A stretch of DNA of 47,875 nt from a virus: positions 1 through 47,875 of IMG/VR virus record IMGVR_UViG_3300021349_000004; one strand, written 5' to 3'. The position numbers were made by a program, and so were the translations under genes. How positions within the stretch are numbered: position 1 is the first letter of the stretch; each line of letters begins with the position of its first letter. A model generated the notes under the pieces. That model was not told the origin of the DNA and searched no databases. It worked only from the letters and a program-made list of their open reading frames with translations. Shown piece by piece: positions 1 through 47,875 of this stretch.

Positions 1-11
1 ATCACTACCTC

Positions 12-134
12 TTAAGCACTACCAAGTTTTGAATGAATTCGTTCCAGTATCCCAGTTATCGCTGTCCATATCATTGAAATATCACTTTCAATATGGGTCA
101 CAGAAGCTTCGAGTTTTGCTATTCTTGCGTCCAT
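12..134 (-). CDS. small putative coiled-coil protein (40 aa)
   Basis: A 40-codon ORF downstream of the ParA-type gene on the same strand. It reads MDARIAKLEASVTHIESDI at its start, a heptad-like pattern that suggests a short coiled coil, and ends in TAA at 12-14. A GGTGGA stretch about 8 bases before the ATG could act as ribosome binding site. The same frame stays open upstream through an RERERERDGGG-like stretch but has no ATG there. No function is recognised. The AGAGGT just after its stop may be the ribosome binding site of a further gene outside the window. Confidence 0.4.
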   Translation of the reverse strand: MDARIAKLEASVTHIESDISMIWTAITGILERIHSKLGSA

Positions 135-198
135 ACCACATCCACCGCCATCGCGTTCTCGTTCTCGTTCTAATCGGATTGAATAATCGTTGGTGATT

Positions 199-1218
199 TT
201 AAAGTGTAATTAGACAATTTTTAATATCATCTAAAAGTGGTTTTATTTGCGATTGATTTGCTTGCGTCCTTTTGCCATAGATAGAATAGGTTTTAGGTTG
301 GACTTTAGATAAAGGAAGTCCTGTATGATTCATAACTGCTGTTAAGGTATTTCCATCTTTAACATTTAAAACGACATCATCGTTTTCAGTGAAATGCTCG
401 GGATAATCCTTTTTTAATCCTTTTACGATATCCCGTATTTCTTCTATATGGGCGTTAAATGCTTTAGTCGCATGAGTATCCAACACTCTTGACTTATTTT
501 GAATGAATAAGTGAACTTTTGGAGGATTTATCCCAGCTTCTTTTATTTTTGAACTAAAAGTATCAAATATTGCATCGTCAGGAATTTCTTGACCAATTTT
601 TATCCCATAGATCATTCTGAATAGGTTATGGATTCCTCTTATAGACGCCGCATCAGCAGTACAAGGAACAATAATCCTTTCCGATGCAATGACAGCCATT
701 TCTGTGTAGTTAGCAAAACTCGGATTGCAATCAAAAAAATAAACTTTTTTTCTGTTTTTTTTGCTACCAATGAAAGGAGTGATTAAGTCATATAGAAATT
801 TTCTACTCTTTACCCACGCCATTTTTTCAGGAGCTTGTGCTAAATAATTTATGATTGTTGAGCATATATCTAAATCCATATCACCCGGAAGAAGATATAT
901 ATTGTCTGGCATTTTATTATTGTAATCAGAAACTTTAACGAAATAGCTTGTTTCATCCCCTAAATTGCCAAAACGAGATTTGTCATATCTGGCTTTTATA
1001 TAACTGGCAATTGTTCTTTGGTTGTCATAACAGATTTGTAAATTTTTTTCACCTGCACCATTTCCACCCAATAGCATTTCTGAAACATTCGCTTGAGGAC
1101 ACAAATCAGCAACAACAATATCTTCATCTGGATGAGCGATTGCATATTCAGACGCAAGGATAAATGTTATGAAAGTTTTGCCAACACCGCCTTTGTTGTT
1201 CCAAACCATGTATTTCAT
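199..1218 (-). CDS. parA: ParA/Soj-family partition ATPase
   Basis: Deviant Walker A motif KGGVGKT at residues 9-15, followed by a second conserved block VVADLCPQANVSE near residue 36, as in the ParA/MinD family of ATPases. Family members bind DNA non-specifically in the ATP state and move plasmid, chromosome or cargo complexes. At 339 residues it is somewhat longer than minimal ParA proteins (200-260), with an extra C-terminal part of unknown role. No ParB or obvious parS array lies in the window. A GGGGGAAGCAGG stretch upstream of the ATG is a weak ribosome binding site. In a temperate phage this gene suggests maintenance of the lysogen as a plasmid, but orphan ParA-like genes also occur in integrated elements. 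Confidence 0.88.
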   Translation of the reverse strand: MKYMVWNNKGGVGKTFITFILASEYAIAHPDEDIVVADLCPQANVSEMLLGGNGAGEKNLQICYDNQRTIASYIKARYDKSRFGNLGDETSYFVKVSDYNNKMPDNIYLLPGDMDLDICSTIINYLAQAPEKMAWVKSRKFLYDLITPFIGSKKNRKKVYFFDCNPSFANYTEMAVIASERIIVPCTADAASIRGIHNLFRMIYGIKIGQEIPDDAIFDTFSSKIKEAGINPPKVHLFIQNKSRVLDTHATKAFNAHIEEIRDIVKGLKKDYPEHFTENDDVVLNVKDGNTLTAVMNHTGLPLSKVQPKTYSIYGKRTQANQSQIKPLLDDIKNCLITL

Positions 1219-1396
1219 TTGTAACCTGCTTCCCCCATGTTAATTGGTGCAATCCCATAGATGAATACATCCTAACAAAGACTGCTTATCAACGTTTTTG
1301 ATTGTACATCTCCTTGATTTTCAGCCATCAGTAAACCAAGTACGAGTTTGGACTTTAGTTGTTTTTAGCATACATACAGTTTTTTGTCATCCATTA

Positions 1397-1421
1397 ACCA
1401 CCACCCGAAAGCACAGCCGCC
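1397..1421. repeat. direct repeat copy 1 flanking hicB-like gene
   Basis: A 25-base sequence containing CCCGAAAGCACAGCCGCC. A second copy with 23 of 25 identical bases lies at 1646-1670 in the same orientation. The two copies bracket the hicB-like ORF on both sides. Origin unknown; it could be a remnant of a mobile cassette or an operator pair. Confidence 0.6.
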
Positions 1422-1428
1422 TTCAAGT

Positions 1429-1614
1429 CTATTTAGGTTGCTTAACATATTGCAGAAACAACGAGACCGCTTCGCTCAAGTTATCCTTGGCTTTTTTTAT
1501 CGTTTCTCCCTGTGAAGCAACATCCAGGGCAGGACAAGACGCCACATACCATCGCTCCCGTTTCAACATCTCAATCGGAAGCTTTACGTTCATGGTTATC
1601 CCGCATTTTTCCAT
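1429..1614 (-). CDS. hicB: HicB-like protein, orphan antitoxin fold
   Basis: 61 residues with the HicB-type partial RNase H fold signature: a strand ending in RERWYVASCPALDVASQG, then ETIKKAKDNLSEAVSLFLQY. In HicAB systems HicB neutralises the mRNA-cleaving HicA. No HicA-like ORF is found directly up- or downstream, and the protein lacks the C-terminal DNA-binding helix or ribbon part of many HicB proteins, so it is an orphan or a solitary HicB-like regulator. Start chosen at 1614 because AGAAAGGG stands upstream; an internal ATG at 1593 (MNVKLP) is also possible. Flanked by the 25-bp direct repeats. Confidence 0.75.
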   Translation of the reverse strand: MEKCGITMNVKLPIEMLKRERWYVASCPALDVASQGETIKKAKDNLSEAVSLFLQYVKQPK

Positions 1615-1645
1615 TTAATTTACCCTTTCTGTTATTTCCCATCAC

Positions 1646-1670
1646 ACCACCGCCCGAAAGCACAACCGCC
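1646..1670. repeat. direct repeat copy 2 flanking hicB-like gene
   Basis: Second copy of the 25-base element containing CCCGAAAGCACAACCGCC; it differs from the copy at 1397-1421 at two positions. It lies upstream of the hicB-like start codon and downstream of the stop codon of the Panacea-linked toxin candidate. Confidence 0.6.
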
Positions 1671-1738
1671 GCGCATACCGGAAGATTGATTATAGTCAAA
1701 ACCAATGGAACCCCTTTGCAAGTAACCATTGTCTATGA

Positions 1739-2152
1739 TCATGAGTGGCGATAAAGTGTGAATTTATTATCAAACCAAATGATGTGGAAAACTGCCCCGT
1801 CTCGATATCCAACCATCGGTTTTAGCCCACTGAACCGAAATGCAACAAATTGAACATCATCTTTGATATGATTTGGAATACCGGCTTTTATGCTGGTTCT
1901 CGGAATCTTTTCATAACCCAAAGTGTGTCTTGACTGCTGTTTTATTTCCATCCATGTAAGCTGGCTCAGTTTACGGATGGTATCTGTGAAAGCTGCCCGG
2001 TCTTGCAACTGGCAGTCAGAAATACAATATTGGCTGGCAACATATCGAAGTGAGAAATATGGCGGTTGTTGCTCAGTAGATTCATGTGCCGTGGGCCTGG
2101 CTGAAAACCGCTGGCCTTTATTATCAAATGCCTTTAGCCCTTTCTTGCCCAT
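1739..2152 (-). CDS. putative toxin partnered with a Panacea-domain antitoxin
   Basis: 137-residue protein whose start codon overlaps the stop codon of the upstream Panacea-domain gene (TAATG), a sign of translational coupling. The C-terminal block FRFSGLKPMVGYRDGAVFHI followed by IWFD resembles the end of a class of small proteins often found next to antitoxins and ending in an F-[HY]-[IV]-[IL]-W-F-D motif. Panacea antitoxins are known to pair with many unrelated toxin folds (PanAT systems), so the partner position is the main argument for a toxin role. The mode of action cannot be read from the sequence. Confidence 0.65.
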   Translation of the reverse strand: MGKKGLKAFDNKGQRFSARPTAHESTEQQPPYFSLRYVASQYCISDCQLQDRAAFTDTIRKLSQLTWMEIKQQSRHTLGYEKIPRTSIKAGIPNHIKDDVQFVAFRFSGLKPMVGYRDGAVFHIIWFDNKFTLYRHS

Positions 2153-2589
2153 TATTTCGTTACCTGTGTGATAAAGTATTCCTTCATTGATTCATGCGAG
2201 ATAACACCGGCTTGTCCTGATACGTCAACCCAGGGTGGTTCTTGATGTGTCATATTCCTCAATTTCCATGCTGAAAACTGACCGAATACCGAATATACCT
2301 CATTAAGCAATTCCTTTGCATCTTCAGAGTACACGCTAAAGTCCATATCGTTCGGTGATGGTATTGGGCCTGATCCACAATCTTTATACTCATGATAAAG
2401 AACTGGGACAACCGGCCCATGTGTCCACGCTTCTATTGGCTCATTAAACATCGGGGTATTAAACAACGCCAGATGAAAGCCTTGTGCATAATAAACCAAT
2501 TTTTGCAGTTTCAGATTCGATATCAAATCTCCTGCATCTTCGTCTGTCAGCGCCAAGAAGTATTTAGCAATATCATGACATGAAAGCAT
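2152..2589 (-). CDS. Panacea-domain (SocA/GepA-like, DUF4065) antitoxin
   Basis: The N-terminus MLSCHDIAKYFLALTDEDAG, then LQKLVYYAQGFHLALF and IEAWTHGPVVPVLYHEYKD, is the hallmark of the Panacea domain (phage protein GepA, SocA). In PanAT pairs this domain neutralises a neighbouring toxin. The ORF could extend to 2634, but AAAGGAAAA lies just upstream of the ATG at 2589, and homologues usually begin with this short M-x-x-x-x-D-I-A-x-[YW]-[IF]-[LI] start, so 2589 is chosen (145 residues). First gene of a coupled pair with the toxin candidate; a small unknown gene precedes it. Confidence 0.85.
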   Translation of the reverse strand: MLSCHDIAKYFLALTDEDAGDLISNLKLQKLVYYAQGFHLALFNTPMFNEPIEAWTHGPVVPVLYHEYKDCGSGPIPSPNDMDFSVYSEDAKELLNEVYSVFGQFSAWKLRNMTHQEPPWVDVSGQAGVISHESMKEYFITQVTK

Positions 2590-2643
2590 AAAATATTTTC
2601 CTTTCGACAAAACATCCCGGTTCAGTTTCAGCATTTTTATCCA

Positions 2644-2862
2644 TCAAAGTCTCACTCTATATCTGGGAGTTTTCCATTTTACTATCATCGAAACGAAATC
2701 TGGATTATCAATACCAATACTCCCTAAACGTCTCACAAACGGGGTCGCTTTGGCTATGTCCCTGCGCTGTTCGTTCGGTAGTTGAATAAAATCTTCGAGG
2801 GACATGAAATCTTCGTCCATTCTGGTCATATTCACTACGGTTTCGTGAACTTTCATTTTCAT
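2644..2862 (-). CDS. hypothetical protein (72 aa)
   Basis: Small acidic-then-basic protein with a good ribosome binding site (GGAGAT, 7 bases before the ATG). It sits 54 bases upstream of the Panacea gene on the same strand and is likely the first gene of that operon. No domain recognised; residues 22-40 look helical and the C-terminus is basic. Confidence 0.6.
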   Translation of the reverse strand: MKMKVHETVVNMTRMDEDFMSLEDFIQLPNEQRRDIAKATPFVRRLGSIGIDNPDFVSMIVKWKTPRYRVRL

Positions 2863-2882
2863 TATGATTATCTCCGGGTCTG

Positions 2883-2911
2883 ATTATATTCCAGCAATTA
2901 AGAACACTTTA
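2883..2911 (-). promoter_or_regulatory. candidate promoter for the Panacea operon
   Basis: On the minus strand a perfect TATAAT occurs at 2888-2883, about 20 bases upstream of the 72-aa gene. The -35 region at 17 bases distance (TAAAGT) is poor, so activity would rest on the -10 box or on an activator. Confidence 0.4.
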
Positions 2912-2948
2912 CGAATATTTGACGATTATCTCTAACTAAAACAGTTAT

Positions 2949-3207
2949 TTACCCCCCCCCCCCAATTTTTCCGTTCGCTTGATTTCTTACCAGGTATATA
3001 TCCGTTCTGATCCTGTTTAGATCAAACGTTAATTCCCGCGATTTTAAAACCCGGCCTTTCATCTCTGCCATTAACTCCAAATTTTTTTCAATCGTATTAC
3101 TTAAGTCATACAAATTGGATACCAGCCTTAAGTGAGGATGGGCATCTATGCTGCCCGTGGTAATACTTTGTCCATCTGAGGCTGCTGAGACAACTGTTTT
3201 TTTTTGG
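2949..3207 (-). other. open -1 frame extending the repressor C-terminus
   Basis: The -1 frame of the CI-like repressor is open from the A9 run (T9 on the plus strand, 3197-3205) past the repressor stop codon to TAA at 2949-2951. It encodes about 80 residues with a convincing amphipathic pattern (LRLVSNLYDLSNTIEKNLEL, then MAEMKGRVLKSREL and LNRIRTDIYLVRNQ). Two readings are possible: a frameshifted or programmed C-terminal extension of the repressor, or a separate 40-codon ORF starting at the ATG after GGAGTTA (MAEMKG). It ends in four glycines encoded by a run of 12 G. Confidence 0.45.
2952..2963. repeat. homopolymer tract, C12 (G12 on minus strand)
   Basis: Twelve consecutive C on the plus strand. 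On the minus strand it encodes the terminal Gly-Gly-Gly-Gly of the open frame described above and lies directly before its TAA. Such runs are prone to replication slippage and to sequencing error. Confidence 0.8.
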
Positions 3208-3649
3208 ACTCGATTTCGTTTTTTCCGTCTTCGATTTCGCGCTTTATTGATATGGCAAATTCGTGGAGTTTTTTATATTGAGTGGCAGTTCCATGTGCGT
3301 CTATGTAATTTACAATGCCAATGAGAGACCAATCATCAGTTGTGTTATCCTGTCGTTCATCTTCCTGGGAAGCGATGCCTGGTGGTGGAGTGACAATGGA
3401 ATCTGTTTGTTCGTCTCCGTATATCCCTTTATAAAATTCAGATTGATTTATATTTAACCCTTTGCATAATTTATCAAGAGTTATCTGCCCGATCCCTCGT
3501 TTCGTGCTACCAGTCCCTTTTAAAATATTCGTAATATATGACGGAGAGACGTTTAGCATTTCAGCTAAGTCGATATTTTTCAACTCTCGTTCTGCTTTAA
3601 TCCTGAGCAAATTGATCCGTATAACTTCTGATACTGTTGGGTTTCTCAT
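3146..3649 (-). CDS. CI-like phage repressor (HTH_XRE)
   Basis: Helix-turn-helix of the Cro/C1 type in residues about 10-65: LKNIDLAEMLNVSPSYITNI is the recognition region. Divergent from the Cro-like gene with a palindromic operator between them, so it is the likely lysogeny repressor. RBS AGAGGAAAT upstream of the ATG. The C-terminal half is hydrophilic and carries no S24 (LexA/CI protease) catalytic domain, so induction by RecA-driven self-cleavage is not expected. Near the end, codons for S-K-K-K-Q contain A9, a slippery run; the in-frame product ends soon after with a weak-looking tail LPRAA, while the -1 frame continues as coding-like sequence. Confidence 0.85.
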   Translation of the reverse strand: MRNPTVSEVIRINLLRIKAERELKNIDLAEMLNVSPSYITNILKGTGSTKRGIGQITLDKLCKGLNINQSEFYKGIYGDEQTDSIVTPPPGIASQEDERQDNTTDDWSLIGIVNYIDAHGTATQYKKLHEFAISIKREIEDGKNEIESKKKQLSQQPQMDKVLPRAA

Positions 3650-3685
3650 ATAGGATAATTTCCTCTTGACTTCATTTCATCTATG

Positions 3686-3700
3686 TGATTAACTTAATCA
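3686..3700. promoter_or_regulatory. 15-bp palindromic operator between repressor and cro
   Basis: Perfect inverted repeat TGATTAA-C-TTAATCA, one central base, located in the divergent intergenic region and reaching the first base of the Cro-like ATG. A TTGACT at 3666-3671 could be the -35 box of the rightward promoter. The position and symmetry fit a CI/Cro operator, but only one clear copy is seen. Confidence 0.6.
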
Positions 3701-3933
3701 TGTCTGAAACTCTTAAAAAATATTTAAAAGGTAAAAGTCGTGAATCTTTTGCTCACGACATAGGAACGACAAAGAATTACGTAAATTTGCTCGTAGTTCG
3801 TTTGCGCCGTCCATCCCCCGACCTCGCCCTACGTATTGAACAAGCAACTGGTGGGCAGGTTACCAGGGATATGATGCTTTTCCCCGAACTGTACGTCTCG
3901 ACCCCCTCGGACGGGGCGAAGGTGGCGCAATGA
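3700..3933 (+). CDS. Cro/YdaS-like antirepressor DNA-binding protein
   Basis: 77 residues starting MSETLKKYLKGKSRESFAHD, then IGTTKNYVNLL and RRPSPDLALRIEQATGGQV: a short helix-turn-helix like YdaS/Cro proteins that oppose the CI-type repressor. ATG at 3700 preferred; an in-frame GTG at 3685 exists, and neither start has a clear ribosome binding site. First gene rightward of the switch. Its end overlaps the next gene by 4 bases (ATGA). The final residues PSDGAKVAQ are echoed in the reading frame at 4301-4726. Confidence 0.75.
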   Translation: MSETLKKYLKGKSRESFAHDIGTTKNYVNLLVVRLRRPSPDLALRIEQATGGQVTRDMMLFPELYVSTPSDGAKVAQ

Positions 3934-4262
3934 CGGAAACGGAAGTTGTCTTGTATGTCTTCGGCATTATCTCGTTATTTCCGATTGTTGGCATTATGTA
4001 CAATATGTGCGTAATCATAAAATTAACAGGTACACCTCAAGGAATCATCATGCTCAAAGAATCGAACCACAGAATCAAAGAAGCCACCGAGCAAATGTGT
4101 GCTGACGCCGACATCCTGGCATCAGATATTTTAAACCTGCTTGATAAGAAGAACCCGAACGTCGGAACGATAACTCAAGCACTCGGTATCGTGATGGACA
4201 AAATGCAGCTTATGGTTTTTCGGGTTCAGGATGTTTTACCCAGTTCAGAAACTCAAGCTTAA
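3930..4262 (+). CDS. hypothetical membrane protein, one TM segment
   Basis: 110 residues. Residues about 5-30 (VVLYVFGIISLFPIVGIMYN) form a hydrophobic transmembrane segment; the rest is a soluble helical domain with acidic and amphipathic stretches. Start codon overlaps the Cro stop codon, so it is in the early rightward operon. Function unknown. Confidence 0.6.
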   Translation: MTETEVVLYVFGIISLFPIVGIMYNMCVIIKLTGTPQGIIMLKESNHRIKEATEQMCADADILASDILNLLDKKNPNVGTITQALGIVMDKMQLMVFRVQDVLPSSETQA

Positions 4263-4268
4263 TATTTG

Positions 4269-4676
4269 TTAACGATTCAACACATTCAGGGCGCTAAACC
4301 ATGTCAGAGACACTACCCCAGACGCAAATGAAAAAATCATTACATAAATCCATATTGCATAGAATCTGGGGACTTTTAGGTGCTCCGTGGCGCTGGTTGA
4401 ACGCGCCATGGTGCTACATTCCTCTATATAAACAATCGTGTCCTTCTCGGACATTAAGTCCAGAAGCAGCACGCCAATACCTGCAATCATTGATGATAGC
4501 AAAAATATCCAAGTCGATGTCATTAACACATGGTCAAGTGCTTGATCTGATGTATGACCTTTTTGTACCGAAAGTCTCAATCCCCTCAGACGGGGCAGAA
4601 GCTTTTCAGACAACAACAATCGGCTGCGACGATATTCAGCTCGGAACTGACGATCAATTTCATACGGATCAATCAT
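4269..4676 (-). CDS. hypothetical two-TM membrane protein
   Basis: 135 residues from MIDPYEIDRQFRAEYRRSR, with two hydrophobic segments (VLMTSTWIFLLSSMIAGIGV and FYAIWIYVMIFSFASGVVSL) separated by a short loop. It would be the last gene of a minus-strand cluster with the zinc-ribbon gene and the 67-aa gene. The frame extends to an ATG at 4730, 8 bases from the upstream gene. It overlaps completely with a plus-strand ORF (4301-4726), and only one of the two is likely to be made; the TM pattern and tight operon spacing favour this one slightly. Confidence 0.5.
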   Translation of the reverse strand: MIDPYEIDRQFRAEYRRSRLLLSEKLLPRLRGLRLSVQKGHTSDQALDHVLMTSTWIFLLSSMIAGIGVLLLDLMSEKDTIVYIEECSTMARSTSATEHLKVPRFYAIWIYVMIFSFASGVVSLTWFSALNVLNR

Positions 4677-4726
4677 GGTCTCAATCCCACTCGGACATGG
4701 GCGGCGCAATGACGGAAGTTTCATAA
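4301..4726 (+). CDS. alternative ORF opposite the two-TM gene
   Basis: 141-codon ORF beginning MSETLPQTQMKKSLHK, with an AGGG 10 bases upstream of the ATG. Its middle (VSIPSDGAEAF) resembles the end of the Cro-like protein (VSTPSDGAKVA), and its last bases repeat the Cro-stop/next-start junction GGCGCAATGACGGAA of 3922-3936. This suggests that the plus strand here holds a decayed duplication of the cro end. The protein is rich in Trp and Pro without a clear fold. It competes with the minus-strand ORF on the same bases. Confidence 0.3.
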   Translation: MSETLPQTQMKKSLHKSILHRIWGLLGAPWRWLNAPWCYIPLYKQSCPSRTLSPEAARQYLQSLMIAKISKSMSLTHGQVLDLMYDLFVPKVSIPSDGAEAFQTTTIGCDDIQLGTDDQFHTDQSWSQSHSDMGGAMTEVS

Positions 4727-4738
4727 ACACTTTGCATA

Positions 4739-5197
4739 TTATCCGGCCTTTCCTGAATTTAAGGCTTTTATGAAATCTGGTAATTCATTCGGTGTGAACT
4801 CAACATTCTTTCTACAAACGGGACATTTAAAAAGATGATTATTCCCAAGATTCTCAAGTGGGACCTTACAAGTTTCACAGAACACCGTGTTTTCGTACCG
4901 CCCATGTTTCCTGTGGAAAAGTGCCCCATGAAACTCCTTAATCTCATCCGGTTTAAATCCATTCAATCGGTTTTGGGTTGGGCGATTACTTTCTGCCGTA
5001 ACGTGTCGTGGGCAGCGCTCCAGCTTAGATATTCTCTCATTGGCCTCAGCCAGTTTTACTTCGAGAATATCGACTCTGGAAAGAAGCTCGGTTAATTTAT
5101 TTTCATCCATCAGAGGCCGCCGTATGACATCTTGTGAATCCTTATTCCAAACTGAAATGGACAGGCTTGATCGCATAGCGATTGATGCTTTATCCAC
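4739..5197 (-). CDS. coiled-coil protein with C-terminal zinc ribbon
   Basis: 152 residues. The segment LLSRVDILEVKLAEANERIS is a short coiled coil; then VFCETCKVPLENLG and HLFKCPVCRKNVEF give a C-x2-C / C-x2-C zinc ribbon. GTG start at 5197, two bases after the stop codon of the upstream gene; an internal ATG at 5110 (MDENKLTELL) may be the true start, as the first 29 residues look less conserved in character. Function unknown, probably nucleic-acid or protein binding. Confidence 0.6.
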   Translation of the reverse strand: MDKASIAMRSSLSISVWNKDSQDVIRRPLMDENKLTELLSRVDILEVKLAEANERISKLERCPRHVTAESNRPTQNRLNGFKPDEIKEFHGALFHRKHGRYENTVFCETCKVPLENLGNNHLFKCPVCRKNVEFTPNELPDFIKALNSGKAG

Positions 5198-5199
5198 GA

Positions 5200-5403
5200 T
5201 TAATTGGAGATTAACTTCAGAAACGTCTTCAGAGCATTTACCTCTCCATTCGGCGCTTCTGGTTTGGTATCAATCTTTTTTAAGGTTTCTTGAATCACCT
5301 GCGAAACTTCATCGTGCGAAACAATTTTTGATTGAATTAACAGTCTGGTTAAAAGAGCGAGAATGACTGTCAGTCCGTGGCAATATTCAAAAAGAATTTT
5401 CAT
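5200..5403 (-). CDS. hypothetical protein (67 aa)
   Basis: MKILFEYCHGLTVILALLTR at the start, a hydrophobic N-terminal segment, then a helical soluble part. The frame is open to a TTG at 5505, but GGAAAA upstream of the ATG at 5403 and the character of the sequence favour this start. Two bases separate its stop from the zinc-ribbon gene, so they form an operon. Function unknown. Confidence 0.45.
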   Translation of the reverse strand: MKILFEYCHGLTVILALLTRLLIQSKIVSHDEVSQVIQETLKKIDTKPEAPNGEVNALKTFLKLISN

Positions 5404-5507
5404 GTTATTCGATTTTCCATGATTTAAATCCATCTGCCGAAACAAATTCGGCGGAATAAAAAGAACCAAATTGACCCAAATAACACTTATAGACGGCTTT
5501 GACAACC

Positions 5508-5538
5508 ACGATTATCCAGTCAAACACTGGATAATCGT
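5508..5538. repeat. perfect 13-bp inverted repeat
   Basis: Arms ACGATTATCCAGT and ACTGGATAATCGT with the 5-base loop CAAAC. No T-run follows on either strand, so it is not a typical terminator. It lies between the minus-strand operon and the plus-strand gene at 5626, where a divergent operator or a replication/partition site is plausible. Confidence 0.75.
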
Positions 5539-5545
5539 AGGGATG

Positions 5546-5566
5546 CTCCTGTGCCCGAAACAGGAG
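5546..5566 (+). promoter_or_regulatory. 7-bp hairpin before the RHH-like gene
   Basis: CTCCTGT / ACAGGAG with a 7-base loop. The right arm contains AGGAGG, so folding of the mRNA could hide a ribosome binding site upstream of the possible start at 5581. Confidence 0.4.
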
Positions 5567-5625
5567 GGCGAAAGGAAATTATGGATTGCCCATTTTTAAC
5601 AAACATAGAGAAAGGAACTCAAGCA

Positions 5626-5850
5626 ATGGCATCAGCAGATCGTCAAATCAGCTTTAAAATGCCAAACGAACTGGCCGACCACCTCGGCTACGTCGCAAAC
5701 AAAATGGATATAAACATGTCTCAAATGGTCCGGGCCTGCTTACTGCTCGGCATGCCCGTATTTGAAAAAAACCCAATATTGATCAACGTGATAGATTCTA
5801 TCAATCAATACAAAAAGCAGCAATCACCATTTGGTGATACCGTAGTATGA
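5626..5850 (+). CDS. ribbon-helix-helix-like regulatory protein
   Basis: 74 residues: MASADRQISFKMPNELADHL then MSQMVRACLLLGMPVF. A short strand followed by two helices is the layout of MetJ/Arc-type DNA-binding proteins. RBS AGAAAGGAAC lies upstream of 5626; an in-frame ATG at 5581, also with a good AAAGGA site, would add 15 residues. The next gene overlaps by 4 bases. Likely a transcriptional regulator of the early region. Confidence 0.6.
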   Translation: MASADRQISFKMPNELADHLGYVANKMDINMSQMVRACLLLGMPVFEKNPILINVIDSINQYKKQQSPFGDTVV

Positions 5851-6251
5851 CAAAAAACATACCAGTCACACCAACATCAATGTTTTCACAGAAGACATTT
5901 TCCTTCACGATGCCCATCATCCAGCCGATCACTGATGATGGGGAATTCGGTCTGACTGGTACCCTCCGCAAGAAAGAATCCATTACAGCAAAGTTTAATC
6001 GGTTCCACCAAAGGAACCCCCACGTTTATCATCTGATTGTCGATATCAGCAAACGCATGAAGCAGTCTGGCGTCCATAAATTCGGCATGAAAGGTGTGTT
6101 TGAATACTTGCGCTGGCAGTACACGATGCAAACGCAAGGCGAGCGCTACAGGCTCAATAACATCTTCACATCAATCTACGCGAGGCTGGTGATGGAGACA
6201 GAAGTTGAGCTGAGAGGCTTTTTTGACATCAGGAAGAGGATTGAGGAATGA
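5847..6251 (+). CDS. conserved phage protein of unknown function
   Basis: 134 residues. The block KFNRFHQRNPHVYHLIVDIS, then KFGMKGVFEYLRWQYTMQTQ and YRLNNIFTSIYARLVM, is a pattern seen in many phage early regions (F-H-x-x-N-P-x-V-Y ... L-R-W ... L-N-N-x-[YF]-x-[AS]-x-Y-A-R) but has no established role. Overlaps both neighbours by 4 bases, so translationally coupled in the early operon before the replication genes. Confidence 0.7.
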   Translation: MTKNIPVTPTSMFSQKTFSFTMPIIQPITDDGEFGLTGTLRKKESITAKFNRFHQRNPHVYHLIVDISKRMKQSGVHKFGMKGVFEYLRWQYTMQTQGERYRLNNIFTSIYARLVMETEVELRGFFDIRKRIEE

Positions 6252-6430
6252 AGCAAATTATATTTTTCACAGATCATGACCGGATCAATGGACTTAAGAG
6301 GCACCTTTTGAATATCGACAGCAATTATCCTGAATCTGACCATCAAGGTAAAGCTGACGTGATTGCGGCATTAAACCGGAATATTAATCGTCTTCAAAAC
6401 AACCTGGATGCGATACCTACCATTCATTAA
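6248..6430 (+). CDS. hypothetical small protein (60 aa)
   Basis: Starts on the ATGA overlapping the preceding stop. Helical, with INRLQNNLDAIPTIH at the C-terminus. No family recognised. Confidence 0.55.
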   Translation: MKQIIFFTDHDRINGLKRHLLNIDSNYPESDHQGKADVIAALNRNINRLQNNLDAIPTIH

Positions 6431-6446
6431 TGTGACTGAGGAATAA

Positions 6447-7454
6447 ATGGCCAGACCCATAAAACAGACAATTGATTGGTTTCCACATTACTGCATCCAT
6501 AAAAGTACGATGTATGTACTTGAACAGCGGCATGGAAACGACGGTTATGCGTTCTGGTTTAAGTTATTGGAAATACTCGGATCAACAGATGGCCATTACA
6601 TAGATACGAATGATGAAATCGTCTGGGAGTTTCTACAGGCAAAAACCCGGTTATCAACCGTAGATTGCGAAGCGATACTAAATTTGCTCTGTAAAATGAA
6701 AGCAATTGACCCTGAATTATGGTCAAAGAGGGTCATTTGGTCTCCAAACTTCATTGAAAACATATCAGAAGCATATAAAAATCGGAAAAGACCGATACCA
6801 CAAAAACCAAGCCATTTTACGTTTCTACGGGTAGAAACCGAGTTTCTACCCGTAGAAACCCAGTTATCACCCGTAGATTACGACCAGCCTACGACCGAAA
6901 ACCGACAGAGTAGAGTAGAGAAGAGTAATAACCCCCCTACCCCCCTTTCCGAAAAAAGGGGGAGTGAGAGTGAAAAAATCTCAAGCAAAGAAAAGCAAAG
7001 CACAGACACAAGCACAAACCTTGAGCAATTGCCTGTTATCGAAAAACAACTCAAGCCAACGAGAGGAATGACAACAAAGCTTCAAATCCTGTTTGATCGT
7101 TTTTGGCTGGCCTATCCCAAACGCATTGCCAAAGCAGTTGCGGCAACAGCGTGGGTAAAGATTGCGCCAGACGACCAACTCGCAGCCGTCATTATCGCGG
7201 CGATTGATCAAGCGAAAAACGCGGATGCCTGGAAACTTGAGGGCGGCAGATTTATTCCAAATCCAGCAACCTGGCTGAATGGCCAATGCTGGCTTGATGA
7301 ACACCAAGTTTCAACATCCTCATTGCCAACCGCCGTAATGCCAAAACGCACATACGTCGATGCAACCGTGGACCTGTACGCAGACAGCAGACAAAACCGA
7401 ACGCCAGAGGGCCTTGTGCCAACTCCTTACTCCCAGTCACCGGCTGGGCCATAA
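6447..7454 (+). CDS. replication initiator / helicase loader, DUF4373 + lambda O-like
   Basis: 335 residues in three parts. Residues 1-115 (MARPIKQTIDWFPHYCIHKS ... GNDGYAFWFKLLEILG) match the DUF4373 (Lin1244/Lin1753-like) winged-helix N-terminus of phage replication proteins. Residues about 116-190 are a variable linker coded by origin-like iterons. Residues about 210-285 (FDRFWLAYPKRIAKAVAATA ... GRFIPNPATWLNGQCWLDE) are the C-terminal domain common to lambda O/P22 gp18-type initiators and DnaT-like loaders. It should bind the iterons and bring in the DnaB encoded just downstream. Its last 20 codons fall in a tandem-repeat region, so the C-terminus may have been altered. Confidence 0.8.
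   Translation: MARPIKQTIDWFPHYCIHKSTMYVLEQRHGNDGYAFWFKLLEILGSTDGHYIDTNDEIVWEFLQAKTRLSTVDCEAILNLLCKMKAIDPELWSKRVIWSPNFIENISEAYKNRKRPIPQKPSHFTFLRVETEFLPVETQLSPVDYDQPTTENRQSRVEKSNNPPTPLSEKRGSESEKISSKEKQSTDTSTNLEQLPVIEKQLKPTRGMTTKLQILFDRFWLAYPKRIAKAVAATAWVKIAPDDQLAAVIIAAIDQAKNADAWKLEGGRFIPNPATWLNGQCWLDEHQVSTSSLPTAVMPKRTYVDATVDLYADSRQNRTPEGLVPTPYSQSPAGP
6821..6880. repeat. 21-bp-spaced palindromic iterons, putative phage origin
   Basis: Two perfect palindromes, GTTTCTAC-GG-GTAGAAAC at 6821-6838 and GTTTCTAC-CC-GTAGAAAC at 6842-6859, plus a degenerate third copy from 6863 (GTTATCACCCGTAGAT). The starts are exactly 21 bp apart (6821, 6842, 6863), two helical turns, so all copies face the same side. 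They lie inside the initiator gene, as in lambdoid origins, and are followed by purine-rich sequence. Confidence 0.65.
6941..6962 (+). repeat. C5T3/A3G5 hairpin inside the initiator gene
   Basis: CCCCCTTT pairs with AAAGGGGG across the loop CCGAAA. It lies about 60 bp after the iterons within coding sequence, in a stretch of mono-base tracts. Could be part of the origin (strand opening or primer site) or a pause site. Confidence 0.5.
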
Positions 7455-7620
7455 GTACGGCACCGCACCTCAGAAACCGAACGCCAGAGGGCCTTAGTGC
7501 CAATAACTCCGTACGCCCAGCCATGAGCTGGCTAAATACGGCGGCGGCACCGCACCTCAGAAACCGAACGCCAGAGAACATTGCTCCAAACTTCCAGCCA
7601 GTACGCTGGGCCATGCGGAA
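7394..7620. repeat. 2.7 imperfect tandem repeats of 80-87 bp
   Basis: Copies start at 7394, 7474 and 7561 with the shared beginning AAACCGAACGCCAGAG. Copies 1 and 2 share the end CGGCACCGCACCTCAG. Each copy holds a small hairpin with the same stem but a different loop (CCCAG/CTGGG in copy 1, CCAGC/GCTGG in copies 2 and 3). The array covers the last codons of the initiator gene and the gap before dnaB. No transposase or known repeat family is recognised. Confidence 0.65.
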
Positions 7621-7719
7621 CTCTACCTGGAAAAACCGGCAGAAATTCGAGACATTGGAAGAAAGTTCGCATTGCGACAAAGCTTTCCACACCCACCGAT
7701 ATGCCACAAGAGGGGAATC

Positions 7720-9087
7720 ATGAAGCGAAACACAACAAAACCACAGGCAGAATTTGAAAAGCCATTCGGGCTTGAGACTTTGCCAAACGCGACAATCGCA
7801 GAGGAAAGCCTGCTCTCAGCATGTTTTCAAAGCATCGAAGACACACTGACCGCAACGGATTTTATCTCCGAAGACGATTTTTATCTCGAAAAACACAGGC
7901 GGATATTTACCGCGATGAAAAAAGTTGCAACAAGCCATAATGCCAGGAAAACAGGGATGCTCGATTACGCTGAGCTTATCTCCGCCATGACAGGCACAAA
8001 TATCGACAATCCAGCGTTGTATCTGGCCGGGCTTGTCGCTGATGTGCCATTGGCCGTAAATATCGAACATACAGCAGGGATTATCAAGCAAAAGGCAATT
8101 TTGAGACAGACAATCGGGATTGCTTACGCCGGAGTTCGAGAGTGCATGTCCTGCAATGGGGATGCCCCCGCAGTTATCGACAGGCTACAGCAAAACATCC
8201 TGAGTGTCGGATCAATCGAGACATCTGGAAACGATGCCGTTCATGTCGGGAGCCTCTTTGAATCTGCAATTGACAGATATGAGGCTGCATCATTGACCAC
8301 CGGGATAACCGGGGTTACGTCTGGATACCCGGATATCGATCACATAACGTCCGGATTTCAACCTGGGGATATGGTCATTCTGGCGGCACGGCCTGGGATG
8401 GGGAAAACAGCACTTGCATTAAACATTGCCCAAAACGCGGCGGAATCCGGGACCCCCGTCTCGTTCTTTTCGCTGGAAATGGGGAAAAACCAACTCATGA
8501 CCCGTTTGATCGCAGGTGAGACTGGTATTAACTCGCGCCGGCTTGAATCAGGCAGGTTATCCACTGGTGATTGGGATACGCTAACCGGGATAAACCAGTC
8601 AATCAGCAGTCTGCCGCTTTACATCGACGATACCGCAGACCTACATTTCAGCGGATTCAGACGGAAACTCCGGATAGCTTTTAAAAAACAGGGGGTTAGG
8701 TTCGCTGTTATTGACTATATCGGCCTGATGAAAGGCGAAATGTCTTATGGCAACCGCGTTGAGGAAGTATCAAGTGTCTCCAGGGCGATAAAAATGACAG
8801 CTAAGGAGCTTAATATCCCGATTTTGGTTTTGTCACAACTAAACCGCAACCTCGAAGCCCGATTCGATAAACACCCAATGCTGTCGGACTTGCGGGAATC
8901 AGGGGCGCTGGAACAGGACGCAGATGTAGTGATGCTACTGTACCGGGAAGAAATGTACAAAAAAACAGACGAAACCAGAGGCACAGCAGAGCTTGAAATC
9001 GCCAAACACAGAAACGGCGCTTGCGGTATTGCAAGGCTGGCCTTTGATGCCACAGTAACTACGTTCAAAAACCTGTATAGGGGATAA
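7720..9087 (+). CDS. dnaB: replicative DNA helicase DnaB
   Basis: 455 residues. N-terminal DnaB domain (LPNATIAEESLLSACFQSIE), linker helix, then the RecA-fold with Walker A ARPGMGKT at residues 223-230, SFFSLEMGKNQLMTRLIAGE (H1a), Walker B FAVIDYIGLM, and LSQLNRNLEARFDKHPMLSD/LRESGALEQDADVVMLLYRE (H3, H4). Unwinds DNA at the phage fork as a hexamer. Start at 7720 because AGAGGGGAATC precedes the ATG; the longer frame from 7672 runs into repeat sequence. The initiator upstream probably loads it, and SSB follows. Confidence 0.96.
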   Translation: MKRNTTKPQAEFEKPFGLETLPNATIAEESLLSACFQSIEDTLTATDFISEDDFYLEKHRRIFTAMKKVATSHNARKTGMLDYAELISAMTGTNIDNPALYLAGLVADVPLAVNIEHTAGIIKQKAILRQTIGIAYAGVRECMSCNGDAPAVIDRLQQNILSVGSIETSGNDAVHVGSLFESAIDRYEAASLTTGITGVTSGYPDIDHITSGFQPGDMVILAARPGMGKTALALNIAQNAAESGTPVSFFSLEMGKNQLMTRLIAGETGINSRRLESGRLSTGDWDTLTGINQSISSLPLYIDDTADLHFSGFRRKLRIAFKKQGVRFAVIDYIGLMKGEMSYGNRVEEVSSVSRAIKMTAKELNIPILVLSQLNRNLEARFDKHPMLSDLRESGALEQDADVVMLLYREEMYKKTDETRGTAELEIAKHRNGACGIARLAFDATVTTFKNLYRG

Positions 9088-9096
9088 AAAAACACA

Positions 9097-9525
9097 ATGG
9101 CGAATGACCTCAACAAAGCATTTTTGATCTGCCGACTCGGGAGAGACCCCGAGACCAAAACCCTGCCAAACGGCGATACAGTCTGCTCTTTCTCGGTCGC
9201 AACAGGCGAATCGTGGAAAGATAAATCCGGCAACAAACAGGAGCGGACTACCTGGCACAACATTGTAATTTATCGAAAACTCGCTGAAATAGCAGGCAAA
9301 TATTTGAAAAAAGGCTCACGAATTCATCTTGAGGGTAAAATCCAAAACCGTGAATACGAGAAAGACGGACAAAAGCGATATATCTCAGAGATTATCTGCT
9401 CTGACTTCCAGATGCTCGACAGCAAAAGCGACGGACCTGGGTCTGGGAACGGCGGCAGCAATGGCGGCGGGAACGACGGCAATGCTTACAGACCACCGGC
9501 TCTCGAAGATGACATCCCGTTTTGA
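9097..9525 (+). CDS. ssb: single-stranded DNA-binding protein SSB
   Basis: 142 residues. OB-fold N-terminus (NKAFLICRLGRDPETKTLPN, then TTWHNIVIYRKLAEIAGKYL), glycine-rich linker, and acidic tip DDIPF that docks repair and replication partners. Nine bases after dnaB; its end overlaps the longer frame of the RusA gene. Coats ssDNA during phage replication. Confidence 0.96.
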   Translation: MANDLNKAFLICRLGRDPETKTLPNGDTVCSFSVATGESWKDKSGNKQERTTWHNIVIYRKLAEIAGKYLKKGSRIHLEGKIQNREYEKDGQKRYISEIICSDFQMLDSKSDGPGSGNGGSNGGGNDGNAYRPPALEDDIPF

Positions 9526-9542
9526 TCAAAGGAAAAACACAG

Positions 9543-10004
9543 ATGAACCTTGAATCAAACACAATCTCCCTGATGATCCCCGGACAGCCGGTCGCCAAGA
9601 ACCGCCCCCGGTTCACCAGGGTCGGTAAAGGCGTTCGGGCCTATAGCGACCAGGGCGATGAAGAACAGTTATGGGTGATGGTTGCACGACAACAGCTCAA
9701 AGAACTCGCTGTACGTCATTTCAGTGACGCTGTTGCCTTGAATGTTGTGTTCTGGATGAAGCGTCCCGCCAGCCATTTCGGAACCGGCAAGAATACCGGT
9801 GTCCTCAAGGCATCTGCTCCGTCCGCCCCTGTAATACGTCCCGACACAGACAACTTTTTGAAGCATGTCATGGACTGTCTGAATCATTGCTCAGTGTGGC
9901 AAGACGATTCTTTCGTTGTCGGTATCGACGCCCGAAAACGTTATGCACTGCCCGGCACTGAGCCACGGACAGAATTGGTGTTGCGTGAGGTGATTGATGT
10001 CTGA
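9543..10004 (+). CDS. rusA: RusA-family Holliday junction resolvase
   Basis: 153 residues from MNLESNTISLMIPGQPVAKN. Pattern PGQPVAKNRPRFT near the start and RPDTDNFLKHVMDCLN with two Asp at residues 101 and 103, then WQDDSFVVGI, as in RusA, whose acidic residues bind the metal for junction cleavage. RBS AAAGGAAAA before the ATG at 9543; the frame opens earlier at 9522. Resolves recombination intermediates or branched replication products before packaging. Confidence 0.92.
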   Translation: MNLESNTISLMIPGQPVAKNRPRFTRVGKGVRAYSDQGDEEQLWVMVARQQLKELAVRHFSDAVALNVVFWMKRPASHFGTGKNTGVLKASAPSAPVIRPDTDNFLKHVMDCLNHCSVWQDDSFVVGIDARKRYALPGTEPRTELVLREVIDV

Positions 10005-10161
10005 ACCCACGAGTCAAATAATCGAAATGGACGGTGAACACATGGTCGTGAATGAATCCATTGTCCGGAATATCCTGCTTGCCTGGGGTGAATACTGGCA
10101 AATCAAAGACAGCAAGAAGGGGAAATCAATATGGGCTTGTTTATACGTCGATGGTGTTTGA
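9997..10161 (+). CDS. hypothetical small protein (54 aa)
   Basis: Starts at the ATG overlapping the rusA end by 8 bases, preceded by GAGGTGATTG as ribosome binding site. MSEPTSQIIEMDGEHMVVNE, then WGEYWQIKDSKKGKSIWACL. It looks like a soluble acidic protein with several Trp. First of a chain of four very short overlapping ORFs. Function unknown. Confidence 0.6.
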   Translation: MSEPTSQIIEMDGEHMVVNESIVRNILLAWGEYWQIKDSKKGKSIWACLYVDGV

Positions 10162-10286
10162 CCCTGAAATTTTGGTTCCAAGGCGATACCTTGGAGGACG
10201 CCTGGGAGTGTGCAATTCTTACGATGTCGGGTTTTCGTCGGGTCATACTCAGTAAAAAATTGAAACGGAAAGGATGGCGTAAATGA
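10131..10286 (+). CDS. hypothetical small protein (51 aa)
   Basis: ATG preceded by AAGGGGAAATCA. MGLFIRRWCLTLKFWFQGDT, then LEDAWECAILTMSGFRRVIL and a basic tail KKLKRKGWRK. Overlaps the previous ORF by 31 bases in another frame; its stop overlaps the next start (ATGA). A DUF-type phage protein resembling short membrane-edge proteins; no function assigned. Confidence 0.5.
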   Translation: MGLFIRRWCLTLKFWFQGDTLEDAWECAILTMSGFRRVILSKKLKRKGWRK

Positions 10287-10441
10287 ACAACATCAAATCA
10301 TTCAAAGAAATCGAATACGATAACTGGCTGGCAAAAGCCAAACACTGCCCGTTGAAACTGACAGTCTTCAAATGCCTGCTCCATGGCATAGATCATTGCT
10401 CGATGGAATTATGCCCGCTGCATTACTGGTTATCGCAATGA
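10283..10441 (+). CDS. hypothetical small protein (52 aa)
   Basis: Begins on ATGA shared with the upstream stop and ends on ATGA shared with the next start. MNNIKSFKEIEYDNWLAKAK, then a Cys/His-containing C-terminus (CPLKLTVFKCLLHGIDHC). The Cys and His residues might bind metal, but this is speculative. Confidence 0.45.
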   Translation: MNNIKSFKEIEYDNWLAKAKHCPLKLTVFKCLLHGIDHCSMELCPLHYWLSQ

Positions 10442-10692
10442 AAAACCACCACAAAGCACTCAAGTCGTCCATAATCGTTCTGGCTGCATTTTTTCTTTTC
10501 ATTGCCCCCGTACATGATGCAACGATCCAAACGCCGCCCGTAGAGATTTACACTGCGATTGACGGGTATATTGACGCTGAGGCAATCAGCATAGATTATG
10601 AAACCACGATTTGTAGTGAATTTTTATGTTGTTCACTCGACAAATTATTGTCCATCAGATCGGACGATATCACAATGGCGGTACAAAATTAA
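10438..10692 (+). CDS. hypothetical exported or membrane-anchored small protein
   Basis: 84 residues from the ATGA overlap. Basic start MKNHHKALK followed by a hydrophobic run SSIIVLAAFFLFIAPVHDA looks like a signal peptide or membrane anchor; the remainder is acidic with three Cys (TTICSEFLCCSLDKLL). Position before late genes would fit a membrane or lysis accessory, but there is no proof. Confidence 0.5.
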   Translation: MKNHHKALKSSIIVLAAFFLFIAPVHDATIQTPPVEIYTAIDGYIDAEAISIDYETTICSEFLCCSLDKLLSIRSDDITMAVQN

Positions 10693-10705
10693 TGGGAGTT
10701 TGTGT

Positions 10706-11077
10706 ATGCAATGCCCTTTTTGCTTCAACACCGAGTCAAGCATCATCCACACACAAAAATATCAATCAACAATCAGACGGGTCCGGGCATGTCAGCAATG
10801 CGGGATGGCTTGGCGAACGTATGAAGAGGCTCCCATCTGCCGTGATTGTGGGCACCGGGATTCTGACGTCACGAACACAGAGAAATTCCAGGAAACAATC
10901 AAGCGCACCCGTCGCTGCCCAGCCTGCCCGTTGGTATGGAAAACGTATGAAATAGTTTATGACGATCACAGTGTGGTTGATTTCAAGCCATACATCATTG
11001 ACGAAGAGGTTTTTAAACGCAGTAGAAAGCCGGAATATGCCACGCGGATCGAAACACAACTGGGATTATTTGTATGA
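10706..11077 (+). CDS. protein with two NrdR-like zinc ribbons
   Basis: 123 residues from MQCPFCFNTESSIIHTQKYQ. The first ribbon is CPFC ... RRVRACQQCGMAWRTYEE, the pattern of the NrdR N-terminal zinc ribbon (C-P-F-C ... R-R-R-x-C-x-x-C-x-x-R-x-x-T-[YF]-E). A second one follows (CRDCG ... KRTRRCPACPLVWKTYE). The ATP-cone of NrdR is missing. Likely a DNA-binding regulator made by duplication of a single ribbon. GGGAG precedes the ATG at 10706; the frame extends upstream without support. Overlaps the next gene by 41 bases. Confidence 0.65.
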   Translation: MQCPFCFNTESSIIHTQKYQSTIRRVRACQQCGMAWRTYEEAPICRDCGHRDSDVTNTEKFQETIKRTRRCPACPLVWKTYEIVYDDHSVVDFKPYIIDEEVFKRSRKPEYATRIETQLGLFV

Positions 11078-11837
11078 CGTATATCAAAAATTACTCGAAG
11101 AAAAACCAGGTACGTCCAGTTCCGAATTTGCGCGTCAAAACGGTTTACCTTCATCAGAGGCGTGCAGGGTTGCATTTCATCGTATCGCAAAAAAACGGGC
11201 ATCTCGTACATTCCGTACAGATGCCTCTCGTACAAAAATTTGTACGACGCAAGGAACCACAGATATTTTTGCAGAAGTCTCTCCAACAGAAACCAGTGAA
11301 ATCGTTCAGCAAGTTTGCTCCGCCCGTGTGGTTGCCGTACATGCGAAAGTGCTTACAAACCTTGTTGCTGCTATGGATCGACTCGATATCATTCAGGGTT
11401 GTGAAAAAAATATCATGCCTGAGACCATGCGAGACGTCAAAGACGCCTATCAATCTGTCAACGAACTACTTCGCGCCCTTCGGGAGATCATGCCGTTCAT
11501 CCTTGAACTCAAGGACAGAACGGGGCTGGAGGACATTATTTCGCGTCTTCAGGGCAGAGAATACGATGTCACCCAGGCAGCGCTTGAAATCTCAAAAATG
11601 GGAGCGAACCTGCCCGAAGCTTTGAAAATTATGTTGTCAAAAACACCGCCTGTCATGATCGCCAACAATTTTGAAATGACCAATTTAGCCGAGCTGGATC
11701 AGCGGGCGCTCGAAGCCTTGAAGCAGGTCCAGTGGCAGTATGAGTGTTTCCTGCCGAAGCGCAGGGATGAAGTGATTGAACTTAAAAAAGAGCTGAAGAG
11801 CGCAGAATCGTTTGCGCCAGACAACGAAGACAAATAA
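11037..11837 (+). CDS. putative small terminase subunit / HTH protein
   Basis: 266 residues from MPRGSKHNWDYLYDVYQKLL. The N-terminus EFARQNGLPSSEACRVAFHR looks like a helix-turn-helix of the type in small terminases and other phage DNA-binding proteins; the rest is strongly helical with coiled-coil stretches (VNELLRALREIMPFILELKD and a charged C-terminus). It lies upstream of the large terminase, though 2.3 kb separate them, and no other candidate small subunit is seen. The call rests on the HTH plus helical oligomerisation layout and position. Confidence 0.45.
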   Translation: MPRGSKHNWDYLYDVYQKLLEEKPGTSSSEFARQNGLPSSEACRVAFHRIAKKRASRTFRTDASRTKICTTQGTTDIFAEVSPTETSEIVQQVCSARVVAVHAKVLTNLVAAMDRLDIIQGCEKNIMPETMRDVKDAYQSVNELLRALREIMPFILELKDRTGLEDIISRLQGREYDVTQAALEISKMGANLPEALKIMLSKTPPVMIANNFEMTNLAELDQRALEALKQVQWQYECFLPKRRDEVIELKKELKSAESFAPDNEDK

Positions 11838-11851
11838 GTGAAAGGAAAGTA

Positions 11852-12268
11852 ATGCAGAACTTACTAACGGATATGGTAGAAAAGATATCAGAGATAGAAA
11901 AACATGGTATTTATATTGAGGAAATACAGTTTGAAGACCGCTATAATTTTGACGATGAAAAACGTGTTTCTTTAACAGGTAACCCAAGACCAGCAGGTGA
12001 ATACTATATCGCACATTTAACTGTGATGGTATCCACTGCACCACAAAAAACAATATCGACTATTGATGATGTTTTTAACGCAGCCAAAGCAGCGATTAAA
12101 CAAATGCCCAGACTGCCCATGAACGAGACCAAAACAGTCATCGCCACGACTGATATCGGGACAATTGTCCGGAGAGACCCTGGACACAACAAGGCAACCA
12201 AAAGCGAATACATGGAAGAATATTGCCCAAAGAAATCCGTCAAAAAAGCAGTGAACAATGCCAAATAA
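11852..12268 (+). CDS. hypothetical protein (138 aa)
   Basis: RBS GAAAGGAAAGTA upstream of the ATG. Mixed alpha/beta look, with a basic C-terminus (CPKKSVKKAVNNAK). Between the putative small terminase and HU genes. No family recognised. Confidence 0.6.
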   Translation: MQNLLTDMVEKISEIEKHGIYIEEIQFEDRYNFDDEKRVSLTGNPRPAGEYYIAHLTVMVSTAPQKTISTIDDVFNAAKAAIKQMPRLPMNETKTVIATTDIGTIVRRDPGHNKATKSEYMEEYCPKKSVKKAVNNAK

Positions 12269-12298
12269 TGGCGACAACCCAACAGAAAGGAAAATGTT

Positions 12299-12553
12299 AT
12301 GACCAAAAACGAGTTGATCTCAGCAGTATCAGAAAAGACAAAGGTTACCAAATCGGTAGTATCAGACGTACTGGAGGCCGTAATAGCGGCTCTTGTCGAA
12401 TCGGATAAAACCACGATCAAGGGATTTGGCACATTCCAATGGAAGACCCGGCCAGCAAGGAAAGGCGTGAACCCTGCCACCGGCGAAAAGATTGACATCC
12501 CAGAGTCAACGACGTTGCGCTACAAACCATCGTCCGGCATGAAAGGGCTGTGA
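12299..12553 (+). CDS. HU/IHF-family DNA-bending protein
   Basis: 84 residues: MTKNELISAVSEKTKVTKSV, then TTIKGFGTFQWKTRPARKGV and NPATGEKIDIPESTTLRYKP. This is the HU/IHF fold with its DNA-embracing arm R-x-G-x-N-P-x-T-G-x-x-[IL]-x-I-P. It bends DNA in replication initiation, packaging or recombination. GAAAGGAAAATGTT upstream of the ATG. Its stop overlaps the next start (TGATG). Confidence 0.95.
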   Translation: MTKNELISAVSEKTKVTKSVVSDVLEAVIAALVESDKTTIKGFGTFQWKTRPARKGVNPATGEKIDIPESTTLRYKPSSGMKGL

Positions 12554-12759
12554 TGGACGAAAATTTGTATATTATTTCTAAGGCCGCAGGTATTTGTTAT
12601 ACGACAAATAGGGCATATATCTTTGATAAAATCAGGGATTTACGGATCGGACATGAACGGTACACGAAGATTAGGCAGTTGAACGCCATGCAATTCTCTG
12701 TGCTGTATAATCGGAATATAACCGGGGAAAAGTTCGATCAGATGGTGGATGAACTTTAG
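12553..12759 (+). CDS. hypothetical small protein (68 aa)
   Basis: ATG overlaps the HU stop codon. MDENLYIISKAAGICYTTNR, then MQFSVLYNRNITGEKFDQMV. An in-frame GTG lies one codon earlier. No domain recognised; likely coupled to HU. Confidence 0.55.
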   Translation: MDENLYIISKAAGICYTTNRAYIFDKIRDLRIGHERYTKIRQLNAMQFSVLYNRNITGEKFDQMVDEL

Positions 12760-12775
12760 AAAGGAGGTGATTTTA

Positions 12776-12835
12776 ATGGCCAAGAAAGCAAAACCTGCAA
12801 AGCCGAAGGGTAAGCCCAAACCAACCAGCAAATGA
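12776..12835 (+). CDS. 19-residue Lys/Pro-rich micro-protein
   Basis: MAKKAKPAKPKGKPKPTSK, preceded by AAAGGAGGTGATTTTA, the best Shine-Dalgarno match in the window, matching the anti-SD core over at least 8 bases. Seven of 19 residues are Lys and five Pro, like histone H1-type tails. A 9-bp hairpin follows. It could be a DNA-compacting peptide or a leader for the dUTPase gene; both are inference. Confidence 0.5.
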   Translation: MAKKAKPAKPKGKPKPTSK

Positions 12836-12845
12836 AATAAAGCAG

Positions 12846-12871
12846 CCATGAGCCATCTGACCGGCTCATGG
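12846..12871 (+). terminator. 9-bp stem hairpin between micro-ORF and dut
   Basis: CCATGAGCC / GGCTCATGG with the 8-base loop ATCTGACC. No T-run follows, so it is not a standard rho-independent terminator; it may be an mRNA stabiliser, processing site or attenuator. Confidence 0.4.
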
Positions 12872-12903
12872 TATGCCAAAACAAATCGAGAAAGGAAGCT
12901 ATA

Positions 12904-13368
12904 ATGTCCACAATTGACATGGTTGAAGGTTATGAATCAATTCCGATAAGGGTTAAACTTCTGCATCAGAATTCAAAAATGCCTGACCGTAAATATCCTG
13001 GTGATGCGGCATTTGATTTATACGCAGTTGATCAATATATATTGAATCAGCACACGGTAACGCTGGTGAAAACTGGCATAGCTATTGAGCTGCCATTCGG
13101 ATACGAGGCTCAGGTGCGGGCACGCTCCGGGCTGGCTGTCCGGCATGGTGTATTTTGTGTTAATGGGATAGGGACAATAGATTCAGGCTACCGTGGAGAA
13201 ATAGGTGTTATTCTCAGCCTGGCGATCCCAGGGCCATATATCATCGCTCGCGGTGACGCCATTGCACAATTGGTAATCCAGAAATTGACAGATGTCCGAC
13301 TGATTGAGGCAAAAACTTTAACTGAAACAACTCGTGGAAACAATGGTTACGGTAGTACGGGCAAATGA
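12904..13368 (+). CDS. dut: dUTPase (deoxyuridine triphosphatase)
   Basis: 154 residues from MSTIDMVEGYESIPIRVKLL. All five trimeric dUTPase motifs are present: GDAAFDLYA, ARSGLAV, NGIGTIDSGYRGEIGVIL with the catalytic Asp, GDAIAQLVI, and the C-terminal RGNNGYGSTGK arm. Hydrolyses dUTP to dUMP and pyrophosphate, keeping uracil out of phage DNA and feeding dTMP synthesis. AGAAAGGAAGC supports the start at 12904. The 35-aa ORF that follows overlaps its stop. Confidence 0.95.
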   Translation: MSTIDMVEGYESIPIRVKLLHQNSKMPDRKYPGDAAFDLYAVDQYILNQHTVTLVKTGIAIELPFGYEAQVRARSGLAVRHGVFCVNGIGTIDSGYRGEIGVILSLAIPGPYIIARGDAIAQLVIQKLTDVRLIEAKTLTETTRGNNGYGSTGK

Positions 13369-13472
13369 ACAACCAGCCCAGTGAATCCGGAGGCATCATA
13401 TCCGACTCAGGGCCGTGGGTTTTTCCTTTGTCCCCATGTTGCGAATGTTACCCCGTGTTCGTGGCCCGCTGA
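13365..13472 (+). CDS. possible 35-residue protein overlapping dut and terminator
   Basis: Starts on ATGA shared with the dut stop: MNNQPSESGGIISDSGPWVF, then a Cys-rich end PLSPCCECYPVFVAR. Its TGA lies inside the terminator stem. Coupling to dut makes translation plausible, but coding character is weak. Confidence 0.3.
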   Translation: MNNQPSESGGIISDSGPWVFPLSPCCECYPVFVAR

Positions 13473-13485
13473 CGGGGTTTTTTTT
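13451..13485 (+). terminator. rho-independent terminator after dut
   Basis: Stem CCCCGT / ACGGGG with a 15-base loop followed by eight T (13478-13485). Ends the early/middle transcript before the terminase block; partial read-through or a new promoter must serve the genes that follow. Confidence 0.7.
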
Positions 13486-13505
13486 AACTTATAACCGGAG
13501 GCGAT

Positions 13506-13931
13506 ATGAACGAATTTACCAGCAGAGATAAGCATAAATTACTTGCCAGGCTTCAAGAATCTCTTGACGCTACCAAGCTGTACCACAAGGCGTTTCAGAT
13601 ATTTATCGACAAGATAAAAACCCGTGGCCAGGAGTATTTAATCTATATTGATTATGCGGACGCGATGACCGCAAGATTACGGGTACTTGACCGGGTATTC
13701 ATTAAGCTTTCATGCGGGGTAGTCCGGCGTGCATCTGGTACGCTGTATTGTCAGATGGTCGTATTCATGGGAAACCCGGACGAACTCGCATTTATAAACG
13801 TGCTTGAACTTACAGAACAAGGTTTTGTAAAATCTGATGGAAGAATAAACACTGATATCGGAGAATTTTTTATCTTCCTGCATTTGGCATCAGAAGACAA
13901 TTTCAGAGAATACCAGTATCCGGGAGTTTGA
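13506..13931 (+). CDS. hypothetical protein (141 aa)
   Basis: Ribosome binding site CCGGAGGCGAT before ATG. Alpha/beta sequence with a central beta-rich part (YCQMVVFMGNPDELAFINVL). First gene after the terminator and two genes before the large terminase. No family recognised. Confidence 0.6.
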   Translation: MNEFTSRDKHKLLARLQESLDATKLYHKAFQIFIDKIKTRGQEYLIYIDYADAMTARLRVLDRVFIKLSCGVVRRASGTLYCQMVVFMGNPDELAFINVLELTEQGFVKSDGRINTDIGEFFIFLHLASEDNFREYQYPGV

Positions 13932-13932
13932 T

Positions 13933-14118
13933 ATGGCGATCCTGACGATATCTGAAATCGTGGACCTAATTGAATCATTTGCGAATCAATATGTTGGGGT
14001 CGATCCCAAATTACATCATCCAGACCCCAGCGCACGCCTGCATGGTGCCGGAATGCTTATTGATGCTGAAATCATGCGTAGAATGGCCAAGATAAATGAA
14101 ACACAGCATCCTGAATGA
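13933..14118 (+). CDS. hypothetical protein (61 aa)
   Basis: MAILTISEIVDLIESFANQY, then a helix with HGAGMLIDAEIMRRMAKINE. Starts one base after the previous stop and overlaps the terminase gene by 23 bases. Function unknown; could be a small packaging accessory. Confidence 0.55.
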   Translation: MAILTISEIVDLIESFANQYVGVDPKLHHPDPSARLHGAGMLIDAEIMRRMAKINETQHPE

Positions 14119-16594
14119 TAAGCGGTATCATGATTTTTGCGCCAGATACCGGGGGAACCTTGTCCGGTACGTGGCGGAATTAAGTAGGTATCCCATGACG
14201 TGGCAGCAATACGATATTTTTAACGCTATCCAGGAATTGGGCAGTCAGACGGCGTTTGCAAGCGGCCATGGTTGTTTTGGAATCAATACTGAAATACTTA
14301 TGTTTGACGGGTCTATTAAGCCGGTTCAAGACATAATGGTTGGCGATAAAATAATGGGTGATGACAGCTCATGCCGGAATGTCCTTTCGTTGTGCCGTGG
14401 GACAGAACCCATGTACCGGTTTGAATATATGGATGGAACTTCACATGTATTCAATGAAAGTCATGTTCTTTGCCTTGTTGCCACACAAACGCATTGTAAA
14501 GCCCAAACATCTGGAAGTAGATATTATCCTGTTGTACGCGATTGGCTACAATGGAGTGACCGCAGAAAACGTACTCACGCGATAATACGATCAGGAGTAG
14601 AATTCAGTAATGACAAAAAGCTCCTTATCCCACCGTACATTTTGGGCGTTTGGCTTGGAGACGGGCATAGTGGTAGCACCCATATCACGAACCCTGACCA
14701 TGAAATAATCACTGCGTTTGCGAATTATTGCAAAGATTCAAATCTTAACTTTAATTATTCAGAAAGATTCCTTTATTCAATAACCGGGAACGGTTCAGGC
14801 CGTAGCAAGAACCCACTGTTAACCATTTTACAGAATTATGATTTAATAGAAAATAAACACATCCCATTTGATTATTTAACAGCATCATATAATGACCGTA
14901 TTGAGCTGCTTGCTGGGCTGTTGGACTCGGACGGTTATCTCGAAAGCAGAGATAAACGGACGTTTGAGATCACCCAAAAAAATGAGCAATTGGCCAAGAA
15001 TATAGTTTTTTTGGCACGATCTGTCGGCTGCCATGCAACAATAAAAAAAATAGACAAATCGTGCATACATAAGGGGACAAGACGATGGGGTGAATACTTC
15101 ATCGTTTTAATCAGCAGGAATATTGAAAAAATACCAAACAGAGTAGAAAGAAAGAAAGCATCACATATTGATAACGCACAACGGTCTAACCTCCATTATG
15201 GGATCAGGTCAGTTGAGCCGTTGGGCGAGGGATTATATTATGGGTTTGTCTTGGATGGAAACCAGCGTTTTTTAGGCGGAGATTTTACCATCCTTCACAA
15301 TTCCGGAAAATCTCACGGAATCGCTTGGATACTTGACTGGCACCTGCGGACGTATGACGACTCAAACGCCATGATCACAGCCACCAACATCGAGCAAATA
15401 CGGTCAGTCGTTTGGAAAGAATTGGATACCGTCATTGCGGATGTCAACCGTGGATACCCGTGGATGGTTGACTGGTTTATCAAGGAAACAAAACGATATT
15501 ATGTTAAAGGACATAAAGACAGTTGGTATGTCATTCCAAAAACAGCATCGAAAGCCGCGCCTGAAAACATTGCAGGCCAGCATAGACGGCATTACATCTG
15601 CATTGTGGATGAGGCGTCAGGTGTCGAAGACGAAATCATTGGGGTACTTCGTGGAGCGCTTACCCATGAGGAAAACCGCTTTGCCATGTTCAGCCAACCA
15701 ACCCGGCAGGTCGGGCATTTTGCAGAAGCGTTTTCCTCACTGAAATCACTGTACAAAACCTTCAACCTGAATTCAGAAGAAAGTCCAATTGTCTCAAGAA
15801 AGTTTATCCATGACAAATTGGTTGAATACGGCGGGCATCACTCGCCGGAATATCAGATTAAAGTACTGGGGCGTCTTCCGGATAACCTATCTGGGTTTTT
15901 GATCCCCAAAAGCTGGTGTACCCAGGCGCAGGCAGTATTGATTGAGCATGAGCAGCCTTGGGGATGGGTGATGACGGCGGACGTGGCGGAAGGTGTTCAC
16001 CGGGATTCATCTGTGTGGACATTGGCAAGGGTGTCGGGATATGGCGCAGCTCGCAAGATCGAAGTCATTGACATGAGAGAATCCCTTGGTTCTGATGAGT
16101 TGGTTTTTGCCAGGGAAATGTATTCTGAAATCGTGAAATACCCCAGAATAACTGTTGCAGTTGATGCAGACGGCCCGGGCCGGACGGTGATTTTAACGCT
16201 GGAAGAGCTGGGCGTGACTGTCGAACGAATTCACTGGGGGCTGCCCCCACATGCGGACGCGGACAGAAAGAGATATAAAAACCAGCGGGCTTATGCCTCG
16301 GTTAAAGCGCGTGAGGCTATTCTTGACGATCGGTTCCGGATATGCCCCGGCACAAAGATCGTCAACCAGGCATCCAGAATTCCGTATAAAATTGATGAGG
16401 CTGGCAGGTATGCAATCATGCCCAAAGAGCAAATGAAATCACAGGGTATCAAGTCTCCTGATTTGTTTGACACCCATTGCTTTTTCTTTTTGTGCGACTA
16501 TGTACCGGCTGATACTGATGGCGATAATCAAAACCAATATGCAGATGATTTAACCGCATGGGCGGTCAAAATACTTGAAGGGGAACCGGCGTGA
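14096..16594 (+). CDS. terL: terminase large subunit with an in-frame intein
   Basis: 832-residue precursor. Exteins: residues 1-59 and 403-832 (489 residues after splicing). The Walker A loop is rebuilt at the junction as ASGHG + SGKSHG. Walker B YICIVDE is at residues 500-506 of the precursor. The nuclease domain shows TADVAEGVHRDSS (Asp629), VAVDADGPG (Asp690/692) and KSPDLFDTH (Asp789/792). The ATPase pumps DNA into the prohead and the RNase H-like nuclease cuts the concatemer. Without splicing the P-loop is broken, so packaging depends on intein removal. Followed by an overlapping GTG-start gene. Confidence 0.95.
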   Translation: MKHSILNDKRYHDFCARYRGNLVRYVAELSRYPMTWQQYDIFNAIQELGSQTAFASGHGCFGINTEILMFDGSIKPVQDIMVGDKIMGDDSSCRNVLSLCRGTEPMYRFEYMDGTSHVFNESHVLCLVATQTHCKAQTSGSRYYPVVRDWLQWSDRRKRTHAIIRSGVEFSNDKKLLIPPYILGVWLGDGHSGSTHITNPDHEIITAFANYCKDSNLNFNYSERFLYSITGNGSGRSKNPLLTILQNYDLIENKHIPFDYLTASYNDRIELLAGLLDSDGYLESRDKRTFEITQKNEQLAKNIVFLARSVGCHATIKKIDKSCIHKGTRRWGEYFIVLISRNIEKIPNRVERKKASHIDNAQRSNLHYGIRSVEPLGEGLYYGFVLDGNQRFLGGDFTILHNSGKSHGIAWILDWHLRTYDDSNAMITATNIEQIRSVVWKELDTVIADVNRGYPWMVDWFIKETKRYYVKGHKDSWYVIPKTASKAAPENIAGQHRRHYICIVDEASGVEDEIIGVLRGALTHEENRFAMFSQPTRQVGHFAEAFSSLKSLYKTFNLNSEESPIVSRKFIHDKLVEYGGHHSPEYQIKVLGRLPDNLSGFLIPKSWCTQAQAVLIEHEQPWGWVMTADVAEGVHRDSSVWTLARVSGYGAARKIEVIDMRESLGSDELVFAREMYSEIVKYPRITVAVDADGPGRTVILTLEELGVTVERIHWGLPPHADADRKRYKNQRAYASVKAREAILDDRFRICPGTKIVNQASRIPYKIDEAGRYAIMPKEQMKSQGIKSPDLFDTHCFFFLCDYVPADTDGDNQNQYADDLTAWAVKILEGEPA
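14273..15301 (+). mobile_element. intein with LAGLIDADG homing endonuclease in TerL P-loop
   Basis: 343 residues, Cys60 to Asn402 of the precursor, followed by Ser403 as +1 residue. Block A: CFGINTEILMFDGSIKPVQD. Block B region: FNESHVLCL, with the usual Thr position being Asn. Endonuclease blocks: ILGVWLGDGHSG and ELLAGLLDSDGYLE, the two LAGLIDADG motifs. Blocks F/G: YYGFVLDGNQRFLGGD, then FTILHN at the C-terminal splice site. All splicing residues (Cys1, penultimate His, Asn, Ser+1) are present, so it should be active in both splicing and homing. Confidence 0.93.
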
Positions 16595-16851
16595 ATAATG
16601 ATGATAACTTGGTAATTTGGAAAAATAAAAAGACAGGTGAACTCTATCGGGTTGAGGATAGAGCCATAGATTGTACAACCGGACGCGATGGTCTTCAGGT
16701 GATAATTTATCACCTGAAATCAAGCAGCATCCAAGCGTTTGTCCGGGAAGCATCAGAATTCTATGAAAAATTTGAAAGATTGCCATGCAAACCCGGCGTT
16801 ATAGACGGCTATCGTTGGGACGATGCGCAGCGAGCCTTATTGTGTCAGTGA
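16591..16851 (+). CDS. hypothetical protein (86 aa)
   Basis: GTG start in a GTGA overlap with terL, preceded by GAAGGGGAACC. MNNDDNLVIWKNKKTGELYR, then a helical part with FVREASEFYEKFERLPCKPG. No known domain. Confidence 0.55.
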   Translation: MNNDDNLVIWKNKKTGELYRVEDRAIDCTTGRDGLQVIIYHLKSSSIQAFVREASEFYEKFERLPCKPGVIDGYRWDDAQRALLCQ

Positions 16852-16866
16852 AAAGGATAATCTCTG

Positions 16867-17523
16867 ATGGCTGTTGAAGAATTAAAACCATCTGTAATCA
16901 GGATCATGGCGGCCTCTCTTGTATCAGGTCAAAAATATACCGCATATTCGGTTTTTGACGGTGAAAACCTGATTATCACCCAGGTTGAATTGATCCCATG
17001 GGCGGATGCAGCGTGGAAGTCCAACTTGATTGCTGAAATCAAAGACCGGAAAGAAAAAGGTTTCATTGTTCTGATCGAAGAAAAGACGGATCATATCTCA
17101 CAGTATGGAACAAAATACCTGCTGGATGAGTTATGGGAGGGTAGAACGAACTTTTGTGATGCGATGGACTGGTATTTTGCATTGCAGGCTACCGGTAATT
17201 TGATTTTCCACAAATCATGTGACCAATACAAGCTTTACACCGGTGGTGAAGGTCAGCGGGTTGAAAAAAAGACAGACGACAAGGGCAGGACTGTGTACCA
17301 CGTTGACTGGTCAGCATTTCACGGCGGATATCGTGCGATTCTGCTATGTGTTGTGGCGGCCATGACGGAACCAGTCAGCCACCGGTATCTTAACGCGATG
17401 TTTGGCCCGCCTGGTGTTGAAGAAGATGATTTCGACCCGCTCAGGCAGTTCAGGGCGATTACAATCGGCCATGACATAGCAAAGGCGACGTGGTGGGAAG
17501 AATACGACAGACACAGAACTTAA
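16867..17523 (+). CDS. hypothetical protein after terminase (218 aa)
   Basis: Alpha/beta protein. IIAEIKDRKEKG-like and FIVLIEEKTDHISQYGTKYL segments, then a helix-rich C-terminal part. Segment AYSVFDGENLIITQVELIPW at the N-terminus resembles an RNase H-like first strand, but the catalytic pattern is not complete. Probably translated with its neighbours. Function unknown; position suggests a packaging or maturation accessory. Confidence 0.6.
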   Translation: MAVEELKPSVIRIMAASLVSGQKYTAYSVFDGENLIITQVELIPWADAAWKSNLIAEIKDRKEKGFIVLIEEKTDHISQYGTKYLLDELWEGRTNFCDAMDWYFALQATGNLIFHKSCDQYKLYTGGEGQRVEKKTDDKGRTVYHVDWSAFHGGYRAILLCVVAAMTEPVSHRYLNAMFGPPGVEEDDFDPLRQFRAITIGHDIAKATWWEEYDRHRT

Positions 17524-17537
17524 AAGGAGAAGGTAAT

Positions 17538-17972
17538 ATGTTTGGTGATTTTGTAAAAACGGTTAAAACCCAGAACATCGTAAAAAGTTATCTGAAATTA
17601 TTAAGTATTTTTGGAAGCTATCAAGTGTATTGGGAAAATGTCTGCAAGAAAAATATTTGCAAAGCCAGTATCTCCGGAATGGATGCAGACCGTTTTTCGA
17701 TTCGATTGCTTGGAGAGAAAGTTTATGTGAATTGCCGATGTATCACAGTCGGAGACGATGCTGATTTTCTCATAGGCAAAGTGATATTCCGTTATGGGGA
17801 AATTCGGTTATTGGAAACGTACTTTAACGATAATGGTAAAGCTATCGCATCGTTAAAACAATTCGCAAGTGATAAGCCGTTTGTGGATGAAAACAACATT
17901 GACCAGGTACTATGTGGGCTGGTCGATGCTTTGATTGAACAAAAAGTATTCCCGACAGATTGCGAGGCATAA
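17538..17972 (+). CDS. hypothetical protein, tandem paralogue 1
   Basis: 144 residues from MFGDFVKTVKTQNIVKSYLK; AAAAGGAGAAGG precedes the ATG. Resembles the next protein: both have a Cys pair in the middle, a beta-rich core, and the ending [VF]DA[LM]IxxxVFP[TI]D. Function unknown. Confidence 0.6.
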   Translation: MFGDFVKTVKTQNIVKSYLKLLSIFGSYQVYWENVCKKNICKASISGMDADRFSIRLLGEKVYVNCRCITVGDDADFLIGKVIFRYGEIRLLETYFNDNGKAIASLKQFASDKPFVDENNIDQVLCGLVDALIEQKVFPTDCEA

Positions 17973-17985
17973 TGGAGGAAACCCG

Positions 17986-18426
17986 ATGTTTAGAGAAGAC
18001 GAAAAAACAGCGGCAAGAAATAAAATCATGACAGAATTCAATCTATTGAAAGAGATATGGGGTGATTTCTGTTCTCATCTTTTTGGGGCACAGGATGACA
18101 ATAACCCCTATCCATACGGGGCCACAGTTGCAGTTGTTGACGGTGAAATCCATGTAAAAATGCTGGATCATACCGTGGTGATTACTCATCAATGTGTTAA
18201 GTGTGCTTCTGACAACAAATTGTGTTTAAAGCTTTCAGTCTCACTGCATGACAAGCAGATCATGACGGCATACATCAACCAGGCGGGCCGGATAGCTCAT
18301 CGTATCGACAATACTCTTCATTGGTGTGGTATGGATGATCGTTTAAATTGTGTGTTCACCGTTCTTACCAAGCTGTTTGATGCAATGATTCAAAACGGGG
18401 TTTTCCCGATAGATAAAGGATTTTGA
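17986..18426 (+). CDS. hypothetical protein, tandem paralogue 2
   Basis: 146 residues from MFREDEKTAARNKIMTEFNL; TGGAGGAAACC supports this start. End LFDAMIQNGVFPIDKGF matches the end of the previous protein, so the two are probably an old duplication. Precedes the gp53-like gene. Function unknown. Confidence 0.6.
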   Translation: MFREDEKTAARNKIMTEFNLLKEIWGDFCSHLFGAQDDNNPYPYGATVAVVDGEIHVKMLDHTVVITHQCVKCASDNKLCLKLSVSLHDKQIMTAYINQAGRIAHRIDNTLHWCGMDDRLNCVFTVLTKLFDAMIQNGVFPIDKGF

Positions 18427-18429
18427 ATA

Positions 18430-18741
18430 ATGGCAACTGAAATATCAAGGCTTTCGCCGTACAACATCACAGACCCGCTTGTTCGAAATGAGCTGTACCG
18501 GGAAATCCGAGACGGTCAAACCCTGAATAATGGATGGACTGCTTACGAGATACAGCCGGATGAGAGACTGCGGCCCGAGCTGTCTGGATACCGGGCGTAT
18601 GGCAACGAGAATATGAAATGGATAATCATGATTGCTGCCGGAATGGATGATATGCGTGAGTTTTTGGCGGAGGGCGTGACAATCAAGCTCCCTGGGGCTG
18701 CTTGGATACGGGAGCGGATTCTTTATTATCAGTCGAGGTGA
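18430..18741 (+). CDS. gp53/LysM-like baseplate wedge protein
   Basis: 103 residues. The pattern YRAYGNENMKWIIMIAAGMD, then MREFLAEGVTIKLPGAAWIR, fits T4 gp53-type baseplate proteins and related LysM-like tail proteins (x-Y-[YR]-G-[DN] ... W-x-[IL] ... G-x-x-[IL]-x-[IL]-P). In T4 gp53 joins neighbouring baseplate wedges and contacts gp25/gp6. Here it is cut off from the rest of the tail operon by the toxin-antitoxin insert. Confidence 0.5.
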   Translation: MATEISRLSPYNITDPLVRNELYREIRDGQTLNNGWTAYEIQPDERLRPELSGYRAYGNENMKWIIMIAAGMDDMREFLAEGVTIKLPGAAWIRERILYYQSR

Positions 18742-18767
18742 AAACAGCAATATAAAGGATTAATAAA

Positions 18768-18838
18768 ATGCAATACGGAACCGAAATTTTGTTATCCTTT
18801 CAGACAGAACCGCTTAATAATTTGATAACCCAAATAAT
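18768..18838 (+). pseudogene. possible 5' remnant of a virion gene
   Basis: ATG with the good ribosome binding site AAAGGATTAATAAA followed by MQYGTEILLSFQTEPLNNLI. The frame then runs antisense into the antitoxin gene and loses coding character. This would be the truncated start of a gene interrupted when the toxin-antitoxin pair arrived. Confidence 0.3.
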
Positions 18839-19195
18839 TCATAAAAACACCTTATATGAAATATTCAAAGCTTTCCCGATTTTCTTTGCCATTTCTTTGC
18901 CAATAGAACGCTTGTTGTTTTCCATTTCCGAAATATGCCGTTGCGGGATGCCAGTCATTTTCGAAAATTCACGCTGTGTAACGCCTTCTTTGGATCTGGC
19001 TCCAATCAGGCATATTCCGGGTAACTGCTCATCTGTATAGGGGAAGCAATCTCTCCAAGGGATGGTCTCTGTGGTATCAACAAAGCCCAATGCTTTCAGC
19101 GTATCAACCGCTTCATTTCGCTTGCCTATAGGTCCTAAAAACCGCAGCTCCACAGCAACATCCTCAGTATGGCGCTTTCTCGTGAGTACCTGCAT
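18839..19195 (-). CDS. higA: HigA-like antitoxin (HTH_XRE)
   Basis: 118 residues. C-terminal helix-turn-helix: SKEGVTQREFSKMTGIPQRH, then ISEMENNKRSIGKEMAKKIG. Overlaps the upstream toxin gene by 32 bases, so the toxin is read first as in higBA-type operons. HigA-type proteins bind the toxin and repress their own promoter; a suitable operator is seen upstream of the toxin gene. Confidence 0.85.
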   Translation of the reverse strand: MQVLTRKRHTEDVAVELRFLGPIGKRNEAVDTLKALGFVDTTETIPWRDCFPYTDEQLPGICLIGARSKEGVTQREFSKMTGIPQRHISEMENNKRSIGKEMAKKIGKALNISYKVFL

Positions 19196-19442
19196 AAAAT
19201 ACCTCTACCAATTTAATTTTTTTGTCAACGACTTCCCAAACTGCGACATAAGTTGGGTGCCCCTTCTTGATGTGGCAATGATACCTGTAGCGACCCACAG
19301 AGCTGTAGTTCGGCCAGTTACCACGAACAGGGCCATTACGTTCAATGTCCCGTATCAACGCCGCAAGGTTCCGCATGACTGGCTCCGGCAATCGGGCAAT
19401 CTGCTTCTCGGCTCTCTTTGTCGCCTTTACCGTCCATTTCAT
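19164..19442 (-). CDS. higB: RelE/HigB-superfamily toxin
   Basis: 92 residues: MKWTVKATKRAEKQIARLPE, then GRYRYHCHIKKGHPTYVAVW and KIKLVEVFYAGTHEKAPY, the RelE/ParE fold. Such toxins cut mRNA at the ribosome or, as ParE, block gyrase. Toxin-before-antitoxin order points to HigB. The start codon lies only six bases after a near-ideal -10 box, so the transcript may be leaderless. Confidence 0.82.
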   Translation of the reverse strand: MKWTVKATKRAEKQIARLPEPVMRNLAALIRDIERNGPVRGNWPNYSSVGRYRYHCHIKKGHPTYVAVWEVVDKKIKLVEVFYAGTHEKAPY

Positions 19443-19448
19443 GGCCTT

Positions 19449-19476
19449 ATGATACTTTAAAATGGTATCATGTCAA
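19449..19476 (-). promoter_or_regulatory. promoter and operator of the toxin-antitoxin pair
   Basis: On the minus strand TTGACA (19476-19471), 16 bases, then TATCAT (19454-19449). The inverted repeat ATGATAC / GTATCAT with 9 bases between covers the spacer and -10 box (19449-19471), a natural site for repression by the HigA-like protein. Confidence 0.7.
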
Positions 19477-19614
19477 TGATAACTTTTTGTCCAGGGCCTT
19501 TTTTGTGCCCTTTCCAAAACATTCTACCATATAACCCTATATGCGTTTCATGATGTTGCCTTTCCTGCCGTACCTGCCATATCCTGCGGAAAAACAATAA
19601 GGGGCACGTCATAA

Positions 19615-20934
19615 ATGGGTTTTTTCGGTAATTTATTCAGCAGCAAGTCAAACGCATATAAGAAATTTGAGTCGCTTTTCGGCAAGATCACTCAAAGGCA
19701 AATTGCCAATAGGTCAGACGATCAACGGAATGCGTTCCTGACTCCTGATTTGATGGGGCGCCGGAAAAAACTTGCCAATGACACGCCGTTTTCAGAGCAG
19801 AACGCAAAACGCCTGATTCTGGACTACGGCACAAAAGGCGAAAAACGCGCTTATTCACTGACTGAATTGCAGGGCATGGCCCTTGCCGGGCAGCGGATCA
19901 AGAAGAAATTCAATACTGCAACAAACGGGGCGAAGGTGGGCCAGCTTATCGCCGCCTCCGATGAAAAAGATATAAACCGCGTTAAAAACGGCGAGATAAA
20001 AACATCAGCGCTGTATAAAATCCACGGCAATCTGCTTCATTTTCAAGTCTCTGCAAGTCCACAAAGCAATTACACGCATCACCAGGTTAAAGTCCGGCTG
20101 GAAGAATGGGATAGCCAGCTTGACGGGCTTGAGGCTGATAAAACATATCTTCAAGCCGCCAAGGGCGCAGCCACGGGACGGGTGTCCTTTACGTGCGACT
20201 GCGGGCGGCATCGGTATTGGTATCGGTATCTGGCAACAACTGGCCATTTTGCACTTGACCCGCTTGAAGGCGTTTTCCCGAAAATCAGAAACCCGCATTT
20301 GACAGGTTGTTGCTGCAAACACGTCATTAAGACCCTCGCCGTGCTGTTAAGTCCGCTTATCCAGATGCGCCTATCAAAGGAAATGGAAAACCAAGCCAAG
20401 AAAAAAGGGTTCATCACCCGGATGGTCAGAAAAGCTACCGGACAGACAGGGCCAGATGAAACATTCCTTAACGCTGATGATATGGCGGACAGTGAGAAAG
20501 CCGGCACGGATGCAACTGTAGCGGAATTACAGACGGCATTTAAACGCTATATCAGCGCAACGAAGGGGTTTAAGGCAAAAATGGATAATCCAACCACACA
20601 AGAGACCGTTAAAGCTTTAAAAGTCGAGAAAAACACTTATCGGTCACAGGCCAAGAAACTGAAGGCCGAAAAAGACAAACTCGAGCGTGAACGGGTTGCC
20701 GCCGAGTCTGAAAGAACAAAATCAAGACAGGAATCCGAAAGGAACCTTGTCGCGGCTGAAACCGAAAACGCAAGATTGAGGCGGGATGTTCTTGTCGCTC
20801 AGATGTCAGCGGAGGTGGGGCTGTCGGTCTATCGGGACCACATGAGCAAAACCGCAGCCGTAGCAAAATTTGCAGCTTCCAGGAATATCCCGATTAAGGA
20901 AGCAACTGAAATGGCCAAACAGGTGAATATCTGA
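19615..20934 (+). CDS. virion-operon protein with CxC...CCCxH zinc motif and coiled coil
   Basis: 439 residues. Residues about 195-245 hold TCDCGRHRYWYRY and, after 30 residues, TGCCCKHVIKTL: a C-x-C ... C-x-[CH]-type site like a SWIM zinc finger. Residues about 335-400 are a strong coiled coil (KAEKDKLERERVAAESERTK). The N-terminus MGFFGNLFSSKSNAYKKFES may be a membrane- or capsid-contacting helix. AAGGGGC precedes ATG. Position fits a head or neck protein, and by size it is one of few candidates for a divergent portal, though nothing in the sequence proves it. Ends on an overlap with the next ATG. Confidence 0.5.
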   Translation: MGFFGNLFSSKSNAYKKFESLFGKITQRQIANRSDDQRNAFLTPDLMGRRKKLANDTPFSEQNAKRLILDYGTKGEKRAYSLTELQGMALAGQRIKKKFNTATNGAKVGQLIAASDEKDINRVKNGEIKTSALYKIHGNLLHFQVSASPQSNYTHHQVKVRLEEWDSQLDGLEADKTYLQAAKGAATGRVSFTCDCGRHRYWYRYLATTGHFALDPLEGVFPKIRNPHLTGCCCKHVIKTLAVLLSPLIQMRLSKEMENQAKKKGFITRMVRKATGQTGPDETFLNADDMADSEKAGTDATVAELQTAFKRYISATKGFKAKMDNPTTQETVKALKVEKNTYRSQAKKLKAEKDKLERERVAAESERTKSRQESERNLVAAETENARLRRDVLVAQMSAEVGLSVYRDHMSKTAAVAKFAASRNIPIKEATEMAKQVNI

Positions 20935-21422
20935 TGTCTGCATCAATACGAGATTACCGCGCAACAAATACCCTGATATCCGATGATCTGGATGTGATGT
21001 TTGATCAGTACCCGGATGCTATTGATATGCTGTTGTTTAAAGCATTAATCGGCAATCCTGAAACCGTTGTCGAGACTGAGGACGTGGTGGGTTCCCTTGA
21101 AGCTGATGAACGGGCAATCGAATATGATGATCCGATTGATACCCGTGGAATATTCCTGCCGTTTGACTTCCAGGGTATTCAGGCGATGGACAGCGGGGCG
21201 CAGCAGGGGGATTACGATGTGCCGATTGTCATGCTGATAAAGGAGCGGGAAATCCCCAGGGGATCCGTCATCCAATATGACGAATATATCAGCGAGACTG
21301 AAATACAGACGATTTCACTTTACATCGTGAAGTCGGAGGCGGTCGGGCAGGCCCCGGCAATTGCGATGAGACATTACCTGATTCCGTTTTTTGATGATGA
21401 GGGGACATTAACGCATGAGTAA
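20934..21422 (+). CDS. hypothetical virion-operon protein (162 aa)
   Basis: Acidic protein starting MSASIRDYRATNTLISDDLD. Predicted mix of helix and strand (VPIVMLIKEREIPRGSVIQY). Start overlaps the previous stop, end overlaps the Rha-type gene. No family recognised; likely structural. Confidence 0.55.
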   Translation: MSASIRDYRATNTLISDDLDVMFDQYPDAIDMLLFKALIGNPETVVETEDVVGSLEADERAIEYDDPIDTRGIFLPFDFQGIQAMDSGAQQGDYDVPIVMLIKEREIPRGSVIQYDEYISETEIQTISLYIVKSEAVGQAPAIAMRHYLIPFFDDEGTLTHE

Positions 21423-22311
21423 AATAAAAGAATTGACGATTATCGACAGGGTGAAGATATTCGAGCGCGACGGGAAACAGTGGACTACCAGCTTGAATAT
21501 TGCTGAGGTGTTTGGGAAGAACCATTTTGACGTTCTGGATAAGATAGAAAAGCTTGAATGTTCTCAAGAGTTTAGATACAGGAATTTTACTGTATCCTCT
21601 TATATCACTTCACAGAACAAAGAACAAAAGATGTACGACCTTTCCCGTGATGGTTTCTCGTTCCTGGTGATGGGGTTCACCGGGACGAAGGCCGCGCAAT
21701 TCAAAGAGGCGTATATAGAAGCTTTCAACCTGGCAGTATCTCTTACAGAAACGCAATTAAGCATAACTGACAGGTATGTCCTCCTTCAAGAGCGGATACA
21801 TTCGGACTATCTGGATTTACAAAAAAGACAACAGATACTTTTGGAATCCATGAACGGAAAGGTCTGTGTAATAGATAACAGGGTAGAAAAGGTTGAAGAC
21901 GATGTCTCTGTTATCAAAAACGATGTTGCGGATATTAAGGTCGAAATATCCAATTTCAAAAACGTTATCCCGTTGACCAGACGGAACGTATCAAAATCTG
22001 ATAGAAGAACGCACCTGATGTTTGTATCAGATCATTTTGACGGCCAATGCCCTATATGCAAAACTCGAATAATTGATGCGTCCAGGAACCCCAATGACAC
22101 ATTCAGCGTCGATCATGCGATTAACCGGCACGAAAGGGCATTAAATCAAACGTGGGCGATCTGTAGATTATGCAATTTACATAAAAGCAGCGGCAAGCTG
22201 GGCCTGAGTGAAAAAGAAATCAATTCGCTGTTTGACGCCTATCACACACAGCTCCGAATCTGGCAGAGTAAAAAACCGCTTCAATTGCAAATAGGGGTGT
22301 CAAATGGATAA
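21415..22311 (+). CDS. Rha-domain regulator fused to an HNH-like domain
   Basis: 298 residues. N-terminal Rha domain: VAEVFGKNH-type block (TSLNIAEVFGKNHFDVLDKI), then QKMYDLSRDGFSFLVMGFTG and AAQFKEAYIEAFN. Middle coiled coil (residues about 110-190). C-terminus about residues 205-270: DGQCPICKTR, DTFSVDHAINR, WAICRLCNLHKSSGK, an HNH-like layout with two C-x-x-C pairs. Rha proteins are phage antirepressor-like regulators; HNH domains cut DNA. Overlaps both neighbours by 8 bases, inside the tail operon, an odd place for a regulator. Confidence 0.75.
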   Translation: MSKIKELTIIDRVKIFERDGKQWTTSLNIAEVFGKNHFDVLDKIEKLECSQEFRYRNFTVSSYITSQNKEQKMYDLSRDGFSFLVMGFTGTKAAQFKEAYIEAFNLAVSLTETQLSITDRYVLLQERIHSDYLDLQKRQQILLESMNGKVCVIDNRVEKVEDDVSVIKNDVADIKVEISNFKNVIPLTRRNVSKSDRRTHLMFVSDHFDGQCPICKTRIIDASRNPNDTFSVDHAINRHERALNQTWAICRLCNLHKSSGKLGLSEKEINSLFDAYHTQLRIWQSKKPLQLQIGVSNG

Positions 22312-23026
22312 CGAATTCTCAGAATTACAAGCCGTGGATTTCTCCCTGGGCGCATATATCATGGGGGCGTTCGAAGGTCTTAACCCGAACACAGGCCCCA
22401 AACAATGGCGGGAGTTTTTAACCCGTGCAGTAAACAAGAAAATATTCCGGGAAGAAACCGACACACCCGCCGAATTCCTCAAGAACCTATCCAGTTCCGG
22501 GAAAACTGAAACGGTGGTTGACGGCGTAAAATTGCGCCTCCCACAGCTTCCAGTCGCTTATTATTACCGGAAACCAGGCATGACCAACGGCGACACCCGC
22601 AATTTCCCCAAAAAGGTCGTCACGAATGGAACAAAGCTTTTTGACATCACAATGTCTCCACTTGTGCTTGATTACCATATTGTTTTCGCCGCCTGGGATA
22701 AGCTGTCATTAGACAAAATGCAGGTCGCCTGGTATCAGTATGTAATCAAGAAAACACGGTTCACGATTCAATATGAGCTTGCAGGCGAGGCATTCGATGT
22801 CGGAGCCGCCGTTCGAGACCCTTATACGATAATGTTTTCAGATATTTCAATCCCCAAAACAGAAGGCCGTCTTTTCGCAGTGGACACCCTGTTGACAATT
22901 GAGACATCTGTTTTGTTCGGTGCTGAATTATCGCCTGCATTGTATCCAAACCAGATCACCCTTGAGGGATCATGGGGCGGCTTTGCCAACTGTGACAAAT
23001 CCATAGGGGAGAGATGTAGTGGCTGA
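22304..23026 (+). CDS. hypothetical tail/baseplate protein (240 aa)
   Basis: Starts MDNEFSELQAVDFSLGAYIM. Beta-rich with a Pro/Tyr block PQLPVAYYYRKPGM. It immediately precedes the gp27-like hub gene and overlaps it by 8 bases, so a baseplate role is likely. No defined family recognised. Confidence 0.55.
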   Translation: MDNEFSELQAVDFSLGAYIMGAFEGLNPNTGPKQWREFLTRAVNKKIFREETDTPAEFLKNLSSSGKTETVVDGVKLRLPQLPVAYYYRKPGMTNGDTRNFPKKVVTNGTKLFDITMSPLVLDYHIVFAAWDKLSLDKMQVAWYQYVIKKTRFTIQYELAGEAFDVGAAVRDPYTIMFSDISIPKTEGRLFAVDTLLTIETSVLFGAELSPALYPNQITLEGSWGGFANCDKSIGERCSG

Positions 23027-24083
23027 TAAAGATACCAGAGCGCCTCTGCTGCAAAAAATCACGACTGTTCCTCCTGCTGATTCTGGAACTGCGGCACAGG
23101 AACTTGATATATCATTTTGCCGTGAAACATGTTTCATCGAAACGATGGACCTATCCGGCCCCAGACTGATTCTGAAATTTGATGATTCGCTGTCGATCCT
23201 GCGCAACGTCATGAAAATTAAGGTCGGAAACGTTCTGCAATGCGTACTTGCTGATTTACTCCAGAAAAAAGAAATGAGTTACACCGCCGATTTCGAAATT
23301 ATGAGTATGCCGGTCAATGGCGAGGTGGTTACGCTGAATTGTCTGCTGAAAGCGGTAGCAGACATGAAAAAACCGGCTGTAACTGCTCGAATTTTTTCAT
23401 TGTCAATCGGCAGCTTGAAACCAATCGTCTTGGCGCTGACACATGTCAACTCACCGACAACCGATCCATCCGTTAAACTCAAAATTGACAACCGTATCGT
23501 TCTCCAGAATTCATACCATCTGCTGCCTGGCGAACGTCCGACCATGCTGCTACGGCAAATAGCTATCGAGCATGGGGCTGCTGTTTTCTTCTCACGAGGC
23601 GTACTGAATTTTCTATCTTTGGATGAAATAAATAAGCGCATTCCGGATAATAGAGTTTTTCGTTTTAAAAATCCATTAGCGGCATATCAGATCATAGATT
23701 ATACGCATATCAACCGAGAGAACCTGGTGGCGGATCGCATAGTGAGAAAATATTCAGGATTCAACATCCTTAAAGGTTTCATCTATTCCACCAAAAACGA
23801 TAAAGCAGCGAGTGAGGTTACAGCCTACGATAAGATTGAGATACTCGATAATTTATCGTTGATGGCTGTGCCTGTACTGGATATTATGACAGGCGGAGCT
23901 GGGCATTTGATGCCCGGAATATCATTAAAATTTCAATGGAGTCTGGATGATAGTTATTCAGATTCTTTTTTAGACGAAAGCCTCCCGACACAGGCTATTG
24001 TCGGATCAGTTGCACATTATAGCGCTGGTGCATCAAATTATTTTTGCCGAGTAAAATTGGTGCAGATTATGGGAGATAAATAA
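23019..24083 (+). CDS. baseplate hub protein, gp27/gpD-like
   Basis: 354 residues, GTG start overlapping the previous gene, AGGGGAGAG before it. Position directly before the spike gene, length, and the pattern of beta barrels followed by LLPGERPTMLLRQIAIEHGA (a conserved feature in gpD/gp27-type hubs: short domain with an iA...G segment) point to the hub trimer that joins tail tube and spike. Start of next gene overlaps by one base. Confidence 0.6.
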   Translation: MADKDTRAPLLQKITTVPPADSGTAAQELDISFCRETCFIETMDLSGPRLILKFDDSLSILRNVMKIKVGNVLQCVLADLLQKKEMSYTADFEIMSMPVNGEVVTLNCLLKAVADMKKPAVTARIFSLSIGSLKPIVLALTHVNSPTTDPSVKLKIDNRIVLQNSYHLLPGERPTMLLRQIAIEHGAAVFFSRGVLNFLSLDEINKRIPDNRVFRFKNPLAAYQIIDYTHINRENLVADRIVRKYSGFNILKGFIYSTKNDKAASEVTAYDKIEILDNLSLMAVPVLDIMTGGAGHLMPGISLKFQWSLDDSYSDSFLDESLPTQAIVGSVAHYSAGASNYFCRVKLVQIMGDK

Positions 24084-24883
24084 TGAGTGACGAATATATT
24101 CCAATGCCACAAACCCCGAAGCGCCAATATTCGGGGGAGTATATGGGAACAGTGGAAACCGGCATACATGATGAATTAATGCGGGTACAGGTGCGGGTGC
24201 AGGAACTTTTCACCGGCGATGTCCCAGCGGCAGACTTGCCGTGGGCCACGTACCGGCTGCCTGCTGGGTCGAGGGTTTCGGACGGGTTTTTTATCCCGGT
24301 CAAATCGGGTGATATCGTTTGGGTTGACTTCCCGTTCAATTCTGACACCCGGCGTCCGAGAATTACCGGGAGTGTTCATTACTGCCCGGAAAGTAAGCCA
24401 TTAATGCCGAATGAATCATGGCCCGCCTCAGATGGCAGAAGCACTCCATATAGGACAGGACTTAACGATCCACTCACACCAGACGAAAGCCTGTCAGGGG
24501 GCAGGGGCGATCTAAAAAAACCGCCTTGTGTGTTCAAGCAAAACGGCGTTGTTGTCGAGATATTATCTGATGGCACCGTCCGGATCACCAACACAAACGA
24601 TGCCGATAACAAAGGTGTATCCGGGTCCAATATCGAAATAACCAAAACAGGTGACATCATTATCCATGCCGAGAATTCGCTGTTTTTATCCACAAAAATG
24701 AATCAGGAAAACGCTATCCACGGTGACATGTCTATCACGGCTTTGGGTGATAAACTCCAGAACGTTATGGGCAATGTGGCGGAAAATACCAAAGGGCAGC
24801 ATAGCATTTCTGGCGTGAAGAAAGTCTTCATAACATCAGATTCAACGGTAGTTATTAAGGCGCCCAAAGTGGAGATTAATTGA
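24083..24883 (+). CDS. baseplate spike protein with OB-fold, gp5/gpV-like
   Basis: 266 residues. OB-fold: MGTVETGIHDELMRVQVRVQ, then FFIPVKSGDIVWVDFPFNSD and RRPRITGSVHYCPE, as in gp5/gpV/VgrG spikes. Then IEITKTGDIIIHAENSLFLS and a series of short beta repeats at the C-terminus (VVIKAPKVEIN) that should form the triple-stranded beta-helix needle. No lysozyme domain in this protein; one is found in the tape-measure-like protein instead. PAAR tip encoded downstream. Confidence 0.85.
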   Translation: MSDEYIPMPQTPKRQYSGEYMGTVETGIHDELMRVQVRVQELFTGDVPAADLPWATYRLPAGSRVSDGFFIPVKSGDIVWVDFPFNSDTRRPRITGSVHYCPESKPLMPNESWPASDGRSTPYRTGLNDPLTPDESLSGGRGDLKKPPCVFKQNGVVVEILSDGTVRITNTNDADNKGVSGSNIEITKTGDIIIHAENSLFLSTKMNQENAIHGDMSITALGDKLQNVMGNVAENTKGQHSISGVKKVFITSDSTVVIKAPKVEIN

Positions 24884-24884
24884 T

Positions 24885-25679
24885 ATGTCAATATCAACCA
24901 ATTGCCAGATGCTTGTCGGGGAGTTTGACAAGATAGCAGGTGAAGTGACCGCCCTTGCAAAAGCCCCGCAGAAGATGATGGCAACCTTAAACGGGATGAT
25001 TAAAAATGCCAAAGCCGACGCATTCGGGATTGCGGAAACTGTGTTTGATGACCTTAAGACCGAGATGATCGCCAGCTTGGGGCTTTCAGGGATAGCCGAT
25101 ACATTCGGCGATTTGGAAGGCTGGATGGAAAATATCCAAGACAGCCTTGACTCAATTGGGTCTGGTGGCCTTACTCTGCCCACCTGTATAAAGTCAATCC
25201 TAAGCAACCCATTGATAGAGGCGGCAATCGGGATCGACTTGGCGTCAATGTCCGGGGTGACAGATGTATCCAAAATAACTGGCAGACTGAAAGCCCTGGT
25301 TATCGGCCAGGTACGGGCAAATGCTATGGCTTTTTTGGATCAGGGTATGGCCAAAATGGGCATAGGCGGTCTGATTGCCGGTGCGGAAATGGGATATAAG
25401 AAGATGTTGAAATCATCGGGGATACTGGATGGAATTGATCTGATGAACGATCTTGCGGATTGCCTGGAATTGGGCTGCGGTGCTATTGGCGGTTATTCGG
25501 ACAAGATTGAGGGGATGATGACCGGCATGAACATGACCATTGACCAGGATGTCATGCCACTATGGACAGCCCAATCATCCGAGGTGCAGACGGCTATCGC
25601 TGGCACAGTTGCCCAAGGCAATGCAATCGCTGATAAAATAATGACTTGGGACGGTACATCAGATTTGGATTTTTCATAA
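24885..25679 (+). CDS. hypothetical baseplate-region protein (264 aa)
   Basis: Helical, glycine- and methionine-rich (KMGIGGLIAGAEMGYKKMLK, then MMTGMNMTIDQDVMPLWTAQ). It lies between spike and PAAR genes, its stop overlaps the PAAR start (TAATG). Function unknown; the helix-rich and weakly hydrophobic nature could suit a hub-attached or ejected protein. Confidence 0.55.
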   Translation: MSISTNCQMLVGEFDKIAGEVTALAKAPQKMMATLNGMIKNAKADAFGIAETVFDDLKTEMIASLGLSGIADTFGDLEGWMENIQDSLDSIGSGGLTLPTCIKSILSNPLIEAAIGIDLASMSGVTDVSKITGRLKALVIGQVRANAMAFLDQGMAKMGIGGLIAGAEMGYKKMLKSSGILDGIDLMNDLADCLELGCGAIGGYSDKIEGMMTGMNMTIDQDVMPLWTAQSSEVQTAIAGTVAQGNAIADKIMTWDGTSDLDFS

Positions 25680-25972
25680 TGAGTGCTGCAATATGCAGAA
25701 AAGGCGATGTTACGGATGGGATATGCACCGTTTGCAGAAAACAGGTCGCCGGAAAAATCGACTCGGCATCAGAGAATGTCATTATCAACGGCAAAGGCGC
25801 TGCAAGAGATACCGATATTGTTAAAGCGGACGGCTGCGGGCATACCGGGAAAATAAAGTCAAGCGCCACAATGATAGTGAACGGCAAATCAGTTGCAAGG
25901 GCTGGTGATATCTTCACCGGCGATTACATGGGCGTCCTCAAAAATGGAAGTCCAGACGTTACTGCGGGGTAA
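25679..25972 (+). CDS. PAAR-domain spike tip protein
   Basis: 97 residues from MSAAICRKGDVTDG. Repeats of the PAAR type: VIINGKGAARDTDIVKADGC and MIVNGKSVARAGDIFTG, with Cys and His (CTVC, DGCGHTG) for the metal at the tip. PAAR proteins sharpen contractile-tail and type VI spikes. Start coupled to the preceding gene. Confidence 0.9.
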   Translation: MSAAICRKGDVTDGICTVCRKQVAGKIDSASENVIINGKGAARDTDIVKADGCGHTGKIKSSATMIVNGKSVARAGDIFTGDYMGVLKNGSPDVTAG

Positions 25973-25973
25973 A

Positions 25974-26186
25974 ATGACAGAAAACATGAAAAATTTCAAG
26001 ATTTATACCAAACATGGCACCTTTCAGTTTGTGGGCAGACTGAGACGGGAGACCATAATATGGCAATGGTATGATACCCAGGACTGGTGTACATTTCAGA
26101 TTAAAATTGATGATATTCTGATGATTACAGAGAACCAAACGCCTGGAACATTTTCGGGAGAAACCGATTCGGAGGTTATTCAATAA
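25974..26186 (+). CDS. hypothetical protein (70 aa)
   Basis: MTENMKNFKIYTKHGTFQFV, then RRETIIWQWYDTQDWCTFQI. A short beta-rich, aromatic protein; may be an Sm-like or small barrel fold. Between PAAR and P-loop kinase genes. No known function. Confidence 0.5.
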   Translation: MTENMKNFKIYTKHGTFQFVGRLRRETIIWQWYDTQDWCTFQIKIDDILMITENQTPGTFSGETDSEVIQ

Positions 26187-26188
26187 TA

Positions 26189-26710
26189 ATGGAACCAAAT
26201 ATCATCGCATTCTCTGGCAGTCATGGGGTTGGAAAAACAACTGCTGTCTATCTCATGGCACATCAATTAAAGCTCAGTCAGAAAAACGAGGTAGGCATCA
26301 TCCTTGAGACAGCCCGGCTGTGTCCATACCCGATTGTGAGCAAGGAGAATACTATACCGAGTTTTGAGGCTCAGTTATGGATTTTCAACTCACAAATGGT
26401 CGCTGAATTAAACGCCAGCCGCAGGTACGGATGGGTAGTAAGTGACAGGACTATAATCGACACAATCGCTTACACTGCCGCTGCCGGAATGTATGGCCTC
26501 GCCTATTCTATGCGTGAGATGTCTATTGAGTACGTCAAAACGGCGTATAAAGAAATCCATTTCAGAAAGATCAACGATCACGATCACCTTGTTGACGATG
26601 GTTTCAGGGATCAGACACAGGAATTACGCCAGAATGTTGAAATGGCGATGCTGACATTGTACGATGAACTTGGAATCAAACTGATTTATGACGTGAAGGA
26701 AGAAGAATAA
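26189..26710 (+). CDS. P-loop kinase/ATPase (AAA_28 / NadR-like)
   Basis: 173 residues. Walker A FSGSHGVGKTTAVYL at residues 8-22; then RYGWVVSDRTIIDTIAYTAA with the D-R-[ST]-x-x-D motif of nucleoside kinase-like P-loop proteins, and a C-terminal helix. Similar to AAA_28/NadR kinase-type NTPases in phages. Substrate unknown: a nucleoside or nicotinamide riboside is possible. Its place inside a tail operon is unusual. Confidence 0.75.
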   Translation: MEPNIIAFSGSHGVGKTTAVYLMAHQLKLSQKNEVGIILETARLCPYPIVSKENTIPSFEAQLWIFNSQMVAELNASRRYGWVVSDRTIIDTIAYTAAAGMYGLAYSMREMSIEYVKTAYKEIHFRKINDHDHLVDDGFRDQTQELRQNVEMAMLTLYDELGIKLIYDVKEEE

Positions 26711-29224
26711 ATGGGAAACCCAACACTATATTTATCGCTTAATGGTGATTATGGCAGAGCGGTGGGTGATACAACAGGGTATTGCCAGATGCCGGAAGTC
26801 ACAGTTGCCGGATATCAATCAAAATTTCGAGTTTTCATTCCGCCCGGGACCAATTACATATATCTGGCAATTTATGAGTATGGCGGTCAGACGGCAATCG
26901 CCAGGCAGAGAATTCTCCCGACCACATTCAGTATTCCGCAGGATTATTTTGCTCCGCAGTCCAGGACGTTAGACCAACTTCTGGCTTCAGACCAACTCAT
27001 ATCCGAAAATAATGAAGGAAAATTAACGATTATAAATCAGGTATTGCAAGGAGGTACTTACGTCTCTGTGTACCAGGCTGGATGGCTTTATGTATATGTA
27101 ACAGGCGGAAAGTATTCTTCTGTTTACTATAATAAATTGCAGATTGGGATGGACGCAGCGACTTACAATAAGTGGTATGATACAATAAATTGGGATATAG
27201 ATGTTGAGAGTGTGCTGGAATACCGTGATGGACCGCCCAGTTTGTCCGTAACACCGACCAGCCGGACTATCCCAAAAGAAGGTGGCATAGTAACATTCGA
27301 TGTTTCCAACACAGGGGCTGGTGTCATGCCTTGGACAGCCCGTGCCGTTTGCGTCAGTTGGTTTTCAATCACGTCTGGCACCAGTGGAAGCAACACCGGG
27401 ACTATCACTTGCAGAGCCACAAAAACTCCGATCACAAGCTTATCGCCAACAGTCAATAAGATTTTCGTGACTGCTATCGGCGCTGCTGGCAGCCCGGTGG
27501 AATTACTCGTGGAACAGGAATCACAAACACCGACACAGCCGGAATTAATTATAGAACCACATGATACATCTGTCACTAAAGGTGCCGGGACAGCTACAAT
27601 CAAAGTCTCAAACATCGGTGCCGGGACCATGCCTTGGGAAGCTCGCGTACTGGTGACTTTGGGTAGCCCAGATTGGCTTTCAATTATATCGGGTGCAAAT
27701 GGCACGGATGCCGGTGACATCGTTTGCAGTTTTACTGCCAATGACGGTGGCATACGAAGGGCGATGGTTCAAGTTACTGCGTCCGTCCCCACAACCTGGA
27801 ATGGTGACTGGGTTGATGTGGTACAAGCAGATGGGTCATTACCCAAATTGGATGTAACGCCAACAATTCTGGCTGTATCAAAGATTGCAGGCACGACCAC
27901 CTTCGATATTACCAATACTGGAACAGGCAATATGGCATGGACTGTCGCAGTGACCCCTGCCAGCAGTTGGCTTTCAATCAACTCACGGGACAGTGGAACT
28001 GATGCAGCAACCGTCACTTGTAGCTTTACATCGAATACAGGCGCAGAGAGGACGGCACAGGTTAAGGTAGATGCTGGCGGCGATATTAAAACTGTGTCTG
28101 TGATACAGGCGAGTGCTTCGTCGCCCCTTCCCCCCAAATTATCTGTGTCGCCATCCAGCATATCTGTATCAGGAGATGGTGGTACAGCCCAGTTTAACAT
28201 TTCCAAGATCGGTGATGGGGATATGCCATGGACTGCTACCATTGTGCTACCATGCACTTGGTTGTCATTCATTTTCGAAGAAGAAGCCAGCGGCACCAAT
28301 GATGGATGCACCCGAGTTTATGCCACGGCGAACACCGGTGCGGAGAGAACGGCACAGGTTAAGGTGGAGGCTGGCAGTGACATTAAAACCGTTTCTGTAA
28401 TACAGGCCAAACCGGTATCAAAGGCGGAGGGAATGGTAAACGATATCGCGTCGAAGTTAAGCTCTATCAGTCAGGCAAAAAGAAATGTTGATCAAATGAA
28501 ATCTCAATTGGAAGCAATTGCCTCAACATTGTCAAGTGCGGGCTGTGCGTTGATTTCTGGAAACAAATACGCGAAGACGATTGAATATTTCCTAAAGAAC
28601 AAGGTCGCTGGTAGTTTCGGGTCCTATGGTATTCAAAGCCAGATTGACAAACTCACAGCAATGAGCGCCACAATGGTGCAAGAAATGAGTTTTTGCAAAA
28701 CCGCAATATCTATGTACAACCAGGTAGATAAGGGGGTTTCCAGTCTCACAGGTATGGCTTTCCCGCCTGGGTTTGATAGCAGCACTTATTCAAGTGGATT
28801 TTCTGATGACACCGATATAAAAGACTATTACCCAGATAATGATCATCTGATATCTAAATTTATGCTAAAAAAGGCAGCAGACTTCCGTATGGTAAACAGG
28901 CCAGGTGAATCGCCTTATAAAGCCATAAAGCCGGACAACCCGGAAATTGGCGATATGATTTGTGTTTATGGAATTGTATATGTTTACACTTACGACCCTG
29001 AAGACCCATACGACATTGAAAAATATTATTGGTATCCCGTCGGGCTACAAGAACCAAAATGCAACCAAAATCAATATAGAGAGGCTGTGTATGATCGGAG
29101 CCATGTGCTAACCACTCCAGACGAAGATGACCTGAACATCCCAGTCGAAGTTGACCCGAACGACACGAAAAAACTTGTGTATCGGCCATTTTGTAGAGAC
29201 GATCCGGCTTTATCCAACGAATAA
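26711..29224 (+). CDS. large virion protein with four BACON-like domains
   Basis: 837 residues. Residues 1-175: beta-rich head domain. Four Ig-like repeats start near residues 177, 277, 378 and 475, each with [LI]-x-[VI]-x-P-x-x-x-x-[VI]-[ST]-x-x-[GA]-G, [MA]-x-W-x-[AV], and WLSI/WFSI-type cores, e.g. MPWTARAVCVSWFSITSG; this fits the BACON domain, held to bind carbohydrate or mucin in Bacteroidetes and crAss-like phages. Residues about 575-700: coiled coil (KLSSISQAKRNVDQMKSQLE). C-terminus acidic. Likely a surface adhesin or whisker of the virion. Last gene before the strong terminator. Confidence 0.7.
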   Translation: MGNPTLYLSLNGDYGRAVGDTTGYCQMPEVTVAGYQSKFRVFIPPGTNYIYLAIYEYGGQTAIARQRILPTTFSIPQDYFAPQSRTLDQLLASDQLISENNEGKLTIINQVLQGGTYVSVYQAGWLYVYVTGGKYSSVYYNKLQIGMDAATYNKWYDTINWDIDVESVLEYRDGPPSLSVTPTSRTIPKEGGIVTFDVSNTGAGVMPWTARAVCVSWFSITSGTSGSNTGTITCRATKTPITSLSPTVNKIFVTAIGAAGSPVELLVEQESQTPTQPELIIEPHDTSVTKGAGTATIKVSNIGAGTMPWEARVLVTLGSPDWLSIISGANGTDAGDIVCSFTANDGGIRRAMVQVTASVPTTWNGDWVDVVQADGSLPKLDVTPTILAVSKIAGTTTFDITNTGTGNMAWTVAVTPASSWLSINSRDSGTDAATVTCSFTSNTGAERTAQVKVDAGGDIKTVSVIQASASSPLPPKLSVSPSSISVSGDGGTAQFNISKIGDGDMPWTATIVLPCTWLSFIFEEEASGTNDGCTRVYATANTGAERTAQVKVEAGSDIKTVSVIQAKPVSKAEGMVNDIASKLSSISQAKRNVDQMKSQLEAIASTLSSAGCALISGNKYAKTIEYFLKNKVAGSFGSYGIQSQIDKLTAMSATMVQEMSFCKTAISMYNQVDKGVSSLTGMAFPPGFDSSTYSSGFSDDTDIKDYYPDNDHLISKFMLKKAADFRMVNRPGESPYKAIKPDNPEIGDMICVYGIVYVYTYDPEDPYDIEKYYWYPVGLQEPKCNQNQYREAVYDRSHVLTTPDEDDLNIPVEVDPNDTKKLVYRPFCRDDPALSNE
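28033..28407 (+). repeat. 78-bp direct repeat at the ends of BACON domains 3 and 4
   Basis: The segments 28033-28110 and 28330-28407 are about 83% identical by hand alignment and encode the same stretch (TGAERTAQVKV-[DE]-AG-[GS]-DIKTVSVIQA). The first two domains lack this level of identity, so domains 3 and 4 are the youngest copies or have undergone gene conversion. Confidence 0.7.
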
Positions 29225-29251
29225 CACCCCGACACCCCCATCCATAACCCC

Positions 29252-29290
29252 CGGCCTGCTGGTTTTCAATCAGCGGGCCGTTTTTGTTTT
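29252..29290 (+). terminator. strong rho-independent terminator
   Basis: 10-bp stem CGGCCTGCTG / CAGCGGGCCG (one G-U pair), loop GTTTTCAAT, then TTTTTGTTTT. It closes the baseplate-spike-adhesin operon, 27 bases after the last gene. Confidence 0.9.
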
Positions 29291-29379
29291 ATCCCTCCCC
29301 CATTTTTGACCCTAAAACCGCCCCCTGCAAACAAAAAAACAACTTTAAATCTACATAGCCGTATCTGCCTACGGTTGTC

Positions 29380-29407
29380 TTTACATCCTTCTAAAAACAC
29401 GTAAATA
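29380..29407 (+). promoter_or_regulatory. candidate promoter for the capsid-tail operon
   Basis: TTTACA (29380-29385), 16 bases, TAAATA (29402-29407), 59 bases before the major capsid ATG and after the terminator. The match to sigma70 boxes is moderate. The 29291-29379 stretch otherwise holds A-rich sequence and a 5-bp CCGTA/TACGG hairpin. Confidence 0.3.
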
Positions 29408-29466
29408 AGCAATCATTCAAACTGAATGCACAAAAATATCAACCCAAAATAGAAGGATAAGCACCT

Positions 29467-31068
29467 ATGGAAGCGTACAAAAATAGAGTTGCGGATATCA
29501 CGACCCGCGCAGAACACATGAGAGAGTGTCTCATAGACCCCATGATTGACATGGCCGGAAGTGGCAATCTTATCAAAGACAAGGCCGTTCGGGATGCTAA
29601 CCTGAACGCCAAAACCAGCGGCAGTATTTTTGAAATGGCTGGAAAAACGGCTGGAACCGTGCAGGGAACTGCTGCAAATGCCGTACTTCGGTATATGGCG
29701 CGAAGGCACAAACAGCCTACCGATGAACAGCTTGCAAGCGCTCACGCTGCTATCTGTAACGCGTTCGACGTGATGGCTGGCAAAGCGCCCGCACCTGGTG
29801 GGATGGTCTTTGAATCCGCTGATATGGCTACCACGGACGGCGTGCTTATGAGAGATAGGCTGATTGGCCTTATCCTACCCGTAATGCTGAACAGCGTTTG
29901 CGGAAATATCGTTTCTTTCATCCCTGGGAGCTACAACCAGTCCGAAGTTTTCAAAATCAATCGAGTTGCAGGCAGCACCTTTGGGGACATCACCCTGGGC
30001 CAACAGCTTAATTTTGATTACCAGGGCCAGTATTCCAGTATGGATCAGCGGCACCTTGCAGGCACCGGGGACGGCACTAATACGGGATCGGCTGATGAGT
30101 TCAAGTTCGACTCGAACGTTAAATTCGGCGCGGTTCACCCGATGAAGAAAAAATCCATCAAGATTTTTCACGATCATAACCAGGTAGCAAAAGACGACGG
30201 TTTGGGCAATCTCTCCGGGTCATTTGTTGTCGGTGGTTCTACCGTAACAGTTACCGGGACAGTTGTTTATGCGACAGGCGTCGTTGACCCGACTTTCAGT
30301 ATTGCTCCGGCAAACGGTATTGCTGTTCATATCGGATTTGACGTGGATATTGAAAAAGCACCGACCTTGATTCCTTTGGTCAATACCGAAATGGATTCAA
30401 GGGTTTTATATCCCCACGAAGCCGCAATCTCCGGAGATACCACACTCCAGGCGCTTTGGGCAGTTCGCCGGGAATTCGATTTGAACTCTGAGCAGCTTGT
30501 AACCACGTCCATGAGAAACCTTCTGGCAGCGGACAAAGACAGAAAAGTTCTCCGGGATTTGGTCTTTTTTGCCAAAGGTGAGGAAACCTGGGACAAGGCG
30601 GCCGTGGATAACCTGGGCGACATCCATTATTACTGGAAGGGCTTGCTTGAGGCGCTTCTGAGAGTCGATTCGACCTTACTGCTAAGAACCGGAACGTCCG
30701 GGCTTGTCGGTGTTGTTGCAGATTCTATGTCTTCTACCATTTTCCGGTCTATGCCAGCACCGTATTTTACCCCTGCATCCGGATATAAATCCGTACCGCA
30801 GCCTCACTATGTGGGCACGCTGTTTGATACCTGGGAACTCTACTGTGACCCGAATGCAACCGATTATACCTGCCTCTGTTATGCAAAAGGCAGGGGCATT
30901 GGTGAATCCGGATATGTCATGGGTGATGCGATCCCCGCAATGTCATTCCGCCATGCAATCCAGAGAGATTTGACCTACAAAAACACTCTGTGGGAACTGG
31001 CGTATCGCGACCTACAGCCATTCAATGGCCGGGAATATTTCATGACGCTGAACATCAACGCGATTTAA
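29467..31068 (+). CDS. major capsid protein (gp23/HK97-fold type)
   Basis: 533 residues. The end MGDAIPAMSFRHAIQRDLTY, then LWELAYRDLQPFNGREYFM, and the N-terminal helix region (residues 1-110) followed by LIGLILPVMLNSVCGNIVSF resemble T4-like gp23 capsid proteins. RBS AGAAGGATAAGC. Expected to form the icosahedral shell. No separate prohead protease or scaffold is visible next to it; the helical first 110 residues may act as an internal delta/scaffold domain. First gene of the operon after the terminator. Confidence 0.8.
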   Translation: MEAYKNRVADITTRAEHMRECLIDPMIDMAGSGNLIKDKAVRDANLNAKTSGSIFEMAGKTAGTVQGTAANAVLRYMARRHKQPTDEQLASAHAAICNAFDVMAGKAPAPGGMVFESADMATTDGVLMRDRLIGLILPVMLNSVCGNIVSFIPGSYNQSEVFKINRVAGSTFGDITLGQQLNFDYQGQYSSMDQRHLAGTGDGTNTGSADEFKFDSNVKFGAVHPMKKKSIKIFHDHNQVAKDDGLGNLSGSFVVGGSTVTVTGTVVYATGVVDPTFSIAPANGIAVHIGFDVDIEKAPTLIPLVNTEMDSRVLYPHEAAISGDTTLQALWAVRREFDLNSEQLVTTSMRNLLAADKDRKVLRDLVFFAKGEETWDKAAVDNLGDIHYYWKGLLEALLRVDSTLLLRTGTSGLVGVVADSMSSTIFRSMPAPYFTPASGYKSVPQPHYVGTLFDTWELYCDPNATDYTCLCYAKGRGIGESGYVMGDAIPAMSFRHAIQRDLTYKNTLWELAYRDLQPFNGREYFMTLNINAI

Positions 31069-31078
31069 GGGTATCGGT

Positions 31079-31468
31079 ATGAAAATCACGATTACAAACC
31101 ATCATTGTGATTCCAGAGACATCCCTGTTGAGGCGGGTAGAGTTATCAAACTGCCCGCCTTCGGATCCATCGAAATTGACTTTGCATCAGATGCTCAGGT
31201 GCGGGCGTTTGCGGATATCCTGGCGAAAAAAGCGCCAGCCGCTCAGATGCAGATGCATGAAACGGTCTGTATCAGAAATCCCGATAAGCCCGTGGAACCG
31301 CCTGACACAGTGGATACCGATTCTACATCGGAGGAAGCCATAGCCGTTGATCCAGTCGATCCCGTTGAATTCATTGATCCCGAACCCATAACCGAGGCCG
31401 GCCCTGAAAAAACGGATGCCCCAAGAGTTAAATCCCAAAAGCCCAAAAAGAGAGGCAGAAAAATATGA
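31079..31468 (+). CDS. hypothetical capsid-associated protein (129 aa)
   Basis: MKITITNHHCDSRDIPVEAG, then an acidic low-complexity middle rich in Pro/Asp/Glu and a basic tail (KSQKPKKRGRKI). Between capsid and sheath genes, overlapping the sheath start by 4 bases (ATGA). Might be a head decoration or head-closure protein, by position only. Confidence 0.5.
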   Translation: MKITITNHHCDSRDIPVEAGRVIKLPAFGSIEIDFASDAQVRAFADILAKKAPAAQMQMHETVCIRNPDKPVEPPDTVDTDSTSEEAIAVDPVDPVEFIDPEPITEAGPEKTDAPRVKSQKPKKRGRKI

Positions 31469-33219
31469 AAAGTATCGTAACAAATGCGGCGGGGATTACA
31501 GTTCTCCGCCTGATTGATAATACGCTGAAAACTGGCGGCGGGCCTGTGTCAATCGGGGCCACTGTCATCCAGGCGCAAAAAGGCCCAGTGGGCAAAGTCT
31601 GCCAGGTAAATTATCAAACCTGGGAGACTGTGTTCGGGAAACCTTATTCCAAGACCATTGCGGATCGTACCCAGATGGAAGGGCTGCGTCATTTAAACGA
31701 TGCTGCCAAAGAGTGCATTTACGTCAATGCCGTGCGTGTGGTTAGCGCTGATGCAGCGTTTCCTTCACTTGAAATATTGGTTACACAGGACAAAGACGCT
31801 TGGACGCAAACGACCCCGTATGTTGTGGGTGATGTTGTGGCCATTACTGGCCCAGCAAAATTGATCTGTGTTACCGCTCATACGTCCTCATCGACCGAAC
31901 CGACATCGGCGGCGACTGAATGGGATGCGTTTGAATCCCCGGTCGAAAAAAGCAATCACTCTTATGGTACGCCCATTGCGGCCGAGACCGGATATCTTTG
32001 TTCGATTTATCCGATTGATGGTGATCCTTGCCTTAATCGGTCGTTCAAGATTACCGCCGTCAATACTGACAAAGAGCGCTTTACGATTCAGTTTTTCGAC
32101 AAGGATGAACGCGGTATTGAATACCTGCTCGAATATTGGACTGTGGGCGTTAATCCGCTTGACAAAGACGATATGGGCAGAAGCGTTTTCATCGAAACCA
32201 TTCTTGAAGAGCGATCTGTTCGGTTCCGCTGTGATTGGAACGTCAGTAACGACTGGGCTGATGCAATTGGCAGCATTAATGCGGTTGCTGAACTTGCGAC
32301 AAAAACGACATTTGAAGGCGGAAGCAACGGTGGTGTCCCGACGACTCAGGAATGGATTGCAGCCTGGGACATGTTCCGCAGCGAGGCGGTTACGGCCTAT
32401 CTGATGTTTGCGGCTGGATGCTATGATATGGATGTTTTGCAGAACTGTATTGATATTGCAGAACTCAGACATACCATGTTTTTCCTTGATGTCCCCTGTT
32501 ATCAGAATCAATCAGTAATTTCCGGATGGATCAGCAGCGCAGCGTTTGACACCCGTTTTGCAGCGGCCTACCACTGCCCGATTGCCGCCAATGATGAATG
32601 GTACGGCGGGAAAACGATATGGGGCGCAAGCGGCGCTGTTGTCGCAGCCTGTGCGAATGGGGACGCCAATTATTCCGGTGAAACCCCTGGTATCCATTAC
32701 TCTCCGGCGGGCCGTATCAGAGGCAGGCTTAGCCGAACGGCGATTGAGTTTATTTATCCGGAAGATGTTGTGGATCGGGATGCACTGGTTGAACTTCGGA
32801 TCAACCCGATTGTACCTGGCCCGACAGGTGGTGCGATTATTGATGATGCGCTGACACTGAACTCCCTCGAAAACTACAGCCGTTTTGTCTGGGTGAACCG
32901 GATCGCCAATTATATCGACTATCGTTTTCTGGAAATGGCCTCGCAGCTCCAGCACGAACCGGATCGCCTTACCGCTGATGGCTTGACGCGCGGTATGACA
33001 AAAATCCTGGGAGACCTGGTTATATCAGGGGCGTTATCTCCGCCTCGTTCGATGTTTACTGCATCACCGTATTCAGTCAATGCGTATGCCGCAACTGATA
33101 CGAATCCGTATGTCTTCCTGGTGACCCAACCTGAAATCGACAGATGGCTTGTCGAATGGTCGTTTTGCCCGACAGGCTCCGCACGGCGAATTGTTGGCCA
33201 GCCGATTATGGTTCTGTAA
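31465..33219 (+). CDS. tail sheath protein
   Basis: 584 residues. N-terminus KSIVTNAAGITVLRLIDNTL, then VSIGATVIQAQKGPVGKVCQ and VFGKPYSKTIADRTQMEGLR; C-terminus RFVWVNRIANYIDYRFLEMA, a conserved helix motif of sheath proteins, then RWLVEWSFCPTGSARRIVGQ. The contractile outer layer of the tail, placed just before tube genes. An 11-bp hairpin follows its stop. Confidence 0.88.
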   Translation: MKSIVTNAAGITVLRLIDNTLKTGGGPVSIGATVIQAQKGPVGKVCQVNYQTWETVFGKPYSKTIADRTQMEGLRHLNDAAKECIYVNAVRVVSADAAFPSLEILVTQDKDAWTQTTPYVVGDVVAITGPAKLICVTAHTSSSTEPTSAATEWDAFESPVEKSNHSYGTPIAAETGYLCSIYPIDGDPCLNRSFKITAVNTDKERFTIQFFDKDERGIEYLLEYWTVGVNPLDKDDMGRSVFIETILEERSVRFRCDWNVSNDWADAIGSINAVAELATKTTFEGGSNGGVPTTQEWIAAWDMFRSEAVTAYLMFAAGCYDMDVLQNCIDIAELRHTMFFLDVPCYQNQSVISGWISSAAFDTRFAAAYHCPIAANDEWYGGKTIWGASGAVVAACANGDANYSGETPGIHYSPAGRIRGRLSRTAIEFIYPEDVVDRDALVELRINPIVPGPTGGAIIDDALTLNSLENYSRFVWVNRIANYIDYRFLEMASQLQHEPDRLTADGLTRGMTKILGDLVISGALSPPRSMFTASPYSVNAYAATDTNPYVFLVTQPEIDRWLVEWSFCPTGSARRIVGQPIMVL

Positions 33220-33229
33220 TTAAAAATCT

Positions 33230-33269
33230 GGTTTCAGTTGGCTGCTTGTAAAGGCTGTCAACTGAAACC
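33230..33269 (+). promoter_or_regulatory. 11-bp hairpin after the sheath gene
   Basis: GGTTTCAGTTG / CAACTGAAACC, 18-base loop, starting 11 bases after the sheath stop. No T-run. May protect the 3' end of the abundant sheath mRNA or cause partial termination. Confidence 0.55.
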
Positions 33270-33301
33270 GGTTCATATCGTTTGAAGAAAGGATAAAACG
33301 C

Positions 33302-34003
33302 ATGAGTGAATTCTGCATATACGATGAAATGGGCGAGCTTGACGATGAACACATGCCGTCATTTCCCAGGGAAAAGAAGCTTGATATGGCAATCTATGAG
33401 GACGACGGCGGGGCTGCGGCGGCTGACGATTTTGCGACAAAACAATTGATGTCTCATGGTATGGCTGTGGCTTTGGGATGGGTGAGCGAAGGTGATTTTT
33501 CATTCGATTCACTTGATACGTTTATCCAGGGTTACGCCGATCTGGATGGTGACGGTGAAGTCCAGGAAGGCGGCGATGAAGAGAATTATTACAATGACAT
33601 GTTCGGCGCTGTAGGTGATGCCTTTGCGTCTCTTGGTGCTGATGCGGATGCCATCGGAAAATTCATCGGTGACGAAGATTCTGACACCGGGGCGACTATG
33701 GGCGCGATGCTTGCCGAGAAAATCGGTGCAATGGAAACATCTGATGAAGACATTATCAGCAATTACGTTCTGGGCGTGGCTGGGGACAACAACAGCAGGG
33801 GCGGCCAGATAATGGAATCTATGGTCAAGAAAATCCTGGGCGGTGTCATGTCATGGGGCAAAAAAAAGTTGAAGAGGATACACCACCAGATATCCAGCGG
33901 AACACGAGCTGCGCTTAAAAAGGCTCGGCTTAAATCCCACACCTCGTCTGCGATTCGTAACCGTAAACACAGTATGAAGCTCAGAAAAACGATGGGTCTA
34001 TAA
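33302..34003 (+). CDS. acidic/basic virion protein with an EF-hand-like loop
   Basis: 233 residues, AAGAAAGGATAAAAC before ATG. Residues about 75-95: YADLDGDGEVQEGGDEENY, a D-x-D-G-D-G-x-[VI] calcium loop. Acidic N-terminal 170 residues, then strongly basic C-terminus (KKKLKRIHHQISSGTRAALK). The charge split suggests binding to DNA or to a negatively charged partner. Function unknown; located between sheath and tube genes. Confidence 0.55.
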   Translation: MSEFCIYDEMGELDDEHMPSFPREKKLDMAIYEDDGGAAAADDFATKQLMSHGMAVALGWVSEGDFSFDSLDTFIQGYADLDGDGEVQEGGDEENYYNDMFGAVGDAFASLGADADAIGKFIGDEDSDTGATMGAMLAEKIGAMETSDEDIISNYVLGVAGDNNSRGGQIMESMVKKILGGVMSWGKKKLKRIHHQISSGTRAALKKARLKSHTSSAIRNRKHSMKLRKTMGL

Positions 34004-34009
34004 AACGAT

Positions 34010-34684
34010 ATGGCTGAAACCACAAAAACACCCATTACAAAATGGTATGGCGCGTTTCAGATAGTCGACGGGATATCCGACTTCCATAAAATATGGATTT
34101 CACAGGGTAACACTTGCGTGATCGGATATATCGGAGAAGGCACCACCAGGGAAATCGTTTCCAACTGGGAAATGCCGTTTGCAGATACGAGCCTTGAATC
34201 CAAATTCCAGAAAATGGGTGCAGGTTTCCAGATGGTAACGGGCTTATCGACACAATCGAAGTTAAACAGTCAACAGATATGGTCTGGAAATCAGCCGTAC
34301 ACGTTCAATATAGTGATGAAGCTGCGGGCGTTATGTCAAGCACAAGGTACAGATGCCGACCCGTTTGATCAATACGTTGAAAAAGCAATCGAGGCTCTTG
34401 AGATGTTCATGGCCCCGAATCTTATGGATGTGGCTGAGGAAATATATAATGGCACGCTACCAGAAGGAGTACTTAATAACCGTGTTCCACTGCCGGTTGA
34501 TATAAACATTGCCCGGAAAGTGATTCTCACAAACTGCATCATAAGAAGCTTGTCTTCATCTTATGATAAAGAAAAAGATAAGCGCGGCTACTTGCTTCGG
34601 GCGGATGTTTCTTTGCATATCGAAACGATGGAAGCGCTTACCAGGTCTGACCTGGAAAAAGGGTACGGGAAGATAACAACGTAA
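34010..34684 (+). CDS. tail-associated protein, possible tube-end/baseplate protein
   Basis: 224 residues. Block NSQQIWSGNQPYTFNIVMKL, then DADPFDQYVEKAIEALEMFM, resembles a class of myovirus proteins at the tube-baseplate junction (gp48/gp54-like role), though I am not certain. Precedes the two tail-tube genes. Alternative: a neck or completion protein. Confidence 0.4.
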   Translation: MAETTKTPITKWYGAFQIVDGISDFHKIWISQGNTCVIGYIGEGTTREIVSNWEMPFADTSLESKFQKMGAGFQMVTGLSTQSKLNSQQIWSGNQPYTFNIVMKLRALCQAQGTDADPFDQYVEKAIEALEMFMAPNLMDVAEEIYNGTLPEGVLNNRVPLPVDINIARKVILTNCIIRSLSSSYDKEKDKRGYLLRADVSLHIETMEALTRSDLEKGYGKITT

Positions 34685-34732
34685 TACATAACCGAGTAGG
34701 TTTCGGAAGATATAATTTAAGAGAGGTAAAAT

Positions 34733-35230
34733 ATGGCAATTTCAGGTGGTGTGACAGCGAGTATGTCATTGCTAAGCGAATCGTACAGCAGAATGCTATC
34801 GTATGGTGAGTCGGCACGCGCTCAGGATTTTGTGATGACTGTGGACGGTGATGCTAACTTACATTGGTTAATTCAGGCAGCGACAACACCGGCGCTCAAA
34901 CGAGAGGTCGTTGAAGTGGTCGGGCCTTTTGGCGTGCGATCAATTCAGCAAGGCCGTTTCATCAACGAGATTGAAATGGCTATTACGTTTAAGGAAGTCG
35001 TAAGCGGCTTGGCATATACAGCTTTACATGCTTGGTCTGAAACCAAAGCATACAAGACAGTTACCATTGCATTGAAATCAGAAACACAAGGTGTAGCCGC
35101 AGACGGTGCCGATGGATTTTGGAAAATAGAAGACTGTTGGATTGAACTTGATGGTGCGGATTTATCTGTAGAGGACGCCGTGCCGCTAAAATTGTCTGGA
35201 ACCCTTCACGGTAGTTATCTACCAAGCTGA
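34733..35230 (+). CDS. tail tube protein, paralogue 1
   Basis: 165 residues. Shares ARAQDF, QAATTP, KREVVE, GVRSIQQGRFINEIEMAITF and the C-terminal CWIELDGADLSVEDAVPLKL block with the next protein. Beta-rich gp19-type tube fold that lines the DNA channel inside the sheath. RBS AGAGAGGTAAAAT. Confidence 0.7.
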   Translation: MAISGGVTASMSLLSESYSRMLSYGESARAQDFVMTVDGDANLHWLIQAATTPALKREVVEVVGPFGVRSIQQGRFINEIEMAITFKEVVSGLAYTALHAWSETKAYKTVTIALKSETQGVAADGADGFWKIEDCWIELDGADLSVEDAVPLKLSGTLHGSYLPS

Positions 35231-35243
35231 AAAGGAGTTTGAC

Positions 35244-35768
35244 ATGGGTAGTATTTCTGGGCCAACACCATCAGCAGCATTAGCTCTTTTAAGAACATCT
35301 TACGATACTGGGCTATTGGATAAAGGAGAGGCAGCCAGGGCGCAAGATTTTTGGATGACAATAGTAAGTGACGACACAAGCATCGACGCTTCTGGCCTGA
35401 CGTATTTGGTACAGGCAGCGACAACTCCGGCAATTAAACGCGAAGTCGTTGAGACAGTCGGGCAGATGGGTGTTAGATCAATCCAGCAAGGTCGTTTCAT
35501 CAATGAAATCGAAATGGCGATCACATTCAGGGAAGTCGTAAAAGGGGCAGCGTACAAAATCCTGAAAGCCTGGACAAAGGGGAAGAAATATTTTGAAGTT
35601 ACTCTTGAATTGAGATCTGAGGCAACCGCTACATCGACAACAAACCGTAAATGGGTGATTACAGATTGCTGGATTGAACTTGACGGCGCGGATTTGTCGG
35701 TAGAAGACGCTGTGCCATTGAAATTATCCGGAACCCTTCACGGCAGTTATTTCCCGGCATCATCATGA
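35244..35768 (+). CDS. tail tube protein, paralogue 2
   Basis: 174 residues. About 60% identical by eye to paralogue 1, with two perfectly conserved blocks of about 20 residues (GVRSIQQGRFINEIEMAITF and ELDGADLSVEDAVPLKLSGT). 13 bases after the first copy, with AAAAGGAGTTTGAC before ATG. Two expressed tube proteins in tandem could form a mixed tube or mark two tail regions. Overlaps the next ATG. Confidence 0.7.
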   Translation: MGSISGPTPSAALALLRTSYDTGLLDKGEAARAQDFWMTIVSDDTSIDASGLTYLVQAATTPAIKREVVETVGQMGVRSIQQGRFINEIEMAITFREVVKGAAYKILKAWTKGKKYFEVTLELRSEATATSTTNRKWVITDCWIELDGADLSVEDAVPLKLSGTLHGSYFPASS

Positions 35769-36307
35769 CCCCAACCGAAGCCTTAGAAGCCGCAACGTCG
35801 CAATTCACGCCGCTTTATCACAGTGACAGCGACAAACTTGAATCGTTATTACGCCGAGCGCTTGGGGTTTATCAAGACAAGGCCGGCGTGATAAAAACCA
35901 TAAAATCAACCGATATTGAGACATTTGTGGCGATCCCTGATGACATGTTATCTGCTATTTATGCCAGCGACAAAAACAGCAGATTTCATGAAATCATTCA
36001 GGACGAAACGAATCTATCAGTTGAAGAAGACACAAACAGTTATCCGCCTTACACGTTTTATTATTTTGTGAACCTACGAGATTATGATCTGGATACCGAC
36101 CTGCCAGCGGGCATTGTCGGTATTCTGATTGATTATATCGTGGCGTTGATTGGTATCCCAAACACCGAACGCGCCCGCGCTGTAGCGATCTCGACCGGGA
36201 TGCAAACGGAACTTCCGTCGAATGCCGATATGGTTGACCGCAAGACCACAATCGAAGCATACATGGAAGACAACATGGCGATTGTCCCCATGATGTCCGT
36301 GTTTTAA
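35765..36307 (+). CDS. hypothetical tail protein (180 aa)
   Basis: MTPTEALEAATSQFTPLYHS, then a helical bundle with a beta insertion. Starts in ATGA overlap with the tube gene. Possible tail terminator or completion protein by place in the order tube - unknown - tube-like - chaperone. No motif proves it. Confidence 0.45.
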   Translation: MTPTEALEAATSQFTPLYHSDSDKLESLLRRALGVYQDKAGVIKTIKSTDIETFVAIPDDMLSAIYASDKNSRFHEIIQDETNLSVEEDTNSYPPYTFYYFVNLRDYDLDTDLPAGIVGILIDYIVALIGIPNTERARAVAISTGMQTELPSNADMVDRKTTIEAYMEDNMAIVPMMSVF

Positions 36308-36335
36308 ACCATTTTATCAACTGCAAGGAAGCATT

Positions 36336-36965
36336 ATGGCAGAAGATTTCGATAGCTTGAAACAAGCAGTCCAGAAATTGAAGGAAAACCCGTTTCGGCA
36401 TGGCTGGCAGTTTGAGATTGTGATAGGCGAAATAACCTTAACGAAAACGACAGTGAACGGCCCTATCTCGACAGATATTACAACACCAGACGGTAAATAT
36501 GCGTTTCCATCTGTTGAAAGTAAGCTTCAACCTGTCGCTGATTTTGATATGTACGTCAAAGACGTGACTTACGACCCCATAGCAATCGAAATGGAAGCCG
36601 AGAAAATCGGCGGACACACATTTAATTTTCCGATTGCAGTATCACCGACCACCATAACTATGACTATGCGTGATAATTCAAAACGCGAAATCTACGAATG
36701 GTTTAAAAAAATTACCGGCAATATCATAGATACAGACGGAACGATAAAGCCGTTGGGCGAAATTGAGTTTTTGCTTAAAAAATATAACCTGGGTGCTGAC
36801 GGGAAAAGGCTGAAAGTTGTGGATAAAGAAAAGGTGTCACCGGAATCCTGCGACTCCTGGTGGGTGATTCCAACCAAGCTGGGAGAAATTACAGAAAGCC
36901 GTGATGAATGCGGGAATATCGAATTCCCTATTGTATTTGTGCAAAGCAGAACAAATAAGTCATAA
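36336..36965 (+). CDS. tube-like tail protein (209 aa)
   Basis: Beta-rich: FPIAVSPTTITMTMRDNSKR, then EIYEWFKKITGNIIDTDGTI, WWVIPTKLGEITESRDECGN and IEFPIVFVQSRT. The order strand, helix, strand and the final strand with F-P-[IV]-x-F-x-Q look like gp19/tube-related proteins such as the tube initiator or terminator. Lies between tube and chaperone genes. Confidence 0.45.
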   Translation: MAEDFDSLKQAVQKLKENPFRHGWQFEIVIGEITLTKTTVNGPISTDITTPDGKYAFPSVESKLQPVADFDMYVKDVTYDPIAIEMEAEKIGGHTFNFPIAVSPTTITMTMRDNSKREIYEWFKKITGNIIDTDGTIKPLGEIEFLLKKYNLGADGKRLKVVDKEKVSPESCDSWWVIPTKLGEITESRDECGNIEFPIVFVQSRTNKS

Positions 36966-36997
36966 CCAACTAAAAAAACAATCTGAAAGGATTTCAA

Positions 36998-37774
36998 ATG
37001 AACATCCCCCCGTTTTCCCTACCCAGTAAGCAGCTTAAAAAAATATCCATGCGTGAGGCCACAGTTGCCGATGCACTTGATTTCTGTGACGTTGACCCTG
37101 AAATGGAAGAAACCATCACAACGATATTTCTGGATCGTGTGCAATTGCCGGGAGATGGCTTTGTCAGCTCGAAAACCTGGACAGCAGACGACAGACGCCT
37201 GGGCCTTTATTGGTATTGGCTGCATACGACATCTGATTCGTCCGCACAGTTTCGGTACGATTGCGGGTATTGCGGAAAGAACCATGCAATATCTTATGAC
37301 ATGAAAAAGCTTGCTGAGAATTATAAATCAATATCCGGCAAGCCAGAACGTGAATTCACGCACAACGGCGAGCCTGTTGTTGTCCGGCCATTAACTGGAT
37401 CGGATATGGAAGCGCTGGAGTTGATGCGGCGGAACATCGTTCCTGGTATGGACAAAAAAGACGCCAATGCAATCCATTCAAGAATCAGGCTGGCAGCGCT
37501 GATCCGGAGCCTATCATTTTTCAGCGTCGGGATTGACGAAAACAGAATCGAAGCAAACGAAAAGAAAATTATGGCCATGAACATGTCAGATATGGAGTCC
37601 TTGTCTGATACCGTGGCTGAAAAAACGCTGGAAATGGAACACGGCCTTGAGTCCGTGGTGGATACTACCGATGGACGGATATTTTTAATCATCCGTGTTT
37701 CATGCGATGAAGTTGGGAGTGAGACCCTTTTGAGGGTTCCGTTTCGGGGTTTCGTCAACATTCCATTGGTATAG
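36998..37774 (+). CDS. tail assembly chaperone / gp26-like with zinc site
   Basis: 258 residues, ribosome binding site GAAAGGATTTC. Residues about 75-95 YDCGYCGKNHAISYDM form a C-x-x-C ... H zinc-binding site, followed by ERFTHNGEP-like and a helical domain. Proteins of this type precede the tape-measure gene in contractile-tail phages. Its own stop is at 37772-37774, but another frame continues to the tape-measure start (next entry), as in G/GT chaperone pairs. Without the shift, 132 bases before the tape-measure gene would be non-coding. Confidence 0.6.
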   Translation: MNIPPFSLPSKQLKKISMREATVADALDFCDVDPEMEETITTIFLDRVQLPGDGFVSSKTWTADDRRLGLYWYWLHTTSDSSAQFRYDCGYCGKNHAISYDMKKLAENYKSISGKPEREFTHNGEPVVVRPLTGSDMEALELMRRNIVPGMDKKDANAIHSRIRLAALIRSLSFFSVGIDENRIEANEKKIMAMNMSDMESLSDTVAEKTLEMEHGLESVVDTTDGRIFLIIRVSCDEVGSETLLRVPFRGFVNIPLV

Positions 37775-37910
37775 CCGTCATTCGTGGCAGACCATCATTG
37801 ATAATTTGTGTCTGTGGGCCGGACAGGGCCTCCGAGACGTTCTTGATACGGATATCCGGATTGTTTTAAATCTGGAATCAGCACTTGTAAAAAAGATGAA
37901 AAAGAAATGA
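37743..37910 (+). CDS. frameshift extension of the tail assembly chaperone (GT-like)
   Basis: The +1 frame is open from 37734 to TGA at 37908-37910 and encodes FHWYSRHSWQTIIDNLCLWA, then GLRDVLDTDIRIVLNLESAL and a basic end VKKMKKK. Its stop overlaps the tape-measure ATG (ATGA). There is no good start codon. A likely slip site is TTT-CGG at 37742-37747: tRNA-Phe could move from UUU to UUC while a rare CGG waits. This gives a long form made of chaperone residues 1-249 plus about 55 residues. Programmed frameshifts here are known in lambda, P2 and many others, usually -1. Confidence 0.55.
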   Translation, partial: FGVSSTFHWYSRHSWQTIIDNLCLWAGQGLRDVLDTDIRIVLNLESALVKKMKKK

Positions 37911-40900
37911 CGACAGCCACCGATGGAATTGAACCAATAGTCGTAGGAATTAAGCACGATACCAAAAAGATTCTGGATATTTTTGCATCTGGTGGCACAA
38001 CGTCACGCCCAGTCGAGTACGCGGCAGCTCCTGGGCAACAGACAGATATTGTAATCACAGTAAAGCTTGACGCAACCGGCAGAAATTCTGTCGAGACAAA
38101 CAGACAGGGTTCTTCCGGTGGGGGGCGGGTACAGGTTGTTTCCAGCCCTGCCCCGGCTACGGGGAATGCCCCTGTTGTTTCCAGCCCTGCCCCTGTTGTT
38201 ACCCCTATCCAAAGAAACAGAGATGCCACTGGCAGATTCACCAGCGCCGGACAACGTGCGCACGAACAAGCCACGTCTGGAGGTACATCAACATCCGGTG
38301 GTACATCTGGCCGCCCACAAACATCCACGGGCAGACGAAACGCTGGGGGATCTACAATAAACGGCGACTTGGCTGAAACTGTCGGAATGGCTACGTTGGG
38401 CGGCCCAATAACCGGCATGATTTCTGAAATGATTGGCCTTGGCAGCCAAATCAAAGACACATTTACGGGCGTTGTCAATAAATTCCGTGGAATCCGTGGC
38501 AACCGCAGTACTGGTGACAGGTCGGTTGACGCCCAGATTACCGCAACATCTGAGGTTACAACGGCAGTTCAGGCCAGCAACACTGCGGCTGAGAACCGGA
38601 ACCAACAGCTAATTGGTGCCATATCAACATTGGGCGATGCCCAGGCAGCAGGGCCAGTCCAAAGCGTCGGACAACGGGAGCACGAACAAGCCACAGCCGG
38701 CGATGGTACAACAGCAACAGTTGTAGCGGGCGCGGGCGGGCATGGTGGTACAGGCAGGCCGGGAAACCAGCCTTCAGGCGGTGGGTTATTATCAAGGATC
38801 GGCGATAACATTACTGGTGTGATAGCCGGTGCGATAACCGGTGCGATAACCAGTGGTGCTATCGCTATCACACCGATTATCTTGGGGGCTTTACCTGCTA
38901 CAATAGCTGCTGTCGTGACCGCAGGAGTCGTAGCCGTTGTTGGAAAACGTATCTATGATGCGTACAACGATAAAGAAGGGCAAAAAAAAGAATACGGGGT
39001 ACCAGACGGAGAGGAAGCCAGTCCACTCCAGAAAGCTCGTTATGTTGCAGATAAAGCTGGCGGCGTGGACACTGTGGGGCTTACAGACGACGAAGAAAAA
39101 GCAGCTATAGCCAGGTGGGCCCCAAACGAAGAACAAGCCGCAGCTATGGCCAAGTGGACCCCCCAAGAAGCCACAGCCACAGACGGAAGCAGTACCCCCA
39201 AAGAAGCCACAGCTACAGACGGGAGCAGCCAGCAGGAGCTTAAAAAAGAAGCCGAGATAACCGGCGTTCTTGCTACAGCGCTCAAGGCACAGCAATCGCT
39301 CATTGTCGCAGCCTTCGATGGTGCAAAAGAGCTTATGGCGAATGCCCATATACCAAGAATCAAAATGAGGCACACAGAGGTCGGACGTGTAACCGAGTCG
39401 GGTTCATCACCGAGAACTGCACCTGCCCAAACCACAACCACAAGCCCTGTCGATACATCGTCACCTGGAACCCCTGCGCCCGTCGCAACCACAAGCCCTG
39501 TCGCAACATCATCACCCGGAACCTCCGCACCCGTCCAAACCACAACCACAAGCCCTGTCGCTACATCAGGAAAGAAAAAGAAAGGCAGCGGTAAGGACGA
39601 CTACCAATATGCCGGCCTGGGTTCATTGGCTGAGCATTATGAGTCACGCGGCGATGTTGGGGCAGTGGCCCCGGACGTGAAAGGCTTTGCTTATGGCAAG
39701 TTCCAAATGCACTCCGGCGGTACAGTCGGGGACTTTATCAAACAAAGTCCGTGGGCAAAAGATTTTGAGGGGATGAAGCCTGGCAGCAAGGAATACAACG
39801 AGCAATGGCCAAAAACTGCGGCTAAAAACCCTGAAGCATTTGGTCAGGCACAGTTTGATTTCATTAAAAAAACTCATTATGGGCCAACCGAAAAAAAAGC
39901 CAAAAAAATGGGCATCGACACAACCGATCCCATGTTACAGGAAGTCCTATTTTCCACCGGTACGCAGCATGGACCGGGGGGTGGGCCACAGATATTAGAC
40001 CAGGCTTTCCCAAAAGGAGTGGACCCGAAAACGCTATCAAAAGAGCAAATCAGAGAAAGAATTTACGCTGAACGAGGTAGAAAAAACGCAGACGGCACCT
40101 TAGCACATTTCCCCAGATTAGAAGGAGGCATAAAAGCTCATAACAAGCAGGGGAATAGATTCATAAATGAAAACAAAGACGCTGCAAAAATCGGAGCATT
40201 ATCATCGCCAGAAGTCGCATCAAAAATCGGTCAACCTATTGACCAGTCGATGGTTCCAACAGCCGCAGCGGGTCCAGTGGCACCCGTCCAGGACGTAACC
40301 GCAACTCCCGTCGCTGCCCCATCACCTGAAACCGCACCAGCCCAGGCTGTGACAACCGATGTACAGCGTGGAACAAAAGAACCGAGCATATTTGCGCAGG
40401 CGATGAAAGGCTTGGACCCGAAAACGCTTACCAGCGAACAGCGCAGAGATATGTATTTCGCTGAAAAAAACAGGAAAGACGCGAACGGGAACCTGGTGCA
40501 TCCTCTCACCAAAGCAAAAAGCAAAGATACTCAGAGTGCTCAACCTATTGATGCGGCGACCGCCAGCCAGCCAGCGGAGCCAGTGACACCCGTCCAGACC
40601 GCAACGACAAGCCCTGTCTCGGCCCCAGCACCCGAAACCGCACCAGCCCAGGCCGTGACAACCGATGCGCAGCGTGGGACAAAAGAACCGAGCATATTTG
40701 CACAGGCGCTTAAAGGCGTGGACCCGAAAACGCTGACGAGCGCCCAGCGTAGAGACATGTATTTCGCTGAAAAAAACAGGAAAGACGCAAACGGAAACCT
40801 GGTACATCCCATCACCAAAGCGAAAAGCAAAGACGCTCAAAGCGCTCAACCTATTGAAGCGGCGGCCACCAGCCAGCCAGCCGCAATCGAGCAACCGGCA

Positions 40901-41170
40901 CCAATAGCCAGCAGTCAACAAACACAGCCGCCAGCCCCGGCCCCTATCGTACAGCCCAAACCCGAACCACAACCGGTAGTGATAGCCAACAGCGGGGGCA
41001 GCTCCGGGGGATCATCGGCATCAGGCGGACAGCAGGGCGGATTCCAAAAGCCACAAACAAACAGACGGAACCCATCCCAAATGCAAACACAGACACAAAA
41101 ACAGCCGTCCATCATCCCGTTTGAGTTTGACGACATCATGTTAACCCTTCTGACACACGATTTGATGTGA
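37907..41170 (+). CDS. tape-measure-like protein with lysozyme-like domain
   Basis: 1087 residues. Residues 1-290: low-complexity Ser/Thr/Gly/Pro. About 299-350: hydrophobic helices (NITGVIAGAITGAITSGAIA ... TIAAVVTAGVVAVVG). About 480-560: TSPV/TSSPGT repeats. About 566-700: YAGLGSLAEHYESRGDVGAV ... FAYGKFQMHSGGTVGDFIKQ ... THYGPT, like the lysozyme/chitosanase-type peptidoglycan hydrolases found on phage tails, with Glu576 (AEHYESRG) as candidate catalytic acid. About 790-990: two copies of a 102-residue repeat. A tape measure sets tail length and is ejected; the hydrolase would open the cell wall. Confidence 0.7.
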   Translation: MTTATDGIEPIVVGIKHDTKKILDIFASGGTTSRPVEYAAAPGQQTDIVITVKLDATGRNSVETNRQGSSGGGRVQVVSSPAPATGNAPVVSSPAPVVTPIQRNRDATGRFTSAGQRAHEQATSGGTSTSGGTSGRPQTSTGRRNAGGSTINGDLAETVGMATLGGPITGMISEMIGLGSQIKDTFTGVVNKFRGIRGNRSTGDRSVDAQITATSEVTTAVQASNTAAENRNQQLIGAISTLGDAQAAGPVQSVGQREHEQATAGDGTTATVVAGAGGHGGTGRPGNQPSGGGLLSRIGDNITGVIAGAITGAITSGAIAITPIILGALPATIAAVVTAGVVAVVGKRIYDAYNDKEGQKKEYGVPDGEEASPLQKARYVADKAGGVDTVGLTDDEEKAAIARWAPNEEQAAAMAKWTPQEATATDGSSTPKEATATDGSSQQELKKEAEITGVLATALKAQQSLIVAAFDGAKELMANAHIPRIKMRHTEVGRVTESGSSPRTAPAQTTTTSPVDTSSPGTPAPVATTSPVATSSPGTSAPVQTTTTSPVATSGKKKKGSGKDDYQYAGLGSLAEHYESRGDVGAVAPDVKGFAYGKFQMHSGGTVGDFIKQSPWAKDFEGMKPGSKEYNEQWPKTAAKNPEAFGQAQFDFIKKTHYGPTEKKAKKMGIDTTDPMLQEVLFSTGTQHGPGGGPQILDQAFPKGVDPKTLSKEQIRERIYAERGRKNADGTLAHFPRLEGGIKAHNKQGNRFINENKDAAKIGALSSPEVASKIGQPIDQSMVPTAAAGPVAPVQDVTATPVAAPSPETAPAQAVTTDVQRGTKEPSIFAQAMKGLDPKTLTSEQRRDMYFAEKNRKDANGNLVHPLTKAKSKDTQSAQPIDAATASQPAEPVTPVQTATTSPVSAPAPETAPAQAVTTDAQRGTKEPSIFAQALKGVDPKTLTSAQRRDMYFAEKNRKDANGNLVHPITKAKSKDAQSAQPIEAAATSQPAAIEQPAPIASSQQTQPPAPAPIVQPKPEPQPVVIANSGGSSGGSSASGGQQGGFQKPQTNRRNPSQMQTQTQKQPSIIPFEFDDIMLTLLTHDLM
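40274..40885 (+). repeat. tandem duplication of 306 bp in the tape-measure gene
   Basis: Two adjacent units, 40274-40579 and 40580-40885 (102 codons each), nearly identical in protein: PSIFAQAMKGLDPKTLTSEQ / PSIFAQALKGVDPKTLTSAQ, then RRDMYFAEKNRKDANGNLVH in both. A third, older copy of the core (GVDPKTLSKEQIRERIYAER) sits at the end of the lysozyme-like domain near 40018-40120. Confidence 0.85.
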
Positions 41171-41538
41171 GCAATATGATTTTAGAAGAATACGATCATC
41201 TGATGGGATTATCAATAGCGCCTCAAGACGTTCTGACAACGTATTCAGGCTCAGACGCGCTAAACGAACGGATACAGGAATGGTTCGAGACGCCCGAAGG
41301 CACGGTTGCGGACATGCCCAGTTGGGGCAACTCCCTGGGGGCGCTCCAGCACGAGCCGCCGTCATCCAATCTGGAGGTTATGATGGAATTTCGAATCGTA
41401 AAAAAACTGGCGGCGGATTGCGGCATCCCCATTTACGGCGTCCGGGTCGGTTTTTGGGACATTGACATCTGTAATGTGCAAATTCTTTACGGCTCCGGCA
41501 TGTTCAATAGCGAGGTAAATATCAGAAATGTTATCTAA
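41167..41538 (+). CDS. gp25-like baseplate wedge protein
   Basis: 123 residues, GTG start in a GTGA overlap with the tape-measure stop. GDxx-type segment ALNERIQEWFETPEGTVADM, then PSWGNSLGALQHEP: the gp25/W-like pattern (I-x-x-x-L-x-T-x-x-G-[ET] ... P-x-[YW]-G-[ST]-x-L) of the sheath initiator at the baseplate. Overlaps the gp6-like gene by 11 bases. Confidence 0.85.
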   Translation: MSNMILEEYDHLMGLSIAPQDVLTTYSGSDALNERIQEWFETPEGTVADMPSWGNSLGALQHEPPSSNLEVMMEFRIVKKLAADCGIPIYGVRVGFWDIDICNVQILYGSGMFNSEVNIRNVI

Positions 41539-42940
41539 TGACGAGGCCATTGAGAAATTCAAAGAGATCATCGGCACAAAAGAGGGCTGGCAATATCTCA
41601 AGGATTCACAGTTTGTCAACCATCTGTCAGTGTTTATGTCATGGGCGCTTCGGGCCTCTCAGTATGGGTCAGAGCGGGCAATGCAAGAGCAATTTTTATC
41701 CACTGCCCTTAATCAATCCAGCATTATGGCGCACGCCGAGGACAGAGGCTATATTCCGCGCAAGGCAACCCCTTCGACGGGCATAGTTACGATAAAAAAC
41801 ACTGGCAAAAACGCAGTATCAATCCCAGAAGGGCAAATGTTTAAATCGAATTACGGGATTGATTACCGAATGGCCATCCCCGATACGATTGTTCCCGGTG
41901 CAGTAGCTTACGCGAACGTCAGCCAGTTATCACAACAAGTTATCCTGCATGACGTAACAGCGGAAAAACCATATTACGAAATTCTGTTTGATGCAGCCCT
42001 TACCAGCAGTATCTCTCAAATAGATGTATCTGTTGATCTGCATGACGGGGCTGGATATCTGAGCTGGCAAATAGCCAGGCTGTTTCAAAACACGCTGCCA
42101 GTATCAACTGTATATGACGAATTTTACACGCATACCGGACAGATAGGCATCAGATTCGGAAACGGTGATTATGGAAGTATAATCCCGCTTGGAGCCTCAA
42201 TCAAAATCGTGTTGTGGTTAACCGCTGGCCCTACTGTTTTACAGGCCGGAATGTCGCTTGCCCCAACAGGCGGAGCCGGGATACTGGATATAACAGGCGC
42301 ACCGGCGACCATGACATTTATTATAGGTGTCATGGTAATTGGCGGGGAGCCGGTTGAAACGAGTGAAGAGCTTCGAAAGAATTTATTTTACTGGCCGTTG
42401 TATCAAGAGCAACTTGTTTGGCAGGAAGATTATGAATTCTTTTTAAGACGTGAATTCCCGGAAATATTATGGATAAACGTTTGGGGTGAGACAGAGGCAG
42501 AGTCCGAATCAGGATATAAAAACCTTGAGTTTGTGAACAAGATATTTGTCTCAGCTTATGCCCTAAACAATACCGAGATCGGCACAGACATCATGACTAA
42601 ATTACAGTCTGTGCGGCTGTTGAATCGACGGTTTCAATGGGTGTTTCCGGTTGTCCATTATTTTACGGTCACAATCGTTGGGGCGGTCAGTTCAAAATAC
42701 GCAACAGCAACCGTGCGGGCAAAAATAACAGAAGCACTTGAAACCAATTATGGGCTTAATTCCCGGCTGAGAAAACCTGATGTATTATTGAAAGAAATAT
42801 ACGCCTTGGTTGAAGCCACTGGATATTTTGCAGACGGGGATTATACCGCTGCCCTTGCAGGAAATCATGAGATAACTGCGCTGAATCAAATCATCGCAAT
42901 CAACATGGAATCGTCAATAATTGACCTGACAAGATGGTAA
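41528..42940 (+). CDS. baseplate wedge protein, gp6/gpJ-like
   Basis: 470 residues. ATPSTGIVTIKNTGKNAVSI is the first beta domain of baseplate J proteins, followed by G-x-[DE]-x-E-[ST]-x-E-x-[LM]-R (GGEPVETSEELRKNL), then EILWINVWGETEAESESGYK, and a C-terminal helix/strand domain. gpJ/gp6 forms the iris that opens when the sheath contracts. Stop overlaps the following 24-codon ORF (TAATG). Confidence 0.85.
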   Translation: MLSNDEAIEKFKEIIGTKEGWQYLKDSQFVNHLSVFMSWALRASQYGSERAMQEQFLSTALNQSSIMAHAEDRGYIPRKATPSTGIVTIKNTGKNAVSIPEGQMFKSNYGIDYRMAIPDTIVPGAVAYANVSQLSQQVILHDVTAEKPYYEILFDAALTSSISQIDVSVDLHDGAGYLSWQIARLFQNTLPVSTVYDEFYTHTGQIGIRFGNGDYGSIIPLGASIKIVLWLTAGPTVLQAGMSLAPTGGAGILDITGAPATMTFIIGVMVIGGEPVETSEELRKNLFYWPLYQEQLVWQEDYEFFLRREFPEILWINVWGETEAESESGYKNLEFVNKIFVSAYALNNTEIGTDIMTKLQSVRLLNRRFQWVFPVVHYFTVTIVGAVSSKYATATVRAKITEALETNYGLNSRLRKPDVLLKEIYALVEATGYFADGDYTAALAGNHEITALNQIIAINMESSIIDLTRW

Positions 42941-43014
42941 TGCCCATATACGGCTATCTGGTGATGAGAATGTTTCATGGTTTGCGATATGTTGGTAATG
43001 TGATTTATGGATAA
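42940..43014 (+). CDS. 24-residue micro-ORF bridging gp6 and gpI genes
   Basis: Starts at the ATG inside TAATG of the gp6-like stop and ends 8 bases inside the gpI-like gene: MPIYGYLVMRMFHGLRYVGN-VIYG. Fills the only gap between these two genes exactly, which suggests either a made peptide or a ribosome-relay leader that couples translation. Confidence 0.4.
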   Translation: MPIYGYLVMRMFHGLRYVGNVIYG

Positions 43015-44269
43015 TTGGCTAAAAACAAGATTATCGCCTGTAAAATCAGAAACCCCTCGCTGGACTGAGTTCGCTGAGACGATCCAGCAGCTTTGGGAAG
43101 AAAACTTTGACCCGCTTCTGGCCAGGCAAATCGGGCTTCGTTCGATATTTACCGCAGTCGATGAAGACAAGCATCGGATATTATCTGAGCTTGGCAGGTA
43201 TTACGATATTGATATCCTTGATGACAGTATCCCGATGGCGGTTGTTCAGCGTAGAGTCGAGCTGCTTCAAAAGGATTCGTTAGTGCCGCTTACGGCGTCA
43301 ATCAGGCGTGCTTGTCCTGATGTCGTTATGCAGTGGCGTCCCCTGTATGCGATAAGCGACCGTGAGTATATCGACGGCGAGTTTTATACCGAGGAAGAGA
43401 TACTTCGAGGCTCTGAATCATGGGAAACGACAACGCCACTGCGGCTGGATGGTACGTGGACTGTCCGAGAAACAGACAGTTATCATCTGTCTGTAACCAT
43501 CACAAGCGGGCGGACAGTCCAGCCTGAATGGTTGACAAACGTATCCTGTAGCCTGGACGGGTCCTGGGCGGTCGAGGCCCCAACAGATGTTACTGTGTGT
43601 GTGTCGTGTTACATGACATCACGCGGGAAACTTTACATTGATGAGGCCAATGTAGCAGCACCGGAGCTGATTGAATCTACCGCACGGGCACGGGTAGCAC
43701 TTACCAAACCGCTTCATATTGTGTTTGACGGGCTGATTTGGTCTATTGTGGTTGAATTCCCTGTTATTTGGGGGGACACAACGGATTTGCAGGTGATTAC
43801 ATCACGGAACACAATCCCTGTGTTTTGTTGTTATCTCATACTGGACGGCACCTGGGAAATCGACGGTTCCCGGTTTATGTGTTCGGATAATGGGGATATT
43901 AAGTATCGGTATCCGGTATCTTCTGGGCCGATGCACATAACGGCGAAGTCCGGGATATATGCTCCTGTGTCGGTATGGTCGATGTTCGTGGATGGTACTT
44001 GGCCTGTTGACGGGTCCCGGAAGATTTATGTTGGTTACGGCAGCACAAAATGGAAAACAGCGTTTGATATTCCTGTTGAATTCGGAGGCACAACGTCGAG
44101 ACAATTTGTCACTGGATTTGTTGAATGTGTCTCGGATCATACGGTGGCTGCAATGCAGACAATAATATCCATCGCTGAAATATCATTTGAACCTGTGTCC
44201 ATATTTGCAACATATTTAGATGGAAGTTTACTCATCGACGGCACTTGGGATTTTGGTCCCGGCCTGTAA
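43007..44269 (+). CDS. gpI-like tail protein with LDGTW repeats
   Basis: 420 residues. N-terminus (residues 1-110): RWTEFAETIQQLWEENFDPL, then IFTAVDEDKHRILSELGRYY as in P2 gpI-type wedge proteins. From residue about 140: repeats of L-[DR]-G-[TS]-W (LRLDGTWTV, CSLDGSWAV, LILDGTWEIDGSR, MFVDGTWPVDGSR, LIDGTWDFGPGL), each a short beta hairpin. The repeats could form the connection between baseplate and fibre. No coiled coil seen. Confidence 0.7.
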   Translation: MDNWLKTRLSPVKSETPRWTEFAETIQQLWEENFDPLLARQIGLRSIFTAVDEDKHRILSELGRYYDIDILDDSIPMAVVQRRVELLQKDSLVPLTASIRRACPDVVMQWRPLYAISDREYIDGEFYTEEEILRGSESWETTTPLRLDGTWTVRETDSYHLSVTITSGRTVQPEWLTNVSCSLDGSWAVEAPTDVTVCVSCYMTSRGKLYIDEANVAAPELIESTARARVALTKPLHIVFDGLIWSIVVEFPVIWGDTTDLQVITSRNTIPVFCCYLILDGTWEIDGSRFMCSDNGDIKYRYPVSSGPMHITAKSGIYAPVSVWSMFVDGTWPVDGSRKIYVGYGSTKWKTAFDIPVEFGGTTSRQFVTGFVECVSDHTVAAMQTIISIAEISFEPVSIFATYLDGSLLIDGTWDFGPGL

Positions 44270-44298
44270 TTAATCAATTTTAAATAACGAGGCGAGAT

Positions 44299-44676
44299 AT
44301 GTCAAATACAGCCAGTACGATTTTATTAAAACCGCTACTTGTATCAGTGTTTTCGGCAAAAGCCATTGCCGGGGCAACTGCCGTATTCGGTGACGGCGGG
44401 CATGATGCGGATGATTTGCCGATAGCAATTGAGGCGGATCAGATTGCATTGCATCACCAGTTGATCGAAACGACAATCCCGGAGGCGGATATTTCGGTGA
44501 CAATTGACGGGAATGTCATGATAACCGGAAGACTGGCGCAAGCCGATTTAGTAGGTGAAACCGTCAGTGAGTTTGGAATAAAAATTGATGGCGATATGGT
44601 TGGAATCCGTAACTCAGCGCCAAAGATCAAACAATCTGATGAAGAATTCGAAACAGTTATAACGTTTGTTTTTTAA
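44299..44676 (+). CDS. hypothetical tail-fibre region protein (125 aa)
   Basis: Hydrophobic N-terminal third (STILLKPLLVSVFSAKAIAG), then beta-rich (ISVTIDGNVMITGRLAQADL). RBS ACGAGGCGAGAT. Between gpI and the fibre genes. Function unknown. Confidence 0.5.
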   Translation: MSNTASTILLKPLLVSVFSAKAIAGATAVFGDGGHDADDLPIAIEADQIALHHQLIETTIPEADISVTIDGNVMITGRLAQADLVGETVSEFGIKIDGDMVGIRNSAPKIKQSDEEFETVITFVF

Positions 44677-44690
44677 TGTGAGGTGAATAT

Positions 44691-44909
44691 ATGACACTAC
44701 CCCATTACCCGATTACACCGATACCAGATACCGCACCGCCCGCAGCACCCAGTCTATGGAATACGCGATATTCGGAAATTGACGAAAACTTTGACACGGT
44801 AGATGAAGCTATAGCTGGAATCAATGAGTCTATCGCAGCGATAAACCCAGTTGTGACACAGTTGCAAACTGATTCTTTCCCATCTTTCTTTAATATGTTT
44901 GCCTTTTAA
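44691..44909 (+). CDS. short fibre-collar protein (72 aa)
   Basis: MTLPHYPITPIPDTAPPAAP, then SLWNTRYSEIDENFDTVDEA. The block A-[AP]-S/A-LWN-x-RY-x-EIDENF occurs again at the start of the gene at 46583, so both begin with the same attachment module. The C-terminal third is helical. Probably a fibre-docking or trimerisation module. Confidence 0.55.
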   Translation: MTLPHYPITPIPDTAPPAAPSLWNTRYSEIDENFDTVDEAIAGINESIAAINPVVTQLQTDSFPSFFNMFAF

Positions 44910-44920
44910 GGAGGTATTTT

Positions 44921-45271
44921 ATGTCAGTTACAAACACAAGAGGCGTTATAGCTACGCTGTTCCCTGCATCGACTTCCGAGGCGCAATTATATGCGGTGCC
45001 AGCCGGTACCGTACTCGACGGGGTGTTAAGAATCAGCAACCAGGACGCCGAAGAGTCCAGCTACCGAATTGCCCATTGTCCGGCAGCGCACGGCGATAAT
45101 GCCGCCACCAATACGGACTGGGTTGCTTATGATGTGGCTATTGCCGCCGTGGGCGGAGCGCCTCATGAATATTCGATTCATGCCAAGGCAACCGAGACGA
45201 TCCGGGTAAAGGCCGGGACAGCGAGCAAGATTACGTTTCATCTTTCCGGCAATAAGGAGGTGACAACGTGA
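44921..45271 (+). CDS. small beta-rich virion protein (116 aa)
   Basis: Strong RBS AAGGAGGTATTTT. VLDGVLRISNQDAEESSYRI, then DWVAYDVAIAAVGGAPHEYS and TASKITFHLSGN. Looks like a beta-sandwich, as in small phage decoration or fibre-neck proteins. Stop overlaps the next GTG. Confidence 0.5.
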   Translation: MSVTNTRGVIATLFPASTSEAQLYAVPAGTVLDGVLRISNQDAEESSYRIAHCPAAHGDNAATNTDWVAYDVAIAAVGGAPHEYSIHAKATETIRVKAGTASKITFHLSGNKEVTT

Positions 45272-46302
45272 TAAGCATACCGCAACCATCATCATCAACG
45301 ATTATCAGCGATCAAATAAGATTATCATCTGCTCTCGTTTGCTCAGGTGTACTGATACAAGGGGTAAATACAGGATCAATTGCTTGGGCGGTCGCATCTG
45401 GCGATTATGCAGGAGTAATGGGAGCTATTTTTAACAGCGCGTTTAGGTTATCGACACCAGCCATGAATGATTTACGAACTATGTCTGAGATATCGGCGTC
45501 GAGTGTGGCTATGACCGCGATTGCTGCCTCCAGCGATGCTATGGAGGCCATCTTGGACATTGATGACATTACCATGCCTGTTTTTGTAGCATCGAGCACT
45601 GCGATGACTGCGATCGCTGCCTCCAGTGTCGCAATGGGGTTGCTGGCCGCGTCCAGCACTGCGATGACGGCTACCGCAGCATCAAGTGTGGCTATGGCTG
45701 CTATCTCTATGTCCCTCACCGCCATGACTGTGATTGCTGCCTCCAGTGTCGCTCGCCCAATATTTCTGGGAGCAGCATATAGTGTGGGAAGAGGTATTGA
45801 CACACTGGGCGCATGTGGCAACTCTACGATGCAAGATTTGAATGCTTTCTCTGCCGTGGCTATATCCGCCAGTTGTCTCAGGTCTATATGCTCAAGCGCT
45901 GCCGTCGCAACTTTTGTTGAATCAGCATTGCAGCCTTTTGCGTTGTCCATTATTACAGCATTAGGTAGTGGTGCTGGAGCAGGTTTTTTCTCTTCAATGG
46001 GGACAGGGGCTGCGGCTGCGCTCGTGGGCGGAAGCGGAGTTTATAATTGGAACTATAATGCAAACGCACCTATATTGTGTATCCCATACTCATGCGTTGG
46101 TTCGGGTGCGGCATCGAACTCGTGTACGGCGCATAGCACCTGCTACTTAACCGGAGCAGCCGTGTCAATTAGCGTCTCTAACCCTGGCCCAACCGTCTTT
46201 TTCCCACCATTAGTGTCGTTGCGGGGTATTCTGTTCTCAGGGAGTGATCCGTCGTTCAATTTCACTATTTCATGCGGTTATCATTATTATACTGCTGTTT
46301 AA
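45268..46302 (+). CDS. tail fibre protein with SSxAMxAIAA repeats
   Basis: 344 residues, GTG start after AAGGAGGTGACAAC. Residues about 77-162: ten-residue repeats of S-S-x-A-M-x-A-I-A-A (ISASSVAMTAIAASSDAMEA ... MTVIAASSVA), which form a beta-solenoid or collagen-like rod in phage fibres. Then a Cys-rich, Gly/Ser-rich globular C-terminus. Likely a receptor-binding or rod protein. Confidence 0.6.
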   Translation: MISIPQPSSSTIISDQIRLSSALVCSGVLIQGVNTGSIAWAVASGDYAGVMGAIFNSAFRLSTPAMNDLRTMSEISASSVAMTAIAASSDAMEAILDIDDITMPVFVASSTAMTAIAASSVAMGLLAASSTAMTATAASSVAMAAISMSLTAMTVIAASSVARPIFLGAAYSVGRGIDTLGACGNSTMQDLNAFSAVAISASCLRSICSSAAVATFVESALQPFALSIITALGSGAGAGFFSSMGTGAAAALVGGSGVYNWNYNANAPILCIPYSCVGSGAASNSCTAHSTCYLTGAAVSISVSNPGPTVFFPPLVSLRGILFSGSDPSFNFTISCGYHYYTAV

Positions 46303-46327
46303 AAAAATGTAACAAAGGGAAAAGACC

Positions 46328-46566
46328 ATGACAACATTGCAGAAACAAATAGAGAATATGTCTGTCAGAATTCAGGCTATTGAAAATAAAAATACCGGGC
46401 CAGGTATTGTAACAAAACTTGAGTTCCAAAACGGGTGTTGCAAAGGCAACAACTGTCTGCCGAGTTTATCGACTTGGCGGATATCAATACCCAGAATGGC
46501 ATCGCGTATCTTGTGTCAGAGGGCTTACTCACGCAGGAACGCGGAACAGCAATCATAACGCCGTAA
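46328..46566 (+). pseudogene. frameshifted coiled-coil fibre accessory gene
   Basis: The start (MTTLQKQIENMSVRIQAIEN) is a coiled coil in frame 1 at 46328. From about 46462 coding sense is found only in the -1 frame (EFIDLADINTQNGIAYLVSE, then GLLTQERGTAIITP, stop TAA 46564-46566). The frame-1 continuation to 46558 is Arg/Ser/Cys-rich nonsense. The switch must lie between 46423 and 46462. Cause: a base error, a real indel, or a programmed shift; there is no standard slippery heptamer. Confidence 0.5.
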
Positions 46567-46582
46567 ACAGGGAGAAACACCT

Positions 46583-47875
46583 ATGCCGTCCATATTACCG
46601 CATCCTATGATTACGCCCATTTTGAGTTCTCCACGACAGCCAGCGGTCGCGGCGTTGTGGAATGACCGTTATGGCGAGATTGACGAAAACTTTGCTGCAC
46701 TGGAGGCTGCAAACGTCTTAACCGGCTACACATCCGGAGCCGGAACGGTAGCTGCTTCAGACACAGTTCTTCAAGCAATCCAAAAATTAAATGGTAATTT
46801 TGACGCTGGCAATAATTATGCTTATGGCGTTAAGTGGGATTTTGTGAATGATACAATGAGGGGTGTCATTCAGGTTAACGGAGCTCTGCTTGAATACGAC
46901 TATCAGAATTTTCCGATCCAAGAGCAGATGAAGCGTTGTCTGCTGGCGCACACCACCGGCGCATTTAATTACTATTTACATCCAAATGACTCAACAAAGA
47001 AGCTGGACGGGACGGCTGCGACTTTGACAGGTGCAGATGGTAACGTCATGGTGCAAATCCCTAAATTTTATTATGCGCTGTTTAATGATGGTAATTTTAT
47101 GTATGCTTTGATCTCGTATGGTGCGTTCAGCTATACAAAATCAAACGGATCAGTAGTTACAGCGGTTGTTCACCCAATATTTTTCTCAGGCGGGTTGGCT
47201 ACACCCGTGGATTACAAATACTGCTCAGCTTATGAGGGCGTTTTGTACCGCAGTAGTGCGTACATTCACGGAACTACAACACAATCGTATCTATCAGGAG
47301 ATAAAATACGGTCTGTATCTGGATACTTGCCATTATCAACTTTCAGTCGGACAATGCGACGTCAAGCAACCGACGGAGCTTTTTACCAATACGATTACTG
47401 GATGGGTGAGGCGATTATTCTCTTATATCTAACCAGATACAAAAACTGGAATTCACAGTTGATGTTGCCAGGATATACAGAGGGGGCACCGTGGGATATT
47501 ACGAAAATATGTAAAACTGGTGTCACAAATGTACTGGGGAACAATTGCGGATCAGTCAAATACGGGGTCGCTAACGCGAATAAGTGTGCATACGTTCAGG
47601 CATCTGATATGGTTGTTGCTAATTCTTTTTATGGGATAGAAAATTTTTATGGGCATCTATGGAAATGGGTGGATGGAGTGGATTTTCTATTTCCGTCCGG
47701 GGTATATGTTTGTAATAACCCTGCTTTGTTCACTGATGAAAGTGTGACTAATTATTCTTCGCTTGGAATAACCCCGCTTGGAACAACTGGCTATCAGCAG
47801 ACGCTTTTCGACGGAACATTTTTACCATCTTCGGTTGCAAACGGTAGTAGCTCTACATTCGTTACAGATTATTAC
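46583..47875 (+). CDS. receptor-binding tail protein, C-type lectin/FGE-like, truncated by window
   Basis: 431 codons to the window end, no stop. AGGGAGAAACACCT precedes ATG. Begins MPSILPHPMITPILSSPRQP, then LWNDRYGEIDENF, the collar module shared with the 72-aa protein. The middle GTAATLTGADG-like and VQIPKFYYALFNDGNFMY blocks and the later IENFYGHLWKWVDGVDFLFP match the FGE-sulfatase/C-type-lectin fold often used by phage fibre tips, including variable proteins of diversity-generating retroelements. Whether a variable repeat follows lies outside this window. Confidence 0.65.
   Translation, partial: MPSILPHPMITPILSSPRQPAVAALWNDRYGEIDENFAALEAANVLTGYTSGAGTVAASDTVLQAIQKLNGNFDAGNNYAYGVKWDFVNDTMRGVIQVNGALLEYDYQNFPIQEQMKRCLLAHTTGAFNYYLHPNDSTKKLDGTAATLTGADGNVMVQIPKFYYALFNDGNFMYALISYGAFSYTKSNGSVVTAVVHPIFFSGGLATPVDYKYCSAYEGVLYRSSAYIHGTTTQSYLSGDKIRSVSGYLPLSTFSRTMRRQATDGAFYQYDYWMGEAIILLYLTRYKNWNSQLMLPGYTEGAPWDITKICKTGVTNVLGNNCGSVKYGVANANKCAYVQASDMVVANSFYGIENFYGHLWKWVDGVDFLFPSGVYVCNNPALFTDESVTNYSSLGITPLGTTGYQQTLFDGTFLPSSVANGSSSTFVTDYY

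Follow-up and report, generated by a model that had tools for sequence, protein, structure and literature searches.

Why should the gene for a phage replication initiator carry phased dyadic repeats in its linker-coding part: do they serve the protein, or is the DNA itself an origin of replication? We addressed this question in a stretch of 47,875 nucleotides (the window) belonging to an IMG/VR virus record that carries tail sheath and baseplate genes. The analysis predicts, with a probability of roughly 0.8, that the phage replicates from an origin at positions 6821-6931, inside the part of the initiator gene that encodes the linker. The features are as follows.

6447..7454, + strand: replication initiator gene, 335 aa, with a PF14297 Lin1244_N N-domain (aa 12-100) and a variable C-terminal domain
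6821-6838, + strand: iteron 1, GTTTCTAC-GG-GTAGAAAC, 8-2-8 dyad; full 18-mer GTTTCTACGGGTAGAAAC
6842-6859, + strand: iteron 2, GTTTCTAC-CC-GTAGAAAC, 8-2-8 dyad; full 18-mer GTTTCTACCCGTAGAAAC
6863-6880, + strand: decayed third site, GTTATCACCCGTAGATTA, in 21-bp phase (+42)
6909-6928, + strand: pentanucleotide ladder AGTAG-AGTAG-AGAAG-AGTAA, which reads SRVEKSN, its third pentamer stop-avoiding; 49 bp after iteron 2
6932-6962, + strand: C-run pair and G/C-rich hairpin, CCCCCCTACCCCCC...AAAAAAGGGGG, just 3' of the ladder
7720..9087, + strand: replicative helicase gene dnaB, directly downstream of the initiator gene
9522-10004: RusA resolvase gene, beyond dnaB

The initiator is a member of the Lin1244_N family, as it matches PF14297 with an E-value of 3.5e-8 and 34.5 bits (gathering cut-off 25). 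This is its only Pfam match, neither PF04492 (lambda O) nor Rep_Org_C being found in it, and in PHROG it matches replication initiation and primosomal families. A structure model of the N-domain (pLDDT 86.5) is helical with a wing-like strand pair, which suggests a DNA-binding fold; PDB sequence and fold searches gave nothing significant, the model having no match better than E 0.89. The dnaB product matches PF03796 (E 6.4e-93) and PF00772, and its start at 7720 is an ATG within an open frame listed from 7672. A DnaB/DnaC-like gene lies on the same strand at 46 of 106 loci, at a median of 955 nt from the start of the initiator gene. The GC-skew minimum is at 8.0 kb, 1.15 kb from the element; since the coding strand switches at about 5.5 kb, skew is confounded by gene orientation and uninformative here, and we rejected it as an origin marker.

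We also noted other features of this DNA. Two identical 32-bp copies of CGGCACCGCACCTCAGAAACCGAACGCCAGAG (7458, 7545) lie between the initiator gene and dnaB, and a 63% copy at 7378 lies inside the 3' end of the initiator gene, the copies being spaced by 80 and 87 bp (7378-7576 in the window). The large terminase gene (14096-16594) contains an apparent intein (Hom_end_hint, Hom_end, LAGLIDADG), and a ParA-like partition protein encoded on the opposite strand (199-1218, -) suggests a plasmid-like prophage state. A near-identical record, G001, has 75,154 bp.

The earlier note had described two perfect 18-bp palindromes and a decayed third, phased at exactly 21 bp and giving seven-residue repeats in the linker. 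The phasing is exact at 6821-6838 and 6842-6859, the third site retains 10 of 16 positions, and the residues FLRVETE/FLPVETQ/LSPVDYD form the protein repeat; the palindromes are perfect in their 8-bp arms but not in their 2-bp centres (GG, CC), each iteron being symmetric at 16 of 18 positions. The two iterons are exact reverse complements with 3 nt between them, and together they make a perfect 18-bp inverted repeat with a 3-nt loop, strong as RNA. A candidate fourth site at +63 keeps 5 of 16 positions, the chance level, and was discarded. Allowing up to three mismatches, the 47.9-kb window contains three copies of the iteron motif where 0.17 would be expected, with both exact copies in the linker, and none of 20,000 within-gene synonymous-codon permutations retained both. 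The third match (6629-6646, two mismatches) falls within the N-domain, in its conserved FLxAKT codons. In 24 of 66 genes of relatives the Leu codon of this region (gene nt 183) is CTA, compared with 13% of Leu codons gene-wide; the linker repeats may derive from these iteron-like codons, or the codons may act as one more weak site.

Whole-protein searches for near relatives returned the window's own record only, and an alignment of the N-domain was needed. Relatives were gathered by the N-domain alone, yielding 126 genes, 107 of them non-redundant. The lack of iterons in relatives had been named in advance as a result that would speak against an origin, and it was not what we observed. The closest relative, L021 (N-domain 67% identical), has two degenerate sites that are also in 21-bp phase, and the form GTTTC-N8-GAAAC recurs in many Lin1244_N linkers: 20 of the 107 genes have 23 such sites in their linkers, whereas synonymous permutations give 1.8 (maximum 5) and the other gene parts contain 2. 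Many of the 107 relatives have no recognisable sites. An exact scan of IMG/VR with the 18-mer GTTTCTACNNGTAGAAAC found 17 stretches; besides the window's record, the motif lies in the Lin1244_N linkers of L005, L006, L008, L009, L010 and L013, mostly phages with other C-domains, where the site is translated as FLPVET or as VSTSRN, depending on the phage.

Across the 107-gene set, the linker sites fall in reading frames 0, 1 and 2 in 15, 7 and 10 cases. Their spacings (n=19) are 21, 31, 32, 33, 42, 64 and 74 bp, that is, about multiples of 10.5 bp; 32 bp is the commonest (13/19), and 16 of the 19 are not multiples of 3. The use of three frames, the spacing by helical turns and the excess over synonymous controls indicate a constraint on the DNA, and the repeat of seven residues in the protein of this phage is a by-product, because most relatives space their sites by 32 bp, which is not a multiple of 3. 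Mapped on the N-domain tree, iteron class required 10 changes, compared with 23.7 after shuffling, so that the clustering is real but noisy. Iteron class differs in 41 of 202 close pairs, and the domain-swap statistics (iteron class against N- or C-domain) are too noisy to prove recognition. A general palindrome score around ladders showed a small excess only, and therefore subfamily-specific motifs were used instead. Additionally, at six loci (L002, L007, L012, L015, L016, L017) the same dyad is followed by an AAAAG pentamer tract with no obvious initiator ORF around it, which looks like a related origin of a different phage group.

The more widespread half of the element, missed by the earlier note, is the pentanucleotide ladder. 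The ladder of the window is short, with four pentamers and 14 of 20 matches at lag 5, a value reached by 1.3% of synonymous permutations (p about 0.013). Among the 107 genes selected by their N-domain, 67 have at least 16 of 20 lag-5 matches in the linker, with none elsewhere in the genes and 4.8 in synonymous permutations; the ladder is absent from about 28 of the 107, which are on average GC-richer. The periodicity peaks at lags 5, 10 and 15, and no gene among the 107 is strong at lag 3, so that the trinucleotide periodicity of the DnaA-trio is not seen. Variants found 3' of the sites, such as AGTAA-AGTAA-AGGAA, ACTAA-ACTAA-AGGAA, AGTAG-AGTAG-AGGAG and six copies of GGAAA, are purine-rich, and in 79 relatives the purine content of the coding strand is 81% at the ladder versus 58% gene-wide, making this a strand-asymmetric region. 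The gap between the last site and the ladder is mostly 6 bp (nine cases), with others of 27, 37-39 and 48-49 bp; these correspond to 6 bp or 6 bp plus whole turns, and the window has 49.

The link between sites, ladder and initiator was found from other starting points too. A degenerate-ladder scan of IMG/VR gave 80 loci that we examined among the matches listed: all 80 tracts are open in one frame, two of them in frames shorter than 15 codons, and 59 of the 63 non-redundant proteins among these matches are Lin1244_N. In the reverse test, loci were chosen by the dyad alone, and beside the site 12 of the 17 show a strong period-5 tract, in addition to the window's own record. The in-gene ladders have AGTAA 181 times at pentamer position 0 and 170 times at position 1, with AGGAA (111) or AGAAA (22) at position 2; as the scan pattern required AGRAR at one of these positions, the independent part of the count is that of the flanking pentamers. 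Whichever frame it is read in, a pure AGTAA run reaches a TAA stop within 15 nt, and with AGGAA or AGAAA as every third pentamer the in-gene form avoids an in-frame stop. The in-gene (AGTAA)n is a DNA element whose sole open frame, with altered third pentamers, is SKVKE.

Just 3' of the ladder, the C-run pair and hairpin recur in 6 of 83 ladder genes (the window, L021, L022, L035, L096 and L120) and in none of 324 control windows from the same genes, as well as at the non-coding locus L419, and they are a possible third origin element. Pure (AGTAA)4-12 runs are present in non-coding phage DNA, and 10 of the 22 loci with such runs have a significant repeat array directly on their 5' side. The array consists of GTTTCCG...CGGAAAC repeats at L417, of GTTTAGGGGTACGTAAAC repeats at L420, 0.7 kb past a Lin1244_N match, and of AACGTATACATT repeats at L404, near Lin1244_N and DnaB matches. 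The rest of the 22 loci are mostly unrelated-looking or low-complexity.

In-gene iteron origins are already known. The lambda origin has four annotated 18-bp iterons in gene O, and after these comes an A+T region, purine-rich and strand-asymmetric, at which the DNA opens (PMC5043065). Like lambda, the window has phased dyadic repeats inside the initiator gene and an adjoining gene for helicase loading; however, lambda O is Phage_rep_O (PF04492) whereas the initiator of the window is PF14297, the iteron sequences differ, and lambda ori lacks a period-5 ladder (13 of 20 at lag 5, the same as at neighbouring lags). The window element would work like lambda ori, but its initiator is not of the O family.

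In lactococcal phages, Tuc2009 ORF16 and TP901-1 ORF13 are reported to bind repeat-rich regions in their own genes, which serve as ori (PMC8965321). The Tuc2009 rep gene (orf16, Rep2009; P335 group), annotated as 'contains origin of replication', has the same order as the window, in-gene repeats and then a period-5 tract, GGATAGGATAGGAGAGGTTAGG, with 17 of 20 matches at lag 5. Among ten Tuc2009 relatives sampled, lag 5 scores highest of lags 3-7 in eight, though the signal is weaker (13-14/20) in some. The Tuc2009 N-domain belongs to a different family (phrog_5708/8489, with an hhalign probability of 27% to Lin1244_N), its pentamer is GGTTA/GGATA instead of the AGTAA of Lin1244_N ladders, and its C-domain, Rep_Org_C, is absent from the window protein but present in L008, which is Lin1244_N. 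The window therefore shares with Tuc2009 the ladder 3' of the repeats, and neither the N-domain family nor Rep_Org_C, and the ladder is not confined to initiators with a Lin1244_N N-domain. When GGWWA pentamers were scanned for, 69 of 80 loci fell in ORFs of at least 150 aa, most of which encode Tuc2009-type initiators (phrog_8489/5708). TP901-1 rep (ORF13) also has an in-gene origin and an HTH-type initiator with a DnaB_2/DnaD C-domain, but differs from the window in its HTH_36 N-domain and in having no period-5 ladder. Judged from sequence, the linker sites of the relatives and the element order of Tuc2009 support the lambda-like, in-gene iteron origin proposed in the earlier note.

Bacterial oriC also places a short-period, strand-specific ladder, the DnaA-trios or the DnaD recognition element, beside double-strand initiator boxes (PMC6669920, PMC10201434). 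Its DnaA-trios have period 3 and the phage ladder period 5, and its boxes are DnaA boxes whereas those of the phages are subfamily-specific dyads. The TnnT core of the DnaD recognition element is abundant on the bottom strand of the phage ladder, with 20.2 per 120 nt against 4.1 on the top strand, a small enrichment over the 18.3 of synonymous controls, and the Tuc2009-type pentamers fit TnnT less well. Reading this bottom strand as DnaD-like (PMC10201434) is attractive, but the excess over the controls is small.

Could the repeats have been kept for the protein, as a flexible or heptad linker (FLPVET, SKVKE) whose DNA repeats came from tandem duplication? The window repeat is indeed in frame, with a period of 21 bp or seven codons. 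Elsewhere the same DNA motif is read in three frames at a commonest spacing that is no codon multiple, it greatly exceeds synonymous permutations, and the same arrays and pure ladders exist in non-coding DNA; this explanation is already largely refuted and we regard it as very improbable. It is also improbable that the initiator controls its own transcription through these sites as an autoregulatory operator or attenuator, the origin being elsewhere. Dyadic, helically phased sites would suit a regulator, as would the strong RNA hairpin that sites 1 and 2 can form, but the hairpin is not common to relatives with 32-bp spacing and an operator deep within a gene would be unusual. Moreover, a strand-asymmetric ladder in fixed register is no feature of an operator, and Tuc2009, whose origin has experimental support, shows the same order of elements.

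The linker could also be a recombination junction, a low-complexity homology for shuffling the N- and C-domains of initiators. The ladder does lie at the boundary of the two domains, and the C-domains are mosaic: of 2133 pairs whose N-domains are at least 55% identical, 1999 have unrelated C-domains. Such mosaicism is expected at an origin anyway, because the N-domain and its iterons should move together, and a junction leaves the dyad symmetry, the helical phasing, the fixed site-ladder register and the non-coding copies unexplained, so that we give this explanation very little weight.

We thus prefer a replication origin at 6821-6931. Its anatomy is conserved under constraint on the DNA, with helical phasing, a site-ladder register, co-occurrence of the two parts and non-coding counterparts; from this we infer that the N-domain binds the iterons and that the ladder is where the DNA melts and the helicase is loaded. 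Dimers of the N-terminal domain would bind the dyadic iterons on one face of the helix and bend the DNA, and the bound initiator would open the adjacent purine-asymmetric pentamer ladder, which is probably a melting or helicase-loading element. Next, the linker and C-terminal domain would pass the exposed strand to the DnaB encoded downstream, either unaided or together with a DnaD/DnaC-like partner.

In the open-access literature we found no description of the pentamer ladder, one in the primary papers on lactococcal phages being possible, and no paper matching DUF4373 in replication or surveys of in-gene origins. Three things look new: how far the element extends among Lin1244_N phages, its phase-locked two-part rule and, most of all, the ladder in its coding and non-coding forms. 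These data suggest that 'SKVKESKVKE', a linker widespread in phage initiators, is a DNA element in its only open frame and not a protein motif. More tentatively, (AGTAA)n and its kin (GGTTA, AAAAG, GGAAA) could be a common, undescribed core element of phage origins, a five-nucleotide counterpart of the DnaA-trio that would be recognised as single-stranded DNA by the initiator C-domain or the helicase loader and reused with interchangeable pairs of N-domain and iterons, its in-gene form being the stop-avoiding SKVKE; we see this as a serious possibility at somewhat less than even odds. The sequence rule of phased 18-bp dyads followed by a ladder at a set distance predicts where origins lie, in genes or outside them, for many phages yet to be characterised, and it raises the testable question of whether a five-nucleotide single-strand ladder opens phage origins as trinucleotide ladders open bacterial ones.
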